NCBI GenBank assembly: GCA_934466475.1
Contig: CAKSLI010000006.1
Coordinates: forward strand, 1 to 64,000
Direction: 5' to 3'
DNA from: an uncultured Oscillospiraceae bacterium
Lineage (GTDB): Bacteria; Bacillota; Clostridia; Oscillospirales; Ruminococcaceae
Length of the DNA: 64,000 nt
A model generated the notes under the pieces. That model saw only the letters and a program-made list of their open reading frames with translations, was not told where the DNA came from and did no database searches. Positions 1-64,000 of this stretch are shown here, one piece after another (position 1 is the first letter of the stretch; each line of letters begins with the position of its first letter). The translations under genes were made by a program, and so were the position numbers.

Positions 1-29
1 AATTACCAGTAGAAATTGAAAAAATAATA

Positions 30-156
30 GGTCACCTCTAAAAACCTTGTTTGAGTGAAAATGTGTATAGCACACCGACTGCTACTTTCGCTTGTTGACA
101 GACGAAGATGGTGCGCACTGCTCATTTTCGCTCAAATGAGGTTTTTAGAGGTGACC
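30..156. mobile_element. miniature inverted-repeat element, copy 1
   Basis: A 127-bp element is bounded by GGTCACCTCTAAAAACC and its inverse GGTTTTTAGAGGTGACC. Its left half (gtgtgctatacac / gtgaaaat type) and right half (gcgcactgctcattttcgct type) are the same modules seen in the copies at 5369, 15859, 17699 and 21649. The right end abuts the ATG of an IS1182-type transposase fragment at 157. The 4 bp outside the ends (AATA and ATGT) do not match, unlike the free-standing copies, as expected if the right flank is now IS sequence. Confidence 0.85.
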
Positions 157-651
157 ATGTATGAAAAAGAAAGCAAGAACGAGAAATATCGCAATGATCC
201 ATACAGAGCGGTAAATTTCCCTGTCAATGAACGTGGTTTGCCAGTCTGCCCGAACGGAAAGGAATTCCATTTCATTTACAGCCGGCCTGTAAGGGGCAAT
301 AAATACGGCAGAACCGAGGAATATTTTCAGTGCGAGGATTGCAGCGGCTGTCCGCACAAGGAAAAATGCTGCAAGTGCAAGGGAAACCGGATCGTCCGTC
401 TGAACGAGGAGCTGACGCAGTTTCACGCAGAGGTTCTGAATAATCTGAACAGCATTCACGGCGCACTGCTCCGCATGAACAGAAGCATTCAGTCCGAGGG
501 TACTTTTGGCACGATCAAGTGGAACAGGTCGTATATCCGGGCGCGCCGCCGTGGGCTAAAGTCGCTTTTTCTTGAGTTCGGCATGATTTCCTGCGGTTTT
601 AATCTTCATAAGTTCCATCTGAAAAGAATGGCTTTCAGGTCTGCTGCCTGA
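157..651 (+). pseudogene. IS1182-type transposase, C-terminal fragment, copy 1
   Basis: The frame encodes 164 aa matching the C-terminal third of IS1182-family DDE transposases. It holds a Cys-rich zinc-knuckle-like stretch (YFQCEDCSGCPHKEKC) and the SEGTFG segment that carries the family's last catalytic Glu, followed by KWNRSYIRARRRG. The N-terminal domain and the two catalytic Asp residues are absent, so it cannot be a working transposase alone. The ATG at 157 directly follows the miniature element, whose end (AGAGGTGACC) forms a plausible Shine-Dalgarno. The frame stays open upstream to 55 but that part is element sequence. A near-identical fragment with the same 5' junction lies at 17204-17698 on the other strand. 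Confidence 0.8.
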
Positions 652-807
652 TTCAATATTTATTACATTTTGTGCATGGCATTTTCCTGCCAGTTTTTTT
701 TTGTCATACGCTTTTTTCGGTTCATTCTTCTTTTTTGCAGCATCAGCAAGCCCGAGCTTCCATAGGATGGTTGCTCGGGCTTGTGTGTTGAGTTATTTTA
801 CAGTCCC
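652..807 (+). mobile_element. right end of the IS1182-type remnant
   Basis: Noncoding tail of the IS remnant. It contains a hairpin of the type AGCCCGAGC ... GCTCGGGCT and ends with TTATTTTACAGTCCC. The inverse, GGGACTGTAAAATAA, is the outer end of the second remnant at 17051. Similarity between the two remnants stops here, only 5 bp before the stop codon of the metG-like gene, so the insertion sits right behind that gene. Confidence 0.7.
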
Positions 808-812
808 TAATT

Positions 813-2834
813 TTATTCTTCGGTTTCAGAATTGAACTGGCTCGGGTGCTTGGTAAAGAAATCCACTCTGGGCTCAAGGAATTTCAGCTTGTGATCCTTT
901 CCTCCGGTGAAATCAGCAATGGTATCGAATATCTTGTCCCAGCTCCAGAAGCTCTTGTCAAGCTGGAGATACTCAAGTATCATCTCGGTTCCCTGCGGAG
1001 CCATCGGGTGGAGCAGCACAGCCGCTGTCCTTATCATGTGGAATACCTGTATCAGCGCGTGGCGGCGTACCTCGTTGTCGTCAGCCTTGTCGGCGTCGCC
1101 GAGGTTCTTCGCCATGTACTTGCTCGCCTTCCTGATATAGCTGTCAAGCACGTAGGTCGCCTGGTGGAACTCAAAGCGGTACATGAAACGCTCGTAGTCC
1201 AGGATCGCCTTCTTCGCGTCTGCGAGAACCTGCTCGTCTACCTCGCCGACAGGCATTAAGCCGTCAAAGTTCTTCTGAACGGAATAGATGCAGGTGCGTA
1301 TAATGCGGTTGAACACGTTTGAAAGCAGGAATCCGTCCTTGACAACGGGATCCGGATCCTCCGGCTTTGCGTCAGGATTATAGGGCTTCGGCATGAAGCT
1401 TACGCTGCGCTGACCCAGACCAAGACCAAGGAAGTGCATCCTGAGCTGTTCCGGAGTGTAGTAATCCAGCAGGTCTGCCGCCATGGGAGGCTTTATCTCG
1501 CCGGAGCTGGAAGCCTTCTTATTCAGGAAGAGAATATGGTTGTTTGCGCAGAGTATCGGGAGCTGCATTTCTCCCTCCGGCGGGTCGATCGTGTTCTCGC
1601 CCTCCATAAGTCCCATGAACATAGCCATTTCAGCCACGCCGTAGAAGTAGATGTTATCAGCGCCGATGAACTGGTATACCGTGGAATCCTTGCTGCACCA
1701 GAAGTCCTTCCACTCGTCCATGCTCCTGCCCTGCTTTTCGAGAGCCGCCTGTGTAAAGGAGATAGGAGCCCAGAGTGATTCCGGCCATACCCAGATCGTC
1801 AGCGGATCCTCGCCCTCAAGCACCGGCGCGGGAACTCCCCACTCGATGTTGCCGGTAAGCCTGAACGGAACCAGCGTCTTTCCGGTGCGGTAGCGTATTC
1901 CGTTCGCCGAAAGTATTTCAGTCGCCTTGTTCATCTCGTCAAGCTCCCTAAACTTAATGGTGAAGCTCGGCTTGTTCTTTTCCTCGATGAACTCATGCTC
2001 CGGGAGCTGAGCCTTTACTGCGTTGTAGCTGTCAAGAAGCTCGTTCTTGATGTGAACCACCGGATCCGCAAGGAACTCGGAAATGGTCTTGGAAACCAGC
2101 TGGCGCACGTTCTTCTGCTTTGAGATCTTCGCAACGTATTCCTTGAGCAGCTTGTTGTACGCAGGCAGGTCAAAGTACCAGTTCTCAACATCCTTCATTA
2201 TGGGTGTATCGCCGGTGAGCGTGCTCTTGGGGTTGATGAGGTTCTCCGGCATGTACTGATGTCCGAGGTCGCACTCGTCAGCGTATGCCTTGTCGCTCTG
2301 GCAGCCGTCCACCGGGCACTTGCCTATTACCTGTCTGCCGTTGAGGAAGCAGCCCGCCTTTTCATCATAGAACTGCTTCGTGCTGATGCGGTGCAGGTGT
2401 CCGTTTTTATATAATGTGCGGATAAACCAGTCGGATACTTTATTGTGTATCTCAGCGGTCCTGCCGAGACCTGAGGCTCCGAATATGTTCAGGCTTATCA
2501 TATAATCATCAAGGGTCTTTTTCTGCGCCTTGTGGTTCTCCTCCACGAAATCGTGGATAGTACCCTGGAAGCCGTGCTCCTTGACCAGCTTGCGGTAGCT
2601 CTCCGCGATAGGCGAGCCGTAGCAGTCCGTGCCGGACACGAATATTACGTTCTCATCGCCCAGCCTGTCACGCAGGAATCTCGCGTATACGTCCGCGAAA
2701 ACGAACACGCCGCCGATATGCCCGAAATGGAGCTTCTTGTTGCCGTAGGGCATTCCTCCTGTGATTATGGCACGCTTCGGGAACTCCGGGCGGGGTATCT
2801 CGTGCTTTACGAATTCCTTTTTCTCTTCACTCAT
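813..2834 (-). CDS. metG: methionyl-tRNA synthetase-like class I tRNA ligase
   Basis: A 673-aa class I aminoacyl-tRNA synthetase, expected to charge tRNA-Met in the cytosol. MetRS-type landmarks are visible: MPYGNKKLHFGHIGG (HIGH region), SGTDCYGSPI, a Cys cluster from KCPVDGCQSD to CDLGH, NIEWGVPAP, VWPESLWAP and FIGADNIYFYG. Both signatures deviate: HIGH reads HFGH and the KMSKS position reads KKASSS. No C-terminal OB-fold tRNA-binding domain is seen. The start at 2834 (MSEEKKEF) follows AAAGGAAA; an upstream in-frame ATG at 3098 would lie in the divergent promoter region. It could be the housekeeping enzyme or a divergent paralogue; no other metG lies in the window. Confidence 0.8.
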   Translation of the reverse strand: MSEEKKEFVKHEIPRPEFPKRAIITGGMPYGNKKLHFGHIGGVFVFADVYARFLRDRLGDENVIFVSGTDCYGSPIAESYRKLVKEHGFQGTIHDFVEENHKAQKKTLDDYMISLNIFGASGLGRTAEIHNKVSDWFIRTLYKNGHLHRISTKQFYDEKAGCFLNGRQVIGKCPVDGCQSDKAYADECDLGHQYMPENLINPKSTLTGDTPIMKDVENWYFDLPAYNKLLKEYVAKISKQKNVRQLVSKTISEFLADPVVHIKNELLDSYNAVKAQLPEHEFIEEKNKPSFTIKFRELDEMNKATEILSANGIRYRTGKTLVPFRLTGNIEWGVPAPVLEGEDPLTIWVWPESLWAPISFTQAALEKQGRSMDEWKDFWCSKDSTVYQFIGADNIYFYGVAEMAMFMGLMEGENTIDPPEGEMQLPILCANNHILFLNKKASSSGEIKPPMAADLLDYYTPEQLRMHFLGLGLGQRSVSFMPKPYNPDAKPEDPDPVVKDGFLLSNVFNRIIRTCIYSVQKNFDGLMPVGEVDEQVLADAKKAILDYERFMYRFEFHQATYVLDSYIRKASKYMAKNLGDADKADDNEVRRHALIQVFHMIRTAAVLLHPMAPQGTEMILEYLQLDKSFWSWDKIFDTIADFTGGKDHKLKFLEPRVDFFTKHPSQFNSETEE

Positions 2835-2909
2835 TGTATCTGTTTCCTTTCCTGTGAAAGTATTTTCCGTTTCCTTTCCGTCTGTATGCGGATATTTTTT
2901 ATAATCTAT

Positions 2910-2938
2910 ATAATACCACAATATTGCTAAAAAATCAA
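2910..2938 (-). promoter_or_regulatory. promoter of the metG-like gene
   Basis: On the minus strand TTGATT, a 17-bp spacer and TATTAT lie about 75 bp upstream of the start codon. The leader contains two copies of GGAAAGGAAAC-like sequence. No T-box or other riboswitch is recognisable. Confidence 0.55.
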
Positions 2939-2997
2939 GTAGAATATGTGAGCCGGGCGTTATTCGGGAAAAATACGGAAAATATTTCTCAAACCAC

Positions 2998-3035
2998 TTG
3001 ACAAATGAGCGGCAACAGTGTATACTGTATATACA
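2998..3035 (+). promoter_or_regulatory. promoter and GntR-type operator of the NatAB-like genes
   Basis: TTGACA (2998), a 17-bp spacer and TATACT (3021) form a near-consensus promoter. The -10 lies inside TGTATACTGTATATACA (3019-3035), with inverted ends TGTATA and TATACA. A 16-bp identical sequence in the same position relative to an identical -35/-10 pair precedes the GntR-family gene at 21231, so that regulator is the likely repressor here (inference). Confidence 0.75.
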
Positions 3036-3069
3036 ACACATTAACAGCTTGAAAGGGAGCGTGAAATAT

Positions 3070-3969
3070 ATGTCGCTGAAAGTCGAGAATATCGTCAAGA
3101 CCTACGGCAATTACAGGGCGGTCGACGGTCTCAGCTTTGAGATGAATGAGCCGGGAGTTTTCGCACTGCTCGGAACAAACGGAGCCGGAAAGACCACGTC
3201 TATCCGCATAATACTCGGCATGCTGAGCGCGGACAGCGGTTCCGTCACATGGCGCGGAAAACCGTTCTGCACCGCCAATGAATCAATAGGCTATCTCGCG
3301 GAGGAGCGCGGTCTTTACCCGAAGTACAAGGTAATGGATCAGCTGCTCTATTTTGCTTCCCTCAAGGGAATGCGCCGCCAGGACGCACAGAAATCAATAG
3401 ATTACTGGTTCGAGCGCCTTGGAGTGCAGGAGCACCGCGACAAGCGCGCAGAGCAGCTTTCAAAGGGAAACCAGCAGAAAATACAGCTCATCGCGGCGCT
3501 TGCGCCGGATCCGGAGCTGCTGATACTTGACGAGCCGCTCAGCGGACTTGACCCCGTAAACGCCGAGCTTTTCAAGAGCGTTATCCGCGAGGAGATAAAG
3601 CGCAATAAGTTCGTGATAATGTCCAGCCACCAGATGGCGACCATTGAGGAATTCTGCCGGGATATCGTGATACTCAACAAGGGAAAGACGGTGCTCCAGG
3701 GCAACCTCAACGAGATCAAGAAGGGCTACGGCAGGGTGAAGCTCACGGTAAAGTGCGAGGGCGATATCACCGCAATGGCGCAGGAATGCGGACTTGTGGC
3801 GACCGAGGAGACCCCGAACGGATCCAGCTACAACGTAAAGAGCGAGGATCAGGCTCACGCACTGCTGAACAAGATAATCGAAAGCGGGATCCCGCTGATA
3901 AAGTACGAGCTCCGCGAGCCCTCGCTCAACGAGATATTCATAGAAAGGGCGGGTGGAACAAATGAATAA
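3070..3969 (+). CDS. ABC transporter ATP-binding protein, NatA-like
   Basis: A 299-aa ATPase subunit of an ABC-2 type exporter. Walker A is GTNGAGKTT, the signature is LSKGNQQK, Walker B is LLILDEP, followed by the H-loop SSHQM. The roughly 80-aa C-terminal extension resembles the DUF4162 domain of NatA-type ATPases. ATG 3070 follows AAAGGGAGC; an in-frame GTG at 3061 is the alternative. The end overlaps the permease start by 8 bp, indicating translational coupling. NatA-type systems export Na+ or other compounds; the substrate cannot be read from sequence. The promoter carries the operator shared with the GntR operon at 18-21 kb. Confidence 0.88.
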   Translation: MSLKVENIVKTYGNYRAVDGLSFEMNEPGVFALLGTNGAGKTTSIRIILGMLSADSGSVTWRGKPFCTANESIGYLAEERGLYPKYKVMDQLLYFASLKGMRRQDAQKSIDYWFERLGVQEHRDKRAEQLSKGNQQKIQLIAALAPDPELLILDEPLSGLDPVNAELFKSVIREEIKRNKFVIMSSHQMATIEEFCRDIVILNKGKTVLQGNLNEIKKGYGRVKLTVKCEGDITAMAQECGLVATEETPNGSSYNVKSEDQAHALLNKIIESGIPLIKYELREPSLNEIFIERAGGTNE

Positions 3970-5362
3970 CAACAGCGCCGCAAAAGGCTGGCAGAAGGTA
4001 TTCGGCTTCACGTTCGTGCAGTTCGTAAAAACAAAGTCATTTATAGTAAGCTCCGTTATAATCGGAATAATCGTGATTCTTCTCGTGGGAGGCCTGAACA
4101 TAATCCCGAAGGTAGCCGGTGCCGGGGATATCATCACAGGCTCCGGGGACGAGTCGGTGGACATGAAGTTCAGCACGGTATATCTCGCCGATGAAGCCGG
4201 TATACTCACGGACGAGGACATATCGGCACTGGATAGCTACGGGCTCAATGTCACGGCAAGCGGAAAATCCTCAGACGCGCTGATAGAGGAGACCTCCTCA
4301 GCAGACGCAGGACAGGCAGTGATACTTATTTCGGCAGATGAAACGGAGGGCACAGTCTCCGGATATTCCGTAAAGGTGTACTACTCGCCCGACACTGACA
4401 GCAATTCCATTGACGCAGCCGCCGGTCTGGTCTCAGGGCTGGTAACATACCGCAACATGATGAACTGCGGCGTGTCCCCGGAGAACTATGCGGCTTCACA
4501 GCGCTACGTAAACACCTCAAAGATAGAGGCGGGCGCAGGCGAGTGGAGCGTCCTTGAGACGATGATAAACTATGTCGTCCCTATGGTGGTATCTCTGATA
4601 CTGTTCATTCTGATATTCGCATACGGTCAGACTGTCGCACAGTCGATCGCTACTGAAAAGACCTCCAGGGTAATGGAGCTCCTGCTGACGTCCGTAAGAC
4701 CGCTCGCGGTGGTTATCGGAAAGGTTCTTGCAATGGGTCTTATCTCCCTGCTCCAGTTCCTGATGATAGGGATACTCGGCGTTGTCAGCTTTGCCGCCAC
4801 TGCCCCGTTCGGAATAGGCGGGGATATCATGAAGATAATGGATAATCCCGCGCTCCAGACCGGGCAGAACGCAGATATCGCACAGGCGCTGACCAGCAGC
4901 TTCGGCACACTGTCGCCGCTCACGTTTATCCTGATATTCGTGATATTCATTCTCGGCTTCCTGTTCTTCGCGCTTATCGCCGCCCTTGTCGGCGCTTCCG
5001 TCAGCAGGATGGAGGATCTTGCGCAGGCAATGCAGCCCTATTCCCTGCTGGGAGTTCTGGGCTTCTATCTCGCGTATTTCCCGGTGATATTCACTATGGA
5101 CAGCCTGGAATCCGGCGCCGCTTCTATCAGCGGAATGCAGATGTTCTCCTACTTCTTCCCGATAAGCTCGCCGTTCGCGCTTCCGTCAGCGCTTCTTCTT
5201 GGAACGCTCTCGCTTCCGCAGGTGCTTATCGCTGTGCTGATACTCGCCGCATTTGACGTGATCGTTGCCGTGATCGTTGCAAGAGTTTATGAGATGATCA
5301 TACTCCACAACGGCAGCCGCCTGAAATTCGGAGATATAATCAGGATGGCAGGAAGAAAGTGA
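3962..5362 (+). CDS. ABC-2 type permease, NatB-like
   Basis: A 466-aa membrane protein of the NatB/YhaP type (COG1668-like). It has one N-terminal membrane helix near residues 20-45, a large extracytoplasmic domain up to about residue 200, and a C-terminal bundle of about five helices. The conserved ATEKTSRVMELLLTS motif follows the second helix. It pairs with the ATPase encoded immediately upstream, whose reading frame it overlaps. ATG 3962 follows GGGCGGGTGG. A miniature element begins 6 bp after the stop codon, so transcription may run into its hairpins. Confidence 0.85.
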   Translation: MNNNSAAKGWQKVFGFTFVQFVKTKSFIVSSVIIGIIVILLVGGLNIIPKVAGAGDIITGSGDESVDMKFSTVYLADEAGILTDEDISALDSYGLNVTASGKSSDALIEETSSADAGQAVILISADETEGTVSGYSVKVYYSPDTDSNSIDAAAGLVSGLVTYRNMMNCGVSPENYAASQRYVNTSKIEAGAGEWSVLETMINYVVPMVVSLILFILIFAYGQTVAQSIATEKTSRVMELLLTSVRPLAVVIGKVLAMGLISLLQFLMIGILGVVSFAATAPFGIGGDIMKIMDNPALQTGQNADIAQALTSSFGTLSPLTFILIFVIFILGFLFFALIAALVGASVSRMEDLAQAMQPYSLLGVLGFYLAYFPVIFTMDSLESGAASISGMQMFSYFFPISSPFALPSALLLGTLSLPQVLIAVLILAAFDVIVAVIVARVYEMIILHNGSRLKFGDIIRMAGRK

Positions 5363-5368
5363 TCTGAT

Positions 5369-5527
5369 GGGAACCTCTAAAAACCGGTTTGAAAAGGGAA
5401 AATGGGTAGAGTGCGCCGAATGCGATGAAAGCCGACGAAGTAAGGCTGTATGCCTTACGAGGAGGTTTTCTGAAGCAGGCGGTGTGCTATACACATTTTC
5501 ACTCAAACAAGGTTTTTAGAGGTGACC
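5369..5527. mobile_element. miniature inverted-repeat element, copy 2
   Basis: A 159-bp element with ends GGGAACCTCTAAAAACC and GGTTTTTAGAGGTGACC, flanked on both sides by TGAT (5365-5368 and 5528-5531), a perfect 4-bp target duplication. The interior carries the GTAAGGC-tgtat-GCCTTAC hairpin with the following GAGGAGG. The left arm is the ccggtttgaaaagggaaaatggg type and the right arm the gtgtgctatacac type. Confidence 0.88.
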
Positions 5528-5539
5528 TGATATAAATAT

Positions 5540-5715
5540 GCGCCGCGCAGGATCTGCGCGGCGCTTCAGCTTGTCGAAAAAAATCAAATTTGCCCGCGAA
5601 GCGGGCTTTTGAAATCCGTTTTTTGTCTCAGCTTTGCCGGGTCAAAAAATACTTCTATCCGCGCAAGTGTGCGGATTGGCGGCTATGCCGCCAATCTGTG
5701 CGCGCGGCGCATTTT
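5540..5715. terminator. hairpin-rich convergent intergenic region with terminators
   Basis: About 180 bp between two convergent transcription units. It contains GCGCCGCGCA/TGCGCGGCGC (5541-5565), GCCCGC-gaa-GCGGGC followed by TTTT on the plus strand (5592-5610), and GATTGGCGGC-tat-GCCGCCAATC near 5675. T-runs lie beyond the hairpins on both strands, so bidirectional termination is likely. No coding sequence is seen. Confidence 0.5.
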
Positions 5716-5720
5716 TAGTC

Positions 5721-6482
5721 CTAAACGACTATACAGTTCATTTTGTGGGAAAAGGCGGTGCAGGCGTCAATGGCGATAATACCCTGCGCATAGTACGGCG
5801 AGAAATCCCCGTCCTCGCTGAACTCACCGCACGTCCCCTCATAATTCGCATGACCAAAGGACGTATGCCAGTGGCCGCAGACTATCGTCTTTCCGTTTTC
5901 GATCACACCCTCGTGAGCCGCTTCCATTCCGTTCGTCCAGCGGGCTGCGTCCCACAGTCTCTTATCGGCGCTGCGCCAGTCCGGCAGCGGGGAATACAAA
6001 TACATTCCGTTCAGCCTTGTGGCAACGCATGGTATCCAACCATGCACGAAAATGTAGTTTTCGGTCTCATAGTAATCCGACATGGCGGGAATGATCCTGC
6101 TGACAAACGGCGTTTTACTGAATTTCTCCGCCGCTTTCCGCGGATCAAGCCTGCTCTCCTCCGGGGACATTCCGGTCAGCTGGCATACCGTGCCCACGGT
6201 ACCGTTGTCGAAATTAAACGCGGGGATATATCCGCGGAACATGTCCTCCAATAATCGCAGCGCAAGATCCTCATGGTTTCCGCGTACAAGAATGACCTCG
6301 TCCTTTTCCATGAGCTCCGCGATGAAATCCTGGAGCTTCACCGCTTCTTCGCCGCGGTCAAACAGATCCCCGCACACCACCAGTCTGCGCGGTCCGTCGT
6401 CCTGAAAGAATCCCTGCTCCGTCAATACTGAGATAAGCTCGGTGTAAAATCCGTGAATGTCTGATACAACGTAGTATCTCAT
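5721..6482 (-). CDS. metallophosphoesterase (Ser/Thr phosphatase-like)
   Basis: A 253-aa calcineurin-like phosphoesterase. The dinuclear metal motifs appear in order: SDIHG (residues 7-11), CGDLFDRG, RGNHEDLAL, and later HGW and CGHWHT. The layout resembles PrpA/ApaH-type bacterial phosphatases acting on phosphoproteins or diadenosine polyphosphates; the substrate is not predictable. It is the last gene of the operon GH3-def-esterase-phosphatase, and its ATG overlaps the stop of the esterase gene by 4 bp (ATGA). Confidence 0.8.
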   Translation of the reverse strand: MRYYVVSDIHGFYTELISVLTEQGFFQDDGPRRLVVCGDLFDRGEEAVKLQDFIAELMEKDEVILVRGNHEDLALRLLEDMFRGYIPAFNFDNGTVGTVCQLTGMSPEESRLDPRKAAEKFSKTPFVSRIIPAMSDYYETENYIFVHGWIPCVATRLNGMYLYSPLPDWRSADKRLWDAARWTNGMEAAHEGVIENGKTIVCGHWHTSFGHANYEGTCGEFSEDGDFSPYYAQGIIAIDACTAFSHKMNCIVV

Positions 6483-7162
6483 GGTGTCTCCCCCTTGTCT
6501 GCGTGCGGCGGGAGCAGCGCGGCTATTCCCCGGCAGAGCCTTTCCGGCACCCTGCTGAAATGTCCTCCCGGCTCATGCAGGAAGCTCACTTCGGCAGTGC
6601 GCCCGGCAATGCGCCTGACCTCCGCAGTCTTTTCCTCAACGGACGCCATAAGCGGATCCGGCGAGTTCTTCTCCTTTCCGCCAAGGCTCAGGAATATCCT
6701 GCCGTGAAGCGGATGAGCCGCAAGGAACTCCGTCCAGCCGGGAAACCACATCGACCCGGAACAGCTCGCCGCCCCGGAGACCCTGCCGTCTGTGCTTATG
6801 CAAGCGGCGTACAGCGCGAACAGTCCGCCGAGTGAATATCCGCAGTAATACACCCCGGAAAACTCCCCGAAACGCCTTTCAAGCTCCGCAGTGAACTCCG
6901 GCAGGAAACCGGCAAGCCGCCCTGCACCGCCGCTGAAATGCCTCCCGCCGGAGCCGTCCGCCTCCCACGGGGAATAATCCCTGTCCCAGTCTATCCCGCC
7001 GAATTCCGCGAGAACCAGGGAGCTTCCCTCTTTCGCAAGAAGCCCGCAGATATTCCCGAAAAGCTCCCGGTCAAAGCCGCTGAACAGCACCACAAGCGCC
7101 GGGGCTCCCACGCCGAGCCGCTCGGCGCGGCAGGAAAATTCCCCAAGCGTGAACTCCGTCAT
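6479..7162 (-). CDS. alpha/beta-hydrolase, esterase-like
   Basis: A 227-aa predicted cytosolic alpha/beta-hydrolase. The nucleophile elbow is GYSLGG, and a late GGHF (near residue 196) supplies the likely catalytic His. The core between them (SGSMWFPGW ... GRIFLSLGGKE) resembles the D-esterase / Fes-type esterase family. Reading frames overlap by 4 bp on both sides (7159-7162 and 6479-6482), so it is translationally coupled to the deformylase and the phosphatase. Substrate unknown. Confidence 0.65.
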   Translation of the reverse strand: MTEFTLGEFSCRAERLGVGAPALVVLFSGFDRELFGNICGLLAKEGSSLVLAEFGGIDWDRDYSPWEADGSGGRHFSGGAGRLAGFLPEFTAELERRFGEFSGVYYCGYSLGGLFALYAACISTDGRVSGAASCSGSMWFPGWTEFLAAHPLHGRIFLSLGGKEKNSPDPLMASVEEKTAEVRRIAGRTAEVSFLHEPGGHFSRVPERLCRGIAALLPPHADKGETP

Positions 7163-7572
7163 ATCAGAATGCCCTCGAGGTGGTCGAGCTCATGCTGGAT
7201 TATTTCGGCGGTTATGCCATCGTATTTCTTTTTGCACTTATTCATGCGCAGGTCGAGGAATTCCACCTCTATCGCGGCGTAACGTGTAACGTCCTGCGCG
7301 CCCTCATGACAGAGGCAGCCCTCTTTTATCTCGTATGTCTCCTTGCTGTGCCATGTTACCTCCGGATTCAGCATTACGACATACTTGCTGTTCTCCTCAA
7401 ACACGATGATGCGCTTAAGCACGCCTATCATGTTTGCCGCCATGCCAACGCATTCCTGGGAGTGCGCGGCTATCGTCTCGACCATGTCCTGCGCGGTCTG
7501 GAGGTCGTTTCTGTCCGCAGGCACGGACTTCCGGCTCAGAAGGAATTTATCCCTGATTATAGGTTTTACCAT
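7159..7572 (-). CDS. def: peptide deformylase family protein
   Basis: A 137-aa protein of the peptide deformylase family, which removes the formyl group from nascent N-terminal Met. Motif 2 is EGCLCHEG (zinc Cys) and motif 3 is QHELDHLEG (zinc His pair and catalytic Glu). Motif 1 reads GMAANMIG instead of GxGxAAxQ, so the Gln that normally contacts the substrate is replaced by Met. The start at 7572 follows GGAGG lying in the last codons of the GH3 gene; an in-frame ATG at 7608 would lie within that gene. It may be a secondary deformylase. Confidence 0.8.
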   Translation of the reverse strand: MVKPIIRDKFLLSRKSVPADRNDLQTAQDMVETIAAHSQECVGMAANMIGVLKRIIVFEENSKYVVMLNPEVTWHSKETYEIKEGCLCHEGAQDVTRYAAIEVEFLDLRMNKCKKKYDGITAEIIQHELDHLEGILI

Positions 7573-7576
7573 GTTT

Positions 7577-10312
7577 TCAGTCCTCCGGTTTCTCACCAAC
7601 GTATTCAAACCTTATGCTGTGGAGCTTCAGCCCGCTGCCGCCGAAATACAGGCGTATGGACATGAAGTGCGACAGGAACGTTCCGTTTCTCGTCTGGGAG
7701 ACCAGCTTTCCGTCAGTTCCATTGAACGTGTAGGTCCCGCTGGCGCTTCCAAGCGCAAACAGCGAAACCGAGGTCTGCGCAAGCTCCGAAAGCCCGCAGG
7801 AGGCGGTTATCGTCACCCTGTAAACTCCCGCGTGGGTTAGATTCAGCCCGAATACATGGCTGCTTCCCTTGTCGGTCGGCACATTGCTGAGGTCAAGGGT
7901 CAGCTCCCTGTCTATATCGTGGAATACCACGTTAGTGCTGTCGATATCGCTTACGTCTGCCGGGCGGTTGATTATCTCGGTAACGTCGTCGCAGCCCATC
8001 ATTCTCTTCAGCGCGTGGGTTTTCAGCAGGAAGCGCAGTATGTTCATCGCATTGCGCTGGAGCTCCCCGCGGGTCAGCCCGCCGTTTTTCAGGCTGTCCA
8101 GTACATTGTCGGGATTGTGCGCCCCATCCGCAGTTACCATGTAAACGTCATTCTGCGCCATAGCCATAGCCGCAAAATCGTTCTTGTCCGGAGCCTGTCC
8201 GCGGCGGTTCAGGTTAGCCCACCAGTCGGTCATTGTGAAGCCGGTATAGCCCCAGTCCTCACGGAGTATCAGCGTGTTCAGGTCGTAATTTGAGCCTGTC
8301 CACACGCCGTTTACAACGCCGTAGGTTGTCATTATGGAATCAGCGCCGCCCTCGTCCACGGCAATTTTGAACCCGCGCAGGTATATTTCCCGCAGCGCCC
8401 TCTCGGAGATAACGCTGTCAAGCGTATGGCGGCGGGTCTCGCGGTTGTTTCCGCAGAAGTGCTTTATGGTTCCGGTGACGCCCGCGGTGTGGAGCCCGCG
8501 CAGCTCCGCGGCGGCGATCTCGCCGGTGAGCAGCGGATCCTCGGAGAAGTACTCGAAATTCCTGCCGTTGAGCGGGTGGCGGTGAATATTCATGCCGGGG
8601 CCAAGAAGGCAGTCCACCTGATTCGTGTGCATTTCAAGCCCCATATAGCCGAACAGCTCGGTCATAAGCCCGCGGTTGAACGTGGAGGCAAGCAGAGTGC
8701 CGTTCGGCAGGCTGAAAGCCTTGGTGCCGCAGTCCAGGCGCATTCCGGAAGGACCATCGGAGCAGCAGCCGCAGGGAATACCCAGAGCTTTCAGCTCGTC
8801 TGAAACTCCGCCGAAGGCGGCGGCAGTTCCGGCAGTTACCTTCGGTGAGCCCATTCCCTCGCCGCGTATGATACAGGACAGGTCGTAGTCGGAAAGCTGC
8901 GCCGTGAATTCCTCAAGGGTATTCCTGCCGCTGTAAACGTCCGAAAGCTTTATTCCGCGGTCGCCGGTCTGCGGGAGCTCCTCCGGGAGCTTTGCGTGAG
9001 AATGCGGGTCAGGGTCGTTGGTGAGAGGTGCATCCTCGTACACGAGCTTTCCGTCCTCGTTCTTCATTCTGCGGAACTCCGTCACGGGCGCAAGAGCGCT
9101 GCGGCACTGCCTTACAACAGTTTCCGGAAGCTCCACGCTGAACCTCTCGGCGGCAGAGCGCACGTCCGTGCCGACATAGAAGCGGTAATCCCCTGCTTCA
9201 AGCAGCCAGCAGTATCTGTGCCCGGTAACTCCGGAATCATCGTAGGAAGCAAGGCTGTCAACCGGGATAGTTACGGTGAGCCTTTCGGCCTCCCCGGGCT
9301 GGAGGAGCCCGGTCTTGGCAAAGCCGCACAGCTCCCTTGCGGGCTTGCCGAGCCTGCCCTGCGGCGCGGAAAAGTACACCTGAGCGACTTCCTTTCCGGG
9401 GACGCTTCCGGTGTTTTTCACCGTGACGCCGGCGGTTATGTTCTTTCCGTCTGCGTTGAACTCCGCGGAGGTTATCTCAAAGCTGGTATAGGAAAGTCCG
9501 AATCCGAACGGATAGCGAACCTTGTCCTTTGCGAACGTCTCGAAATAGCGGTAGCCGACATAGATATCCTCGGCGTAGCAGTCGCGGTCGCCGCTGCCGA
9601 AATTACTGTCGGAAGGGTAGTCGGAAACATTGTACGCTATGGTGTCCGGGAGCTTTCCGCTCGGGGAGACAGCTCCGGTCAGCACCGCCGCCGTGCCTGT
9701 GCCGCCGACCATTCCGCCCTGCCATACATACATCACCGCAGAGGGAGAATATCTGTCCATGAAGCCCATGTCGATAAGTCCGGCGGTGTTGAGCAGTACA
9801 ACCGTGTTCGGGAATGCGGAGGTAACGCGCCTTATCATGTCCTCCTCGGCGTCCGACAGCAGGAATCCGCCCTTTTCAATGCGGTTGTCCATTTCCTCGC
9901 CGGCTGTCCTGCCTATCACGATTATCGCGGTGTCCGTCTTGGCGGCAGCCCTGCTGACTATATCGTCAGTGAGCGGCATTTCCACCTGAGACCACGGCTC
10001 GCTTCCCCAGCCCTCGCCGGGGTCAAAGGGATTCTTCTCGTCCCACTCCTGATAGGTTTTAAGAAGCTCCTCGTCTACCTTATATCCCGCCTCAATAAGC
10101 CCGTCAGTTATTCCGACCACGCGCGAAACGTTGACCATTCCGCCGCTTCCTGTGCCGCTCTTGTAGTAGTGCAGCTGTATTCTTCCGAAAACAGCCGCCG
10201 TACCGCCATTTTTCAGCGGGAGCGCCCCATCGTTCTTCAGCAGGACCAGTCCCTCGGACACAGCCTTTGCCGACGTCTCAATATATTTGTTCCAGTCGAG
10301 TATTCTCTTCAT
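7577..10312 (-). CDS. glycoside hydrolase family 3 beta-glucosidase, permuted domain order
   Basis: A 911-aa GH3 enzyme with reversed domain order. The (alpha/beta)6 sandwich comes first (about residues 20-280, with AVFGR, AIIVIGRTAGEE and YPFGFGLSY), then a fibronectin-like domain (about 285-390), then the TIM-barrel (about 480-790). The barrel carries DGPSGMR, RNFEYFSEDPLL, KHFCGNN and TMTDWW, whose Asp is the expected nucleophile. A C-terminal beta region follows. This arrangement is known from Ruminococcus albus beta-glucosidase. No signal peptide is seen, so it probably cleaves imported oligosaccharides in the cytosol. It heads the operon with def. Confidence 0.9.
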   Translation of the reverse strand: MKRILDWNKYIETSAKAVSEGLVLLKNDGALPLKNGGTAAVFGRIQLHYYKSGTGSGGMVNVSRVVGITDGLIEAGYKVDEELLKTYQEWDEKNPFDPGEGWGSEPWSQVEMPLTDDIVSRAAAKTDTAIIVIGRTAGEEMDNRIEKGGFLLSDAEEDMIRRVTSAFPNTVVLLNTAGLIDMGFMDRYSPSAVMYVWQGGMVGGTGTAAVLTGAVSPSGKLPDTIAYNVSDYPSDSNFGSGDRDCYAEDIYVGYRYFETFAKDKVRYPFGFGLSYTSFEITSAEFNADGKNITAGVTVKNTGSVPGKEVAQVYFSAPQGRLGKPARELCGFAKTGLLQPGEAERLTVTIPVDSLASYDDSGVTGHRYCWLLEAGDYRFYVGTDVRSAAERFSVELPETVVRQCRSALAPVTEFRRMKNEDGKLVYEDAPLTNDPDPHSHAKLPEELPQTGDRGIKLSDVYSGRNTLEEFTAQLSDYDLSCIIRGEGMGSPKVTAGTAAAFGGVSDELKALGIPCGCCSDGPSGMRLDCGTKAFSLPNGTLLASTFNRGLMTELFGYMGLEMHTNQVDCLLGPGMNIHRHPLNGRNFEYFSEDPLLTGEIAAAELRGLHTAGVTGTIKHFCGNNRETRRHTLDSVISERALREIYLRGFKIAVDEGGADSIMTTYGVVNGVWTGSNYDLNTLILREDWGYTGFTMTDWWANLNRRGQAPDKNDFAAMAMAQNDVYMVTADGAHNPDNVLDSLKNGGLTRGELQRNAMNILRFLLKTHALKRMMGCDDVTEIINRPADVSDIDSTNVVFHDIDRELTLDLSNVPTDKGSSHVFGLNLTHAGVYRVTITASCGLSELAQTSVSLFALGSASGTYTFNGTDGKLVSQTRNGTFLSHFMSIRLYFGGSGLKLHSIRFEYVGEKPED

Positions 10313-10379
10313 TTTACGCTCCTATATTTTATAAAAATGCGGCGCTTTCCGCATTATGTGGAAAAGCACCGTCAGGACA

Positions 10380-10604
10380 TCACTTCTTGAAAAATCCGCC
10401 CAGACCGCCGAGCTTGTCCTTCAATTCGCCGATGTTCACCTTTGCCTTTACGCCGTCAACCACCTGCTTTATCACATCGTCCGGCAGGTCAACGCCGAGT
10501 ATCCCTTCAACGGTCTTGATAGGGTCGCTCTGGAATTTCCCTGCGATATCCGGGTCGCTCTTTACCTTGTTGACTACCTCGTCTATTTTAGCCTTGATGT
10601 CCAT
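10380..10604 (-). CDS. small hypothetical protein with leader-like helical domain
   Basis: A 74-aa acidic/helical protein of unknown function. ATG 10604 is preceded by GGAGG at good spacing. Residues about 15-50 (DPDIAGKFQSDPIKTVEGI, then GVDLPDDVIKQVVDGVKAKV) resemble the helix-turn-'GVxLP' pattern of nitrile-hydratase/Nif11-type leader peptides. The tail reads LGGLGGFFKK. No modification enzyme or transporter is next to it, so a RiPP role is not supported; it may be a free-standing member of the same fold. It precedes the GH3 operon by 67 bp on the same strand. Confidence 0.65.
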   Translation of the reverse strand: MDIKAKIDEVVNKVKSDPDIAGKFQSDPIKTVEGILGVDLPDDVIKQVVDGVKAKVNIGELKDKLGGLGGFFKK

Positions 10605-10729
10605 TTGCGGTACCTCCGTTATTATTTCCTTATTATCCCCTTTGCGGGTATGCTTTCAGTATAGCACAAACGGGCGCAAATATCAAGCGGTATACGGCAA
10701 AAATAGACGGGCGTTTTTTCACAAAACAC

Positions 10730-10758
10730 TTGCATTTCCAGTGGTATGCTGTTATAAT
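10730..10758 (+). promoter_or_regulatory. promoter of the cdaA-cdaR operon
   Basis: TTGCAT, a 17-bp spacer and TATAAT lie about 30 bp upstream of the cdaA start, giving a short leader with AGGAGG at 10779-10784. Confidence 0.65.
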
Positions 10759-10786
10759 AAAAGGTAGACATTTTTATCAGGAGGTC

Positions 10787-12160
10787 ATGCCGTTGGATAC
10801 GTTCAATTTCCACACGATAAAGGCTAATTTCATCGCCACTATACAGAATTTCGGTATCTGGGACGTTATAGATATCCTAATTCTGGTGGTGATATTCTTC
10901 GTCATCATACGCTTCATGAGAGAGACCAGAGCGGCTCAGCTGTTCAAGGGAATTATGCTGATCATCATAATTCTGCTGGTGATGTCGTTCACCCCGCTGA
11001 AGGTCACCAGCTTCCTGTTCCAGAACATGTTCCAGATGGGAATACTGGCGGTCGTGGTGGTGTTCCAGCCGGAGCTCCGCCGAATGCTGGAGAAGATAGG
11101 AAACGCCCGCGTTGCCAAGATAAAGAGCCAGCCGGAGCAGCGCCGCGCCCGCCTCATACAGGGCGTATCTGACGCCTGCGACCAGCTGCTGCGCACCAAG
11201 ACCAGCGCAATGATCATCATTGAGCAGAAGACCGACCTCACCGATTATATCGAGCACTGCACCGTGATAGACGGCGAGCCCGACCCGCAGCTGATATGCA
11301 ACCTGTTCTACTTCAAGGCGCCGATGCACGGCACCGCCGTTGTGATACGCAACGACCGCGTATACGAGGGCGGATGCATGCTTAAAGGTCTTACTCCTGA
11401 ATCCACCGAGGAAGAACGCTTCGAGGCGCTGCGCAGCCTTGTGGAAAGCACGGACGCACTCGCTATCACCGTTTCCGAGCACGCCGGAGAGATATGCTTC
11501 ATAAAAAAGGATAAGGTGATCGACCTGATATATAACCCAAAGGAAAAGGTAAAGCTGAACCTCACCGAAAGCATGAGCTTCTCCAACGACAGCGCCAAGC
11601 GCCAGGACTTCGACTTCCTTGCCTCCGCAAACGAGAGGGAGGAGGCTATCGCCGGCATAGCCAACGCCTGTGAGCGCCTCAGCCGCACCAGGACGGGCGC
11701 GCTTATAGTCATCGAAAGGAACACGAAGCTCGGCAATATCATCGAGCAGTCCACCGTTATAAACGCAAAGCCGGATCCCGACTTTATATGCAACCTGTTC
11801 TACAACAAGGCTCCGCTGCATGACGGCGCCGCGATAATCCGCGGAAACCGCGTGTACGCCGCCGGGTGCTTCCTGCCGCCGACCACGCGTAACGACGCAG
11901 TGGACAGCAGCCTCGGCTCAAGGCACCGCGCTGCGATAGGCATGAGCGAGAATTCCGACGCAATGGTCATCGTTGTGTCCGAGGAGACAGGTATCATCTC
12001 TGTTGCAGAAAGCGGTCAGCTCACACGCTCTACCGGTCAGCAGGACCCCAAGAAGTGGCTGACGCATATCCTTCAGGACAGAATGCCGGCAGCCGTCAAG
12101 AGGGGAATTTTTGGTAACAGGCTGCGCAGATCCAAGAAGAATGGTCAGGAGGAAGTATGA
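10787..12160 (+). CDS. cdaA: diadenylate cyclase CdaA with two tandem DAC domains
   Basis: A 457-aa membrane cyclase that should make c-di-AMP from two ATP. Three N-terminal helices (about residues 24-95) match CdaA. Two DAC (DisA_N) domains follow. The second (about 285-410) has the catalytic set: LHDGAA at 344-349 and GSRHRAA at 377-383. The first (about 118-245) aligns with it (ICNLFYFKAPMH against ICNLFYNKAPLH) but has HGTA for DGA and no RHR, so it is probably inactive. Usual CdaA proteins are about 270-290 aa with one DAC. ATG 10787 is only 2 nt from AGGAGG; TTG 10793 has better spacing. The gene overlaps cdaR by 4 bp. Confidence 0.9.
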   Translation: MPLDTFNFHTIKANFIATIQNFGIWDVIDILILVVIFFVIIRFMRETRAAQLFKGIMLIIIILLVMSFTPLKVTSFLFQNMFQMGILAVVVVFQPELRRMLEKIGNARVAKIKSQPEQRRARLIQGVSDACDQLLRTKTSAMIIIEQKTDLTDYIEHCTVIDGEPDPQLICNLFYFKAPMHGTAVVIRNDRVYEGGCMLKGLTPESTEEERFEALRSLVESTDALAITVSEHAGEICFIKKDKVIDLIYNPKEKVKLNLTESMSFSNDSAKRQDFDFLASANEREEAIAGIANACERLSRTRTGALIVIERNTKLGNIIEQSTVINAKPDPDFICNLFYNKAPLHDGAAIIRGNRVYAAGCFLPPTTRNDAVDSSLGSRHRAAIGMSENSDAMVIVVSEETGIISVAESGQLTRSTGQQDPKKWLTHILQDRMPAAVKRGIFGNRLRRSKKNGQEEV

Positions 12161-13509
12161 GCAGTGAAAACAAAACTCCTGCAAGCCAGGAGGGAGCGTC
12201 CCAGCGCCGGGACATGAAATATTATCTCAGGGCATTCGCCGCGATGTGCCGCAACGGAGGCAACATCACAACGCTGCTTATAAGCGTTGCGCTCGCGCTT
12301 GTCGTGTGGATCCTCGTCAGAGTGTTCGCCTACCCGGACACAACGAAAAAGATAAACGGAGTGGATATCCAGGCGCAGATCACGCAGTACATGAAGGACA
12401 ACAACCTCCAGATAACCAGCATGAGCGACAAGACGGTTGACCTGGAGCTCTCAGGCAAAAGTGTGGACATAGTGAACTACCGCGCAGACGATTTTCTCGC
12501 AAAGCTGGATCTCTCCATGGTACGCAGCGCCGGAACATTCCCCGTGGAAGTGGACATCTACCGCACCGACAACCCCGATCAGCGCGCGGACACCTCGGAT
12601 TACAGTCCGAGAATAGTGACCCTTGTGGTCGAGGAGATCGTGACAAGAGTATACAACATCAGCGCTGACGCCTCCGGCGTGAGCGTCACGGACGACTACC
12701 ACCTCGATACTATCACGGCGGAGCCCTCCACAGTCACCATCACCGGCTCCATTGATATACTCAACAAGATAAACAGAGTAGAAGCCAGGGCTGACGTCAG
12801 CGGCATGCTGACCGAGACCGTATCCTCCGACACGGGGCTTGTGCTGTATGATTCCACCGGGGCGCGGGTACAGTCCGACAGCCTTGAAATGAGCGCGCAG
12901 AGCGCAGTCGTGAATATCCCGGTCTACCCGAAGAAGGAGCTCCCGCTCACATTCACATTCGGCGGAGTTCCCACGAACTTCGACATCGACAGCCTTGAAT
13001 ACACCATTCAGCCTGAGAGCATAATGGTAGCCGCGCCGGACGAGAGCATATTCAACCTTTCGGAGCTCAACATCGGCACCGTGAACATTGCGGATATCAA
13101 GTTCAACCAGACTACCTCCACGATACCGATATCGCTGAAGGAGGGCTACAAGAACCTCTCCGGCAACAACAGCGCCCGTATCACATGGAAGATATCCGAT
13201 TACAGCAAGCTTGACTACCAGGCGACCAACATCACGGTGGTCAACGCGCCGAACGACATGGACGTTGACATAATCACCAAGGAGCTCACGCTCAGCGTTA
13301 TCGGACCGTCCTCGGAGATCAGCAGGCTGTCGTCCGCAAATCTGTTCGTCACCGCAGACCTGCTCGGAGTAACGCTCAACGAGGGCTCGCAGGACGTCCC
13401 GGTATCCGTAATAATCAGCGGAAGCGGCTCGGATAAAACGCAGTGCTGGGCGCTCGGAAGCTATATGATAACAGTCAATGCCAGAAAGACAACACCCGCG
13501 GAGGAATAA
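12157..13509 (+). CDS. cdaR: CdaR/YbbR-domain protein, regulator of CdaA
   Basis: A 450-aa single-pass membrane protein. One helix near residues 40-60 (TTLLISVALALVVWILVRVF) is followed by a large extracytoplasmic part made of repeated YbbR beta domains. YbbR/CdaR proteins bind CdaA and modulate c-di-AMP synthesis. Translational coupling to cdaA (ATGA overlap) agrees with this. The usual third partner, glmM, is not next; a FAD-dependent protein follows with no gap. Confidence 0.88.
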   Translation: MSSENKTPASQEGASQRRDMKYYLRAFAAMCRNGGNITTLLISVALALVVWILVRVFAYPDTTKKINGVDIQAQITQYMKDNNLQITSMSDKTVDLELSGKSVDIVNYRADDFLAKLDLSMVRSAGTFPVEVDIYRTDNPDQRADTSDYSPRIVTLVVEEIVTRVYNISADASGVSVTDDYHLDTITAEPSTVTITGSIDILNKINRVEARADVSGMLTETVSSDTGLVLYDSTGARVQSDSLEMSAQSAVVNIPVYPKKELPLTFTFGGVPTNFDIDSLEYTIQPESIMVAAPDESIFNLSELNIGTVNIADIKFNQTTSTIPISLKEGYKNLSGNNSARITWKISDYSKLDYQATNITVVNAPNDMDVDIITKELTLSVIGPSSEISRLSSANLFVTADLLGVTLNEGSQDVPVSVIISGSGSDKTQCWALGSYMITVNARKTTPAEE

Positions 13510-15093
13510 ATGGCGATAATCGTTTCACAGATAAAGACCTCGCTCGACGAGCCAAAGGAAAACGCAGTCGGAAAAGCCCTCGCCGAGCTCGGCATAAAGC
13601 CCGGCGGGGCGGACGCGCGGCTGTACAAGAGCTCCGTGGACGCGCGGCGGGAAATATGCTTCGTGCACTCGGTGTACGTCTCCCTCAAAGACAGCTCCCG
13701 TGAGAAGCGCCTTGCGGAAAAACGGCAGAACGTCCGGCTGTTTGAGCCGGGAGAGCTGACCGTAAGCTTCGGCACTGAACGGCCGCAGGGCGACATAATT
13801 GTTGCGGGCTTCGGTCCGGCGGGAATGTTCTGTGCGCTGACCCTGTGCGAATTCGGATATAAGCCGATGGTGCTGGAACGCGGCGCTGATATGGATTCCC
13901 GCGTGCAGGCGGTCGAGGGTTACTGGAAAGGCGGAGCGCTCGACCCGGCGACAAACGTGCAGTTCGGCGAGGGCGGCGCAGGCACATTCTCAGACGGAAA
14001 GCTCACCACCAGGATAAACGACCCGCTGTGCTCCCGCGTGCTGGAACGCTTCGTGGAATTCGGCGCCCCGGAGGACATACTCACCAGCGCCAAGCCGCAT
14101 ATCGGCACGGACAGGCTGCGCGGCGTGGTAAAGAATCTCCGCGGCAGGATAACCGAGCTCGGCGGAGAGGTGAGGTTCCTGTCGCCGCTGAGCGGGATTA
14201 CGCGCGGCACCGGCAGGATAGCGTCAGTCCGCGCAAACGGCGCGGATATACCGTGCGGAGCTCTTGCCCTTGCAGTGGGACACTCGGCGCACGATACCTT
14301 CAGGATGCTGCTTGACAGCGGAATAGAGCTTGTCCCGAAGCCGTTTTCGGTCGGCGCGAGGATAGAGCACCTCCAGTCGGACATTGACCGTGCGCTTTAC
14401 GGAAAGTTCGCCGGACACCCGGCGCTCCCGCCGGCGGAATACCAGCTCTCCTACCATGAGGGCGGCAGAGGCGTATACACATTCTGCATGTGTCCGGGAG
14501 GCTACGTTGTCGCCTCCGCGAGCGCCACGGGGACTGTCGTGACGAACGGCATGAGCTACTACGACAGAGCCGGAAAGAACGCCAACAGCGCAGTGCTGGT
14601 GTCCGTCTCCCCGGAGGATTTCGGCGGCGGACCGCTTGGCGGCGCGGAGTTCATTCAGCGGCTGGAACAGAAAGCGTATCAGCTCGGAAAGGGCGGCAGG
14701 GCTCCTGCGGCGCTGACCAGGGAGTTTATTTCCGGCGGGAGCAGCTTCACTCTCGGCAGGGTAGACCCGACATATTCCCTCGGCGTCGAGCCCGCAAAAC
14801 TTGACGAGCTTTTCCCGGAATTCGTCACCGCGCCCATGCGCAACGGACTGCGTTACTTCGACTGCCGCATTTCCGGTTTCTCAGACAGCGACAGCATTCT
14901 CACCGCGATAGAAACGCGCAGCAGCTCCCCAGTAAGGCTTCCGAGGAACGAGGCGGGATACTCCGAATGCGCCGATAATCTGTTCCCCTGCGGCGAGGGC
15001 TGCGGCTACGCCGGCGGCATAATGTCCGCGGCAGTTGACGGAATACGCACGGCTCTCAGGATAATGGAGAGATTCGCTCCGCCCGGGGACTGA
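13510..15093 (+). CDS. FAD-dependent dehydrogenase (COG2509-like)
   Basis: A 527-aa flavoprotein. A Rossmann GxGxxG-like motif (VAGFGPAGMFCAL) appears near residue 100 after an N-terminal domain of about 90 aa. QFGEGGAGTFSDGKLTTR and a C-terminal GEGCGYAGGIMSAAVDG, typical of the FAD-binding end, follow. The family is annotated as uncharacterised NAD(P)/FAD-dependent oxidoreductases in Firmicutes. ATG 13510 follows GCGGAGGAATAA, which overlaps the cdaR stop, so it is part of the cda operon. Its function there is unknown. Confidence 0.82.
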   Translation: MAIIVSQIKTSLDEPKENAVGKALAELGIKPGGADARLYKSSVDARREICFVHSVYVSLKDSSREKRLAEKRQNVRLFEPGELTVSFGTERPQGDIIVAGFGPAGMFCALTLCEFGYKPMVLERGADMDSRVQAVEGYWKGGALDPATNVQFGEGGAGTFSDGKLTTRINDPLCSRVLERFVEFGAPEDILTSAKPHIGTDRLRGVVKNLRGRITELGGEVRFLSPLSGITRGTGRIASVRANGADIPCGALALAVGHSAHDTFRMLLDSGIELVPKPFSVGARIEHLQSDIDRALYGKFAGHPALPPAEYQLSYHEGGRGVYTFCMCPGGYVVASASATGTVVTNGMSYYDRAGKNANSAVLVSVSPEDFGGGPLGGAEFIQRLEQKAYQLGKGGRAPAALTREFISGGSSFTLGRVDPTYSLGVEPAKLDELFPEFVTAPMRNGLRYFDCRISGFSDSDSILTAIETRSSSPVRLPRNEAGYSECADNLFPCGEGCGYAGGIMSAAVDGIRTALRIMERFAPPGD

Positions 15094-15120
15094 ATATTTC
15101 CGGATATACAAAGCAAAATA

Positions 15121-15154
15121 CCCTTCGGAAGATAAATTTCGGAGGGTTTTATTT
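15121..15154 (+). terminator. terminator of the cda operon
   Basis: An imperfect hairpin CCCTTCGGAA / TTTCGGAGGG is followed by TTTTATTTT. The 3' arm contains GGAGGG, which is also the only Shine-Dalgarno for the ATG at 15156, so the stem could hide that site. Confidence 0.55.
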
Positions 15155-15155
15155 T

Positions 15156-15584
15156 ATGGGATTTGTTCTATTTATCGGCAGCTGCGGGATCAGTTCCATG
15201 CCGTTCGGCATTCCGACAGCAGCGGCAGAGCGCGTTCATTCGGTAGACTGCCCTGAGTGTGTCGTGGTGCTGGGTGCCGGCGCGGAGCTCCCGGTGGTCA
15301 GCCGCGCCGCCGGAATACTGATAAACGGCGACAGCTGCGGAGAGCTCCCGGTGGAAAGGCTGTCCGGGATCCAACTGATAACCTGCGGCAGGTGCGGCAA
15401 AAATACTGTCAGCCTTACCTCGGATTCCGGCGATACCGTGACCGCCGCGCTGAACCGCGCCGTACTCACGCTTCACGGCGTATGCGAGCCACTCGAATAT
15501 CCCATGAAGCGCCCGGAATCAGCCACGGAATTCGGCTGTATGGCAGCATTCGCGGCGGCGGTGCTCCTTGGCGAGATAACATAA
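15156..15584 (+). CDS. hypothetical protein
   Basis: A 142-aa frame of unknown function. Codon usage is like that of its neighbours. The protein has an N-terminal CVVVLGAGAELPVVSRAAG stretch, a central QLITCGRCGKNTVSLTS and a small C-terminal hydrophobic helix (CMAAFAAAVLLGEI). The ATG lies 9 nt after GGAGGG in the terminator stem. I do not recognise the family with certainty; the middle segment recalls small uncharacterised proteins of clostridia. It is transcribed in the same direction as the cda operon. Confidence 0.55.
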   Translation: MGFVLFIGSCGISSMPFGIPTAAAERVHSVDCPECVVVLGAGAELPVVSRAAGILINGDSCGELPVERLSGIQLITCGRCGKNTVSLTSDSGDTVTAALNRAVLTLHGVCEPLEYPMKRPESATEFGCMAAFAAAVLLGEIT

Positions 15585-15670
15585 GACTGTCACTTTTCCT
15601 TCGGGGGACTATGCAAATCAGGGAATCTGTGCTATAATAAACGAGAAATCCTCTGAAAGGAACAACACAG

Positions 15671-15736
15671 ATGTACAAGATACTTTTCGCCTGCCACGGC
15701 ACTAGTAAGGCGTCAATGTTCCGGGTGGCTTTTTAG
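15671..15736 (+). pseudogene. 5' scrap of a low-molecular-weight tyrosine phosphatase gene
   Basis: A promoter-like TATAAT (near 15633) and GAAAGGAA precede an ATG whose first ten residues, MYKILFACHG, match the start of LMW protein-tyrosine phosphatases (MxKILFVCHGNICRSPMAE). After that the frame diverges (TSKASMFRVAF) and stops at residue 21. The catalytic Cys loop is not completed. I read it as the 5' end of a deleted gene; a chance short frame is possible. Confidence 0.4.
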
Positions 15737-15785
15737 CGGCAAAGCGTCGAAAGATGTGGTGGCTGTGCAAGCCTCTACCAATTGT

Positions 15786-15846
15786 TTTTATGGTAGTAAA
15801 AGCGCCTTATGCCATCTCATTAGGCGGTCCTTTGTTTACCATAAAA
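15786..15846. repeat. nested palindrome
   Basis: Outer arms TTTTATGGTA and TACCATAAAA are perfect 10-bp inverses. They enclose GCGCCTTATG / CATTAGGCGG, inverse with two mismatches. The element lies 12 bp before miniature element copy 3. It may be another small palindromic repeat or a target site; no second copy was found in the window. Confidence 0.45.
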
Positions 15847-15858
15847 TGGTGATATTAT

Positions 15859-16087
15859 GGGAACCTCTAAAAACCGGTGTGAAAAGCAAAAATGGGCAGG
15901 GTGTGCCAGCTTCTAGGAAAGCCGACGAAGTAAGGCTGTATGCCTTACGAGGAGGTGCAACACGATGTTGCAGAGCGAAATAACCGGGCGACGGCATGGA
16001 CGCCGTCGCCCGGTTATTTCGCTTGTTGACAGACGAAGATGGTGCGCACTGCTCATTTTCGCTCACATGAGGTTTTTAGAGGTGATC
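15859..16087. mobile_element. miniature inverted-repeat element, copy 3
   Basis: A 229-bp element from GGGAACCTCTAAAAACC to GGTTTTTAGAGGTGATC, flanked by TTAT on both sides (15855-15858 and 16088-16091). The interior has three hairpins in series: GTAAGGC/GCCTTAC, GCAACA-cga-TGTTGC, and a stem of about 18 bp, AAATAACCGGGCGACGGC paired with its inverse. The right arm is the same gcgcactgctcattttcgct type as copies 1 and 4. Confidence 0.9.
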
Positions 16088-16099
16088 TTATAATTATGC

Positions 16100-16128
16100 T
16101 TGACATAATGCCGTAATCAGTGTAAAAT
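16100..16128 (+). promoter_or_regulatory. promoter of the pilin-like gene
   Basis: A perfect TTGACA, a 17-bp spacer and TAAAAT begin 13 bp after the end of miniature element copy 3. Confidence 0.7.
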
Positions 16129-16175
16129 AAACAGGATATATTTTAGCAACGACCAGTGTAACAAAGGAGAAAACA

Positions 16176-16955
16176 ATGGCACACAAAAAAAAGCAGTATA
16201 GCCCCAAGGGCTTTACGCTCGTTGAAGTTATAATTGTTCTGATGATAATAGCTATCTTGGCAGCTGTGCTTATTCCCAGCCTGGTAGGGTATATAGAAAA
16301 GTCAAAGGAAAAGCGCCACATCTCCGAAGCGCGGCAGGTATATATAGCTGCACAGACTGCCATCTCAGAAGCCTATGCGGAATATGGCTCGGACTTTAAG
16401 CTGTACAGGAAGAAAAAGGCTACCGGATACTATCTCCCTAAGATCGATAAAGATGGAAACATTCAGCACGACAGCAGCGGAAACATAGTCTACGACAGAA
16501 CACAAAAGGTATCATGCGGCAACCTCACTGTTTCTTTTTTCTATGCAGCACAGCAAAACAACGCAAATTTTAAAAGATACAGCGAAAGCACATTAGAAAA
16601 TACAAAAAATCCTGAATTCATTGATGCATTTATTGCAAAGGAAACCCTGAAATATCTCGATTCCTACGACGATGCAAATTACAATGGGTTAGGAAAAGGT
16701 CTGAATAAAAAGATCGACAGTTGCAACTACTCATTTACATTCAAGGATAGTACGCCATATGGATATGATAATGCGCTTCTTTCCCCGCAAAAGTACTTTG
16801 AAAAATCCAAAAATGACTTCACTTTCGTTATACGCTATGATGATAATGGAAAGGTGCTCATGGTAGAATACGCTGCAAGGGATTTTGAGAAGGTCATTAT
16901 CATCATGAACGGCACCATAAACATTGAAGAAACCGGCTCATACGCAACTTATTGA
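16176..16955 (+). CDS. orphan type IV pilin-like protein
   Basis: A 259-aa prepilin-like protein. The class III signal is clear: a short basic leader ending in KG, then FTLVEVIIVLMIIAILAAVL with Glu at position +5 of the predicted mature protein. The cut is expected between G12 and F13 by a prepilin peptidase. The rest is polar with many Lys, Asn, Asp and Tyr and no known domain. ATG 16176 follows AAAGGAGA. No pilus assembly ATPase, platform protein or peptidase gene is in the window. The gene is clearly more AT-rich than its neighbours and lies between mobile elements, which suggests transfer. Confidence 0.8.
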   Translation: MAHKKKQYSPKGFTLVEVIIVLMIIAILAAVLIPSLVGYIEKSKEKRHISEARQVYIAAQTAISEAYAEYGSDFKLYRKKKATGYYLPKIDKDGNIQHDSSGNIVYDRTQKVSCGNLTVSFFYAAQQNNANFKRYSESTLENTKNPEFIDAFIAKETLKYLDSYDDANYNGLGKGLNKKIDSCNYSFTFKDSTPYGYDNALLSPQKYFEKSKNDFTFVIRYDDNGKVLMVEYAARDFEKVIIIMNGTINIEETGSYATY

Positions 16956-17050
16956 TTCAGGACAACGTATAACCATTTATTGAGTTTTACGCCTGCTTTC
17001 GACTTTCGTAAATAGTATAATGTTCAGATTCATTGGATAACACCAAGAAG

Positions 17051-17203
17051 GGGACTGTAAAATAACTCAACACCCAAACCCGAGCAACCATCCTATGGAA
17101 GCTCGGGCTTGCTGATGCTGCAAAAAAGAAGAATGAACCGAAAGAAGTGTATAACAAACAAGCCGGCGGGGAATGCCATGCACGAAATGTAATAAATATT
17201 GAA
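17051..17203 (-). mobile_element. right end of the second IS1182-type remnant
   Basis: Starts with GGGACTGTAAAATAACTCAA (plus strand) and contains the CCCGAGC ... GCTCGGG hairpin. It matches 652-807 in inverse orientation, with a short divergent stretch near 17145-17185. Confidence 0.7.
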
Positions 17204-17698
17204 TCAGGCAGCAGACCTGAGAGCCACTTTTTTTAGATGGAACTTATGAAGATTAAAACCGCAGGAAATCATGCCGAACTCAAGAAAAAGCGACTTTATC
17301 CCCCGGCGCCGCGCCCGGATATACGACCTGTTCCACTTGATCGTACCAAAAGTTCCCTCGGACTGAATACTTCTGTTCATACGGAGCAGCGCGCCGTGAA
17401 TGCTGTTCAGATTATTCAGGACCTCTGCGTGAAACTGCGTCAGCTCCTCGTTCAGACGGACGATCCGGTTTCCCTTGCACTTGCAGCATTTTTCCTTGTG
17501 CGGACAGCCGCTGCAATCCTCGCACTGAAAATATTCCTCGGTTCTGCCGTATTTATTGCCCCTTACAGGCCGGCTGTAAATGAAATGGAATTCCTTTCCG
17601 TTCGGGCAGACTGGCAAACCACGTTCATTGACAGGGAAATTTACCGCTCTGTATGGATCATTGCGATATTTCTCGTTCTTGCTTTCTTTTTTATACAT
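17204..17698 (-). pseudogene. IS1182-type transposase, C-terminal fragment, copy 2
   Basis: A 164-aa fragment nearly identical to the one at 157-651, differing at only a few residues (for example MYKKES for MYEKES and RRGIKS for RRGLKS). It has the same Cys-rich stretch and SEGTFG segment and the same missing N-terminal catalytic half. Its ATG at 17698 again directly abuts the GGTGACC end of a miniature element. An identical junction at two separate sites means the joined unit was copied, or both arose from one hybrid parent. Confidence 0.8.
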
Positions 17699-17926
17699 GG
17701 TCACCTCTAAAAACCTCATGTGAGCGAAAATGAGCAGTGCGCACCATCTTCGTCGTCAAGCCTCCTCGTAAGGCTGTATGCCTTACGAGGAGGTGCAACA
17801 CGATGTTGCAAAGCGAAATAACCGGGCGACGGCATGGACGCCGTCGCATCAGAAATTTCGCTCGTTGACAGAAGCAGGCGGTGTGCTATACACATTTTTA
17901 CTCAAATAAGGTTTTTAGAGGTGACC
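17699..17926. mobile_element. miniature inverted-repeat element, copy 4
   Basis: A 228-bp element with perfect ends GGTCACCTCTAAAAACC and GGTTTTTAGAGGTGACC. The interior carries the GTAAGGC/GCCTTAC, GCAACA/TGTTGC and GCGACGGC/GCCGTCGC hairpins as in copy 3, but the order of the arms differs. The outside 4-mers (ACAT, TATA) do not match, as in copy 1, because one side is IS sequence. The other end lies next to the terminator of the small RNA at 17931. Confidence 0.87.
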
Positions 17927-17930
17927 TATA

Positions 17931-18062
17931 GAAGCATCAAACCCCTGTGATTTCTCACAGGGGTTTGATGCTGGTTTGGTTGGTAATTATATGAAAATGA
18001 ACGGTGTCAAAATTCAGCAGAAAGCATTGTCTCACTTTCTGTAACATAGTATAGACGATTCC
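17931..18062 (-). ncRNA. small RNA family member 1 (predicted)
   Basis: On the minus strand TATAAT (18074-18069) precedes a region of about 130 nt with a 5' hairpin (ACAGAAAG / CTTTCTG). An unpaired linker follows that begins TTTTCATATAATTACCAACC and continues AAACCAGCATCA, and then a terminator stem AACCCCTGTG / CACAGGGGTT. The 32-nt linker is identical in the second copy at 42923-43058, while the stem bases change in a compensatory way (TGTG/CACA versus CGCG/CGCG). The T-run after the stem is weak (CTTCTA), possibly altered by the nearby insertion. It lies 3' of the ABC operon on the same strand and could also be a 3' UTR. Confidence 0.55.
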
Positions 18063-18122
18063 AGTGTAATTATAATGTTTCGTTTGTGAAAATTATGTGA
18101 ATTTTTGACCTGATGCGAATGT

Positions 18123-18818
18123 TCACTTCATGGCCATGCTGTTGTATGGCGTTTCCCTGAAGCTGAACTTACGATAGGCGGCTGTGGAAATGACGCCGCC
18201 GATCAGCGCTCCGGCAATGAATCCGCCGGCTGCGATGAGCGCCCCCGCCCAGAGCGGCAGTCCGAATCCGTATGCGGCAGTCTGTGAGCCCGGAGTTACA
18301 GACATTATGAGAACCACCCAGTACGGAAGATAAAACAACACGAACGTGAATCCCCCGAACCGGAACGACATCATCGTGCAGGATATCACGGTCATGATTC
18401 CTCCGACGATTCCAGTGAGTATCAGCATATCCGTGAGGTTGCAGATATCGCGCCCGGTCGCCAGGATAAATACCGAGTACGCCATGTTTGTGAGCGCTCC
18501 GCCGACCGCCGGGATAAGCGCGGAGAACAGCGGGATCCCCACGGTGTACATCTTTTCAGCACAGGGAATGGCGCGCATGAAGCGGCTCCCGACAGTTTCC
18601 TGCGCCATGAATATTATCGGTATCATATCCCAGAACATCATCGGCATAAGGGCGCATATCTTGCACATCAGGTAGTCGCTGTCACCGTCCTCGGAGAAGC
18701 CCGGATCGGCATGGAAAATCATCACGGCGGCGAGCATTCCCGCAAACACAAGGGCAATAACCAGTATTGCTGTCCTGTGCCTGAAATATCTGCTGAACAG
18801 CAGTTTAAGTCCTGTCAT
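18123..18818 (-). CDS. ABC transporter membrane protein
   Basis: A 231-aa integral membrane protein with about six helices and no recognised enzyme motif. It overlaps the preceding membrane-protein gene by 4 bp and ends the operon gntR - two small genes - ATPase - two permeases. Paired short permeases next to a YtrA-type regulator and an ATPase are typical of YtrBCDEF-like or bacitracin-type export systems. The substrate is not predictable. Confidence 0.7.
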   Translation of the reverse strand: MTGLKLLFSRYFRHRTAILVIALVFAGMLAAVMIFHADPGFSEDGDSDYLMCKICALMPMMFWDMIPIIFMAQETVGSRFMRAIPCAEKMYTVGIPLFSALIPAVGGALTNMAYSVFILATGRDICNLTDMLILTGIVGGIMTVISCTMMSFRFGGFTFVLFYLPYWVVLIMSVTPGSQTAAYGFGLPLWAGALIAAGGFIAGALIGGVISTAAYRKFSFRETPYNSMAMK

Positions 18819-19498
18819 TTGTCACGCCCCCACTTTCTTTCGCAGGCCCTTAACGTATAGATAAGGCTTGCGGCGTATACTATGGCGGCAATAATCGTCA
18901 GGATGACCGCCGCAGTGAGATGTCCGGCGATAAGGTTTGCAAGCGACCCCTCCTCCTCGCTGGCTCCTGCTGAAAAGCCTGAGATAAAGCCGAACGTACT
19001 CAGCGCTATTATTGTCGCCAGCATTCTTGCCGATGTGCTTTTAAGATATCCGACAAAATTGCACACCGCCGATTCAACGAACAGCACGATAATGCCGAAA
19101 AATATGATCCCGCAGTCCAATCCGAGGAGAGAATACACCACCGCGGTAATAGCGAGCAGTACGGCACCGATAAGCAGAAAAAGCACATTCGTGGAAACGA
19201 GGGCTCTTCTGAAATGCCCGGCTATGTCAGGCACGGAGGCAAAATGCTTGTATCCCGGGGTAGTCGGATTTATGTAGGTGTACAGGCTGTTCAGGAATAT
19301 AAATCCCGCCATGGGAATCATGAGGGCAAGCATTGAGGAAATTCCCTTAATGAATCCGGCGAGGAAGTCGCTTTCGTCGATCGTCATGGTTATCGCGAAT
19401 ACAACGATAAAACCTGTCATAACGCCGAAAAATATCGCGAGCGATTTCATCGGGCAGCTCCCGAAAAACAGCCGGAATGACTGAACGTACTTTTTCAT
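18815..19498 (-). CDS. ABC transporter membrane protein
   Basis: A 227-aa protein with about six predicted helices and a C-terminal basic end (CERKWGRDK). Its start overlaps the ATPase stop and its stop overlaps the next permease start, each by 4 bp (ATGA), so the three products are probably made in fixed ratio as one transporter. No family beyond ABC-2-like membrane protein can be assigned. Confidence 0.7.
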   Translation of the reverse strand: MKKYVQSFRLFFGSCPMKSLAIFFGVMTGFIVVFAITMTIDESDFLAGFIKGISSMLALMIPMAGFIFLNSLYTYINPTTPGYKHFASVPDIAGHFRRALVSTNVLFLLIGAVLLAITAVVYSLLGLDCGIIFFGIIVLFVESAVCNFVGYLKSTSARMLATIIALSTFGFISGFSAGASEEEGSLANLIAGHLTAAVILTIIAAIVYAASLIYTLRACERKWGRDK

Positions 19499-20385
19499 CT
19501 GTGCTCCTCCGCGTATTTCAGGAGCCCAACGCTCAGCTGCTGGAGCGTTGGAGATTCGCTGTCAACGTCCATTGCCGCGAGGGTCTCCGCGTTTTCCGCG
19601 AGGGAGAGCCCGTCAAATGTGGTGCGGTTGTGGCTCCCACTCAGGAGATACGGCTTTGCCTTTTCGTAATTTTCCGCGTCACCGCGCACTATCATGTACT
19701 TTTCCTTTAAATCCTCAATGAAGCCCTGCTCGATAACGCGTCCCCTGTCCATGAAAACCGCGTAGTCCGCTGCGTTCTCCATATCCGCGATATTGTGCGT
19801 GGAGAAGATTATGGATTTCCTGCCGTCGCCGTCGTCGAGGTATTCCCTCATGCGGTCGCACAGCCGGTCGCGCATGAGCGGGTCAAGGGAGCTTCCCGGC
19901 TCGTCGAGCACCAGCAGTTCGGTATTCCGCGCGAAAACCGCCGCAAGACAGGTGCGCATCCGGTTGCCGTCAGACTGCTTGGTCATGGGGCGGGGCTTCC
20001 TGGTGCGTTCGCTGTCCACCTCGAATTTTTCGCACAGCTCCGCGAATTTCTGTCGGTCGAAGCTCTTGTAGGCTATCTCCATTGAGACCGCGATATCCTT
20101 TGCGTTGAAGCCGATCGGGAAAAACGCGCTGCTGGCGCAATAGCCTATCCTCTCCCGGAGCGCCGGGTCGCTTATGTCCTGCTCCGCGTTGAAATATGTC
20201 ACTTCGCCGGAGCTTTTGCTGGTAACTCCGCAGAGGATATCAATGAGCGTAGTCTTTCCCGCGCCGTTTGCGCCGATGAGCGCCGTGGAGAATCCCATTG
20301 GGATATTTAAATCAAGCTCTCCCAGCGTGAACTTGCTGTATTTTTTCGTGAGCCCCCTTGTGCTCACGCAGAAGTTGTTTTCCAT
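19495..20385 (-). CDS. ABC transporter ATP-binding protein
   Basis: A 296-aa ATPase. Walker A is GANGAGKTT, Walker B is LLVLDEP, the D-loop is SSLD and the H-loop is FSTHN. The signature normally reading LSGGQ is TKQSDGNRMR, a strong deviation that still keeps a Gly in place. The start at 20385 (MENNFCVS) is preceded by CAGGGAG. It sits downstream of the GntR gene and upstream of two permease genes, matching the YtrA-regulated transporter layout. Confidence 0.82.
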   Translation of the reverse strand: MENNFCVSTRGLTKKYSKFTLGELDLNIPMGFSTALIGANGAGKTTLIDILCGVTSKSSGEVTYFNAEQDISDPALRERIGYCASSAFFPIGFNAKDIAVSMEIAYKSFDRQKFAELCEKFEVDSERTRKPRPMTKQSDGNRMRTCLAAVFARNTELLVLDEPGSSLDPLMRDRLCDRMREYLDDGDGRKSIIFSTHNIADMENAADYAVFMDRGRVIEQGFIEDLKEKYMIVRGDAENYEKAKPYLLSGSHNRTTFDGLSLAENAETLAAMDVDSESPTLQQLSVGLLKYAEEHR

Positions 20386-20414
20386 AATAATTACTCCCTG
20401 TTTCCTGCGTTCCA

Positions 20415-20603
20415 TTACAAATGTTCTTTTACAAATAAAAAAATGAAGACCGGCAGGCAGATGATGTCTGCAATTCCGATAATGCGGACTGCGGTATCCG
20501 GCAGGAATCCTCCGCATATCCCATTCACCGCCAGCAGAAGCCCGCTGAGTCCCAGTATAATGAGCGTTATCCCGTACAGGCGCTTTATTGCAATTCTGTC
20601 CAT
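20415..20603 (-). CDS. small membrane protein
   Basis: A 62-aa protein with two hydrophobic helices (about residues 10-30 and 40-58) and short charged ends. It lies in the GntR-ABC operon between a small soluble protein and the ATPase. Small two-helix proteins of this kind recur in such operons; function unknown. Confidence 0.6.
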   Translation of the reverse strand: MDRIAIKRLYGITLIILGLSGLLLAVNGICGGFLPDTAVRIIGIADIICLPVFIFLFVKEHL

Positions 20604-20612
20604 GCTCCCACC

Positions 20613-20843
20613 TCACATACGGTAGGAGCCCGCGCCGCCCTCGAACGCCGCAAATAATTTTTCCAGATCGTCCATGGCGGTCTTTTCGTCCGCGTAGTAT
20701 GCGAGAACTCCGTCATAGGTAGTCCCGAAGCCACTGGAGCCTATTATCGCGTATTTTTGTTCCTTTCCGCCACCGAACACCTTCTGTACCGCGATGGAAA
20801 CGCAGTCCTGCACCTTTTTCCTGTCCTTTGAGAATATCAGCAT
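20613..20843 (-). CDS. small hypothetical protein of the GntR-ABC operon
   Basis: A 76-aa soluble protein starting MLIFSKDRKKVQDC. A central YAIIGSSGFGTTYDGVLAYY suggests a beta-strand pair, and the C-terminus is an acidic helix. The start at 20843 was chosen over the longer frame because it lies 19 bp after the gntR stop and is preceded by AAGGCTGG. No known family is recognised. Confidence 0.55.
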   Translation of the reverse strand: MLIFSKDRKKVQDCVSIAVQKVFGGGKEQKYAIIGSSGFGTTYDGVLAYYADEKTAMDDLEKLFAAFEGGAGSYRM

Positions 20844-20862
20844 AATTACCAGCCTTTCTGTG

Positions 20863-21231
20863 TCAGTCCGCGTCGTAGAGTACGCGGAGCATTTCCGTGA
20901 GCTCATCCCGGGAAACTCCCGCCAGCTTTGCCGCCTCCATAGCGTTCTGGAGGTGCTGCTCCAGAAGCCGCAGCTGCTGCTCCCTTACCATTTCCCGGTC
21001 CTGCGGATTCACGATGTAGCCCTTTCCCTGGACAGGGGCTATCATGCCCTCCTCTGTAAGGAGCTCGTAGGCTTTCATCGTGGTTATCACGCTTATCTTA
21101 AGATCCTTTGCCAGTCCGCGTATCGAGGGGAGGTATTCTCCCTCGTGTATTCTGCCGTTCATGATGTCGTCCTTGAACTGCGATGCTATCTGCCGATATA
21201 TCGGGACATCGGAGTTCTGTAAAATCTTCAA
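20863..21231 (-). CDS. GntR-family regulator, YtrA-like
   Basis: A 122-aa repressor. The winged helix-turn-helix covers about residues 8-75: IYRQIASQFKDDIMNGRI, then GEYLPSIRGLAKDL, then TTMKAYELLTEEG. A short C-terminal helix follows and no large ligand domain, as in the YtrA subfamily that controls ABC transporter operons. It is the first gene of its operon. The operator overlapping its promoter is repeated before the NatAB-like genes at 3 kb, so it probably governs both exporters. The inducing ligand is unknown; YtrA-type systems often respond to cell-envelope-active compounds. Confidence 0.88.
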   Translation of the reverse strand: MKILQNSDVPIYRQIASQFKDDIMNGRIHEGEYLPSIRGLAKDLKISVITTMKAYELLTEEGMIAPVQGKGYIVNPQDREMVREQQLRLLEQHLQNAMEAAKLAGVSRDELTEMLRVLYDAD

Positions 21232-21263
21232 GCGTATATCCTCCTTTCTGCGTGTTTATGTGT

Positions 21264-21301
21264 CATATATACAGTATACACGGTAGTGGAAGTTTTGTCA
21301 A
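21264..21301 (-). promoter_or_regulatory. promoter and operator of the GntR-ABC operon
   Basis: Minus strand: TTGACA (21301-21296), 17-bp spacer, TATACT (21278-21273). The -10 is embedded in TGTATACTGTATATATG (21280-21264). The 16-mer GTGTATACTGTATATA and the promoter hexamers are identical to those at 2998-3035. Confidence 0.78.
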
Positions 21302-21385
21302 GGGGCGGCGCAAAAAAAAAATGAAACTTCGCATGCCGGACGCGAACAGAATCCGGATAATTGCCTTTGTGCATTGTTTTATTAT

Positions 21386-21558
21386 GGCAATACCGCACAA
21401 AGATTGTGCGTGTATTGCGCAGTCAGATTTTTCGTCAGATTGTACAATGAGGACAACGCAAGGCTGTCGCCTTGCTAGGACGAATTGTGCAAGATGACGG
21501 AAAAGATGCAAGCAAGACACGTGCAAAATCCAATAAATGGTCTTTGTGCGGTGTTGCC
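21386..21558. mobile_element. second type of long inverted-repeat element
   Basis: A 173-bp region with ends GGCAATACCGCACAAAGA and, inverted, GGCAACACCGCACAAAGA (one mismatch in 18). Inside lie further matched arms (TTTTTCGTCA against the inverse of TGACGGAAAAG; ATTGTACAAT against AATTGTGCAA) and a central GCAAGGC-tgtc-GCCTTGC hairpin, so the whole region folds into one long imperfect stem. The flanks (TTAT, TTAG) are not a clean duplication. It is not related in sequence to the TCTAAAAACC family. Confidence 0.6.
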
Positions 21559-21648
21559 TTAGGTAATTTACATTTAAATCGTGCGGCTTATGGGCGTTTT
21601 TTCGGCTATTCGTTACATTGACATCAGATTCATATTGTAGTATAATAA

Positions 21649-21843
21649 GTTCACCTCTAAAAACCTCGTTTGAGTGAAAATGTGTATAGCACACCGACTG
21701 CTACTTTCAACGAGCGAAATTTCTGATGCGACGGCGTCCATGCCGTCGCCCGGTTATTTCGCTCTGCAACATCGTGTTGCACCTCCTCGCATTCGGCGCA
21801 CTCTACCCATTTTCCCTTTGCAAATCGGTTTTTAGATGTTCCC
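21649..21843. mobile_element. miniature inverted-repeat element, copy 5
   Basis: A 195-bp element with ends GTTCACCTCTAAAAACC and GGTTTTTAGATGTTCCC, flanked by ATAA on both sides (21645-21648 and 21844-21847). The interior holds the long GCGACGGC-centred stem and the GCAACA/TGTTGC hairpin in inverse orientation to copy 3. It ends 58 bp upstream of the ATG of the solute-binding lipoprotein gene and so sits in that gene's promoter or leader region. Confidence 0.88.
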
Positions 21844-21900
21844 ATAATTGAAATTGAGTTCAGAAGAAAATGTATTATATATCCTTACATGGAGGTTTTT

Positions 21901-23409
21901 ATGAATTATGCAAAACGCGTTCTGGCGGGCAGTCTTGCAGCCGGAATAATATTCACGCTGACCGGCTGTTATGAGGAAAGGCCGGCTTACAGCACACCGA
22001 GCTATTATGCCACATCATCCGAGGAGCCCGCGGGGACTTCCGTTGTGACAACGACATACGACACTGACCCTGCCGTTATCGAGGTAGTCGGCGGAGGCGC
22101 CGCAAGCCTTGACGACCCTGACCTTGAGGTGACCAAGCGCCTGAAATGGATGGCGTGGTGGGACATAGATGAGACCACAGCGGCGGCAGAGATGTTCAAG
22201 GTGGCTTACGGGATCCCCGAGGAGGGTGACGATCCCGCCAGCGAGGGCAGAATATTCGAGTATATCAATGTGGCGTATGACGACCGCTACGACAAGCTGA
22301 CAGAAGCTATCCAGTCGGGAAATTCCCCCGACCTGTTTCCGTTTGAAATGCGCGATTTCCCTTACGGCGTTGTGGAGGGAAGATATCAGCCGGTAGACGA
22401 GATACTGGATCTTAACGGTTCCAAGTGGGATCCCGCCCGCGGCGTGCTTGACCAGTTCCGCCTGAACGGAAGGTATTACTGCGCGGTGTACGAGGTTTCT
22501 TTCGATTCGCTGCTGTATTACAGAAAGAGCGTTCTTGATGAGGCAGGTCTCCAGGATCCGCGCGCCCTGTTTGAGGACGGAAACTGGACGTGGGATACAT
22601 TCCTTGACATGGCAAGGGAGTTCCAGAAGACAGGCGATAACAAGTTCGTTATCGAGGGCTACAATTCCGAGAATGATTTTCTGGTGTCTACCGGAACTCC
22701 GCTCATCGGAACGAATGGAACCGGGCTTGTCAACAATATGTACAGCGCCGATGTGGAGCGCGCCATGGATTTCCTGACGACGCTCCAGCAGGAGAATCTT
22801 CGCTATCCGTTCCACGAACTCAACGGCTGGAACATCAATATGAAGGCATGGGCGCAGGGAGACATCCTGTTTTACGGCAACGGCGGAACCTGGGAGTTTG
22901 AGGACGACCACGGTCTGAACCGCCTGGCGCAGAAATTTGGCTGGGATCCGGAGGATATATGCGTTGTTCCCTATCCGAAAGACCCCAAGGCTGACAAGTA
23001 CTATCACCTGATGAAGAATGACGCATATATGTGGTGCAAGGGTTCCACGAACAGCAGCGGCGTTGCCGCATGGATAGACTGCAATATCACTTCCTCGCTA
23101 GACCCGGAGGTAACGGAGGCTTCCATGAACCAGATCAAGGAAAAGAACGGCTGGAGCGACTACAATCTCGATTTCATATACAGCCAGACTGCCCTTGACG
23201 GAACAAGCAGGCTCACTCCTGTGTTTGACTTCAAGAATGGCATAGGCACTGACATAGCCGACGCCGGCAAGTCGGATTCCGCCGTTGAGTCGCTGACCAA
23301 ATCCGTGTATCTTATGGGTACCAGGACCTATGACAAGATAAGGGAGGATAAGTACTCCATTATCAATGACAGGGTCAATGAGATAAATGAAACAATCGCG
23401 TCGCTTTAA
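21901..23409 (+). CDS. extracellular solute-binding lipoprotein (family 1)
   Basis: A 502-aa lipoprotein. The signal peptide ends in a lipobox (FTLTGC, Cys near residue 23), followed by a Ser/Thr/Pro-rich linker. The body resembles sugar-type family 1 solute-binding proteins: SPDLFPFEMRDFPYG, then YYCAVYEVSFDSLLYYRKSVLDEAG, then GDILFYGNGGTWEF. ATG 21901 follows GGAGG. No permease or ATPase gene is adjacent, so it must work with a transporter encoded elsewhere or act as a free binding protein. A strong terminator follows. Confidence 0.82.
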   Translation: MNYAKRVLAGSLAAGIIFTLTGCYEERPAYSTPSYYATSSEEPAGTSVVTTTYDTDPAVIEVVGGGAASLDDPDLEVTKRLKWMAWWDIDETTAAAEMFKVAYGIPEEGDDPASEGRIFEYINVAYDDRYDKLTEAIQSGNSPDLFPFEMRDFPYGVVEGRYQPVDEILDLNGSKWDPARGVLDQFRLNGRYYCAVYEVSFDSLLYYRKSVLDEAGLQDPRALFEDGNWTWDTFLDMAREFQKTGDNKFVIEGYNSENDFLVSTGTPLIGTNGTGLVNNMYSADVERAMDFLTTLQQENLRYPFHELNGWNINMKAWAQGDILFYGNGGTWEFEDDHGLNRLAQKFGWDPEDICVVPYPKDPKADKYYHLMKNDAYMWCKGSTNSSGVAAWIDCNITSSLDPEVTEASMNQIKEKNGWSDYNLDFIYSQTALDGTSRLTPVFDFKNGIGTDIADAGKSDSAVESLTKSVYLMGTRTYDKIREDKYSIINDRVNEINETIASL

Positions 23410-23422
23410 TTTAATATGACTG

Positions 23423-23449
23423 AGCGCCCTCCGCAGGAGGGCGCTTTTT
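23423..23449 (+). terminator. intrinsic terminator
   Basis: AGCGCCCTCC-gca-GGAGGGCGCT followed by TTTT, directly after the solute-binding protein gene. Confidence 0.9.
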
Positions 23450-23479
23450 ATGCACACAGCAGAGCGCCTGTGTTGATTT

Positions 23480-23533
23480 CCGGACATTTTGTGTATTTTG
23501 ATTATTGAAAAAAATTCCTTGCGGTGCTATAAT
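23480..23533 (+). promoter_or_regulatory. promoter and possible TetR half-site of the MMPL operon
   Basis: TTGAAA (23505), a 17-bp spacer and TATAAT (23528). Just upstream lies CCGGACATTTTGTG (23480). Its core CGGACATTTT recurs before the tetR gene (30887-30896, inverted), so it may bind that regulator. Confidence 0.5.
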
Positions 23534-23584
23534 CTATAATGTATTTCTTTTTATTTACAACAAACGACACAATGGAGTGATGAG

Positions 23585-26155
23585 ATGAGTACGCAAAAGA
23601 AAAAGCAGACGCCCATAGAAAAGATAGCAACGCTTATCGTAGACAAGCGCAAGGCGTTCTATCTGTTTTACATCATTGCCGGGATATTCTGTGCCATTGC
23701 CACAGGCTGGACGCAGGTAAACAACGATATCACGAGCTACCTGCCGGATTCCTCGGAGACGCGCATGGGTCTTGACCTTATGAACGACCAGTTCGTGACC
23801 TACGGCTCAGGAAGCATAATGCTCGACAATATCACCTTTGAAAAGGCGGAGCAGATTGCCGCCGAGCTCGAAGAAATAGACGGCGTTACCTCCGTAACGG
23901 TGGAGAATGACGAGGACAGCTATAAGGACGGCTGCGCCCTGCTCTCCATAACCTTTGACGGCGAGGAGGACGACCAGATATCCAAGGACGCCATGGTGCA
24001 GGTCAAGGAAAAGCTGGTTCCGTATGACGAATACATATCCAGCGCTGTCGGAAGCAGTACGTCTGAAACGATAGCGGCGGAAATGCAGGTCGTTGTCGTG
24101 ATAGTCCTTGTAATTATCATCGCGGTGCTGTTCTTCACATCGCATACATACATGGAGATACCCGTACTGCTGGCGACATTCGGAACGGCGGCGCTGCTCA
24201 ACATGGGTACGAACTTCCTGTTTGGCGAGATCTCGTTCGTTTCCAACTCCATAGCGGTAGTTCTCCAGCTGGCGCTCGCTATCGACTATGCGATAATCCT
24301 CTGCAACCGCTACACTGAGGAGCGCGTGAATTTGGACGCGCGCGAGGCGGTTATCACCGCGCTCAGCAAGGCTATTCCGGAGATCTCATCAAGCTGCCTT
24401 ACCACGCTTTCCGGTATGATCGCGATGATGCTCATGCAGTTCAAGCTCGGCTTTGACCTTGGTATCGTGCTCTGCAAGGCTATCTTCTTCAGTATCTTTG
24501 TAGTATTCACGCTCATGCCGGGACTGCTGATGTCTTTCTCACCGCTCATCGACAAGACCCACCATAAGAACTTTGTTCCTAACATCACCGCAGTCGGAAA
24601 GTTCGATGTAAAGACAAGGTTTATCGTGCCTCCGCTGTTTGCCGTACTCCTGGTGGCGGGATTTATCCTGTCCAACCAGACAAATTACGTTTACGGCTAT
24701 TCCACGCTTTCCACATATACCAAGAACACCACACAGATAGCCGAGGAGAAGATAGACGAGAACTTCGGCACAAAGAATCTGGTCGTAGTAATGGTTCCGG
24801 CGGGAAACTACGAGCAGGAGCACAAGCTGCTTGAAAAACTCGACAGCCTGCCGGAAGTGGATTCCTCCATGGGACTTGCCAATATTGAGGCGATGGACGG
24901 CTATGTGCTGACGGATTCCCTTACGCCGCGCCAGTTTGCCGAGCTCACCGATATGGATATCGAGATAGTACAGCTCGCATATACGGCTTACGCCGCAAAT
25001 CAGGAGGACTACGGTCAGATAGTCGGCTCGCTGACAAGCTCAACGGTAAGCAGCTACTCCGTGCCGCTGATAGATATGTTCAGCTTCATCTATGATGAAA
25101 AGGAAGCGGGCTACGTTCACCTCGACGACGACATGAACGAGACCATAGACGACCTGCATGAGCAGCTCGACAAGGCAAAGCTCCAGCTCGGAACGGACGA
25201 ATACAGCCGTATGCTGCTTTACACTAATGTCCCCGAGGAGGGACCGGAGACCTTTGAATTCCTCGACAAGCTGCACGAGGTAATTCAGGAGTATTACCCC
25301 GAGGGAAGCTACGTTGTCGGCGATTCCACCTCTGACTACGACCTGTCGAACGTATTCTCCACGGATAACCTTATGGTAAGCATACTGTCGTTCCTGTTCG
25401 TACTTGTTATCCTTGTGTTCACGTTCAAGTCCGCGGGACTTCCTGTGCTGCTGCTTGCGATAATCCAGGGCTCGGTATGGATAAACTTCTCCGTGCCGGT
25501 ACTGACTGATACGAACATATTCTTCCTCAGCTACCTCATCGTAAGCTCGATCCAGATGGGTGCGAATATCGACTATGCGATCGTTATTTCCAGCCGTTAC
25601 ACCGATCTCAAGAAGTCAATGTCCACCAAGGACGCAATGGTTGAAACGCTGAACCAGGCGTTCCCGACCATAATCACATCCGGTGCGATACTTGCTATCG
25701 CCGGACTGCTGATAGGCTTCCTGTCGTCTGATGTTGCGATATCCTCCGTTGGTATCTGCCTCGGACGCGGTACGCTGATGTCTATATTCCTGGTAATGTT
25801 CGTGCTCCCTCAGATTCTGCTGCTCGGCGATACGATAATAGAAAAGACATCGTTCACGCTCAAGCGCCGCGACCTTGTTCAGAAGCACTCCGGCTATATC
25901 CGCGTCAACGGAAGAGTGCGCGGTTATGTTTCCGGTATTGTTGACGCGCAGATCACTGGTATTATCCACGGCGAGGTAAGCGCACAGCTTGAATCAGACG
26001 CTGCCGAGGATATGAAGGCAAAGGTGGACAGGCAGATAATCAACCACATAGACGCTGACGGAAAGCGCATTGAGGATATAGACAGCATAGCGCCGCCGTC
26101 GTCCGCCGGAACAGCCGAGGACGTAGACGATATCATGGACGAAACGGAGGAATGA
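23585..26155 (+). CDS. MMPL-family RND transporter
   Basis: An 856-aa transporter of the MMPL/YdfJ type with two repeated halves. Each half has one N-terminal helix, a large extracytoplasmic loop and five further helices. The conserved helix motif ALAIDYAIILCNRY in the first half is mirrored by GANIDYAIVISSRY in the second. These proton-driven proteins export lipids, lipopeptides or drugs. The cytoplasmic tail of about 100 aa is acidic. ATG 23585 follows GGAGTGA. The stop overlaps the start of the GLUG protein gene (ATGA), so the two products probably act together. Confidence 0.88.
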   Translation: MSTQKKKQTPIEKIATLIVDKRKAFYLFYIIAGIFCAIATGWTQVNNDITSYLPDSSETRMGLDLMNDQFVTYGSGSIMLDNITFEKAEQIAAELEEIDGVTSVTVENDEDSYKDGCALLSITFDGEEDDQISKDAMVQVKEKLVPYDEYISSAVGSSTSETIAAEMQVVVVIVLVIIIAVLFFTSHTYMEIPVLLATFGTAALLNMGTNFLFGEISFVSNSIAVVLQLALAIDYAIILCNRYTEERVNLDAREAVITALSKAIPEISSSCLTTLSGMIAMMLMQFKLGFDLGIVLCKAIFFSIFVVFTLMPGLLMSFSPLIDKTHHKNFVPNITAVGKFDVKTRFIVPPLFAVLLVAGFILSNQTNYVYGYSTLSTYTKNTTQIAEEKIDENFGTKNLVVVMVPAGNYEQEHKLLEKLDSLPEVDSSMGLANIEAMDGYVLTDSLTPRQFAELTDMDIEIVQLAYTAYAANQEDYGQIVGSLTSSTVSSYSVPLIDMFSFIYDEKEAGYVHLDDDMNETIDDLHEQLDKAKLQLGTDEYSRMLLYTNVPEEGPETFEFLDKLHEVIQEYYPEGSYVVGDSTSDYDLSNVFSTDNLMVSILSFLFVLVILVFTFKSAGLPVLLLAIIQGSVWINFSVPVLTDTNIFFLSYLIVSSIQMGANIDYAIVISSRYTDLKKSMSTKDAMVETLNQAFPTIITSGAILAIAGLLIGFLSSDVAISSVGICLGRGTLMSIFLVMFVLPQILLLGDTIIEKTSFTLKRRDLVQKHSGYIRVNGRVRGYVSGIVDAQITGIIHGEVSAQLESDAAEDMKAKVDRQIINHIDADGKRIEDIDSIAPPSSAGTAEDVDDIMDETEE

Positions 26156-29100
26156 TGAAGATGAAGTATATAAATAAGATCATTTCCGTTGTTGCCGCGC
26201 TTACGCTGGCTGCCGCCGTACCCATGGGGAGCTACGCAGCCGGAGGGAACACCTCCCAGACTCAGACCAGCCGGACGGAGATCACCATATCCGACGCCGC
26301 GGGTCTCAGGCAGCTCTCGCAGGACTGCCGCCTGGATTCTTACAGCAGCGGACTATATGTTACGCTTACAGCGGATATAGAGCTTTCCGGGGATTTCACG
26401 CCGATACCCGTGTTTGAGGGAACTTTTGACGGCGCGGGACATACGATTTCCGGGCTGAACCTGTCAGATGACGGCTCCTATTCCGGGCTGTTCAGATATG
26501 TGCTCCGGGGCGGACTTGTAAAGGACGTCACAGTAAAGGCGCATATCACCGCCGGCGGAAGCGCCGACTACATCGGCGGCATTGCCGGAAGCAATGCCGG
26601 AAACATCACCAACTGCAAATTCAGCGGCACCATAAAGGGAACCGACTACATAGGCGGAATCGCCGGCATCAACGAAAAGAGCGGACTTATCTCCGGCTGT
26701 GAGGCTGCGGGCGCTATGCATGGCAGCCACGACACCGGCGGTATCGCTGGAAGCAATTCCGGAACTATCCTGAACTGCTCCAGCAGGTGCAGTGTTAACA
26801 CCACCGCAAGCGAGGCGAAGCTTTCCATTCAGGACATCGACTGGGACAGCATAATGTCCTCCGAGGAGCCCGCCTCCATGACTGACGCGGGCGGTATCAC
26901 GGGCTATTCTGACGGAATAATCCAGGGCTGCGAGAACCACGGCACCGTGGGATATCCGCATATCGGCTATAATGTCGGAGGAATCGTGGGCAGGCAGTCC
27001 GGCTATGTAAACAGCTGCGTGAACCACGGCGAGATATTCGGCAGGAAGGATGTCGGCGGTATCGCAGGTCAGCTGGAGCCCTATCAGAGCATAGATTTCG
27101 ACAAGGACACCGTACAGAAGCTGCTCGATGAAATGACAGTGCTCGGCGACCAGGTGGATAAGCTAATATCTGACGCAAAGGGCGCAGGCGACGCGATAAA
27201 CGATCAGGTTCAGGGACTCACATATCAGATGAACAACCTGAGGGATTCCGCGGACGATATTTCCGACCGCACCCAGGAGATATACAACGGCTGGACGGAC
27301 GGCGTGAATGAGATATCCGCGCGCGTTGACGAGGCTCTTGACGGGCTTTCCCCGGCGCTTGACGATTTCCGTGACGGGTTTGATATGCTCAGTGATTTCA
27401 GCAGCTCTCTTGAAGAGGTGTTCGACCAGATGACTGCTTCCAGCGATGATATGCAGGCGGCGATAGACAGCGCAAAGTCCGGTATGGACACGCTCAACGG
27501 AGCGATAGAGGGAGTATCCGCAGCCCTGGACGATATAAGCCTTGCAGCGGATAAGCTCAGCAGCGCAATGGGCGACACCGACAAGACAGAGGCCGCGGTC
27601 AAGGATATGATCAAGGCGCTGAACAACGCTAACGGCGAAATAAAGACCATTACAAATGCCCTGACCAAGATAGGCGAGGCGTGTGATGATCTCCAGGAAT
27701 GGGTCACCGGCAAGGATTTCAAGCAGCTTTCCGACGGAATAGTTGATCTCGGCGAGGCTATGCAGGACGTAACAAGCGCCCTCAGCAAGATGAGCAAGGC
27801 GCTCCAGAAGATAGCGGGTTCGGTTGATGCAGACCAGATACAGAAGGGTCTTGACGAGCTGGCGAGCGCCTCTGTGGAGCTCAGCAAGGCGGCTGTGCAT
27901 GTGGCGGCTGCTATCAAGGCGGCTTCCGGAACAATCCCGGATACCGATACTGTGCAGAAGGAGCTTGACGCTGCTGCGGATAACATCATTGCGGCGGCAG
28001 AGCACGTCACCAAGGCGGCGGACGCGCTCAACAAGGCGGTAGACACCAAGGAGCTGAGCGATGGACTGTCCCAGATGCAGACAGCCTCCAAGGAGCTTTC
28101 CGCTGCGCTTGATGACGCAGGTCAGGCGATAGAGGACATCACCGACGCATACGATAAAATAAGCAGCTCAAAGGTGCCTGGCGATACCTATGATGAGATA
28201 TCCGCCCAGATAAAGAAGATGAACACCGCGATCGGCAACATCTCCAATTCAGCGGACACTATAAACGCGGCTCTTGATGTAATAACCGATCAGATAGATT
28301 CCGGCGCGATAAAGGACAGCATTGAGGACGTTTCCGCGGCGGCTGACAAGCTGTCTGCGGCTGCGGACGAGATCGCTTCCGCCGGGGACAGCTTCAATGA
28401 CGCGGCTGATTCCATAAGCAAGGCGCTGGATTCGCTTCAGGGAGCTTCCGAGTCAGCTTCTGACGCTTCCTCTTATCTTTCAGACGCATGCAGTAAGTTC
28501 TCTGACGGCGCAGATAAGCTGTCCAAGCTGGTAAAGAAGCTCGGCGACAAGCCGACTGTCGAGTTCCCGGCTGCGGACGATGACTTCACTGCGGCTGTTG
28601 ACAGCTTCTCGAATAACTTTGCGGGGATCACCAGCGCGCTTTCTGCTATCAGCAGCACTGCTGAAAGGCAGGGAGACATCCTGCTGGACGATGTTCAGGC
28701 GATAAGCGATGAGTTCGGCAAGATAACGGATATCCTCCAGGAGCTCAAGGACAAGGCAATGAACAACGATGACAGCAGCGATGGCTTCACGACTGACGTT
28801 TCCGAGGACGAATCCTCCAGCAGGAACGGCAAGGCTGCGTCATGCATAAATTACGGCGGCGTCCAGGGCGACCTGAATGTCGGCGGTATAACTGGTTCCA
28901 TGGCGATAGACGTGGATTTCGACCCGGAGGACGATATCACGTCCAACGGCGAGCATTCGCTGAGCTTCAGCTACAAGATACGCGACATCATTGAAAACTG
29001 CACCAATACCGGCGAGATAACCGCCAAGAAGAACTACTGCGGCGGCATAGTCGGAAAGCAGGATATGGGCGTTGTACGCGGTTCCGTTCAGAACGGAAAG

Positions 29101-30153
29101 GTGACGAGCACCAATGGGAGCTATGCCGGCGGAATCGCGGGCAGCTCTTCCTCCGCAATAAGGAAGTGCATTTCCAAGGCTACTGTTTCCGCTTCCAGCT
29201 ATGTCGGCGGAATTGCGGGTCAGGGGCTTATCCTGACGGATAACGCCTCGATACTTGACGCGTATGATTACACTGAATGCGTCGGCGCAGTCGCAGGCTA
29301 CGTTGACTTCACGGACGAAAACGCCGAGGTGCTCAGGAACAGCTTCGTTGACCGCGGCATTGCTGCGATAGACAACATCAGCTATTCCGGCAAGGCAGTC
29401 CCGGTGGATTTCGCAAGGTACCGCGAGCTTGCAGGCGCTGCCGCTGTGATAGACGTTAAGTTCATGGTTGACGGTCAGCTTGCAGATACCATTCAGGTGG
29501 ATTACGGCGGAAAGCTCCGTACTTCGGATTTCCCGGAGATACCGGCAAAGGACGGCTGCTTTGCAAGGTGGTCTGATTTTGACAACGACTGCATAACCTT
29601 CCCGGTAGTGGTAGAGGCTGTGTACACACCGTATGTGACCGTTATCGAGAGCGATGAGCAGTCGGAGGACGGCTTCGCACTTGTCCTTGCGGATGGGCTG
29701 TTTGATGACGGCAGCAAGATAAAGGTATCTACGCAGAGCAGCAGCGTTTTTGCTCCGGATAACAACAGCGAGCTGCGCATGATCAAAATAGTTTCCGATG
29801 TTACAGACAGCAGCGCAACGCAGCTCAGATTCCTGAAGCCCGAGGGCAGGGGAAATGTAAATGTTATGCAGTTCGTTAACGGCGCGTGGAAATCAGTCAG
29901 CTTCACAGACAACGGACATTACCTGCTGGTTGAGGACCCGATGCTGGACAACGGCTCCGGAACGTTCTGCGTTCAGCTCCAGACTATGGATATTGTTCCG
30001 ATCATTATAATCGGAGGCTGCGCACTTATCGCGCTGGTCAACGTTATACTCTGGACTATTCTCATTAAGAGAAAGCGCGCCGCCAGAAGAGCGGCAAACT
30101 CTGCTGAAACCAAGGAAAACGCCGAGGAAAAGCAGACAATAGAAACCAAGTAA
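26152..30153 (+). CDS. giant surface protein with GLUG repeats and a long helical domain
   Basis: A 1333-aa predicted surface protein. A signal peptide (about 1-30) is followed by GLUG-type beta repeats (about 110-315, with many IGGIAGxN units) and a very long helical, coiled-coil-like region (about 320-880, rich in Ala, Asp, Ser and Lys). A second GLUG block (about 895-1060), a beta domain, one transmembrane helix (about 1280-1305) and a basic tail (KRKRAARRA) close the protein. No sortase motif is present. Its frame overlaps that of the MMPL transporter. The helical domain recalls YhgE/Pip-type or tape-measure-like coils, but a phage origin is not supported. Confidence 0.8.
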   Translation: MMKMKYINKIISVVAALTLAAAVPMGSYAAGGNTSQTQTSRTEITISDAAGLRQLSQDCRLDSYSSGLYVTLTADIELSGDFTPIPVFEGTFDGAGHTISGLNLSDDGSYSGLFRYVLRGGLVKDVTVKAHITAGGSADYIGGIAGSNAGNITNCKFSGTIKGTDYIGGIAGINEKSGLISGCEAAGAMHGSHDTGGIAGSNSGTILNCSSRCSVNTTASEAKLSIQDIDWDSIMSSEEPASMTDAGGITGYSDGIIQGCENHGTVGYPHIGYNVGGIVGRQSGYVNSCVNHGEIFGRKDVGGIAGQLEPYQSIDFDKDTVQKLLDEMTVLGDQVDKLISDAKGAGDAINDQVQGLTYQMNNLRDSADDISDRTQEIYNGWTDGVNEISARVDEALDGLSPALDDFRDGFDMLSDFSSSLEEVFDQMTASSDDMQAAIDSAKSGMDTLNGAIEGVSAALDDISLAADKLSSAMGDTDKTEAAVKDMIKALNNANGEIKTITNALTKIGEACDDLQEWVTGKDFKQLSDGIVDLGEAMQDVTSALSKMSKALQKIAGSVDADQIQKGLDELASASVELSKAAVHVAAAIKAASGTIPDTDTVQKELDAAADNIIAAAEHVTKAADALNKAVDTKELSDGLSQMQTASKELSAALDDAGQAIEDITDAYDKISSSKVPGDTYDEISAQIKKMNTAIGNISNSADTINAALDVITDQIDSGAIKDSIEDVSAAADKLSAAADEIASAGDSFNDAADSISKALDSLQGASESASDASSYLSDACSKFSDGADKLSKLVKKLGDKPTVEFPAADDDFTAAVDSFSNNFAGITSALSAISSTAERQGDILLDDVQAISDEFGKITDILQELKDKAMNNDDSSDGFTTDVSEDESSSRNGKAASCINYGGVQGDLNVGGITGSMAIDVDFDPEDDITSNGEHSLSFSYKIRDIIENCTNTGEITAKKNYCGGIVGKQDMGVVRGSVQNGKVTSTNGSYAGGIAGSSSSAIRKCISKATVSASSYVGGIAGQGLILTDNASILDAYDYTECVGAVAGYVDFTDENAEVLRNSFVDRGIAAIDNISYSGKAVPVDFARYRELAGAAAVIDVKFMVDGQLADTIQVDYGGKLRTSDFPEIPAKDGCFARWSDFDNDCITFPVVVEAVYTPYVTVIESDEQSEDGFALVLADGLFDDGSKIKVSTQSSSVFAPDNNSELRMIKIVSDVTDSSATQLRFLKPEGRGNVNVMQFVNGAWKSVSFTDNGHYLLVEDPMLDNGSGTFCVQLQTMDIVPIIIIGGCALIALVNVILWTILIKRKRAARRAANSAETKENAEEKQTIETK

Positions 30154-30160
30154 AATAAGA

Positions 30161-30195
30161 ACCTCCCGGCAGATTAAAATGCCGGGAGGTTTTTT
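30161..30195. terminator. bidirectional terminator
   Basis: ACCTCCCGGCA / TGCCGGGAGGT with T-runs on both strands, shared by the MMPL-GLUG operon and the convergent tetR gene. Confidence 0.9.
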
Positions 30196-30781
30196 ATCTG
30201 AGCGATTTATTCGCCGCTTCTTCAAGCGACGCGGTTATTGAGGCGGTGAGCGTGACCGTTATTCTGCGGGTGAGCTCCTCGCGGTCTGAAAGGGAATCAC
30301 GTTCTATGCAGTCCATGAGCACACCGGCGATGGCCTCCGTCAGGAATTTTCCGAGAAAGGCACGGTATTCTTCTCCGGCGTCGAGTTTTCGGTTTTCTGC
30401 GCAGGTGCAGACCAGTCTGTATACCGGCTGATAGATGTCGTTGTAGAAGAACCTGCTGAGCTCCGACCTGCCTATCGAGTGGACTATGTTACGCAGCATG
30501 GCGTGGTTCGCAGCGATGTAATCCAGCGCGAAGCCGATAGCCTCCGTATGCTGGGTCACCAGGTCAAATTTGTCGAACTGTGCGATTGCCTCCTGGTCGA
30601 GCGTCCATTTGAGAAGCGCGTATATGTCTTCAAAGTGGTAGTAGAAGGTCTTACGGTTAAGACCGCAGCTGTCAACTATTTCGCTTATGGTTATACGTCT
30701 GAGCGGCTTGGTTTCCATGAGCTTTTTCAGCGCGGCTGAAAGCGTCTGCCGGGTGAGCTGTGACTGTTCTGTGTGCTTCAT
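30194..30781 (-). CDS. TetR-family regulator
   Basis: A 195-aa repressor. The N-terminal helix-turn-helix covers about residues 10-55 (ITISEIVDSCGLNRKTFYYHF, listed in parts: ITISEIVDSCG then LNRKTFYYHF). The C-terminal ligand domain resembles the DhaS-like/TetR_C_8 type (FFYNDIYQPVYRLV). It converges on the MMPL-GLUG operon and is divergent from the GH43 gene. Half-sites shared between its own promoter and the MMPL promoter suggest that it represses the MMPL operon and itself. Confidence 0.85.
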   Translation of the reverse strand: MKHTEQSQLTRQTLSAALKKLMETKPLRRITISEIVDSCGLNRKTFYYHFEDIYALLKWTLDQEAIAQFDKFDLVTQHTEAIGFALDYIAANHAMLRNIVHSIGRSELSRFFYNDIYQPVYRLVCTCAENRKLDAGEEYRAFLGKFLTEAIAGVLMDCIERDSLSDREELTRRITVTLTASITASLEEAANKSLR

Positions 30782-30816
30782 CTATATTCTCCGTTACGGT
30801 GTAACCTTTGTGTTTC

Positions 30817-30878
30817 CCGGACAATTTCGGCAATTTGTCCGGTTATTATATTATAACCGATACGTTTCACTTTGTCAA
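30817..30878 (-). promoter_or_regulatory. tetR promoter with inverted-repeat operator
   Basis: Minus strand TTGACA (30878-30873), 17-bp spacer, TATAAT (30855-30850). Directly downstream is a perfect inverted repeat, CCGGACAA-N10-TTGTCCGG (30817-30842), well placed for autorepression. Confidence 0.7.
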
Positions 30879-30925
30879 GCACACGGAAAATGTCCGTTTT
30901 GTGCTGAAAAAAGTCTTTCCGGCAC

Positions 30926-30953
30926 TTGAAATTCCGATGTCAGGTGCTATAAT
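30926..30953 (+). promoter_or_regulatory. promoter of the GH43 gene
   Basis: TTGAAA, a 16-bp spacer and TATAAT. Upstream, at 30884-30896, is the palindromic CGGAAAATGTCCG, related to the TetR half-sites. Confidence 0.6.
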
Positions 30954-30992
30954 GTAATCAGTATATTCAGTATTTTAAAGGAGAGTACCGCC

Positions 30993-32471
30993 ATGACATA
31001 TAAAAATCCGGTAGTAAAGGGATTTTATCCCGACCCCAGCGTATGCAGTCACAACGGAAAGTATTACCTTGTGTGCAGCTCGTTTCAGTATTTCCCCGGA
31101 GTTCCGCTGTTTGAGAGCAGCGACCTCGTCAACTGGGAGCAGATAGGATATGTCCTCACCAGAAAGAGCCAGGTAATGCTGGACAGGATAAACAGCTCAG
31201 GCGGAGTTTTCGCGCCGACTATCCGCTGCAACAACGGCAGATTCTACATGGTAACGACAAACGATACAACGCACCAGAATTTCTATGTCTACACGGACGA
31301 CATCTATGGCGAGTGGTCGGAGCCCATTTATGTTGATCAGGGAGGAATCGACCCGTCCCTTTACTTCGAGGACGGAAGGACCTACTTTATGAGCAACGGC
31401 GCCGATGACAACGGCGTTGGCGGAGTTGTCCAGTGCGAGATAGACATTGCAACTGGAAAGAAGCTCTCTCCCAGCCGCTGCATCTGGCAGGGAAGCGGCG
31501 GACGCTACCTCGAGAGCCCGCACCTTTACAGGATAAACGGAACCTATTACCTCATGGCGGCGGAGGGCGGCACGGAGTACGGTCACATGATAACCTGCGC
31601 CCGGGCTTCCTCTGTTTGGGGGCCGTTTGAGGGAAACCCGCACAATCCTGTGCTCACGAACCGCAACAAGGCTCCGTTCATTATTCAGGGAATAGGCCAC
31701 GGCGACCTTATTCAGGACAGCTTCGGCGACTGGCATGTACTTTCTCTTGGATTCCGTCAGCAGCACATCTGGAGACCCTATCACCACCTCGGCAGGGAGG
31801 TTTTCCTGACCCCCGTGTACTTCACGGAGGACGGCTGGTTCAGGTGCGGCAGGGACGGCACAACGGACGAAAGCTACGAAATGCAGGGCGATTTCACGCA
31901 GAATGAGAAGCGCGTATTCACCTTTGAAAATACCGACTGGAGCAAGGAGTGGTGCTTCATGCGCCACCCGCATATAGAGAATTACGAGCTCTCGGAGAAT
32001 AAGGCGGTCCTTCATGGAACTGAGCTCACGCTGGACGATGTGGATTCTCCGACATTTGTGGCTATGCGCCAGCGGGATTTCAACATGGAGATGAAGTGCG
32101 ATGTTGAAATATCAGGCGGTTTCGGAGGTCTTACAGTACTCATAACGGAAAACGAGCATTACGATATATTCCTTGAGCAGACATTGGAGGGCTGCAATGC
32201 GGTGCTTATGCTGAACATCGGCGGGATAAAGCACCGTCAGAGCGCCGTTCCGATAAGCGGAAACAAGGCGGAGCTTATCATACGCGCGGATAATTTTGGT
32301 TACAGCTTTTTTGTGGTCCAGGGAGGGAACGAAGTGCAGCTCGGATATGGCAGCACCAAATACCTTTCCAGCGAGGTAGCCGAGGGCTTCACCGGAGTAA
32401 TGACCGGGCTGTTTGCGGTGCGCGGCACGGCGGTATTCACGGGATTCACCTGCGATTACACGGAAAACTAA
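30993..32471 (+). CDS. glycoside hydrolase family 43 beta-xylosidase/arabinofuranosidase
   Basis: A 492-aa GH43 enzyme without signal peptide, likely cytosolic and acting on xylo-oligosaccharides. The five-bladed propeller carries the acid/base triad in its usual places: NPVVKGFYPDPSV (Asp near 14), GGIDPSLYF (Asp near 112) and YLESPHLY (Glu near 171). A C-terminal concanavalin-like domain (about 310-490) follows, as in the xylosidase subfamilies. Start ATG 30993 follows AAAGGAGAG. It is a single-gene unit with its own promoter and terminator. Confidence 0.87.
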   Translation: MTYKNPVVKGFYPDPSVCSHNGKYYLVCSSFQYFPGVPLFESSDLVNWEQIGYVLTRKSQVMLDRINSSGGVFAPTIRCNNGRFYMVTTNDTTHQNFYVYTDDIYGEWSEPIYVDQGGIDPSLYFEDGRTYFMSNGADDNGVGGVVQCEIDIATGKKLSPSRCIWQGSGGRYLESPHLYRINGTYYLMAAEGGTEYGHMITCARASSVWGPFEGNPHNPVLTNRNKAPFIIQGIGHGDLIQDSFGDWHVLSLGFRQQHIWRPYHHLGREVFLTPVYFTEDGWFRCGRDGTTDESYEMQGDFTQNEKRVFTFENTDWSKEWCFMRHPHIENYELSENKAVLHGTELTLDDVDSPTFVAMRQRDFNMEMKCDVEISGGFGGLTVLITENEHYDIFLEQTLEGCNAVLMLNIGGIKHRQSAVPISGNKAELIIRADNFGYSFFVVQGGNEVQLGYGSTKYLSSEVAEGFTGVMTGLFAVRGTAVFTGFTCDYTEN

Positions 32472-32484
32472 TGCTGATAAAAAC

Positions 32485-32515
32485 ACGGGGCTGTGTATTC
32501 ACAGTCCCGCGTTTT
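32485..32515. terminator. bidirectional terminator
   Basis: ACGGGGCTGTG-tatt-CACAGTCCCGC with one G-T pair and flanking A/T runs, between the convergent GH43 and flavoprotein genes. Confidence 0.75.
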
Positions 32516-32518
32516 GCA

Positions 32519-33142
32519 TTATCTGATGAAATTGGTCCTTATGGGCTTTTCAGGCTCGGGACAGGCGATCCCGGCAGCCTTTCCGGCTTCAATGCACTTG
32601 AGCAGCCATGCCATGTTCTTTGCGAGGATATCCAGGGTCTGGAGACCCTCAAGGTCCTGCTCAACCTGCTCTGCGGAGTTTCCGTGTACCTGATTCCAGT
32701 ACTGCGAGGAAACGACCGGCATATTGTTGATAGTAAAGTACTTGTTGAGCTGGTCGAATGCGGCTGAGGCACCTCCGCGGCGGCAGCTTACAACGCCGGC
32801 AGCCGGCTTGTACGCCATCTTCTTTCCGCCGGAGTAGAACGCTCTGTCCATGAAAGCGCCCATTGCTCCGCCGATGGCCGCATAGTGTACCGGAGAGCCG
32901 AATATGTAGCCGTCAAAATCCGCAGCCTTGTTTACGAATTCGTTAACTACATCGTCAATGGCGCATTTCCCGAGACCCTTTTTGCAGGCTCCGCAGCCGA
33001 TACAGCCGGAAATCGGCTTGTTTCCTATCCAGAATATCTCAGAATCCACTCCGTACTTTGCAAGGGACTCAGATACCTGCTTCAGCGCCCTGTCGGTGCA
33101 GCCGTGCTCATGCGGGCTTCCGTTGACTAATAATACTTTCAT
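32519..33142 (-). CDS. flavodoxin-family NAD(P)H-dependent oxidoreductase
   Basis: A 207-aa FMN-binding reductase of the NADPH-dependent FMN reductase / iron-sulfur flavoprotein type. The N-terminal phosphate loop is LLVNGSPHEHGCT. A cluster of Cys residues (SGCIGCGACKKGLGKC) marks the subfamily with a possible Fe-S site, and GSPVHYAAIGGAMGAFMDR is the second flavin loop. Start 33142 follows CAGGAGG. Electron donor and substrate are unknown. Confidence 0.85.
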   Translation of the reverse strand: MKVLLVNGSPHEHGCTDRALKQVSESLAKYGVDSEIFWIGNKPISGCIGCGACKKGLGKCAIDDVVNEFVNKAADFDGYIFGSPVHYAAIGGAMGAFMDRAFYSGGKKMAYKPAAGVVSCRRGGASAAFDQLNKYFTINNMPVVSSQYWNQVHGNSAEQVEQDLEGLQTLDILAKNMAWLLKCIEAGKAAGIACPEPEKPIRTNFIR

Positions 33143-33223
33143 TGTATGACCTCCTGTGTATACTCCCTGGAATGGGATCATTACGCTCTTATTATATATC
33201 ATTTTGCGGAAAAATGCAACTGC

Positions 33224-34183
33224 TCAGAAGCCGCCCACAACGGAGATCTCTCCGGAGCGAAGCGCCTCGGTGCCATTTTCGGAGCTTATAACAAGCCGCC
33301 CTTCATCGTCTATGCTGACCGCCTTTCCGGTGTGGAGAACTCCGTCTTTCAGGAATGTTACCTCCCTGCCCAGCACAAGCGAGCGCTCCCGGTATTTCCT
33401 CAGAAGCTCGGCGTGGTCGTCACGGACGGCGCTGTCAAGGATACGCGCCGCAATATCTGCGCACATGCGGCTGCGCTCCGCGAATACTCCCACAGCGCCC
33501 GCGACCGTCGCGATATCCTGCGGAAAATCCGTGGTGGAAATGTTCAGCCCGATTCCAACGATGACCTCCTCCACTGTTCCGCTTTCAAAGTCGCTTATCG
33601 CCTCGGTAAGTATGCCGGATATTTTTCGTCCGTTTAGGAAAATATCGTTCACCCATTTTATTCCGGCGTGAACTCCGCACAGCTCCTCAAGGCTGTCGGT
33701 GACTGCGCAGGCGGCTGCGGCGGTTATCAGCGTGCAGTCGGAAACCGGTTTCTGCGGCTTCAGGATAACGCTCATGTAAAGTCCGCTGCGGGCGGGAGAA
33801 TAGAAGCTCTTGCCGAATCTTCCGCGCCCGGCGGTCTGCTCGTCCGCGGCGATTATGGTGCCGTGCGGCATTCCGCGAAGCGCCGCGGCTTTCGCCTCCG
33901 TGTTGGTGGAGCCGACCGAACGGTAGACCTGCACGGGCAGCTCGCGGTAGCGCTCCGGGAGATTCAGCCGTATTCCATCGGCAGTCAGAATGTCTGTTTC
34001 ATTTTCCAGAAGATACCCGCGGTTGGTCGCGGCGGAAATACGGTAGCCCTCGTCCTGGAGCTGCTTTACAGCCTTCCATACCGCCGCCCGGGAAACCCCC
34101 AGCATATCCGCGAGCTCCTGCCCTGAAACCGCAGTGCCGCGCCGCTGCTCCAGAAGTGCGGCAACCTCGTTTTTTACAGCCAT
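33224..34183 (-). CDS. birA: biotin--protein ligase and biotin operon repressor
   Basis: A 319-aa bifunctional BirA. The N-terminal winged helix (about 1-60, QELADMLGVSRAAVWKAV) binds DNA. The ligase domain follows with STNTEAKAAA, the biotinyl-AMP loop TAGRGRFGKSF and KWVNDIF, and ends in a small SH3-like domain. It activates biotin and attaches it to carboxylase carriers, and in the holo-form represses biotin genes. It lies just upstream of, and divergent from, the SRP RNA and dnaX. Confidence 0.92.
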   Translation of the reverse strand: MAVKNEVAALLEQRRGTAVSGQELADMLGVSRAAVWKAVKQLQDEGYRISAATNRGYLLENETDILTADGIRLNLPERYRELPVQVYRSVGSTNTEAKAAALRGMPHGTIIAADEQTAGRGRFGKSFYSPARSGLYMSVILKPQKPVSDCTLITAAAACAVTDSLEELCGVHAGIKWVNDIFLNGRKISGILTEAISDFESGTVEEVIVGIGLNISTTDFPQDIATVAGAVGVFAERSRMCADIAARILDSAVRDDHAELLRKYRERSLVLGREVTFLKDGVLHTGKAVSIDDEGRLVISSENGTEALRSGEISVVGGF

Positions 34184-34283
34184 CTGTCTGCCTCCCCTGT
34201 GATTTACTACGCTCTATTATATACCAAAGTTCCGTTTTTTTCAAGGCTTGCCGGACAGGTCAGCACAATTTTTGCAAAACTAC

Positions 34284-34312
34284 TTGATTTTTTGCGTGAA
34301 ATAGAGTATAAT
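34284..34312 (+). promoter_or_regulatory. promoter of SRP RNA and dnaX
   Basis: TTGATT, a 17-bp spacer and TATAAT, ending about 28 nt before the 5' arm of the SRP RNA. Confidence 0.65.
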
Positions 34313-34339
34313 ATGAAAGTAAGTACATAATCAAGCAAT

Positions 34340-34471
34340 AAATGCTCTCGCTTATGGGGGCAGACCCTGTGCAACAGAGTGCTGTGAACCATGTCAGGCG
34401 GGGAACCGAGCAGCATTAAGCGGATTTCTCTGTGTGCCGCAGTCAGCCTGTTCCCATAATCGAGGGCATTT
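34340..34471 (+). ncRNA. ffs: signal recognition particle RNA
   Basis: About 132 nt whose ends pair (AAATGC...CTCG with CGAGGGCATTT, and TTATGGG with CCCATAA). The apical domain has the Ffh-binding motif: GTCAGG on one side and GAGCAGCA on the other around a short loop. The position directly before dnaX is classical for this RNA in bacteria. It lacks the Alu domain of Bacillus-type SRP RNA and is therefore the short form. Confidence 0.88.
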
Positions 34472-34498
34472 ATATTTTTATGCGCGGGAGGTGCGGCA

Positions 34499-36613
34499 GT
34501 GTATCTGGCTCTTTACAGGAAATATCGTCCGAGGACATTTGACGATGTAATATCCCAGCCGGAGATCGTGACGACGCTGAAAAACCAGATCGCCACCGGT
34601 CAGAACGCCCATGCTTACCTGTTTACCGGGAGCCGCGGCACCGGCAAGACCACCTGTGCCAAGATACTGGCCATGGCGCTCAACTGCAAGCACCCTGTCG
34701 GAGGGAATCCCTGCCTTGAGTGCGAGAGCTGCCGCGAGATAGCCAGCGGAGCCGCCACTGACATCATGGAAATAGACGCTGCCAGCAACAACAGCGTAAA
34801 CGATGTCCACACGCTTCAGGATCAGCTTTCCTACACCCCGGTCAGCTGTAAATACCGCGTATATATTCTGGACGAGGTCCATATGATGACCACGCAGGCG
34901 TTCAATGCGTTGCTAAAGACCATCGAGGAGCCTCCGCCGCATGTTATATTCATATTCGCCACTACGGAGCTTCACAAGGTTCCGGCGACTATTCTTTCCC
35001 GCTGCCAGCGTTTCGAGTTCAGGCGGATAGAGATCGCAGACAGCTCTGCAAGGCTGCTCAGCATTGCAGAAAAGGAGGGCGTGACTCTCACGCAGGAGGC
35101 TGCGGATCTTATCTCGCGTATCTCGGACGGAGGAATGCGTGACGCGCTTTCACTGCTGGACAGGTGCATTGCCGTCAGCAGCGAGGTTACGGACGAGGTA
35201 GTCCGGAACTGCGCAGGCGTGGCGGACAACCATTCTCTCTATCGGTTCGCTGAGATGATAGCTGCGCGGGATATTCCCGGCTGTATCCAGCTGCTGGAGC
35301 AGCTCTACAAGAGCGGCAAGGACATTGCTCGACTTATGGACGAGCTCAGCGGAGTTTTCCGCGATCTCATGCTGTATACCAGCGCCCCCGGGGAAACAGG
35401 GCTGCTTGAAGCAATGCCGCACGATCACCCTGAAATAGAGCGGCTTTCCGCGATGTATTCGCTTGATGAGATACTCCACGACCTCACGCTTATCCAGGAG
35501 TGCACGGACGGTATCTCAAGGACGCGCCAGCGCCGTACTCTTGCGGAGATGTGCTTCGTAAAGCTGTGCACGGGCGCAGCGACCGCAGCGCAGGCTTCCG
35601 CGCAGAATAAGGCGGCTCCGGTAATGACCGCTCCCGCTCCCAGGCAGGAGTTCAAGCCGATGGGCAGCGAGTTCACCCCGGTGTCAGACGACAAGCTGAA
35701 ACCCGCCCACGCTGCAAACCTGAGCAAGCTGCACGAGCTCTTCAAGGAGCCGGAAGCCGCTGAGCCTGCAAAGCCCGAACCAACGGAAGCAGCGCAGGAA
35801 AAGCCTGCTGAACCGCCGAAGCCGACATTAGCGGATAAGCGCGCAGCCTCAGAGAAGAACGCCAATATAAATAAGATACACGAGATATTTTCAAAGCCGC
35901 CGGAGACTGCGGCTGAGCCGGTCCCGAAGCGGGAAACCGCTCCGGAAGCGGCAGAGAATATCAGCAGGCTTCATGAGATAACCGGGCAGCACAGTGCGCC
36001 GGAGGAATCGGCGCCCATGCCGGAGCTCAACAGCAGACCCGCCGCGCCGGAGCCTTTCGATTTTGCCCCGCCGCCCGAGGAACCGCCGGAGGAATTCATT
36101 CCGCCGCGTGAGTTCATGCCGGAGCCCGCGCCGGTACCAATGCCTGAACCCATTCCGGAGTCCAAGCCTGTTAAGACCGAGCCTGTTCCCGAGCCAGCGG
36201 CAGAGAAGCCCGCGAAGAAGCCTGAACCCGCTGCTGCGGTAAAGCCCGCCGCGGAGAAGAAAGCTCCTGCAAGGCAGGGAAGCGGGGAATACGAGAAGCT
36301 CTCCGGTCTCACGCCGGAGGAATGGACAGAGGCTTCAAAGAAGCTGTCTCCGCTTTTCGCCGCGATGTTTGACGGCGCAAAGGTCAGCGTGAACGGCGAT
36401 GGAGTACTTGAGATAGTGACCGGAAACCTCATGCTGCAAGGCAGCGCGGGAAGCCGTCAGCTTGACGAGGAGCTTTACAATGCGTTCGGAAAGAAAGTAC
36501 GTGCGATAGTTAAGCCCGAAGAAATGGAAAACGCAGCCGGAGAGGAGATCTCCGCTGTAAAGGAGCTGCTGCGAAAGGCAGAGCAGCTCAATATAGAAGT
36601 ACAATATAAGTGA
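34499..36613 (+). CDS. dnaX: DNA polymerase III subunits gamma and tau
   Basis: A 704-aa clamp-loader ATPase. Walker A is GSRGTGKTT, the zinc site runs from CKHPVGGNPCLEC to C, Walker B is ILDEVH, the SRC sensor is ILSRCQRF, and sensor 2 lies in GGMRDALSLLD. A long Pro/Glu-rich linker (about residues 390-590) separates the clamp loader from a small C-terminal polymerase-binding domain. The start is GTG 34499 after GGGAGG. It begins the conserved dnaX-ybaB-recR cluster. No frameshift signal for a separate gamma subunit is evident. Confidence 0.93.
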   Translation: MYLALYRKYRPRTFDDVISQPEIVTTLKNQIATGQNAHAYLFTGSRGTGKTTCAKILAMALNCKHPVGGNPCLECESCREIASGAATDIMEIDAASNNSVNDVHTLQDQLSYTPVSCKYRVYILDEVHMMTTQAFNALLKTIEEPPPHVIFIFATTELHKVPATILSRCQRFEFRRIEIADSSARLLSIAEKEGVTLTQEAADLISRISDGGMRDALSLLDRCIAVSSEVTDEVVRNCAGVADNHSLYRFAEMIAARDIPGCIQLLEQLYKSGKDIARLMDELSGVFRDLMLYTSAPGETGLLEAMPHDHPEIERLSAMYSLDEILHDLTLIQECTDGISRTRQRRTLAEMCFVKLCTGAATAAQASAQNKAAPVMTAPAPRQEFKPMGSEFTPVSDDKLKPAHAANLSKLHELFKEPEAAEPAKPEPTEAAQEKPAEPPKPTLADKRAASEKNANINKIHEIFSKPPETAAEPVPKRETAPEAAENISRLHEITGQHSAPEESAPMPELNSRPAAPEPFDFAPPPEEPPEEFIPPREFMPEPAPVPMPEPIPESKPVKTEPVPEPAAEKPAKKPEPAAAVKPAAEKKAPARQGSGEYEKLSGLTPEEWTEASKKLSPLFAAMFDGAKVSVNGDGVLEIVTGNLMLQGSAGSRQLDEELYNAFGKKVRAIVKPEEMENAAGEEISAVKELLRKAEQLNIEVQYK

Positions 36614-36628
36614 AAGGATAATACCACT

Positions 36629-36976
36629 ATGAAGGCAAGATTACCCCAGGGATACCAGAATTCCACACCCAACATGAACCAGATGGTAAGAAAGGCACAG
36701 AAGATGCAGGAGGACATCGGCAAGATCCAGGAGGAGCTTGCAGTCAAGGAGTTCACCAAGCAGGTAGGCGGCGGTGCCATTGAGCTGGTCATGACCGGCG
36801 ACAAGCAGCTGAAGTCCGTTACCATTAAGCCCGAGGTCGTTGACCCCGAGGATATCGAAATGCTCCAGGACCTCATCATCAGCGGCGTTAACGAGATACT
36901 CAAGGAAGTTGACGACTACGGCGCAGCAGAGATGGAAAAGGTTACCGGCGGCGTTTCTTTCCCCGGCTTCATCTGA
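36629..36976 (+). CDS. ybaB: YbaB/EbfC nucleoid-associated protein
   Basis: A 115-aa YbaB/EbfC-family protein, a small dimeric DNA-binding protein. The core reads MNQMVRKAQKMQEDIGKIQEEL (two helical parts), then VGGGAIELVMTGD and VVDPEDIEMLQDLI. It has an N-terminal extension KARLPQGYQN. The position between dnaX and recR is conserved in bacteria; here a comEC-like gene separates it from recR. Confidence 0.92.
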   Translation: MKARLPQGYQNSTPNMNQMVRKAQKMQEDIGKIQEELAVKEFTKQVGGGAIELVMTGDKQLKSVTIKPEVVDPEDIEMLQDLIISGVNEILKEVDDYGAAEMEKVTGGVSFPGFI

Positions 36977-36998
36977 TAGCCTGAAACATAACATCTGC

Positions 36999-37023
36999 GG
37001 GCGGGTCGGCTGACCCGCCCTTT
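36999..37023 (+). terminator. hairpin after ybaB
   Basis: GGGCGGGTC-ggct-GACCCGCCC followed by only TTT. It is a strong stem with a weak T-run, so it probably gives partial termination before the comEC-like gene. Confidence 0.6.
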
Positions 37024-37028
37024 AAAGT

Positions 37029-38987
37029 ATGAACAAGAATATAAAAGCCGTATTGAAGCTGCCTCTTGTAGCTCTTGGACTGTCTTTCTTTGCAGGCTGC
37101 ATTGCCGGCAGGGACGCTCCGCTGGCGCTGCTTGCAATGGCGCTCTCTTTTTTCGTGATATGCCTGATCAGGAAGCGCTGGCGGCTCTGGTCGGCGGGGC
37201 TCCTGCTGGGGATGCTGTGCATTTCCGCATGGGAGGGCTTCTATGCGCAGCCGCTTCGCCAGCTTGACGGCACGGAGCAGCGGCTTCAGTGTCACATTAT
37301 GTCTCAGAGCTATTCTTCGGAGCGGTTCAGCGTTTCGAGGGCGTTATGCATTATTGACGGAAAGCCGGCGGTCATAACGCTCACCGGGCAGTATTCCGCC
37401 GAGCCAGGCTCGGATATCGAGGCGCTTGCGCTGATGTGCCCTGAGCAGCAGAGCAGCTTCAATTATGCGGACGGAGCGCTGCTGAGCGGCGAGGTCTCGG
37501 AGGTTTACAGCTCCACGGAGCCTCACGGGATATTCCGCTGGACGCATCTTATACGCAGGGCGGCGGAGTCCCGGCTGGACGTACTTGGCGGAGACGAAGC
37601 GGAGCTTGCGAAAGGGCTTCTGCTGGGCGACACATCAGGATTTTCGCTTAAGCTGCGGCGGGATATCAAATACAGCGGCGTGAACTATATGTGCGCGGTT
37701 TCCGGAGCGCACATCACGCTGTGCATTGCTGTGCTGACGGAGCTTTTCTGCCGTAAGCGCGGAAAGGCACAGGCATACATAGCGATAGTCTCGTCGCTTG
37801 CACTGGCGGTGCTGTTTGATTTTTCGCCGTCCGTCATGAGGGCGGGGCTTATGCTGATAATATGCCGCAGCGGAGTACTCCTGCGCAGACAGCCGGTCAC
37901 GCTCAATTCGCTGTGTGCGGCGCTGCTGATGATGACCGTATTCACGCCGAACGCCGCATTTGATCCGGCGCTCCAGATGTCGGCGCTCGGAGTTTTCGGC
38001 GCCGGGGAGCTCGGTTCAGCGCTTAATCGTCTGCGGCATTACCACTGGGAGCACTTTTGGCTCCTCGCCAAACTAAAGAAAGCCGCGCTGATGTCGCTCG
38101 GGGCAATGGTTTGTATTGCTCCGGTGAGCATTTCGCTGTTTGGCGGTATATCTCTTGCGGAGGTTCCGGCTTCCGTGGCGCTGTCGCCGTTCTTTACGCT
38201 GGCGGTGCTTTTCGGAATAATGCTGCTGATAAGCGGAGTTCCGCTGATCGCGGTGTCGCTTAAATGGACGCTGGTCTGCTTCACTGATATCCTCGGCTTT
38301 TTCGGGAATATTGACGGCGCATGGCGTGCTCTGGACTTTGAAGCTGCCGTAATACTGGCGTCCGCCGCGGCGGTACTGCTTATTATCGGCGCCTTTGTTC
38401 CTGATTACTCCAGTCTGGTGCTGGAGTGCGGCGGGTTATGCGCCGCGCTGCTGATTGCTGCGAGCTTCTGCCATGATTCCGGACGGAATTACACCGGGTT
38501 CGTTTCTGACGGAAAGAGCGGGGCAGCGGTCGTCTGCGAAGGGAATGAAGCGGCAGTGCTGATCTCCGGCAGCGGAAATATATCCCGGGAGCTTTTTGAT
38601 GTGCTGACGGACGGCGGAATTACGCGGCTTCGGCTGATAAACGCTCCGCAGCTTGACCACAGCGGGCTTCTGGCGATGAAAGAGCTGACGGAGCTTTTCC
38701 CGGCGGATATTTTCCTGTGCCCGGAAGAGCAGCTGACCGAAGCGCAGAAACGGGTCTCCGCCGCTGAATTCGGCATTGCAGAGGATATTCTGACCATAGG
38801 CGGCAGGAGCTACGCAATGCTGAAAGCCGGAGACGATACTCCCGCGGATATCGCGGTATACTATGGCTATAAGAAGAATACGCCCGCAACCGGAGCGGAG
38901 CTTCCGCTGTATGCCTCGGCATGGCAGGACGAGCTCCCGGAAAACGGCGTGAATATCTATGATAACAGCCTGCGGATAGTTCCATGA
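37029..38987 (+). CDS. ComEC/Rec2-family competence protein
   Basis: A 652-aa ComEC-like protein, in competent bacteria the channel for imported DNA. Two N-terminal helices and an OB-like region (about 70-160) precede the polytopic competence domain (about 185-470), with LAKGLLLGDTSGF and the conserved CAVSGAHITL. The C-terminal metallo-beta-lactamase-like part is short. The usual THxxxDH motif reads NAPQLDHSG, so one metal-binding side is lost. There is no clear Shine-Dalgarno before ATG 37029. Its location between ybaB and recR is unusual. Confidence 0.8.
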   Translation: MNKNIKAVLKLPLVALGLSFFAGCIAGRDAPLALLAMALSFFVICLIRKRWRLWSAGLLLGMLCISAWEGFYAQPLRQLDGTEQRLQCHIMSQSYSSERFSVSRALCIIDGKPAVITLTGQYSAEPGSDIEALALMCPEQQSSFNYADGALLSGEVSEVYSSTEPHGIFRWTHLIRRAAESRLDVLGGDEAELAKGLLLGDTSGFSLKLRRDIKYSGVNYMCAVSGAHITLCIAVLTELFCRKRGKAQAYIAIVSSLALAVLFDFSPSVMRAGLMLIICRSGVLLRRQPVTLNSLCAALLMMTVFTPNAAFDPALQMSALGVFGAGELGSALNRLRHYHWEHFWLLAKLKKAALMSLGAMVCIAPVSISLFGGISLAEVPASVALSPFFTLAVLFGIMLLISGVPLIAVSLKWTLVCFTDILGFFGNIDGAWRALDFEAAVILASAAAVLLIIGAFVPDYSSLVLECGGLCAALLIAASFCHDSGRNYTGFVSDGKSGAAVVCEGNEAAVLISGSGNISRELFDVLTDGGITRLRLINAPQLDHSGLLAMKELTELFPADIFLCPEEQLTEAQKRVSAAEFGIAEDILTIGGRSYAMLKAGDDTPADIAVYYGYKKNTPATGAELPLYASAWQDELPENGVNIYDNSLRIVP

Positions 38988-39015
38988 GAACCGCCGCAGG
39001 CATAAGGAGAAAACA

Positions 39016-39612
39016 ATGTCTGAATTTATATCTGCGCCGCTGGCGCTTGCCGCCGAGCAGTTCGCGAAGCTCCCGGGTATCGGCATAAAGACCGCGCAGA
39101 GGCTCGCGTACTACATGCTGAACCTCCCGCCCCACGAGGTTGAGGAATTTGCGGAATCGCTGGTGCGCGCAAGGAACGGCGTGCAGCTCTGCCGCTGCTG
39201 CCAGAACTTCACCGACCGCGAGGTCTGCGAGATATGCGCGGACGACAGCCGTGACAAGGGCGTTATCTGCGTTGTGGAGTCGCCAAAGGATGTTTCTGCA
39301 TTCGAGCGCTCAGGAGGCTACGAGGGCGTGTATCATGTCCTGCACGGGCTTTTGTCCCCAATGGACGGAGTTACCGCGGAGGACCTCAAGATAAAGGAGC
39401 TCATGGCAAGGCTCTCGGACGTCCGCGAGGTGATCATGGCGACTAACCCGACAGTAGAGGGCGAGGCTACCGCAGTGTACCTCAGCCGGCTCATCAAGCC
39501 AATGGGAATAAAGGTGTCCCGCCTGGCGTATGGTCTGCCCGCAGGCTCCGCGCTGGAATTTGCGGACGATGTAACGCTGATGAAGGCGCTTGAAAACCGC
39601 AGCGAGCTGTGA
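39016..39612 (+). CDS. recR: recombination protein RecR
   Basis: A 198-aa RecR of normal length. Helix-hairpin-helix LPGIGIKTAQRLA, zinc finger CRCCQNFTDREVCEIC and a Toprim domain (VVESPKDVSAFE to ATNPTVEGEAT) are in order. It works with RecO and RecF in loading RecA at gaps. ATG 39016 follows AGGAGA. Confidence 0.95.
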   Translation: MSEFISAPLALAAEQFAKLPGIGIKTAQRLAYYMLNLPPHEVEEFAESLVRARNGVQLCRCCQNFTDREVCEICADDSRDKGVICVVESPKDVSAFERSGGYEGVYHVLHGLLSPMDGVTAEDLKIKELMARLSDVREVIMATNPTVEGEATAVYLSRLIKPMGIKVSRLAYGLPAGSALEFADDVTLMKALENRSEL

Positions 39613-39629
39613 TTTTCCGCTATCTCCCC

Positions 39630-39807
39630 CAAAACAAAAAGATCCCGCAGCTTTGAGGGCTGCGGGGAATAAGATATAACGTCCACACGAAAAAAGGAAG
39701 GAAAACGTGGGGACGTATGATGAAAACTCATCATAAAAAAGGGGAGGTAGGTTATTGGAATGCCGCGATCCCGCGGCGCTTGTTCGGCGATGACCTGTAT
39801 GTCATCT
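39630..39807 (-). ncRNA. multi-hairpin small RNA candidate
   Basis: Minus strand, in the 345-bp gap between recR and the MATE gene. TATAAT (39819-39814) precedes a run of five stems: GATGAC/GTCATC (39789-39806), GCCGCG/CGCGGC (39762-39777), ATGATGA/TCATCAT (39717-39734), ACGTCCCCACG/CGTGTGGACGT (39679-39716, pyrimidine loop) and CCCGCAGC/GCTGCGGG (39644-39666) followed by TTTTTGTTTT. An unpaired ACCTACCTCCCC could pair with Shine-Dalgarno sequences. The -35 is weak. On the plus strand the same stems lack a terminal T-run. Confidence 0.5.
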
Positions 39808-39958
39808 GCTGTGATTATATAATACACCACATCTATGAATTTAGCGTAATCGAAATGTGAAATAATGGTGAAAGATTAGGCTGACGATAAGCCCCCTTAG
39901 CGTGGCTTCCGGCGGTTGGATCAAAATAATTGCAGAACAAAGGAAAAGAGTATAGAAA

Positions 39959-41359
39959 ATGAGCAATACCCCTGAAAACGCAAAGAGCGTCCGCTCTGAA
40001 CTCCTCGGAAATGCGCCGGTCACCTCGCTTATGGTGAAATTCGCAGTGCCAAGCATCATAGCTATGCTGGTGGGAGCGCTGTATAACATCGTGGATCAGC
40101 TGTTTATAGGTCAGGCTGTCGGACCGCTGGGAAATGCGGCGACTAATATCGCGTTCCCGTTTTCGACCTCCTGCCTGTCGCTGGCGCTTCTTTTCGGAAT
40201 AGGCGGCGCAAGCTGCTTCAACCTGAATATGGGCCGCGGCGAGCGCGAGAAAGCACCCTACTTTGTGGGAAACGCAGCGGTTATGATGTTGTTGTGCGGA
40301 GTCCTGCTTATGGTGATAACCAAGCTGTTCCTGACTCCTCTGCTGAACCTGTTCGGCTCTCCGGCGGACGTCCTTCCGCTGGCGCAGGAATACGTCAGGA
40401 TAACCTCCTGGGGATTTCCGTTTATGATAATCACGACCGGCGGCGGGCACCTGATACGCGCTGACGGAAGCCCGCGCATGACCATGCTGTGCAATCTCCT
40501 CGGAGCTGTGATAAATACAGGGCTTGACGCGCTGTTCGTGCTTGGATTCCAGTGGGGAATGGCAGGGGCTGCTTACGCGACGATAATCGGGCAGATAATC
40601 TCCGGAACCGTTGCTATAATCTACCTGACGCGCTACAAGACTGTCCATGTGGGGCTGAAGCACCTGCGTATACGCTGGAAATACACCGGCAGGATAATGG
40701 CGATAGGCATGGCGAGCTGCATTAATCAGCTTGCGATGATGGTGGTTCAGATCGCAATGAACAATCTGCTGAAGCATTACGGCGCTCTTTCGGCCTACGG
40801 TGAGTCCATACCGATAGCGGTTTCCGGAATCGTGATGAAGGTAAACCAGATAACCTTTTCGATAGTCATAGGGCTGGGACAGGGTGCGCAGCCGATAATC
40901 AGCTTCAACTACGGCGCCGAGAAGTTCGAACGTGTGCGTAAGGCGTTCCGTTCGGCGATAACCGTTGGAGCGGCAGTTGCAGTTGCGGCGTTCATACTGT
41001 TCCAGCTTTTCCCGCGGGAGATAATCGCGGCATTCGGAACAGGCTCTGATGAATATTTTGATTTCGGCGTGAAGTTCTTCCGGGTGTTCCTGTTTTTCAC
41101 ATGGCTGAACTGCCTCCAGCCGATAGCCTCGACTTTCTTCACCTCGATAGGAAAATCGGTCAAGGGCGCGTTCCTGTCGCTGACAAGGCAGATACTGTTC
41201 CTGCTTCCGCCGATGATAGTGCTTCCGCTGTTCATGGGTATCGACGGGATACTCTGGTCAGGACCTCTTGCAGACCTGCTTTCAGGAATCGCGTGCGTTA
41301 TCATGCTGATAGTGGAATTCAGAATAATGCGCAGGCAGGAGAATGCGAAATCCGAATAG
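39959..41359 (+). CDS. MATE-family efflux protein
   Basis: A 466-aa multidrug and toxin extrusion protein with twelve predicted helices in two bundles. NorM/DinF-like features include PSIIAMLVGALYNIVDQLFI near the start and GLGQGAQPIISFNYGA in the second half. These proteins export cationic compounds using Na+ or H+. ATG 39959 follows AAAGGAAAAG. The roughly 110-bp leader holds no riboswitch that I recognise. Confidence 0.9.
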   Translation: MSNTPENAKSVRSELLGNAPVTSLMVKFAVPSIIAMLVGALYNIVDQLFIGQAVGPLGNAATNIAFPFSTSCLSLALLFGIGGASCFNLNMGRGEREKAPYFVGNAAVMMLLCGVLLMVITKLFLTPLLNLFGSPADVLPLAQEYVRITSWGFPFMIITTGGGHLIRADGSPRMTMLCNLLGAVINTGLDALFVLGFQWGMAGAAYATIIGQIISGTVAIIYLTRYKTVHVGLKHLRIRWKYTGRIMAIGMASCINQLAMMVVQIAMNNLLKHYGALSAYGESIPIAVSGIVMKVNQITFSIVIGLGQGAQPIISFNYGAEKFERVRKAFRSAITVGAAVAVAAFILFQLFPREIIAAFGTGSDEYFDFGVKFFRVFLFFTWLNCLQPIASTFFTSIGKSVKGAFLSLTRQILFLLPPMIVLPLFMGIDGILWSGPLADLLSGIACVIMLIVEFRIMRRQENAKSE

Positions 41360-41384
41360 TATTACAGGCGCGGTATAATAAAAA

Positions 41385-41412
41385 CAGGGGCTGCATTGAT
41401 TTGCAGCCCCTG
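41385..41412. terminator. bidirectional terminator
   Basis: A perfect 11-bp stem CAGGGGCTGCA / TGCAGCCCCTG between the convergent MATE and metK genes. Confidence 0.88.
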
Positions 41413-41428
41413 CTTATATCCATAATAA

Positions 41429-42601
41429 TTACTTTACAGCAGCTCTGAGTTCATCTACCTTGTCAGTCTGCTCCCACTTTACGTTAAGATCCTCTCTGCC
41501 CATGTGGCCGTAAGCGGCAAGCGCCTTGTACTGGGGCTTTCTGAGGTCAAGCGCCTTGATTATCGCAGCAGGGCGGAAATCGAACACCTTTGCAACTGCG
41601 TCTGAGATAGCCTCATCGGAAACCTTGCCGGTGCCGAATGTATCAACAAAGATAGAAACGGGCTTTGCAACGCCGATAGCGTAAGCGACCTCGATCTCTG
41701 CCTTGTCGGCAAGACCTGCCGCAACTACGTTCTTGGCTGCATAGCGCGCCATGTAAGCCGCGGAGCGGTCTACCTTTGTCGGGTCCTTGCCGGAGAATGC
41801 TCCGCCGCCGTGACGGGAATATCCGCCGTAGGTGTCTACGATGATCTTTCTTCCGGTGAGTCCGCTGTCGCCCATAGGACCGCCGACAACGAAGCGTCCT
41901 GTCGGGTTGATGTAATATTTTGTCTCATCGTCAAGGAGCTCAGCGGGGATAGTGGGCCTTATCACCTTTTCAATGATGTCAGCGCGGATCTGCTCAAGAG
42001 TTGCGGAAGCCTTGTGCTGGGAAGATACTACAACGGTATCAACACGGGCGGGCTTGCCGTCAATGTACTCTACTGTTACCTGAGTTTTTCCGTCAGGGAG
42101 CAGGTACGGTATAGTGCCGTCCTTGCGTACCTCGGTGAGCTTCTTGGCAAGCTTATGCGCGAGGCTTATCGGCATCGGCATGAGCTCGGGAGTTTCCGTG
42201 CAGGCGTAGCCGAACATCATTCCCTGGTCGCCGGCGCCGGTGTCGTGCGCGTTTTCCTCTCTGCCCTCAAGCGCATTGTTTACGCCCATTGCGATATCCG
42301 GGGACTGCTTGTCGATAGTTGTGAATACAGCGCAGCTGTCGGCGTCAAAGCCGTACTCTGAGCTGGAGTAACCGATATCCTTGATCGTTTTGCGGACGAT
42401 AGCCGGGATATCAACCTGTGCGGTGGTTGTGATCTCGCCCATTACAGTTACCATACCCGTAGTGGTGATGGTCTCGCAGGCAACTCTGCCCATGGGATCC
42501 TGCTCCAGAATTGCGTCAAGGACTGCGTCGGAGATGTTGTCGCAGATCTTGTCAGGGTGACCCTCTGTTACGCTCTCAGAGGTGAAGAAGTATTTGCTCA
42601 T
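41429..42601 (-). CDS. metK: S-adenosylmethionine synthetase
   Basis: A 390-aa enzyme making S-adenosylmethionine from methionine and [25 protein letters not shown] and [16 protein letters not shown] are the three conserved segments for ATP and metal binding. Length and motifs are normal. The start is at 42601. Expression is controlled by the SAM-I riboswitch directly upstream, giving feedback by the product. Confidence 0.96.
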
Positions 42602-42639
42602 TTCGTTTTTCCTTTCTCTATATGTCCCTTACTTCCAAC

Positions 42640-42828
42640 AAACAAAAAACTCACTCCAGGGAGTGAGCCGAAGATCGTATCACTCCTCATCTTTCGGTCG
42701 GATAAACCGCCGCAGGAAGTAGCACCTTTTCCCTCCGTACTGCGTAAACGCAGACATCAACAGGAGAGGTTGCCGGGCTTCATAGGGACCAGTCCCCCGC
42801 AAAATGCACGAAGCCACTCTTGATAAGG
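42640..42828 (-). promoter_or_regulatory. SAM-I riboswitch with terminator
   Basis: Minus-strand leader with the S-box core in order: CTTATCAAGAGTGG, GGGACTGGTCCCTATGAAGC, CCGGCAACC, AAGGTGCTA and GAAAGATGAG. A terminator stem CTCACTCC / GGAGTGAG (42650-42667) followed by TTTTTTG comes next. The GGAGTGA just before the terminator can pair with its 5' arm as an antiterminator. High SAM should stop metK transcription. Confidence 0.95.
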
Positions 42829-42844
42829 TTTTTTGTCGATATTT

Positions 42845-42873
42845 AGTATAGCATATACTAATTACTTTGTCAA
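42845..42873 (-). promoter_or_regulatory. promoter of the SAM riboswitch and metK
   Basis: Minus strand TTGACA (42873-42868), 17-bp spacer, TATACT (42850-42845), about 17 nt upstream of the aptamer. Confidence 0.8.
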
Positions 42874-42922
42874 TACCTTAAGCGCCGTTTCACGAAAAAT
42901 ATTTTCTTCCTGAAAACCAGAT

Positions 42923-43058
42923 AAAAACATCAAACCCCCGCGATTTTACCCGCGGGGGTCTGATGCTGGTTTGGTTGGTAATTATATGAAAAGGTGCGGT
43001 TAACATTTTAACGTAAAGCTCCGGTCTGTGTCCCGATTTGCTGTTCCCTTTGCTTTAC
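42923..43058 (-). ncRNA. small RNA family member 2 (predicted)
   Basis: Minus strand: TATAAT (43070-43065), then a transcript of about 136 nt. It begins with a 5' stem GTAAAGC / GCTTTAC, has the same linker as member 1 (TTTTCATATAATTACCAACC then AAACCAGCATCA) and ends with GACCCCCGCG / CGCGGGGGTT plus TTTTTATC, a good terminator. It lies between the metK promoter and the pyk promoter and encodes no protein. The 32-nt linker is identical to that of member 1 and the terminator stem covaries. Confidence 0.62.
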
Positions 43059-43183
43059 GGTTATATTATAACCATACAACGTGAATTATATACGTTCGTA
43101 ATGTGAAAAATAGATAAAAACGCGTGCACAAAACTGGTATATGTTACAAATTAAATCTTATCGTAATTTTTACAAATGCTGTC

Positions 43184-43212
43184 TTGATTTATAAGGGAAA
43201 AAATGCTATAAT
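43184..43212 (+). promoter_or_regulatory. promoter of pyk
   Basis: TTGATT, a 17-bp spacer and TATAAT, 60 bp before the pyruvate kinase start. Confidence 0.7.
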
Positions 43213-43272
43213 AAATAGGAATAGCGTTCTGAGCTATCGCATCCACCAGACAAAAGAACGGAGTGTACACCT

Positions 43273-45057
43273 ATGAGAAGAACAAAGATCGTATGCACAC
43301 TGGGTCCTGCAACAAAGGACGATAAAATACTTCGCGCGCTGATTGACAGCGGAATGGACGTTGCCCGCCAGAATTTTTCACACGGCACGCATGAGAGCCA
43401 CAAGGTAGACCACGACCGCGTTATCCGCATTGCAAAGGAAGCCGGGAAGCCCGTTGCCACCCTGCTCGACACCAAGGGACCGGAGGTAAGGCTCCGCAAG
43501 TTCAAGGGCGGAGTAAAGCCCGAGATACAGACCGGCGCTGTTTTCACCCTGACGACCCGCGAGGAGGAGGGAACAGCCGAGCGCGCTTCCATAAGCTATA
43601 AGGGACTGCCCGGAGATATCTCCGCAGGCACACGCATCCTCATTGACGACGGAAACATTGTGCTCCGCTGTAATGAGATAAAGGACAACGGAGACGGCAC
43701 TTCCGATATCGTATGCTCCGTACTTAACGGCGGCGTGCTTTCTGACAACAAGGGCGTCAACGTTCCCGGCGTCAAGCTCTCCATGCCATACATCAGCAAG
43801 GTGGACGAAAGCGATATCCGCTTTGCGGCACAGGAGAACTTCGATTTCATCGCGGCGAGCTTCGTGACCTGCGCGGACGATATCCTCGAGGTAAGGAAAA
43901 TACTTGAGGAAGAGGGCAGACCCGATATCCGCATAATCGCGAAGATAGAAAGCGGAGACGGCGTGCGCAACATTGATTCTATCCTCCATGTTGCAGACGG
44001 AATCATGGTAGCCCGCGGCGATATGGGCGTTGAGATCCCGTTTGAGGAGATACCGCAGCTCCAGAAAATGCTCATCAAGAAGGGCTACAACGCCAACAAG
44101 CAGGTCATCACGGCGACCCAGATGCTTGAATCCATGATAAAGAACCCCCGCCCGACCCGTGCTGAAACAACTGACGTTGCAAACGCTATCTATGACGGCA
44201 CCAGCGCGATCATGCTCTCCGGTGAAACTGCCGCGGGACTCCACCCGGTAGAGGCAGTACGCACGATGGCGCTCATCGCTGAAACCACTGAAAAGGCGAT
44301 CGACTACAAAAAGCGCTTCTACAAGCTGGAGAATCCCGATGTGGTGAATGTTTCCACCGCTATCTCCCATGCGACTGTTTCCGCCGCCATGGACCTTGGC
44401 GCTACCGCGATAATCACCGTTACCAAGACCGGAACCACTGCCCGCATGCTCTCCCGCTACCGCCCGGAGTGCCCGATAATCTCCTGCACGACCAGCGAGA
44501 CCACGCTCCGCCAGATGGCGCTTTCCTGGGGCGTTATCCCGCTTATGGCAGAGGAGCGTATGACCTCCACTGACGACCTTATCCACCATGCGGTTCAGAA
44601 GGCTGTTGAAGCCGGTCTGCTCCACAACGGCGATCTGGTCGTAATTACTGCCGGAGTTCCGCTGGGCGTATCCGGAACAACTAACCTGATGAAGGTGCAT
44701 ATCGTTGGCGATGTTCTGGTTACCGGTCATGGGGCTACCTCCGGTACAGTGACGGCGACCGCCTGCGTATGCAAGGACGAGGCTGACGCCGCGAAGTACT
44801 TCAATTCCGGCGAGATCCTGGTTATCCCGCGCACCAGCAACGCGATACTTCCGCTGATGAAGACCGCGGCGGGCATAATCACCGAAGAGCGCGGAGACGA
44901 CAGCCATGCGGCTATCGTTGGCATGACGCTGGATATCCCGGTTATCACGGGAGCTTCCAACGCGACCCAGATACTGCGCTCCGGCACAGCAGTCACCATT
45001 GACGCTGAAAAGGGCATAGTAACAAGCGGACGTCCCGCCGAAGAAGAGGATAAGTAA
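43273..45057 (+). CDS. pyk: pyruvate kinase
   Basis: A 594-aa pyruvate kinase making pyruvate and ATP from phosphoenolpyruvate in glycolysis. N-terminal RRTKIVCTLGPA, the active-site segment IIAKIESGDGVRN and MVARGDMGVEIP, and TATQMLESM are present. Residues about 480-590 form the extra PEP-utiliser-type swivelling domain (GDDSHAAIVGM) seen in many Firmicutes pyruvate kinases. The start follows an AGAACGGAG site. Confidence 0.95.
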   Translation: MRRTKIVCTLGPATKDDKILRALIDSGMDVARQNFSHGTHESHKVDHDRVIRIAKEAGKPVATLLDTKGPEVRLRKFKGGVKPEIQTGAVFTLTTREEEGTAERASISYKGLPGDISAGTRILIDDGNIVLRCNEIKDNGDGTSDIVCSVLNGGVLSDNKGVNVPGVKLSMPYISKVDESDIRFAAQENFDFIAASFVTCADDILEVRKILEEEGRPDIRIIAKIESGDGVRNIDSILHVADGIMVARGDMGVEIPFEEIPQLQKMLIKKGYNANKQVITATQMLESMIKNPRPTRAETTDVANAIYDGTSAIMLSGETAAGLHPVEAVRTMALIAETTEKAIDYKKRFYKLENPDVVNVSTAISHATVSAAMDLGATAIITVTKTGTTARMLSRYRPECPIISCTTSETTLRQMALSWGVIPLMAEERMTSTDDLIHHAVQKAVEAGLLHNGDLVVITAGVPLGVSGTTNLMKVHIVGDVLVTGHGATSGTVTATACVCKDEADAAKYFNSGEILVIPRTSNAILPLMKTAAGIITEERGDDSHAAIVGMTLDIPVITGASNATQILRSGTAVTIDAEKGIVTSGRPAEEEDK

Positions 45058-45061
45058 CAAA

Positions 45062-45098
45062 ACACCGCGCAGGTGGATTCAGCCTGCGCGGTGTTTTT
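45062..45098 (+). terminator. terminator of pyk
   Basis: ACACCGCGCAGG / CCTGCGCGGTGT followed by TTTTT. Confidence 0.9.
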
Positions 45099-45103
45099 CT
45101 CTG

Positions 45104-45140
45104 AAAAAAATCCCTGCGGCTCAAAACCGCAGGGATTTTT
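45104..45140. terminator. bidirectional terminator
   Basis: ATCCCTGCGG / CCGCAGGGAT with A- and T-runs on both sides. It serves the small membrane-protein gene on the minus strand. Confidence 0.88.
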
Positions 45141-45153
45141 ATGTACCTTGAAA

Positions 45154-45420
45154 TTACTTGATGATTGTGATATTGCCGAGAAGGGGAACGCGGTTCTCCT
45201 GACCCTGGCAAGCGCCAACGAAAGCGATTATCCAGCATACGAACATGAATACGCTCCATGCCCAGCCAACGAACGGAATAGCGCTGAGCAGAGAGAACAG
45301 CACCAGAACCAGCGCCTGGTTGATGTGGAACTTAGCGCCTTCCTTATCGCCTGCCAGATAAGCTATGAGAAGTCCTATCCATGTAAGATAAGCAACGATA
45401 CCTGTTGTTTTTGCGTCCAT
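45154..45420 (-). CDS. small DUF4870-like membrane protein
   Basis: An 88-aa membrane protein with about three helices: an N-terminal one (GIVAYLTWIGLLIAYLAG), then AKFHINQALVLVLFSLLSAI and a last hydrophobic hairpin. AKFHINQAL is typical of the DUF4870/Tic20-like family. The start at 45420 follows CAGGAGG. Function unknown; single-gene unit. Confidence 0.78.
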   Translation of the reverse strand: MDAKTTGIVAYLTWIGLLIAYLAGDKEGAKFHINQALVLVLFSLLSAIPFVGWAWSVFMFVCWIIAFVGACQGQENRVPLLGNITIIK

Positions 45421-45567
45421 AAAAATTACCTCCTGAAATGTAAGCGCCCGTGCGTATGGCCGCCACATGCCACCGCGTAGTTTTTCCAGCGCTTTAATAT
45501 AATGATATAATAAAAATTAGCTTTTGTCAACAAAATATTGTATATATTTCAGGTACCTGAAAAGATT

Positions 45568-46989
45568 TTATACGAAAAAGCTAAAAATTTCTTTCTTGTT
45601 ATCCAGTATATCGGTAAATCTGTCCAAATATTCGTAAGGGTATTTAGGGTTCATAAGGCGGACGATCCTGCCATTCTGCCTGTCCACCAGTTTTGTGGAG
45701 GCTCCCGCGCCTACCGCAAGTATCGTCTGGAGCTCCTCCATGATGTAGGCGTTGTAGAGGCTCTCGCAGCCCGGCTTTGAATATCCGGTGTTCTCCTGGT
45801 TGTCGGCGGTGTTTTTCTGCCGGTAGAGGTAGTAGGGAACGTAGCCGCACTCCGCCAGCTTCTTGTGAGAGTAGTCTATCATGCGCTCGGCGGTGCCGGC
45901 TTCGCTGTCGCAGCCCTCGTGGAACAGCCTTGCCGCGCGCTTCAGCGAAAGGCTGTGCACCGTGATGTTCTCCGGGGAAAGCGCGCATACCCGGTCAAGG
46001 CTTGCGGTGAAGCTCTCGTAGGTATCGGTGGGAAGCCCGGCAATAAGATCCATGTTTATCACATCGAATCCGACTTCCCGCGCCATCAGGAACGCCTGCT
46101 CGGTCTGGGTGCTGTCGTGCGCCCTGCCTATTGCTTTCAGCACATCGTCGTTCATTGTCTGAGGATTCACGCTGACGCGCTCAGCCCCCGCCGCCTTTAT
46201 TGCCTCGAGCTTTTCGAGGGTTATCGTGTCCGGGCGCCCGGCTTCAACGGTGAACTCCCGGATATGCGACAGGTCGAAGCAGTCCAGCCCGGCAAACAGC
46301 CGCTTCAGCTGCTCCGCAGAAAGCACCGTGGGGGTTCCGCCGCCCACATATATCGTATCCGGGATAAGCCCGAGATGCCTGGATATCGAAGCAAGCTGCT
46401 TCATCTCCTCGGTCATTCTGACGAGGTATTCGTCAAGCCGCGCCGCCGCCTGCTGGACAGAATGCGACACAAAGCTGCAATAACTGCACCTTGTCGGACA
46501 AAAAGGGATTGAGATGTACAGGCTGAATGAATTCGCGGGAATGCTTTCCTCAAGCGGCTTCTGGATTTTCTCTATCCGGCGGGCAAGGGCGAGCTTCCGG
46601 CTGCTCACCAGGTATCCCTGGAGCGCCTGGGTGTCCGTCATTTTCGACAGCACCTTTACCGGGCGCACTCCGGTGAGAATGCCCCAGGGCAGGTCGCGCC
46701 CGGTGAACTCCCGGAGCGCCTTGTAAAGCAGAATGCACATTTCGCGCTCCTGCTCCTTTTCCGGCATGTCTGCGGGGACGCTCCGGCTCATGGAGTAGCG
46801 CTTTCCGCCGCATACAAGCTCCACAAGGAGAGTATATCCGCCGCCGTTTTCGGTGCGCGCGGTCAGGCAGTATTCGCCGTCTGCGTCCGCCATTTCGGTG
46901 GAGAGCTTTATCTGTACCGGCGGGAAGAAGCTCCTGAAAAGCCGTTCCACCTCGTATTGAAATTTGTGATTGCTGAAAATAAGTGTCAT
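45568..46989 (-). CDS. hemZ: HemZ-type radical SAM protein
   Basis: A 473-aa radical SAM protein of the oxygen-independent coproporphyrinogen dehydrogenase family, HemZ subgroup. An N-terminal domain of about 160 aa precedes PFCPTRCSYCSF, with the CxxxCxxC cluster for 4Fe-4S. YVGGGTPTVLS and GLPTDTYESF follow. HemZ-type proteins are coded in many clostridia and their true reaction is not settled. The start at 46989 (MTLIFSNH) follows AAAGGA; the frame is open further upstream without a good site. Confidence 0.85.
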   Translation of the reverse strand: MTLIFSNHKFQYEVERLFRSFFPPVQIKLSTEMADADGEYCLTARTENGGGYTLLVELVCGGKRYSMSRSVPADMPEKEQEREMCILLYKALREFTGRDLPWGILTGVRPVKVLSKMTDTQALQGYLVSSRKLALARRIEKIQKPLEESIPANSFSLYISIPFCPTRCSYCSFVSHSVQQAAARLDEYLVRMTEEMKQLASISRHLGLIPDTIYVGGGTPTVLSAEQLKRLFAGLDCFDLSHIREFTVEAGRPDTITLEKLEAIKAAGAERVSVNPQTMNDDVLKAIGRAHDSTQTEQAFLMAREVGFDVINMDLIAGLPTDTYESFTASLDRVCALSPENITVHSLSLKRAARLFHEGCDSEAGTAERMIDYSHKKLAECGYVPYYLYRQKNTADNQENTGYSKPGCESLYNAYIMEELQTILAVGAGASTKLVDRQNGRIVRLMNPKYPYEYLDRFTDILDNKKEIFSFFV

Positions 46990-47099
46990 TTCGTATATCC
47001 TTTTTGTTGCATGGTAAGCACTGATTAAATCACGCCTGACGGCTTGGTACGCATCTTGCTTGCAGTTTTCCGCCATATTGCACAATCTGCGCATCAGAT

Positions 47100-47849
47100 T
47101 TAATCATTGCTTCCCTTGAAAAAATACTCCGTCACGAATTCCGGGAACCTTTCCCGCGGAGCAGTGACCTTTCTGCGCGCCGTTATCATTTCCTCCGGCA
47201 TATCGTCAGGAAACAGCGCCGTATCTGCGATATTCAGCAGGGGCACGTCCATAAGGCTGTCGCCCGCGCAGATGATTTTACGCCCGGGAGCTATCATGTC
47301 GGCGAGCCGTTTTGCGAGGGCTCCCTTGCAGAGCTTTTCCGGCAGGGCGTAAAGCTTCGCGCCTGTGCAGAAGCACTTCACGCGCTCCCCGGCGGCGCTC
47401 CTGAGCGCTTCCAGCGAGATTTCCGGGCGCTCAGACTTTGTGAAAAGAAACAGCCCGTCCACCATGCGTATCTCAAAGCTGCGGTGAGGGTCGCGCTCCA
47501 TTGCTTCGCGGCAGAGTGAGAGCTCCGCGCGGCATTCCTGCGTGAAGCTGCGTGCGAGCTCCGCCCATTCCGGGTCGGGAATACCGTTCACCAGCAGAGT
47601 GCCGCCGTTGTCTGCGAGGGCGTATTCCGGCGCGAAGCCCTCGGGAAAGCGTATCCTGCGGTACTGCTCAATGCTCCGCGTCGTGACCGGGATAACCGAG
47701 AGCCCGGGCAGGAGCTCCGCCTGTTTTGCAGTAATGCAGGATATTTCAGCGCCGTCCTTGCATTCGCAGACTATGTCCCCCGGGAGCTTTTTTCCGGCTG
47801 AAAAAATCAGCGTGCCGTCAAGGTCGGAGAAGAAAACCGCGTCACACAT
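47100..47849 (-). CDS. HAD-superfamily phosphatase of the ter-like module
   Basis: A 249-aa HAD hydrolase. Motif I is FFSDLDGTLI, motif II lies in PVTTRS, and motif IV is CAGDSLMDVPLL with the paired Asp. A cap domain of about 90 aa sits in between. The ATG overlaps the stop of the upstream fusion gene by 8 bp, so it is made with it. HAD proteins of this type accompany PRTase-TRSP and StiP proteins in ter-associated gene sets, where they are thought to dephosphorylate a nucleotide-like product. Confidence 0.82.
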   Translation of the reverse strand: MCDAVFFSDLDGTLIFSAGKKLPGDIVCECKDGAEISCITAKQAELLPGLSVIPVTTRSIEQYRRIRFPEGFAPEYALADNGGTLLVNGIPDPEWAELARSFTQECRAELSLCREAMERDPHRSFEIRMVDGLFLFTKSERPEISLEALRSAAGERVKCFCTGAKLYALPEKLCKGALAKRLADMIAPGRKIICAGDSLMDVPLLNIADTALFPDDMPEEMITARRKVTAPRERFPEFVTEYFFKGSND

Positions 47850-50031
47850 TGTCCATTACCCTGATTATGCCGCAGGCTTCGTAGCACCGGAGCGGGTATT
47901 CACGGACTTCTACGCCCTTTTCCTGCGCAAGCTCCACGATGTGCCGTGTGAGAGGACTGTTCCTGTCCCGCAGAAGTATCAGCTCCGGAATGCGCCGCAG
48001 GAGCACGCGGGTTGTTTCGCCGATTCCCGGTTTTACGAGCTTGATGTCCTTTACGCCGAATTTCTCCGCGATGTCCCGCGCCTCCGCAAGACCTCCGCCG
48101 GATATCATAGGCGGCAGCGTAGCGGCTTCATAGCTCATTTCGCGCTCTATCGCCGAGATGAAATCCATTGTCCTGTCGGAGCCCGCGAGCTCTCCGAAGT
48201 ACGCCGCCCCGTGGAATCCGTCCGGACTTATCAGCCCGTCTTTCAGCACAGTCCGGCTGAACAGCCCGGAGACCACGCTGTTAAGGCAGGCGCATGGGAT
48301 GAACATGTCGTCGTGAGTTCCGCACAGCCTGCAAAGCCCGGCCGGGTCGGCGAGCACGGCAATTTCGCAGAGCCTGTCGAGCCTGTCCCTGCCGATGCCG
48401 TATTCAAACAGCGGGAATTGCTCCATTGCACTGCGGAGGGTGCGGGTTATCATGCCCTTTCCGGTCCAGCCGTCAATGAACTGTATTCCCTCGGCGGAAT
48501 GCCGCGCAAGTATATATTCCAGAGCCCGGCGGTCTATCCCGCGCCCGACAATTATCGAGATAGAGTAGTGCGGCAGGGAAACGCCGTATTTCTTACGGAT
48601 ATAGCGCTTTATCAGCACGCCTGCCGGAGTGCCCGCCCGTGCGAGGGAGACCAGGACGGCGCGCCTGCCCTTTTCCGCCCATATAGCCTCGGCAACGGTG
48701 CGCACCGCGTCCGCATTCGGCTTTGCCCAGAGCCTGAGACCGCGCTCGTATTCCTGAAAATACGCCGGGGACGGCTCGTATTCCGCCGGGAGAAGCTCGC
48801 TGTAATGTACGCCGCCCTGTATGAGCTTTTCGCGCTCCCTTGCAGGAAGCGGCTGGAGCTTGCCTGTGATGTCAGTCAGCAGGAGCTGCACGTCCTCCGG
48901 CGGGTAGCTTGTCGGGAGCCTTTTCCCGTGCCAGTGGATCACAATTACCTTTCTGCCGCCTGCGGCTCCGCAGAGAGCCTGCAACGCTGCCTCGTCCGGA
49001 GACTCCGCGTCCGTCATGATAATGCTGAGGTCGCACGGCTCGCTGTTGTAGAGGTAAACGGTGCGCCCCGGGTCGTAAACGCTGGGGAGCTTCGCACGGC
49101 TCACTATCGGATATTCTCCGGGCGCGGGGAGCTCAAACCCGCTCCTGTCGGAGCCCGCCGGGAGCATAGGGCTCCTGGTGGTGCAGTGCACGACTGTCCT
49201 GCGGAATTTCCGCGAGAGCATTTTCCCAAGAATGAGCGGCGCATAGCAGAATTCCTCAGTGCCGATTATTTCCAGCACCTCGCCGGGGGAATCCGGAAAA
49301 TCCGCTGCAAGCTGAGCGCAGAATCCGCGCGATTCTGCAAGAAAGCTGTCGGAATTTACGCCGAGCCGCGGGTCAAATATCGTGTTTATATGACGGATTT
49401 CTGCGGCATTCCTGGGCTGTGTTTCCCTGTCGGGAATGAAGTTTTCCGGTATCGTGCGGTTGGTCATATCCTCCAGACGGGCGAGATATACAGGGGTCAT
49501 TCCGCTGTCGGAGAGCAGCTCAAGGCTCTCCGCAGAAGCCGCCAGAGCCGCCGCGAATATATCGCACCCGGGGGAGAGACAGCCGTCCAGCGCGTTTTTG
49601 AGGTTAACGGCAGTTCGCCCGGTGGTGAACTCATCGTCCACGAGGATCACCTGCGACGCCCTGCGTAGCGCGTCCTCGTCCCGCACGCACAGAAAGTGCT
49701 GCTTCGCGTGGCTGTGGCGTTCCTCGAAAGAGAGCGCAGGAGCCCAGTCCGGGAGTTTTTCCCGGGTGGTGGTCAGGAAGAAGCAGTCGTGGAAGAATCC
49801 GGACACCACTGCGCCTATCGCCGTGGCGGTCTCCGCAAATGCCACAACAACAGTGGGCTTTTCAGAGCGCCCGTCCTGCGCGAGCTTCTGTCCGAGCTGC
49901 TCCATTAGCTCCAGCGAAGCCGCCGGGTCGGACGGGAAGTGCTTTGCCTGCCGCGTGTTCAGTATTATGTGGGCGCGGTCGGGATTGTTTTCCCGTTTTG
50001 CGAGAAACAGGTGCGATACGTTGTTTTTCAT
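47842..50031 (-). CDS. PRTase-TRSP-StiP-PELOTA fusion protein
   Basis: A 729-aa multidomain protein. Residues about 1-225 form a phosphoribosyltransferase with the PRPP loop VILVDDEFTTGRTA. About 225-400 form a TRSP domain, named for the motif seen here as TTRSP. About 415-645 match the StiP cysteine-protease-like domain (VSLARAGTPAGVLIKRY, HYSISIIVGRGID, FIDGWTGKG, CLNSVVSGLFSRT). About 650-729 form a PELOTA-like RNA-binding domain (KLVKPGIGETTRVLL). In ter-linked gene sets these parts are usually split over two proteins. Expected role: making or processing a nucleotide-like or RNA-linked compound in stress or phage response. Confidence 0.85.
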   Translation of the reverse strand: MKNNVSHLFLAKRENNPDRAHIILNTRQAKHFPSDPAASLELMEQLGQKLAQDGRSEKPTVVVAFAETATAIGAVVSGFFHDCFFLTTTREKLPDWAPALSFEERHSHAKQHFLCVRDEDALRRASQVILVDDEFTTGRTAVNLKNALDGCLSPGCDIFAAALAASAESLELLSDSGMTPVYLARLEDMTNRTIPENFIPDRETQPRNAAEIRHINTIFDPRLGVNSDSFLAESRGFCAQLAADFPDSPGEVLEIIGTEEFCYAPLILGKMLSRKFRRTVVHCTTRSPMLPAGSDRSGFELPAPGEYPIVSRAKLPSVYDPGRTVYLYNSEPCDLSIIMTDAESPDEAALQALCGAAGGRKVIVIHWHGKRLPTSYPPEDVQLLLTDITGKLQPLPAREREKLIQGGVHYSELLPAEYEPSPAYFQEYERGLRLWAKPNADAVRTVAEAIWAEKGRRAVLVSLARAGTPAGVLIKRYIRKKYGVSLPHYSISIIVGRGIDRRALEYILARHSAEGIQFIDGWTGKGMITRTLRSAMEQFPLFEYGIGRDRLDRLCEIAVLADPAGLCRLCGTHDDMFIPCACLNSVVSGLFSRTVLKDGLISPDGFHGAAYFGELAGSDRTMDFISAIEREMSYEAATLPPMISGGGLAEARDIAEKFGVKDIKLVKPGIGETTRVLLRRIPELILLRDRNSPLTRHIVELAQEKGVEVREYPLRCYEACGIIRVMDNV

Positions 50032-50053
50032 ATTTACTCCAAACCTCGTTGAA

Positions 50054-50746
50054 TCAGAGTTTCAGCGTTCTCTCCCTCGGGTATACCTTACCCTCCCTGA
50101 GCAGCCGGAGATAGTCCGCAGGGCAGTTTATGGGCTCCGGGACGTCTATCCCGCCGCCGAAAAGCTTGTCAAGGTGGTGGCTGTCGGAGCCGCCGGTCTT
50201 TATCAGCCCATAGCTGTCAGCATAGAGTTTTGCGCGCTCGTTGTAGAGCTTGCGCGGGTCGTGGCTGGCGTTGATGACCTCCACAGCGTCAACGTCGCAG
50301 GGATAGAGGCTGATGTGGTGGATATAGGGATCATAGCGGAACGGGTGCGCGTGTACTATGAAGCAGCCCAGTTCCTTGCGGAGCTTCCTGAACAGAACGC
50401 GCTCGTCAGTGTGCATGAGGAGCTCCTCGTTCTGCTTCATCCAGTCCTTTTCCATGCCGTATATGAGAAAATCCGCGTTGTAAACAGTGAATTCACAGCC
50501 GAACCAGACCTTCAGCCCGATGTTATCGCCGGCTTCCTTTGCGTGCTCGTAGCCAAGGAAGTAGCGGTCCACGCGCTCCTCCCAGGGCAGATCCCGCGGG
50601 ACCGCCGTATTCGCGTTGAAGAAGTGATCGGTTATGAAAATGCCGTCATAGCCGAGCTCCTTGTGGGCTCTTGCCATATCCGCCGCCGGAGCGGAGGCGC
50701 AGGCGCTGCCTTCCTTAGTGTGGAGATGCGTTTCATATTTGTACAT
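50054..50746 (-). CDS. PHP-domain phosphoesterase
   Basis: A 230-aa PHP protein. The metal-binding motifs HLHT (residues 7-10), DGIFITDH, CEFTVY, HAHP and GSDSH are all present, so hydrolase activity is likely. The start at 50746 follows GGAGG, with an 11-nt gap. It is encoded 22 bp upstream of the PRTase-StiP fusion on the same strand and probably shares its pathway. The substrate could be a phosphoester intermediate; histidinol phosphate is unlikely without other his genes. Confidence 0.8.
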   Translation of the reverse strand: MYKYETHLHTKEGSACASAPAADMARAHKELGYDGIFITDHFFNANTAVPRDLPWEERVDRYFLGYEHAKEAGDNIGLKVWFGCEFTVYNADFLIYGMEKDWMKQNEELLMHTDERVLFRKLRKELGCFIVHAHPFRYDPYIHHISLYPCDVDAVEVINASHDPRKLYNERAKLYADSYGLIKTGGSDSHHLDKLFGGGIDVPEPINCPADYLRLLREGKVYPRERTLKL

Positions 50747-50882
50747 TGATATTTGGACCTCCGTAGGTATATACATTGAATCATACAGAAATATTGTACC
50801 ACAAAGGGCAGATTTTTGCAAGATGAAAAAGCGGGAATTTACTGCCGTTTATCCGCATAATATGGCAGTATGGGGTGATCAC

Positions 50883-51173
50883 ATGGTTTACAGCTTCAAC
50901 GACCTTAAATGCAAGGAGATAATCAATATTCGCAATGGCTGCCGCATAGGATTCCCGGACGATATCGAATTCGAGAACTGCACCGCAAAGATATGCCGCC
51001 TGATCGTATTCGGCAGGGCGCGCTTCTTCGGGCTTTTCGGCAGGGAGGACGACATCTGCATTAAGTGGTGCGACATAGAGGTCATCGGCGAGGATACTAT
51101 ACTCGTTTCCTGTCAGGAATCGTCAGGTTCACCAAAGAAACGCGGAAAATTCTTTGGAAATTTGTTAAAGTAG
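50883..51173 (+). CDS. YlmC/YmxH-family sporulation protein
   Basis: A 96-aa PRC-barrel-like protein. MVYSFNDLKCKEIINI at the start and GRARFFGLFGREDDICIKWCDIEVIG later match the YlmC/YmxH family found in spore-forming Firmicutes. The start at 50883 has GGGGTGATC directly upstream; an ATG at 50823 lacks such a site. Its role in sporulation is known only by association. Confidence 0.8.
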   Translation: MVYSFNDLKCKEIINIRNGCRIGFPDDIEFENCTAKICRLIVFGRARFFGLFGREDDICIKWCDIEVIGEDTILVSCQESSGSPKKRGKFFGNLLK

Positions 51174-51188
51174 ACAGTAAGATTTGTG

Positions 51189-51217
51189 TTGAAAAAAGCG
51201 GTTGTTTGTGGTATAAT
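51189..51217 (+). promoter_or_regulatory. promoter of rpsB-tsf
   Basis: TTGAAA, a 17-bp spacer and TATAAT. The roughly 120-nt leader that follows may carry autoregulation by S2, but I recognise no defined element in it. Confidence 0.7.
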
Positions 51218-51347
51218 ATTTCAGTAAGTGTGCGGTAATACTATGCACAAATACACACACGGTCTGGCAGTTCCGCCGGTGCGCTCACGCGTCCGGAACA
51301 CAGCAGACGTGGAGGAAAAATTCAACCAAATTCAGGAGGAAACACAA

Positions 51348-52079
51348 ATGGCAGTAGTATCTATGAAGCAGCTTCTCGAAGCAGGCGTACATTTCGGTCA
51401 CCAGACAAGAAGATGGAACCCTAAGATGGCTCCCTATATCTTCACCGAGAGAAACGGCATCTACATCATCGACCTTCAGAAGACCGTAAGAAAGCTCGAT
51501 GAGGCTTACAACTTCGTTCACGAGGTTGCAGCAAACGGCGGCGAGATCCTGTTCGTAGGCACCAAGAAGCAGGCTGCTGATTCCATCAAGGAAGAGGCTA
51601 CCCGCGCAGGCGCTCACTATGTAAACGCTAGATGGCTCGGCGGTATGATGACCAACTTCAAGACCATCCAGAGAAGAATCGCAAGACTTGAGCAGCTCCA
51701 CACAATGGAGACAGACGGAACATTCGATCTGCTCCCCAAGAAGGAAGTTGTTAAGCTCAACCTCGAGATCGAAAAGCTCGAGAAGTTCCTCGGCGGTATC
51801 AAGAACATGAAGAAGCTCCCCGGCGCTCTCTTCGTTGTTGACCCCCGCAAGGAGAAGATCGCAGTATCCGAGGCTAAGAAGCTCGGTATCCCGGTAGTTG
51901 CTATCGTTGATACAAACTGCGATCCTGACGAGATCGACTATGTGATCCCCGGCAATGACGACGCTATCAGAGCTGTAAAGCTCATCGCCGGCGCTATGGC
52001 TGACGCTATCATCTCTGCAAAGCAGGGTACAGAGGAAGCAGCTGCTGAGCAGGAAGCTCCCGCTGAGGACGCTGAGTAA
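51348..52079 (+). CDS. rpsB: 30S ribosomal protein S2
   Basis: A 243-aa S2. [22 protein letters not shown], in its conserved parts, opens the protein, and [13 protein letters not shown] and [14 protein letters not shown] follow. The C-terminus is an acidic Ala/Glu tail. Codon use is strongly biased, as expected for high expression. The start at 51348 follows AGGAGGAAA. rpsB and tsf form the usual pair. Confidence 0.96.
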
Positions 52080-52119
52080 TTCCGGATAGGAACGTTATAT
52101 CAAGTAAAGGAGAATACAA

Positions 52120-53046
52120 ATGGCTAACATTACAGCAAGCGAAGTTAAGGAACTTCGTGAGATGACCGGCTGCGGCATGATGGACTGCAAGAGAGCTCTC
52201 GTTGAGGCTGACGGCAACAGAGACGAGGCTGTTAAGATCCTCCGTGAGAAGGGCCTTGCAAAGGCTGCCAAGAAGGCAGGCAGAATCGCTGCCGAGGGTA
52301 TCGTAAAGGCTAAGGTAAACGGCACAAACGGCGTTATCGTTGAGATCAACTGCGAGACAGACTTCTGCGCTAAGAGCGACAAGTTCCTTGAGCTCGTTGA
52401 GACTATCACCGATACTATCCTCGCTAACGATGTTGCAGACGTTGAGGCTCTCAAGAACTGCACTATCGCAGGCGGCGCACAGACCGTTTCCGAGTATATG
52501 ACCGAGAAGATCGCTACTATCGGTGAGAACATGAACATCCGCCGTTTCACAAAGATGACCGGCACACTCGTTCCCTACATGCACGATGGCGGCAGACTCG
52601 GCACACTGGTCAAGCTCGACACTGACAAGCCCGAGGACGCAACCGTTCTCGCATGCGGTAAGAACGTAGCTCTCCAGATCACTGCTCTTAACGCTCAGTA
52701 TGTATCCCAGGCTGATATCCCTGCTGAGGTTATCGCAAACGAGAAGGAAGTTCAGCTCGGTCTGGTTAAGACTGAGAATGCTCAGTCCGCTAAGCCCAAG
52801 CCTGAGAACGTTCTTGAGAAGATCGTTGAGGGTCGTCTCAGAAAGTACTACGAGGAAGTTTGCCTCCTCGACCAGAAGTACTTCAAGGATGATACAATGA
52901 CTATCGCTAAGTACGTTGAGTCCGAGGCTAAGGCTGCTGGTGCAACTATCAAGGTTGATTCTTTCGTTCGCTACGAGCGCGGCGAGGGCATCGAGAAGAA
53001 GCAGGACGATTTCGCTGCTGAAGTTGCTCAGATGGCTAAGGGCTGA
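52120..53046 (+). CDS. tsf: translation elongation factor Ts
   Basis: A 308-aa EF-Ts that exchanges GDP for GTP on EF-Tu. The N-terminal UBA-like part (VKELREMTGCGMMDCKRAL) is followed by TDFCAKSDKF and the two core domains. It has strongly biased codons like rpsB. ATG 52120 follows AAAGGAG. A strong terminator ends the operon. Confidence 0.96.
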   Translation: MANITASEVKELREMTGCGMMDCKRALVEADGNRDEAVKILREKGLAKAAKKAGRIAAEGIVKAKVNGTNGVIVEINCETDFCAKSDKFLELVETITDTILANDVADVEALKNCTIAGGAQTVSEYMTEKIATIGENMNIRRFTKMTGTLVPYMHDGGRLGTLVKLDTDKPEDATVLACGKNVALQITALNAQYVSQADIPAEVIANEKEVQLGLVKTENAQSAKPKPENVLEKIVEGRLRKYYEEVCLLDQKYFKDDTMTIAKYVESEAKAAGATIKVDSFVRYERGEGIEKKQDDFAAEVAQMAKG

Positions 53047-53066
53047 TAAGCTCCGCAGATATTATA

Positions 53067-53097
53067 ATGCAGACCCCAAGGGGGTCTGCATTTTTTT
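53067..53097 (+). terminator. terminator of rpsB-tsf
   Basis: ATGCAGACCCC-aag-GGGGTCTGCAT followed by seven T. Confidence 0.93.
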
Positions 53098-53100
53098 GTA

Positions 53101-53129
53101 TTGACAACGCCGATTGCTGATGTTATAAT
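53101..53129 (+). promoter_or_regulatory. promoter of the GtrB-like gene
   Basis: A consensus promoter: TTGACA, a 17-bp spacer and TATAAT, immediately after the tsf terminator. Confidence 0.82.
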
Positions 53130-53174
53130 AAATATGAATGTAAAAACGCAATGCTTTTGGAAAAGAGGTCAGAC

Positions 53175-54137
53175 ATGACTCCAAGACTGATAATAGTTAT
53201 CCCCTGCTACAACGAGCAGGAGGTGCTTCCTATAACCGCGCCGCAGTTCCTGGAAAAGATAAAGGAGCTTTCCTCAGCCGGAATGATAACCGAGGACAGC
53301 CGCATAATGTTCGTGGACGATGGCAGTAAGGACCGAACATGGGAGATAATATCGAAGCTCGCCGAGCAGGACGAGCATTACATCGGTATCGCCCAGAGCC
53401 GCAACCGCGGACATCAGAATGCAGTTCTTGCCGGTCTCATGGAGGCCAAGGATATGTGCGACATCACTATAAGCATTGACTGTGACGGTCAGGATGACAT
53501 AAATGCTATGAACGGAATGGTCGCCGCTTACCATGAGGGCTGCGAGATAGTGTACGGCGTGCGGTCCAAGCGTGATACGGACACGTTTTTCAAGCGCTTT
53601 ACCGCAGAGAGCTTTTACAAGCTGCTGAATTCCATGGGCGCGGAGGTCGTGTTCAATCATGCGGATTACCGCCTGATAAGCAGCCGTGCCCTCCAGGAAC
53701 TGGCAAAATTCAAGGAGGTAAACATATTCCTGCGTGGAATGGTGCCCCTTGTCGGATTTAAGAGCACCAGCGTTTACTACGAGCGCAGCGAGCGTGCCGC
53801 CGGAAAGTCGCATTACCCGCTTAAAAAAATGCTCGCGCTTGCGTTTGACGGGATCACCAGCCTCTCCATTAAGCCGATAAAGCTGATCATAGGAATGGGA
53901 ATAATCGTTGCCTTTATCAGCTTCATCGGGATAATCTGGGCGGTGGTCGAGGCTTTCCTGGGGAAAACCGTGTGGGGCTGGGCTTCCACGACCTGCATTA
54001 TCTGTTTTCTGAGCGGAGTTCAGCTTATTTCTATCGGCGTTATCGGCGAATATATCGGAAAGATATACTTGGAAGTAAAACACCGCCCGCGGTATATCAT
54101 CAGCGAGCGGACATGGGAAGACCACAAAAAGGAATAA
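53175..54137 (+). CDS. family 2 glycosyltransferase, GtrB/DPM-like
   Basis: A 320-aa membrane-bound glycosyltransferase that should load a sugar from a nucleotide onto undecaprenyl phosphate. The GT2 domain has VIPCYNEQEVLP, MFVDDGSKDRTW and SIDCDGQDD. Two C-terminal helices (about 230-300) anchor it. AGKSHYPLKKM matches the GtrB/Bactoprenol glucosyltransferase group. The start at 53175 follows AGAGGTC. The GtrA and membrane sugar-transferase genes on the opposite strand converge with it and likely complete the pathway. Confidence 0.87.
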   Translation: MTPRLIIVIPCYNEQEVLPITAPQFLEKIKELSSAGMITEDSRIMFVDDGSKDRTWEIISKLAEQDEHYIGIAQSRNRGHQNAVLAGLMEAKDMCDITISIDCDGQDDINAMNGMVAAYHEGCEIVYGVRSKRDTDTFFKRFTAESFYKLLNSMGAEVVFNHADYRLISSRALQELAKFKEVNIFLRGMVPLVGFKSTSVYYERSERAAGKSHYPLKKMLALAFDGITSLSIKPIKLIIGMGIIVAFISFIGIIWAVVEAFLGKTVWGWASTTCIICFLSGVQLISIGVIGEYIGKIYLEVKHRPRYIISERTWEDHKKE

Positions 54138-54141
54138 AACG

Positions 54142-54181
54142 CCGCCCTGTCTTCAGAATGCGAGACAGGGCGGATTTTTTA
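54142..54181 (+). terminator. terminator of the GtrB-like gene
   Basis: CCGCCCTGTCT / AGACAGGGCGG followed by ATTTTTT. Confidence 0.9.
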
Positions 54182-55786
54182 TTCCTGGGCGTCAATAAGC
54201 GGGAGGAGCTGAAGCTCCGGGTGGTAGGTGAATATCATGATATTGCTGTCAGGGAGATTCCCGGCACCCAGGAGCGTTCCCTCAGTCCTGAACAGAAGTT
54301 CCTCGCCGGGATTGTCCGGCTGAATGTCAAAGTCAAGCAGATACAGATGTTCAATATCCTTGAGGTCTTCGTAGGATTTTCTGTAATCAAGCTCGTCAGG
54401 GTCGCGCTTGACTTCCACCCTGCCTTCCGGTTTCACCTGGAAGGAGTAGCTTTCGTATTCCGAGTAGTTCAGAGAGTAGAATTTGTATTCAGGCAGATAT
54501 GCGCTGACGTGCGAGAATATGTCGTTATTCACAACGATAACGGAATCCTCCGGGAGATTCCCGCGGATAAAATCCGCCGCATTCTTCGACTGGCTGTAAT
54601 CCGTGACATAATCAGCGCCGAGGATGAACAGTCCCATAGGAATAGACGCTGCGTAAAAAGCGCAGAGCAGGGCGCAGAAGTTCCTGTCGAATTTCTGGTC
54701 GGCGCGCCAGAGCTTTTCTATGATCTTGCGTCCCGCCGGGGAAATATCCATGCCGAGCAGCCTTGGTTCGCGGACGGCGGGAGTTTCTGTTTCCTTTCCG
54801 GTCCAGAAGCAGAACACCAGCACGAACAGGAAGCAGAACGCCCTTGCCGACAGAGTGTACCACATCACGCAGCATACTATCATGTAGAACGCCGTGAAAA
54901 ACAGCGATATGATGAACGCCTGCCTGTAATGTCTCAGTTCAATTAACGCAAGAACCAGGATCAGCGCTCCGAGAAGCTTTATCGCGCTGCAAAGCTCGGT
55001 GTTGATAAGCCCGGTGTTTCCGTCAAGGAACGCATTGAATGCGATGTCCGGGAAGCACGCGAATATCCGCACTATCGCTGGACCAATGCCGTCTGCCGCT
55101 GATCCGCCGCCGTTTATCTTGTCAAGGGAGGTGAATATCGGCAGTATCATGCACAGAACTCCCAGTCCGGAGACCGCAAGCCCGGCAAGCCGCATGATGT
55201 TCTGCCTTATGGAAGATGACTTCCACAGACGGAACAGATCAATTACCATGAATATGCCCATTATGCCGATGAAGCCGCTCATCATTACATGGGTGTTCGC
55301 CATCAGCGCCACAAGCAGCCCCCACAGCAGCGGACGTTCTTTCCGCTTCGGGTAGAGCATCGCCATCAGCACAAGGAACAGGGGGATAAGGCAGTAGACC
55401 CTCGACTGAACCGACAGGTAGAACATGGATCCGCCGGAAAACAGCACAACTCCCTTAAAAGCGGTGCTGAACGGAGCTTTCCACAGGAAAAGCGCCGCCG
55501 TGACCGATGTAATGACCCAGCTTATAAACGGAAGCACCTGAACCGGGCAGCCGGAAGCCGCAAAAATGTGCAGCAGAATGAACCAGAGCGGTGGGTGTCC
55601 CTCAAATTGTATCTGTTCGATTATTCCCGGAATATCGTTGTCCCGCGCGATACACCATGCCTGCGCCTCGTCGTACCATATCTCGTGGTTGAATGCGCCG
55701 ATGAACGTCAGCACGGCATAAACGGCGAACAGGCATATCAGCACGATACGGCTGCGGGATAACGGTTTTGCTGCTGTATCTGTCAT
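54179..55786 (-). CDS. membrane glycosyltransferase, GT-C/PMT-like
   Basis: A 535-aa polytopic protein with about eleven helices and a C-terminal soluble part (about 440-535). The first external loop has [12 protein letters not shown], with the acidic residues typical of lipid-linked sugar transferases of the GT-C fold (ArnT/PMT-like). It presumably moves a sugar from a polyprenyl carrier to an envelope acceptor. Its start overlaps the stop of the FAD protein gene by 4 bp. The acceptor is unknown. Confidence 0.75.
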
Positions 55787-57366
55787 TGCTTCTGCTCCTT
55801 GGATTCTTCGTGGTATTCCTTTTCGGTGTTGACGTTCCAGACGCTTTCGCGGTCGCCGCTTCCGCTTATTATGGAGCGCGCGGCGTTCATCGCGGTCAGC
55901 ATGGAGTGATCCATGTTGTTGTAGCGGTGCTGTCCGTTTCTGCCTATGCAGTAGAGATTCTCAAATCCGTCAAGGTAGCTCCTGATCCTGCCGAATTCCT
56001 TATATGTGCCGAAGTATGCGGGATACGCCTTCTTTACCTTTGTGGTGAAGCTGTCAACGATGTTTTCCCGCCTGATTATGCCTATCTGTTCAAGCTCTCC
56101 TGCGGCGAACTTTATGAACTCCTCCGGCGGAGTGTTCCACATTTCGTCGCCCTCGGTGCAGAAGTATTCCAGCCCGACCCAGACGTGCTTTGTGTTGTCG
56201 TCCACCATGTAGGGCGACCAGTTGTTGAATATCTGGAGTCTTCCGAGCTTTACCTCGCGCTCCTGAATGTATATCCAGCAGTCCGGCACGATGTTGTTTA
56301 TCGTGGGCGTCTTGGTCTTGTTCTGTATCTCAAGGCGGTCAAGCAGTAGTCCAACGGTTATGAAGTCGCGGTAGGGTAGGTTCACGGCTAGATTCAGTAT
56401 ATCCTCCGGCACCTGCGGCAGAGCCTCCGCGAGATCCTTTATCGGCATGGAGGAAATAAGGCAGTCGCATTCGATCGTGCGCTCATTTCCGTATTCCGGG
56501 GAATTGCTGTCGGTGCAGCGGACAGTGACTGACTTCACCTTTCCGTTTTCGGTGTTTATCTTCACGACCTCCTGCTGCATGAGGAGCTCCGCGCCCTTTT
56601 CCCTGTCGATTTCAGCCATGCGCTCCCAGAGCTGTCCGGGGCCGAATTTCGGATAATAGAACTCGTCAATGAGCGAAGTCTCAACATTCTGGTTTTTCTT
56701 CCTGAACGGTTTTGACAGGGCAGAGGTGATGACTTTCCAGACGGACAGACCCTTGACGCGCTGAGCGCCCCAGTCCGCCGCAATATTCGACGGGTGCACT
56801 CCCCAGAGCTTTTCGGTGTAGTCCTCGAAGAACATCTGATAGAGCGGCTTTCCGAAGCGGTTTATGTAGAAGTTTTCGAGGGAGGTTTCCGGCAGCTTGT
56901 GGATAACGCTGCCGAGGTAGCCGAATCCCGCCTTCATGGTGTTCACGAAACCCATGTTGATGAATGTCGCAGGTTTCAGCGAGATTGGGTAGTCGAAGAA
57001 TCTCTTTCGGAAATAAATGCGCGAAAGGCGCGTTCTTGCAAGGAAAACATCGTCCATTTTATCCGGGTCAATGCTGGGGTCGTCTGAGAATGTGTGGGTC
57101 CTGCCAAGCACCTTGTCGTCCTTTGAGGGAGCCCCCTGGAGCGGCAGTATGTCCATCCACAGCTTCATGACCTCCCTGTCCTTGGAGAAGAAGCGGTGAC
57201 CGCCGATGTCTATGCGGTTTCCGTTGTACCTGGCGGTGCGGGAGATCCCCCCGATGAATTCGCTTGCTTCAATGATTATCGGGTGGTATTCGCTGCTCTC
57301 GTTAAGGAGAGTATATGCGGCGGTAAGCCCCGCGGGACCTGCGCCTATTATGATAACGTTTTTCAT
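55783..57366 (-). CDS. FAD-dependent oxidoreductase, UDP-galactopyranose-mutase/amine-oxidase-like
   Basis: A 527-aa flavoprotein. [15 protein letters not shown] opens the FAD Rossmann fold, and [20 protein letters not shown] and HTFSDDP follow. [11 protein letters not shown] and the C-terminal [18 protein letters not shown] resemble proteins near UDP-galactopyranose mutase and protoporphyrinogen oxidase that occur in polysaccharide loci. The start at 57366 is preceded by AAAGGAAAGAACG. Gene order GtrA, this protein, GT-C suggests that it modifies the sugar or carrier. Confidence 0.8.
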
Positions 57367-57827
57367 CTGGTTTCGTTCTTTCCTTTTCTGTCGAATATGA
57401 GAAGTTTGCGCCCGGCGTAATTCCACACCAGGACTATTGCCGCGGCGATTATCTTTACGATGAGGTAGCTTATATGGAGCAGTTCAGTGCCGAGGTACAT
57501 GATGAGTTCAGTAAGTCCCAGACCTACTATCCCGACCACTGCGAATATCAGGAATGCGCCGAAGCTCCTGCCGCTGCGGCGGTTATCTTTTTTCCGGAAA
57601 ACAAAGGTCAGCGAGAGGATGTAGTTCACCGCCAGTCCTGCGATGAAGCCTGCCGCCGTTGACACGAAAAGCTCCCAGGCGGTGCCGCCGGTCAGTATGA
57701 CCTCCTGGAACAGGAACAGGGTCCCATAGTCGGCTAAAAACGCTATGCCGCCGACTATCGCATATCTGAAGAATTCCCAGAACAGGGAAGTCAGTTTATC
57801 CAGTTTTTCTTTAGTCAATCGAAACAC
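57363..57827 (-). CDS. GtrA-family flippase
   Basis: A 154-aa GtrA-like protein with four predicted helices: [20 protein letters not shown], then [18 protein letters not shown] and two more. GtrA proteins help move polyprenyl-linked sugars across the membrane. The stop overlaps the start of the FAD gene by 4 bp. It is the first gene of a three-gene minus-strand operon. Confidence 0.88.
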
Positions 57828-57961
57828 CCCGGTCGTGTAATATATAGTATAATTATACTACTTTTCAGCACTTTTTTCAATATCATGTATATAGGACTGC
57901 TGAAAATTGTGATATGTAACATATATGCCGTTTGGAATTTGTTTATTTTTATTTTCGCCTA

Positions 57962-57990
57962 TTGACAAAAAGCTGCTGTGGGTATATAAT
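57962..57990 (+). promoter_or_regulatory. promoter of the FMN riboswitch and ribU
   Basis: TTGACA, a 17-bp spacer and TATAAT, about 35 nt before the aptamer. Confidence 0.82.
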
Positions 57991-58024
57991 AAAAATACAG
58001 CGATAACGCTGAATACATTTAAAT

Positions 58025-58133
58025 CTGTTTCGGGGCGGAGTGCAATTCTCCACCGGCGGTGAAAGTCCGCGAGCCTTTTGGTTGAACCGGTGCAATTCCG
58101 GTACCGACGGTATAGTCCGGATGAAAGAATCAG
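58025..58133 (+). promoter_or_regulatory. FMN riboswitch (RFN element)
   Basis: The closing stem CTGTTTC / GAATCAG encloses the conserved core: GGGGCGGAGTGCAATTCTCC, ACCGGCGGT, AGTCCGCGAGCC, GAACCGGTGCAATTCCGGT, ACCGACGGTATAGTCCGGAT. It controls the riboflavin transporter gene just downstream. Confidence 0.96.
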
Positions 58134-58171
58134 AAAACGAATGTGCCGTTGCTTTCTGCGTGCATATTTGC

Positions 58172-58212
58172 GCCCCTGTGCAGCCTTTGTGCGTGCAGGG
58201 GGCTTTCTGTTT
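58172..58212 (+). terminator. riboswitch expression-platform terminator
   Basis: GCCCCTGTGCA / TGCAGGGGGC followed by TTTCTGTTT, between the aptamer and the ribU start. It is the expected terminator formed when FMN is bound. Confidence 0.75.
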
Positions 58213-58234
58213 CCCCAGAACAATGGAGGAAAAC

Positions 58235-58873
58235 ATGAACAACACAAACACAGTAAAGACCAGACAGACCTTTAACATCAGGAAACTGGTGTTCACGGCG
58301 CTTCTCAGCGCTATGGCGGTAGTCCTGATGAAGTTCCTGGCGTTCAAGCTGCCGATAATGCCGGGATTCATCAGCTTTGACTTTTCCGATGTGCCCGCGC
58401 TTCTGGCGGCCCTGACGATGGGACCGGTTTCCGGCGTTGTGGTGACGCTGATAAAGAACCTCGGCGGCTTCCTGCTTGCCGGCTCTATGACCGGCGGCGT
58501 AGGCGAGGTGTCCAACTTTATCCTGGGCTGTCTGCTTGTGCTCCCGGCTGGGATAATCACGAACAAAACCGGTCACACGCTGAAGCATGTTGTATTTGCA
58601 TGCCTTGCAGGGGCTGTTTCCATGGCGGTACTCGGATTAGTCACCAACTATTTCATCGTATACCCGCTGTACACGGCGGTAATGCCTATGGAGGCAATAC
58701 TCGGTATGTACAAGGCTATTCTGCCCTCGGCGGATTCCCTCATCAAGTGCCTGCTGATATTCAATATGCCGTTTACATTTGCAAAGGGACTTATCGCGGT
58801 GCTTATCTGTTTACCGCTTTATAAAAGACTCCGCCCGGTGTTCAACAGCAGCTTCCGCGGCGCAGAAAAATAA
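58235..58873 (+). CDS. ribU: riboflavin ECF transporter substrate-binding protein
   Basis: A 212-aa S component of an energy-coupling-factor transporter for riboflavin, with six predicted helices. MPGFISFDFSDVPALLA and KNLGGFLLAGSMTGGVGE are typical of RibU. ATG 58235 follows GGAGGAAAA; the longer frame runs back into the riboswitch. The FMN riboswitch confirms the substrate. The shared ECF ATPases and T protein must be encoded elsewhere. Confidence 0.93.
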   Translation: MNNTNTVKTRQTFNIRKLVFTALLSAMAVVLMKFLAFKLPIMPGFISFDFSDVPALLAALTMGPVSGVVVTLIKNLGGFLLAGSMTGGVGEVSNFILGCLLVLPAGIITNKTGHTLKHVVFACLAGAVSMAVLGLVTNYFIVYPLYTAVMPMEAILGMYKAILPSADSLIKCLLIFNMPFTFAKGLIAVLICLPLYKRLRPVFNSSFRGAEK

Positions 58874-58915
58874 ACCGCACGCTCCGGAATGGACGCGCGG
58901 AAAAGGAGCAAATCA

Positions 58916-59461
58916 ATGCCGCTCAGTTCATTCTTCGGACATTTACGCACGATAACGCGCCACCGCCACAGGGTGATAGCCCACTGCGCACGCGCAGGGA
59001 TACTGTGGCAGGGGCTCCGCCACGACCTCTCAAAATACACCCCCACTGAGTTCATACCCGGCGTGAAGTATTACCAGGGTACGCGCAGCCCTAACGAGGC
59101 GGAGCGTGAAAAGAACGGGTACTCCCTCGCGTGGATGCACCATAAGGGGCGCAACCGTCACCATTTTGAGTACTGGATAGACGTGGACCCGGTGGAGAAG
59201 GTATACAAGCCGGTAAAAATGCCGCTGCGGTTCCTTGTGGAGATGTTCTGCGACAGAGTGGCGGCGAGTAAGATATACCGCGGCGACAAGTACAGGGACA
59301 GCGATCCGCTGGATTATTTCATGACAAGAAAGCCTACGCGCTCGATTCATCCTGAAACCTCCGATATGCTGGAGAAGCTTCTCCGAATGCTTGCCGATGA
59401 GGGAGAGGACGCGGTGTTCGCGTATATCAGGGAACTGCTTAAGGCAGGAAATGAATATTAA
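58916..59461 (+). CDS. DUF5662-family protein
   Basis: A 181-aa protein of unknown function matching the DUF5662 type: HLRTITRHRHRVIAHC, LRHDLSKYTPTEF, MHHKGRNRHHFEYW and MFCDRVAASKIY. The many His and Asp residues suggest a metal-binding HD-like helical fold. The start at 58916 follows AAAAGGAG. It lies 42 bp after ribU and may be cotranscribed with it. Confidence 0.75.
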   Translation: MPLSSFFGHLRTITRHRHRVIAHCARAGILWQGLRHDLSKYTPTEFIPGVKYYQGTRSPNEAEREKNGYSLAWMHHKGRNRHHFEYWIDVDPVEKVYKPVKMPLRFLVEMFCDRVAASKIYRGDKYRDSDPLDYFMTRKPTRSIHPETSDMLEKLLRMLADEGEDAVFAYIRELLKAGNEY

Positions 59462-59489
59462 AAAGGAGGGGTTCTGCCCCTCCTTTTTA
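59460..59489 (+). terminator. terminator of ribU and the DUF5662 gene
   Basis: AAAAAGGAGGGG-ttctg-CCCCTCCTTTTT, symmetrical and thus working on both strands. Confidence 0.9.
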
Positions 59490-59493
59490 ATAT

Positions 59494-59655
59494 GGCAACC
59501 TCTAAAAACCTCCTTCACGGCAGATTTCTATGACTTATATCATCTGCTTCGTTGTCAAACCTTGAAATACATACAGTATTACTGCGGTTTGACGCCTAGC
59601 ATCTGATATAAGTCATGTACGAAATCTGCTCGTGTCCCGGTTTTCAGAGGTTACC
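59494..59655. mobile_element. miniature inverted-repeat element, copy 6 (variant interior)
   Basis: A 162-bp element with ends GGCAACCTCTAAAAACC and GGTTTTCAGAGGTTACC (a few mismatches from the family end), flanked by ATAT on both sides (59490-59493 and 59656-59659). The interior differs from all other copies and is itself a long palindrome: GCAGATTTC and ATGACTTATATCA pair with their inverses, as does GTCAAACC with GGTTTGAC. It lies between two convergent genes. Confidence 0.85.
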
Positions 59656-59660
59656 ATATA

Positions 59661-61322
59661 TCAGCTCAGTTTGTTGTAGCCGCCCTTTTTGATTATCTTT
59701 GCGTAATTCTTGTAAGAGAGGTTCAGGTCAACATAGCCATCGATCCCTGATACGATACCCTTGCAGCTGTACTGCCATATCCCGAAATCTCCGGAATATG
59801 TAGGCACGGTGTTCCACTGCGCGAGCCATACCTCGTAGCCTGCAAGCTGAGACATATCCAGGTACTGCGTCAGCCATGACTTGTTTGAATAGAGCATTGC
59901 GTAATATCCAGCAGCGCTTACTTCATCAAGGAATGCCTTGGCGATCTGGGTTATCTTTTTCTTGCCGAGATTAGCCTGAGACTGTTCCTCGACATCGAGT
60001 ACGACAGGGTAGGTTATCTTGTATGGAGCTATCGTCTTGAGGAAGAACTTGGCCTCTTTCTTTGCGTCAGCGACTGTTTCAGCGTAAAGGTAGTGGTAAA
60101 CTCCGACATTCACACCTGCCTTGGTAGCCTCGGTTACGTTGTATTTGAATGTGGTGTCCTCCGAGCCGCGGCTCGCGTTCACCGTTGAGCCCCTTGAAGC
60201 GCGCAGGAATGCGAACTGTACGCCGGAGTCCCTGACTGCCTGCCAGTTGATAGTTCCCTGGGCATAGGACACGTCTATGCCCTTTATTCCGATATCGGTA
60301 GCGTCTTCGCTTGCTTCGTCATCGTCCTTGTCGGGGTATGTAGATGTCTCATCTGAATAGCGGTAGTCGATAAGACGGCTGCTCTTGGAAACAGCGAACC
60401 TTGCCGCCTTGGACTTGTAGTATCTTACAGTGCGGTCAAAAACGAACACGCCGCTGTTCACTACCTGACCAGTTAGTGAGAAATAGCCGCCGATCGTTGC
60501 ACGGCCGTTTATCGTGACGGAAATACTGCCGCGGCAGATAAGGCGTCCCGTATCCGGGGTCTGGAAATCGCCTGTTACCTTGGTCTTACTGCTGGTTGTG
60601 AGGCAGATCTCGCCGAAGTTGAGCAGAATGCCCTTTTTGTAAATGCTGACTGTTCCTGAAAGCGTCATTCTGCCGGTGCTTCGGTTGATGAAATCGCTGG
60701 AGATCCGCAGCTCGGAGCTAACGCTGGATTTGATGGTTCCGTAGTTTTCTATGCCGGCGCTCTTGTATATCGCGGTGGTTCCGGAAATCATGAGCGTAGC
60801 GTCCGGCTCAACGGTTATCGTGCCGCGCACGTTCATTGTTCTTCCCTTGTACACGACAAGCTCGGCGCCGGATTTGATGACCAGCCGGCTGCCGGAGGGA
60901 ATCGTGAAGTTGCTCCTCGGCGAGGTCTTACCCTCTATGTAGTAATTGGTTCCGGAAACCATTTTGGTTTTTCCGTCCCATAATGTCCAGCCGGTGGTGT
61001 CTGTGCCGCCGTATGGACTGTTTGAGAGGTCAAGTCCGCTGGTGTCCTCCGCGTGAGGAGTTTCCTCTTCCGGATCAACGATAGTGGTTTCGGTTTTTTC
61101 TCCGGTGTCTATTGCGGAGGCTCCATCGCCGCCTTCTCCGGATTCCGCCGTGGAAGCACCCTCGGATTCGCCTGTTCCGGCGGTGATAACCTGAGTTTCT
61201 CCGCTTATGGGAATGATGTCCGCGCCTGTTGGCTCGCCCTGTTCAGCGAAAGCCGCGGCAGAGCACGAAATCAGCGTCAGGGCAGCCAGTGCGGCTGCCG
61301 CTGTTCTTTTTAAAAATGTCAT
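59661..61322 (-). CDS. secreted GH25 lysozyme with beta-repeat region
   Basis: A 553-aa secreted peptidoglycan hydrolase. A signal peptide (about 1-26) and an acidic Thr/Gly/Glu-rich linker (about 27-100) precede a repetitive beta region (about 110-320). The C-terminal GH25 domain (about 345-550) has GIDVSYAQGTINW, FLRASRG, GVYHYLYAETV and PVVLDVEEQS with the catalytic Asp/Glu. The stop codon begins 2 bp after the target duplication of a miniature element. Likely role: remodelling of the own wall or killing of neighbours. Confidence 0.9.
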   Translation of the reverse strand: MTFLKRTAAAALAALTLISCSAAAFAEQGEPTGADIIPISGETQVITAGTGESEGASTAESGEGGDGASAIDTGEKTETTIVDPEEETPHAEDTSGLDLSNSPYGGTDTTGWTLWDGKTKMVSGTNYYIEGKTSPRSNFTIPSGSRLVIKSGAELVVYKGRTMNVRGTITVEPDATLMISGTTAIYKSAGIENYGTIKSSVSSELRISSDFINRSTGRMTLSGTVSIYKKGILLNFGEICLTTSSKTKVTGDFQTPDTGRLICRGSISVTINGRATIGGYFSLTGQVVNSGVFVFDRTVRYYKSKAARFAVSKSSRLIDYRYSDETSTYPDKDDDEASEDATDIGIKGIDVSYAQGTINWQAVRDSGVQFAFLRASRGSTVNASRGSEDTTFKYNVTEATKAGVNVGVYHYLYAETVADAKKEAKFFLKTIAPYKITYPVVLDVEEQSQANLGKKKITQIAKAFLDEVSAAGYYAMLYSNKSWLTQYLDMSQLAGYEVWLAQWNTVPTYSGDFGIWQYSCKGIVSGIDGYVDLNLSYKNYAKIIKKGGYNKLS

Positions 61323-61551
61323 TTCTCTACTCCATACTTGTCTTGTCTATTTTCCCGCCGGGAGCATAACTCCCTATTATATTGTGCCATATTTTTTTGA
61401 TTTTGTCAAATGTTTTTTGCCATATATATCAGTTTTTTTTACAGGTAATTTTAGCCTGAAAAATGCGCTTGTCATATTTGTCCGGGGCGTCGCATATATT
61501 CCAGCAGAACAACGGGCGTTGACCGCCGGACGAATATGGGAGGACAGGAAT

Positions 61552-62166
61552 ATGCGCATGATAACATTCACGAAAAAGAAAATAAAAAGGCTCACTGTTA
61601 TAGGACTGCTGGCTGCGGCTACTGCCGCAGCAGGAATAGGGGCGATAGTCACCTCTGTCGGCACGCAGGCCGCTGAGCGGCTCCTGCCGATATACAGCGT
61701 TGAGCGCGGAGATAAGGAGATAGCCCTGACATTTGACGTTGCCTGGGAGAATTCCAACACTCAGGAGCTCATCGACATACTGGACGAATATGACGCAAGG
61801 GCGACATTCTTCATAACCGGGGACTGGTGCGACCGTTACCCGGAGGATGTCAGACTATTCAGCGAAGCAGGACACGAGATAGGGAACCATTCTGACCAGC
61901 ACCCGCATGTCAAGGGTATGAACGTGAACGACCTGATAACGGACACCAAGGCGGCTTCGCTGAAGATAAAGGACATCACCGGAAATGATCCCACGCTGTA
62001 CCGTGCTCCTTACGGCGAATATGACAATTCCCTGATGACCACTATCGAGGGTATGGGCATGAAAGTTATCCAGTGGGATGTTGAAACATTAGATACGGAT
62101 GGAAAGGGCATGGTTCTGCGGTTTGCAGACCATGCCCGTATTTATGCTGCACCAATATGGGAATGA
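61552..62166 (+). pseudogene. polysaccharide deacetylase, truncated at the C-terminus
   Basis: A 204-aa NodB-type deacetylase of the PdaB/CE4 kind. One N-terminal helix (about 12-34) is followed by LTFDVAWENSNTQEL, ATFFITGDW, GHEIGNHSDQHPH and YRAPYGEYDNSLM. After IQWDVETLDTDG the normal family sequence stops. The last 20 residues (GKGMVLRFADHARIYAAPIW) are encoded by a hairpin region next to the tRNA genes, and about 40 expected C-terminal residues with the last catalytic His are missing. It is therefore probably inactive. ATG 61552 follows GGGAGG. Confidence 0.7.
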
Positions 62167-62184
62167 TATTCAGGGACAAGCGGA

Positions 62185-62220
62185 TAAAAGAAGAACACCC
62201 CAACAAAATGTTGAGGTGTT
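62185..62220 (-). terminator. terminator of the tRNA pair
   Basis: Minus strand AACACCTCAACA-ttt-TGTTGGGGTGTT followed by CTTCTTTT, just after tRNA-Tyr. Confidence 0.8.
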
Positions 62221-62224
62221 CAAC

Positions 62225-62309
62225 TGGTGGGAGCTGGTGGATTCGAACCACCGAAGCGGAACGCAGCAGATTTACAGTCTGTCCCCTTTGGCCACTCGGG
62301 AAAGCTCCC
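62225..62309 (-). tRNA. tRNA-Tyr (GUA)
   Basis: Acceptor stem GGGAGCT / AGCTCCC, anticodon loop CTGTAAA with anticodon GTA, a long variable arm typical of class II tRNA-Tyr, T-loop TTCGAAT, and CCA encoded. Confidence 0.95.
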
Positions 62310-62338
62310 ACATTATTCAATTTTTCCATTTAAGAAAA

Positions 62339-62414
62339 TGGAGCTGGTGGACGGATTCGAACCCCCGACCTGCTGATTACAAATCAGCTGCTCTACCAGC
62401 TGAGCTACACCAGC
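62339..62414 (-). tRNA. tRNA-Thr (UGU)
   Basis: Acceptor GCTGGTG / CACCAGC, D-arm TAGCTCAGCTGGTAGAGCA, anticodon stem GCTGA / TCAGC with loop TTTGTAA (anticodon TGT), T-loop TTCGAAT, and CCA encoded. It lies 29 bp upstream of tRNA-Tyr on the same strand. Confidence 0.95.
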
Positions 62415-62532
62415 GATAAAAGCCTGTCAGTCATTTAAACATTGCTTGTTCCTGACGACTTGTATATTATAGCACATTATTTTATCTTTGTCAAGTCTTT
62501 TTTCGAAAAAAACTGATTTTTTTTAATTTTTT

Positions 62533-62775
62533 TTATCTGTCGGGGAAATCAATATGTATTCCCATGCCGCGGGCGCGCAGATAAACCGATCTCAGCCTGC
62601 ACAGCACCGCGTTTTCCTCGTATATCAGGGCGTCGATCTCCTCACTGTCCTCCGCGTAGTCAAAGCAGGTGCGCACCTGAGAAAGCCTGTCCACCAGCGC
62701 GGAGTATTCACGCATTAGCTCCTGCTGGCGCAGCTTGTCCGCAGAGGGACGGCGGTTCAGAATATTTTTCAGCAT
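62533..62775 (-). CDS. DUF2508/YaaL-like small protein
   Basis: An 80-aa helical, charged protein resembling the DUF2508 family of Firmicutes, often coded near recR. LMREYSALVDRLSQVRTCFDYAEDSEEIDALIYEE, split across two helices, is the conserved part. ATG 62775 follows AAAGGAG; an ATG at 62790 overlaps that site. Function unknown. Confidence 0.7.
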   Translation of the reverse strand: MLKNILNRRPSADKLRQQELMREYSALVDRLSQVRTCFDYAEDSEEIDALIYEENAVLCRLRSVYLRARGMGIHIDFPDR

Positions 62776-62832
62776 AGCGGCTCCTTTCACATTTTAAGCT
62801 GTATGCTGAAATATATTCTGTGCTGTCCCGGT

Positions 62833-63825
62833 TTATGCCGCCTTGTCGTTTGATTTTTCCGGGCGTACCGCGTTTACGGTATATCCGGCGTCCTCCAGCA
62901 GGGTGATTATCGAAGGCTCGGCGTAGTAGTGCATAGTTCCGACAAAGACGAACCCGAGCTCGCCGTTTTTCAGGCTGTCGCTTATGAACTCTGCCATCAG
63001 CTTCTGGCGGGAGGTGTACATCATGTCGTAGTATTCTTCCCAGTCGGACGGGTTGTCTACGGTTTCAGGATCGTAGACTGAAAGCTCCCGGAAGAATTCA
63101 TCGTCAAAGCTGCTCCACGCCGCATAAAGCTTCCGAGTATCCTCCGCCTGAGCCGCGATATTGTCATCGCCCACGCACTCCGCAAGGGTAGAGAGCTGAA
63201 TGCTCATCGGTATGCTTCCCATCATTCTGTACTGAGCCTCGCCGCCCTCTATCTCGCGCACCTCTTTCCTCTGGCTGTGCGCAAGCTCCAGAAGGAGGGA
63301 CTCCGTGCCGTAGGCCGGATCAAGCCCGGCGCTGTCAGTCACCAGACCGCTTGCAGCTGACGCCCAGAAGAACGGGCAGAGGTATTCCATATTCTGCTGG
63401 TATATGCCCTTTTCGGTGAAAAATCCGAGCGTGTCCGCATAGGAATCTCCTAGCAGCTGTTCCATTGTGGTATCCTCCAGCCGGAGGTATGCGGCACATT
63501 TCCGCTGGAGGGATGCGTTCTGAGAAAACGCCGCGGTGTCCATTTCCGGAGCCACCCATGTGCTGTTGCTGAACGCGTCCAGGACATAATCAGGGTATTT
63601 TGTATCGGAGTTTCCGGCGTGCATGCTTCCAAGCATGAATATCTGCGCGCCAGTGGAGCTGTCCTCGACCACCCAGAAGGGCGGGGTAACGCAGTCCTCC
63701 TGCGCCTGCGGCGCGAGGTCTACTGTGATCGGTTCGCCGGGCTCAGCCCTGAAGCAGCCCATAAGCAGCGAAGCCGCGGCAATCACCGCCGCCGCACGGA
63801 AAAAATCGCTTATCCGTTTCATCAT
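62833..63825 (-). CDS. TraB/GumN-family lipoprotein
   Basis: A 330-aa protein with a signal peptide and lipobox LLMGC. The TraB/GumN fold is indicated by the first GSMHAG and a late FVFVGTMHYYAEPSIITLL, the two GxxH motifs that bind metal in TIKI-type proteases, and by a central APEMD. It is likely anchored outside the membrane; the substrate is unknown. The ATGATG start overlaps the stop of a partial upstream gene. Confidence 0.8.
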   Translation of the reverse strand: MMKRISDFFRAAAVIAAASLLMGCFRAEPGEPITVDLAPQAQEDCVTPPFWVVEDSSTGAQIFMLGSMHAGNSDTKYPDYVLDAFSNSTWVAPEMDTAAFSQNASLQRKCAAYLRLEDTTMEQLLGDSYADTLGFFTEKGIYQQNMEYLCPFFWASAASGLVTDSAGLDPAYGTESLLLELAHSQRKEVREIEGGEAQYRMMGSIPMSIQLSTLAECVGDDNIAAQAEDTRKLYAAWSSFDDEFFRELSVYDPETVDNPSDWEEYYDMMYTSRQKLMAEFISDSLKNGELGFVFVGTMHYYAEPSIITLLEDAGYTVNAVRPEKSNDKAA

Positions 63826-64000
63826 TCTGCCTCTGAAAGCCTGCTGAAGCAGTCGTCGCAGGCTTCTTCCTCAGAGCCGTAATCGCTGAGCTCAAGGCGG
63901 TTGCCGTCCTCGCAGTAATACACCAGCCATCTGCCGCTTTCGTTGGTAAGGCAGATTCGCTGATCTTCATCCTCGCCGGTACCGCAGATATTATAATAGT
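63822..64000 (-). CDS. partial hypothetical protein (cut by the window end)
   Basis: The last 58 codons of a minus-strand gene, ending at a TGA that overlaps the TraB-family start (gaATGAtg). Residues include YYNICGTGEDEDQRICLTN, then GRWLVYYCEDGNRLELSDYG and EEEACDDCFSRLSEAE. The acidic, aromatic pattern recalls small immunity-like or regulatory domains, but the family cannot be named from this piece. Confidence 0.6.
   Translation of the reverse strand, partial: YYNICGTGEDEDQRICLTNESGRWLVYYCEDGNRLELSDYGSEEEACDDCFSRLSEAE

Follow-up and report, generated by a model that had tools for sequence, protein, structure and literature searches.

The stretch of DNA analysed here (the window; 64,000 nucleotides, positions 1 to 64,000 of contig CAKSLI010000006.1 from an uncultured Oscillospiraceae bacterium) contains six copies of a short repeat with inverted ends, which raises the questions of whether this repeat is a transposon and which enzyme could move it. 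Our analysis indicates that the six copies very probably form a family of non-autonomous DNA transposons (miniature inverted-repeat transposable elements, MITEs) with the ends of an IS5-family subgroup.

Copies of the element in the window

A search for GGTCACCTCTAAAAACC with up to 3 mismatches returned 13 matches in the window, against 0.08 expected from shuffles, and 12 of these were the ends of six copies that have 17-bp inverted ends in common, which is where the original prediction had placed its six copies. The four perfect and mutually different duplications that it listed (TGAT, TTAT, ATAA, and ATAT) were likewise present, at four of the six copies; the flanks of copies 30..156 (AATA/ATGT) and 17699..17926 (ACAT/TATA) were unequal. 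The longest stop-free stretch in any window copy was 72 codons, with no transposase coding, in agreement with the claim that no copy encodes a protein. The copies were as follows.

30..156, unstranded: putative MITE copy, 127 bp; arms E1/E2; without matching flanks; within a broken IS1182 transposase gene, replacing about 1.0 kb
5369..5527, minus strand: putative MITE copy, 159 bp; arms E3/E1; TGAT duplicated at the target (5365–5368 and 5528–5531)
15859..16087, unstranded: putative MITE copy, 229 bp; arms E3-like/E2; extra palindromes mid-element; duplication TTAT/TTAT
17699..17926, unstranded: putative MITE copy, 228 bp; arms E2/E1; without matching flanks; next to the C-terminal part of another IS1182 copy, related to the first
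21649..21843, plus strand: putative MITE copy, 195 bp; arms E1/E3; extra palindromes; duplication ATAA/ATAA
59494..59655, unstranded: putative MITE copy of a second subfamily, 162 bp; arms R1/R2; ends as in the other copies; duplication ATAT/ATAT

Other repeats were also observed in the window. About 180 bases at 21382–21561 had matches (92% in G161) in dozens of genomes from the family of G018, a MITE-bearing relative, often with two matches per genome; this repeat includes a possible 49-codon frame (21472–21621) ending in ...GRFFGYSLH, and no Rfam family matched it at the gathering threshold. Directly after copy 5369, another repeat (5566–5710) was up to 89% identical to many places in the genus and matched no Rfam family over the cut-off. 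A 55-base direct repeat occupied 17951–18005 and 42946–43000 (85% identical), one of the two lying some 25 bp past a MITE.

Two copies in IS1182 remnants

Copies 30..156 and 17699..17926 each adjoined a C-terminal piece of an IS1182-family transposase. The remnants were the following.

1..29, plus strand: start remnant of an IS1182 transposase gene; agrees with L227:288-316 at 26 of 29 bases (18 of 29 when reversed as a control)
157..807, plus strand: C-terminal piece of an IS1182-family transposase and the right end of the element (...TTATTTTACAGTCCC); PF13751 over cut-off; NF033551 fragment, below the full-length cut-off
17051..17698, minus strand: second copy of the IS1182 piece; 623 identities, 25 mismatches, and 3 gap positions relative to 157..807; PF13751; NF033551 fragment below cut-off

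An uninterrupted relative was found at L227 in G431, the sole genome of 43 with a match to the IS1182 piece, and comparison with it revealed that copy 30..156 occupies the place of about 1.0 kb of the IS1182 gene. The second IS1182 copy lacked its front part wholly, and its outer borders were exact, with the MITE end on one side and the IS1182 end on the other. This arrangement suggests that the MITE entered an IS1182 element, that adjacent internal DNA was lost, that the composite was copied, and that one copy then lost its front at the MITE end. As read from the sequences, the two MITE copies did not insert independently but lie in two degraded IS1182 copies that are related to each other, and the window thus lacks six independent insertions. 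The claim of six transposed copies holds for the four with duplications and fails for 30..156 and 17699..17926, which were not inserted separately.

Target duplications and empty sites

Genome contigs were scanned with an exact 18-mer, which gave at least 120 matches; the resulting pair statistics describe a sample rather than a census, and the bin labels may be wrong. In a first set, equal 4-bp flanks were found in 61 of 87 pairs among the matches listed. A larger set comprised ends with up to 4 mismatches lying 41–419 bp apart, from which repeated flanks were removed, as were pairs within 30 bp of a source end (dropping window copy 30..156). Among the matches listed, 66 of its 93 distinct pairs had equal 4-bp flanks, whereas 1000 shuffles of the right flank gave 5.8 on average and never more than 14. 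Flank identity was observed for 43 pairs at a length of 1, 10 at 2, 3 at 3, and 66 at 4, followed by 0 at 5, 0 at 6, 2 at 7, 0 at 8, and 1 at 9, a pattern that shows a fixed duplication length of 4 bp. The duplicated bases in this set were AT-rich, most commonly TTAT, ATAA, TTAA, TATA, and TTTA. The excess of equal 4-mers in relatives bears out the claim of true transposition into an AT-rich 4-bp target.

A comparison of occupied and empty sites in related genomes, proposed together with that claim, also yielded examples, all for copies of relatives (L272, L273, and L274, at 90–95%). For 10 copies in two close genomes, G007 and G025, the flanks were joined and used to search six genomes. L272, a 187-bp copy, lay between TAAA repeats, and a single TAAA without the element was present in G429 (93%) and G002 (90%). 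For L273, whose 182-bp copy has TTAT on each side, G429 was continuous at 95%, with the target bases there partly different, and a further spanning match occurred in G002 at 77%; for L274, a 51-bp copy, G429 was continuous at 93%. L268 and L265 had spanning matches of 71–75% only, with gaps, and L263, L266, L271, L262, and L261 had no spanning match from another genome in this six-genome search, L271 having two one-sided matches that ended 3 bases short of the junction. Earlier joined-flank searches among the collected loci, with 70 and then 129 queries, gave no spanning match.

With regard to window copy 5369, the 3' end of the preceding gene was located in 16 of 20 relatives' loci examined, and none of the 16 had a MITE end (up to 4 mismatches) within about 300 bp after that gene (155 bp in one). 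This is evidence of absence near the gene end only, the intergenic DNA of the relatives being too divergent for an exact empty site.

Hairpin structure and small copies

Three window copies folded as one long hairpin, with z values of −14.5, −8.6, and −12.8. Using reference arms chosen by the analyst, we assigned 28 copies to E1/E3 (19 of them 159 bp long), 4 to E2/E3, 2 to E1/E2 (both in the window), 7 to R1/R2 (including window copy 59494), and 28 to S1/S2 (mostly 157 bp); one arm was unclassified in 7 pairs and both arms in 25. Extra palindromes were nested in the loop of long copies and, on visual inspection, in their arms as well. Two of them, L072 and L054, had palindromic cassettes in the arms as well as the loop, and one L072 cassette resembled, by eye, a repeat standing after a gene in L219.

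Covariation between the arms was analysed in an alignment of 23 copies (22 of them distinct), each about 159 bp long. Paired cells made up 97.2%, compared with 93.0% in shuffles, and two-sided changes were found at 12 of 44 pairs (38 cells vs 9.3 in shuffles). One-sided changes keeping a pair accounted for 4 cells, which means few G-U steps, and 27 cells were unpaired; further pair types showed no excess over shuffles (17 vs 16.7). These counts give a lead, and only a lead as shared descent inflates them, that the arms of the hairpin may change together.

Seven places with two ends 51–54 bp apart were fetched among the matches listed in the 43-genome genus. Three of these micro copies had perfect duplications (AATA, AAAA, and TATT at L241, L242, and L245) and four did not, including L274 (the same locus as L240), the copy absent from the 93% identical site described above. 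The 51–54-bp copies may move as such or may have been cut down in place after insertion. Two 38-bp inverted pairs (L247 and L248) had no duplication and represented one locus in two genomes; they were rejected as mobile copies.

The arms tended to change together and were combined in different ways in different copies, and palindromic cassettes were added in the loop and arms without breaking the hairpin. On this basis, the near-perfect palindrome could be kept by correction, for example by template switching within the hairpin. The 51–54-bp copies, which consist of hardly more than their two ends and vary in presence between relatives, would then rank among the smallest mobile elements. We consider this proposal unlikely; the 27 unpaired cells, which show that one-sided changes do occur, count against it.

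The same structural features could point to a different explanation, namely that the hairpin is retained because it acts in RNA or DNA (as a terminator or processing site) and that mobility belongs only to its past history. The strong folding, the paired arm changes in 22 distinct copies, and the position of one window copy, which starts 6 bp past a stop codon, are consistent with such a function. However, we observed no positional conservation, all 16 relatives lacked an end near the matching gene end, empty sites exist, and G-U steps are few (4 one-sided cells) while 27 cells are unpaired, which together leave a retained function quite unlikely. Spread by recombination or slippage rather than transposition might be suggested by the 27 of 93 distinct pairs without duplications (larger set, among the matches listed) and by arms combined differently from copy to copy, but it is contradicted for most copies by the duplications, which number many at 4 bp and none at 5 bp, and by the empty sites, and is extremely improbable. 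We favor a MITE family that inserts by transposition.

Candidate partner transposases

The original prediction held that an enzyme acting in trans must recognise the ends and suggested looking for a full-length transposon with like ends. Such elements, with IS5-family transposase genes between similar ends, were found in relatives and on plasmids. G018, in which the 12-mer core of the end occurs 26 times without mismatch, contained a 1228-bp stretch (L145:1030-2257) between GGTCATCTCTAAAAACC and GGCAACCTTTAAAAACC that encloses an IS5-family transposase (profiles NF033581, PF05598, and PF01609 over cut-offs); its frame was interrupted, and the stretch had no duplication. The G071 element (L166:517-1757) had both ends and was flanked by TATA on either side, with a frame open over 357 codons. 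An Aliarcobacter faecis plasmid (L172:1107-2385) carried an IS5-family transposase with both ends and ATAT on both sides, and a Pseudosulfitobacter plasmid (L175) carried an IS5 relative with similar ends and a TTAC duplication. Lactococcus IS1194 (L173) had the ends without a duplication, and the plasmid IS5 relatives L174 and L176 had no such ends. In this plasmid sample (5 examined, from 25 listed among 235 plasmid relatives), 3 agreed and 2 lacked the ends. The MITE ends thus match those of elements with an IS5-family transposase, and the duplications of these autonomous elements, where present, have the same length of 4 bp. An IS5 subgroup (NCBIfam IS5_4) has such ends together with a 4-bp duplication.

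The transposase was matched in 9 of 29 end-bearing genomes. An end with up to 3 mismatches lay beside the transposase gene in G018, G009, G004, and G029 (the other end in G004 having 5 mismatches), and the remaining matches had no end or a doubtful one. Among 247 genomes of the G018 family, 6 had a match at 1e-30; five of these loci had an end with up to 3 mismatches, and the sixth had one with 5 mismatches only, which is within reach of chance. In the 43-genome genus, 7 genomes had a match at E 1e-8. The close matches (G018, 89%; G017, 80%; G009, 67%) included no intact full-length frame, and the others were distant (27–41% identity), some with open frames of 291–364 codons; five loci with distant matches were checked and had no ends at up to 3 mismatches. 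The relatives are draft genomes, in which repeats easily drop out. Searches of phage and plasmid DNA with one MITE copy each gave no match, and no viral contig was confirmed in a search with the IS5 protein. Of four viral contigs with the 17-mer, three had no partner end and one had a 708-bp pair without a duplication.

BLASTn comparison of the six copies with six IS elements aligned the terminal 10–19 bp, with only scattered 10–11-bp words inside, and no internal MITE sequence derived from an autonomous element was found in this comparison. Because only the terminal 10–19 bp are common to the MITE and the IS elements, we do not claim descent by internal deletion; the MITE would be better described as using IS5 ends than as a deleted IS5.

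A second candidate came from frames next to unpaired ends, of which 12 were translated and 5 scanned with Pfam; the scan yielded one IS4-like transposase (below the Pfam cut-off), one ParA/NUBPL ATPase, and three frames with no Pfam match over the cut-off. The IS4-like transposase, unrelated to the IS5 type, stands next to the 17-mer in Synergistales contigs and might serve the ends instead: in L023 and L123, the right end of its element runs into GGTTTTTAGAGGTGACC, and 1071 proteins are related to the transposase. However, the left side in L023 had no 17-mer at up to 3 mismatches, and L023 also contains an IS5-type fragment at 89–379 (recognised by eye). Furthermore, the IS4-like transposase was not found in 28 of the 29 end-bearing genomes (three further loci lay outside the check), the one weak match spanning 29 residues, and it was found in 0 of 119 genomes of the G018 family, in no plasmids, and in no confirmed viral contigs. 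We rejected it as the main partner, and that it serves the ends at all is very unlikely. Judging from ends and duplications, an IS5-type transposase is the likely trans partner of the MITE.

Copy number and host range

GGNNACCTCTAAAAACC, with up to 2 mismatches, had a match in all 43 genomes of the genus, many at the level of the reversed control. More than 30 ends were present in 7 of the 43, the largest number being 48, or about 24 copies, and G001 had 77 exact 12-mer cores in 1.6 Mb against 1 in the control. Relatives therefore show tens of copies rather than the hundreds per genome that had been estimated.

The hairpin repeat family is spread through a genus whose contigs carry the label Oscillospiraceae or Clostridia. 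These ends were also present, together with 4-bp duplications, under the labels Epsilonproteobacteria, Arcobacteraceae, and Synergistales. Provided that the binning is correct, distant bacteria seem to have separate MITE families that rely on one IS5-type end. At L075:3630-3658, in a contig labelled Helicobacteraceae, two inward-facing ends were almost joined, GGTCACCTCTAAAAACC being followed by TTAGAGGTGACC.

Proposed mechanism and comparison with known systems

We propose that an intact element in the cell would provide an IS5-type DDE transposase (IS5_4 group, with IS1194 as the nearest named element met), which would bind the 17-bp ends and mobilise the hairpin element, assuming that this enzyme acts on the MITE. 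Movement may occur by excision or by copying, and joining to a 4-bp AT-rich target (TTAT, ATAA, TTAA, and TATA types) would duplicate the 4 bp. The two window copies without duplications are carried in IS1182 remnants.

Our literature searches found no paper with the 17-mer, nothing on miniature inverted-repeat transposable elements in Oscillospiraceae, and nothing on IS1194 insertion sequence terminal inverted repeats; searches for MITE/IS5 or miniature inverted-repeat in Ruminococcus returned only papers that were off-topic by title and abstract. This is a new family of a known kind of element, the IS5-type MITE; new here is its documentation, which covers the probable enzyme, sites that lack the insertion, and copies of very small size. 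These results suggest which enzyme probably moves the hairpin repeat family, which targets it prefers, and over what range of sizes it occurs, and the paired arm evolution and the 51–54-bp copies offer testable cases of palindrome upkeep and minimum mobile-element size.

IS5_4 (NCBIfam NF033581)/IS1194-like elements resemble the MITE in their ends of the GGNNACCTCTAAAAACC type and 4-bp AT-rich duplications and occur in the MITE's genomes or family; they carry a transposase, whereas the MITE has none and shares the ends only. A precedent for sharing only ends with IS5-family elements exists in Porphyromonas gingivalis, where, according to excerpts of PMC4596501, the likeness of BrickBuilt and other MITEs to IS5-family elements is confined to terminal repeats and filled and empty sites are reported, as here. 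In the same excerpts, those MITEs have ends of type GAGACC... and duplications of varied length, in contrast to the fixed 4 bp found here, and BrickBuilt contains a minisatellite; in the window copies, a tandem array was looked for and not found. The Neisseria ATR element, with ISNme1 ends, is likewise described there as a MITE linked by its ends to an IS5-family element, although it differs from the window MITE in ends and host. QMITE2 and Chunjie, as presented in excerpts of PMC10969869, are MITE families from hosts other than that of the window MITE and show, like it, marked variation in copy size.
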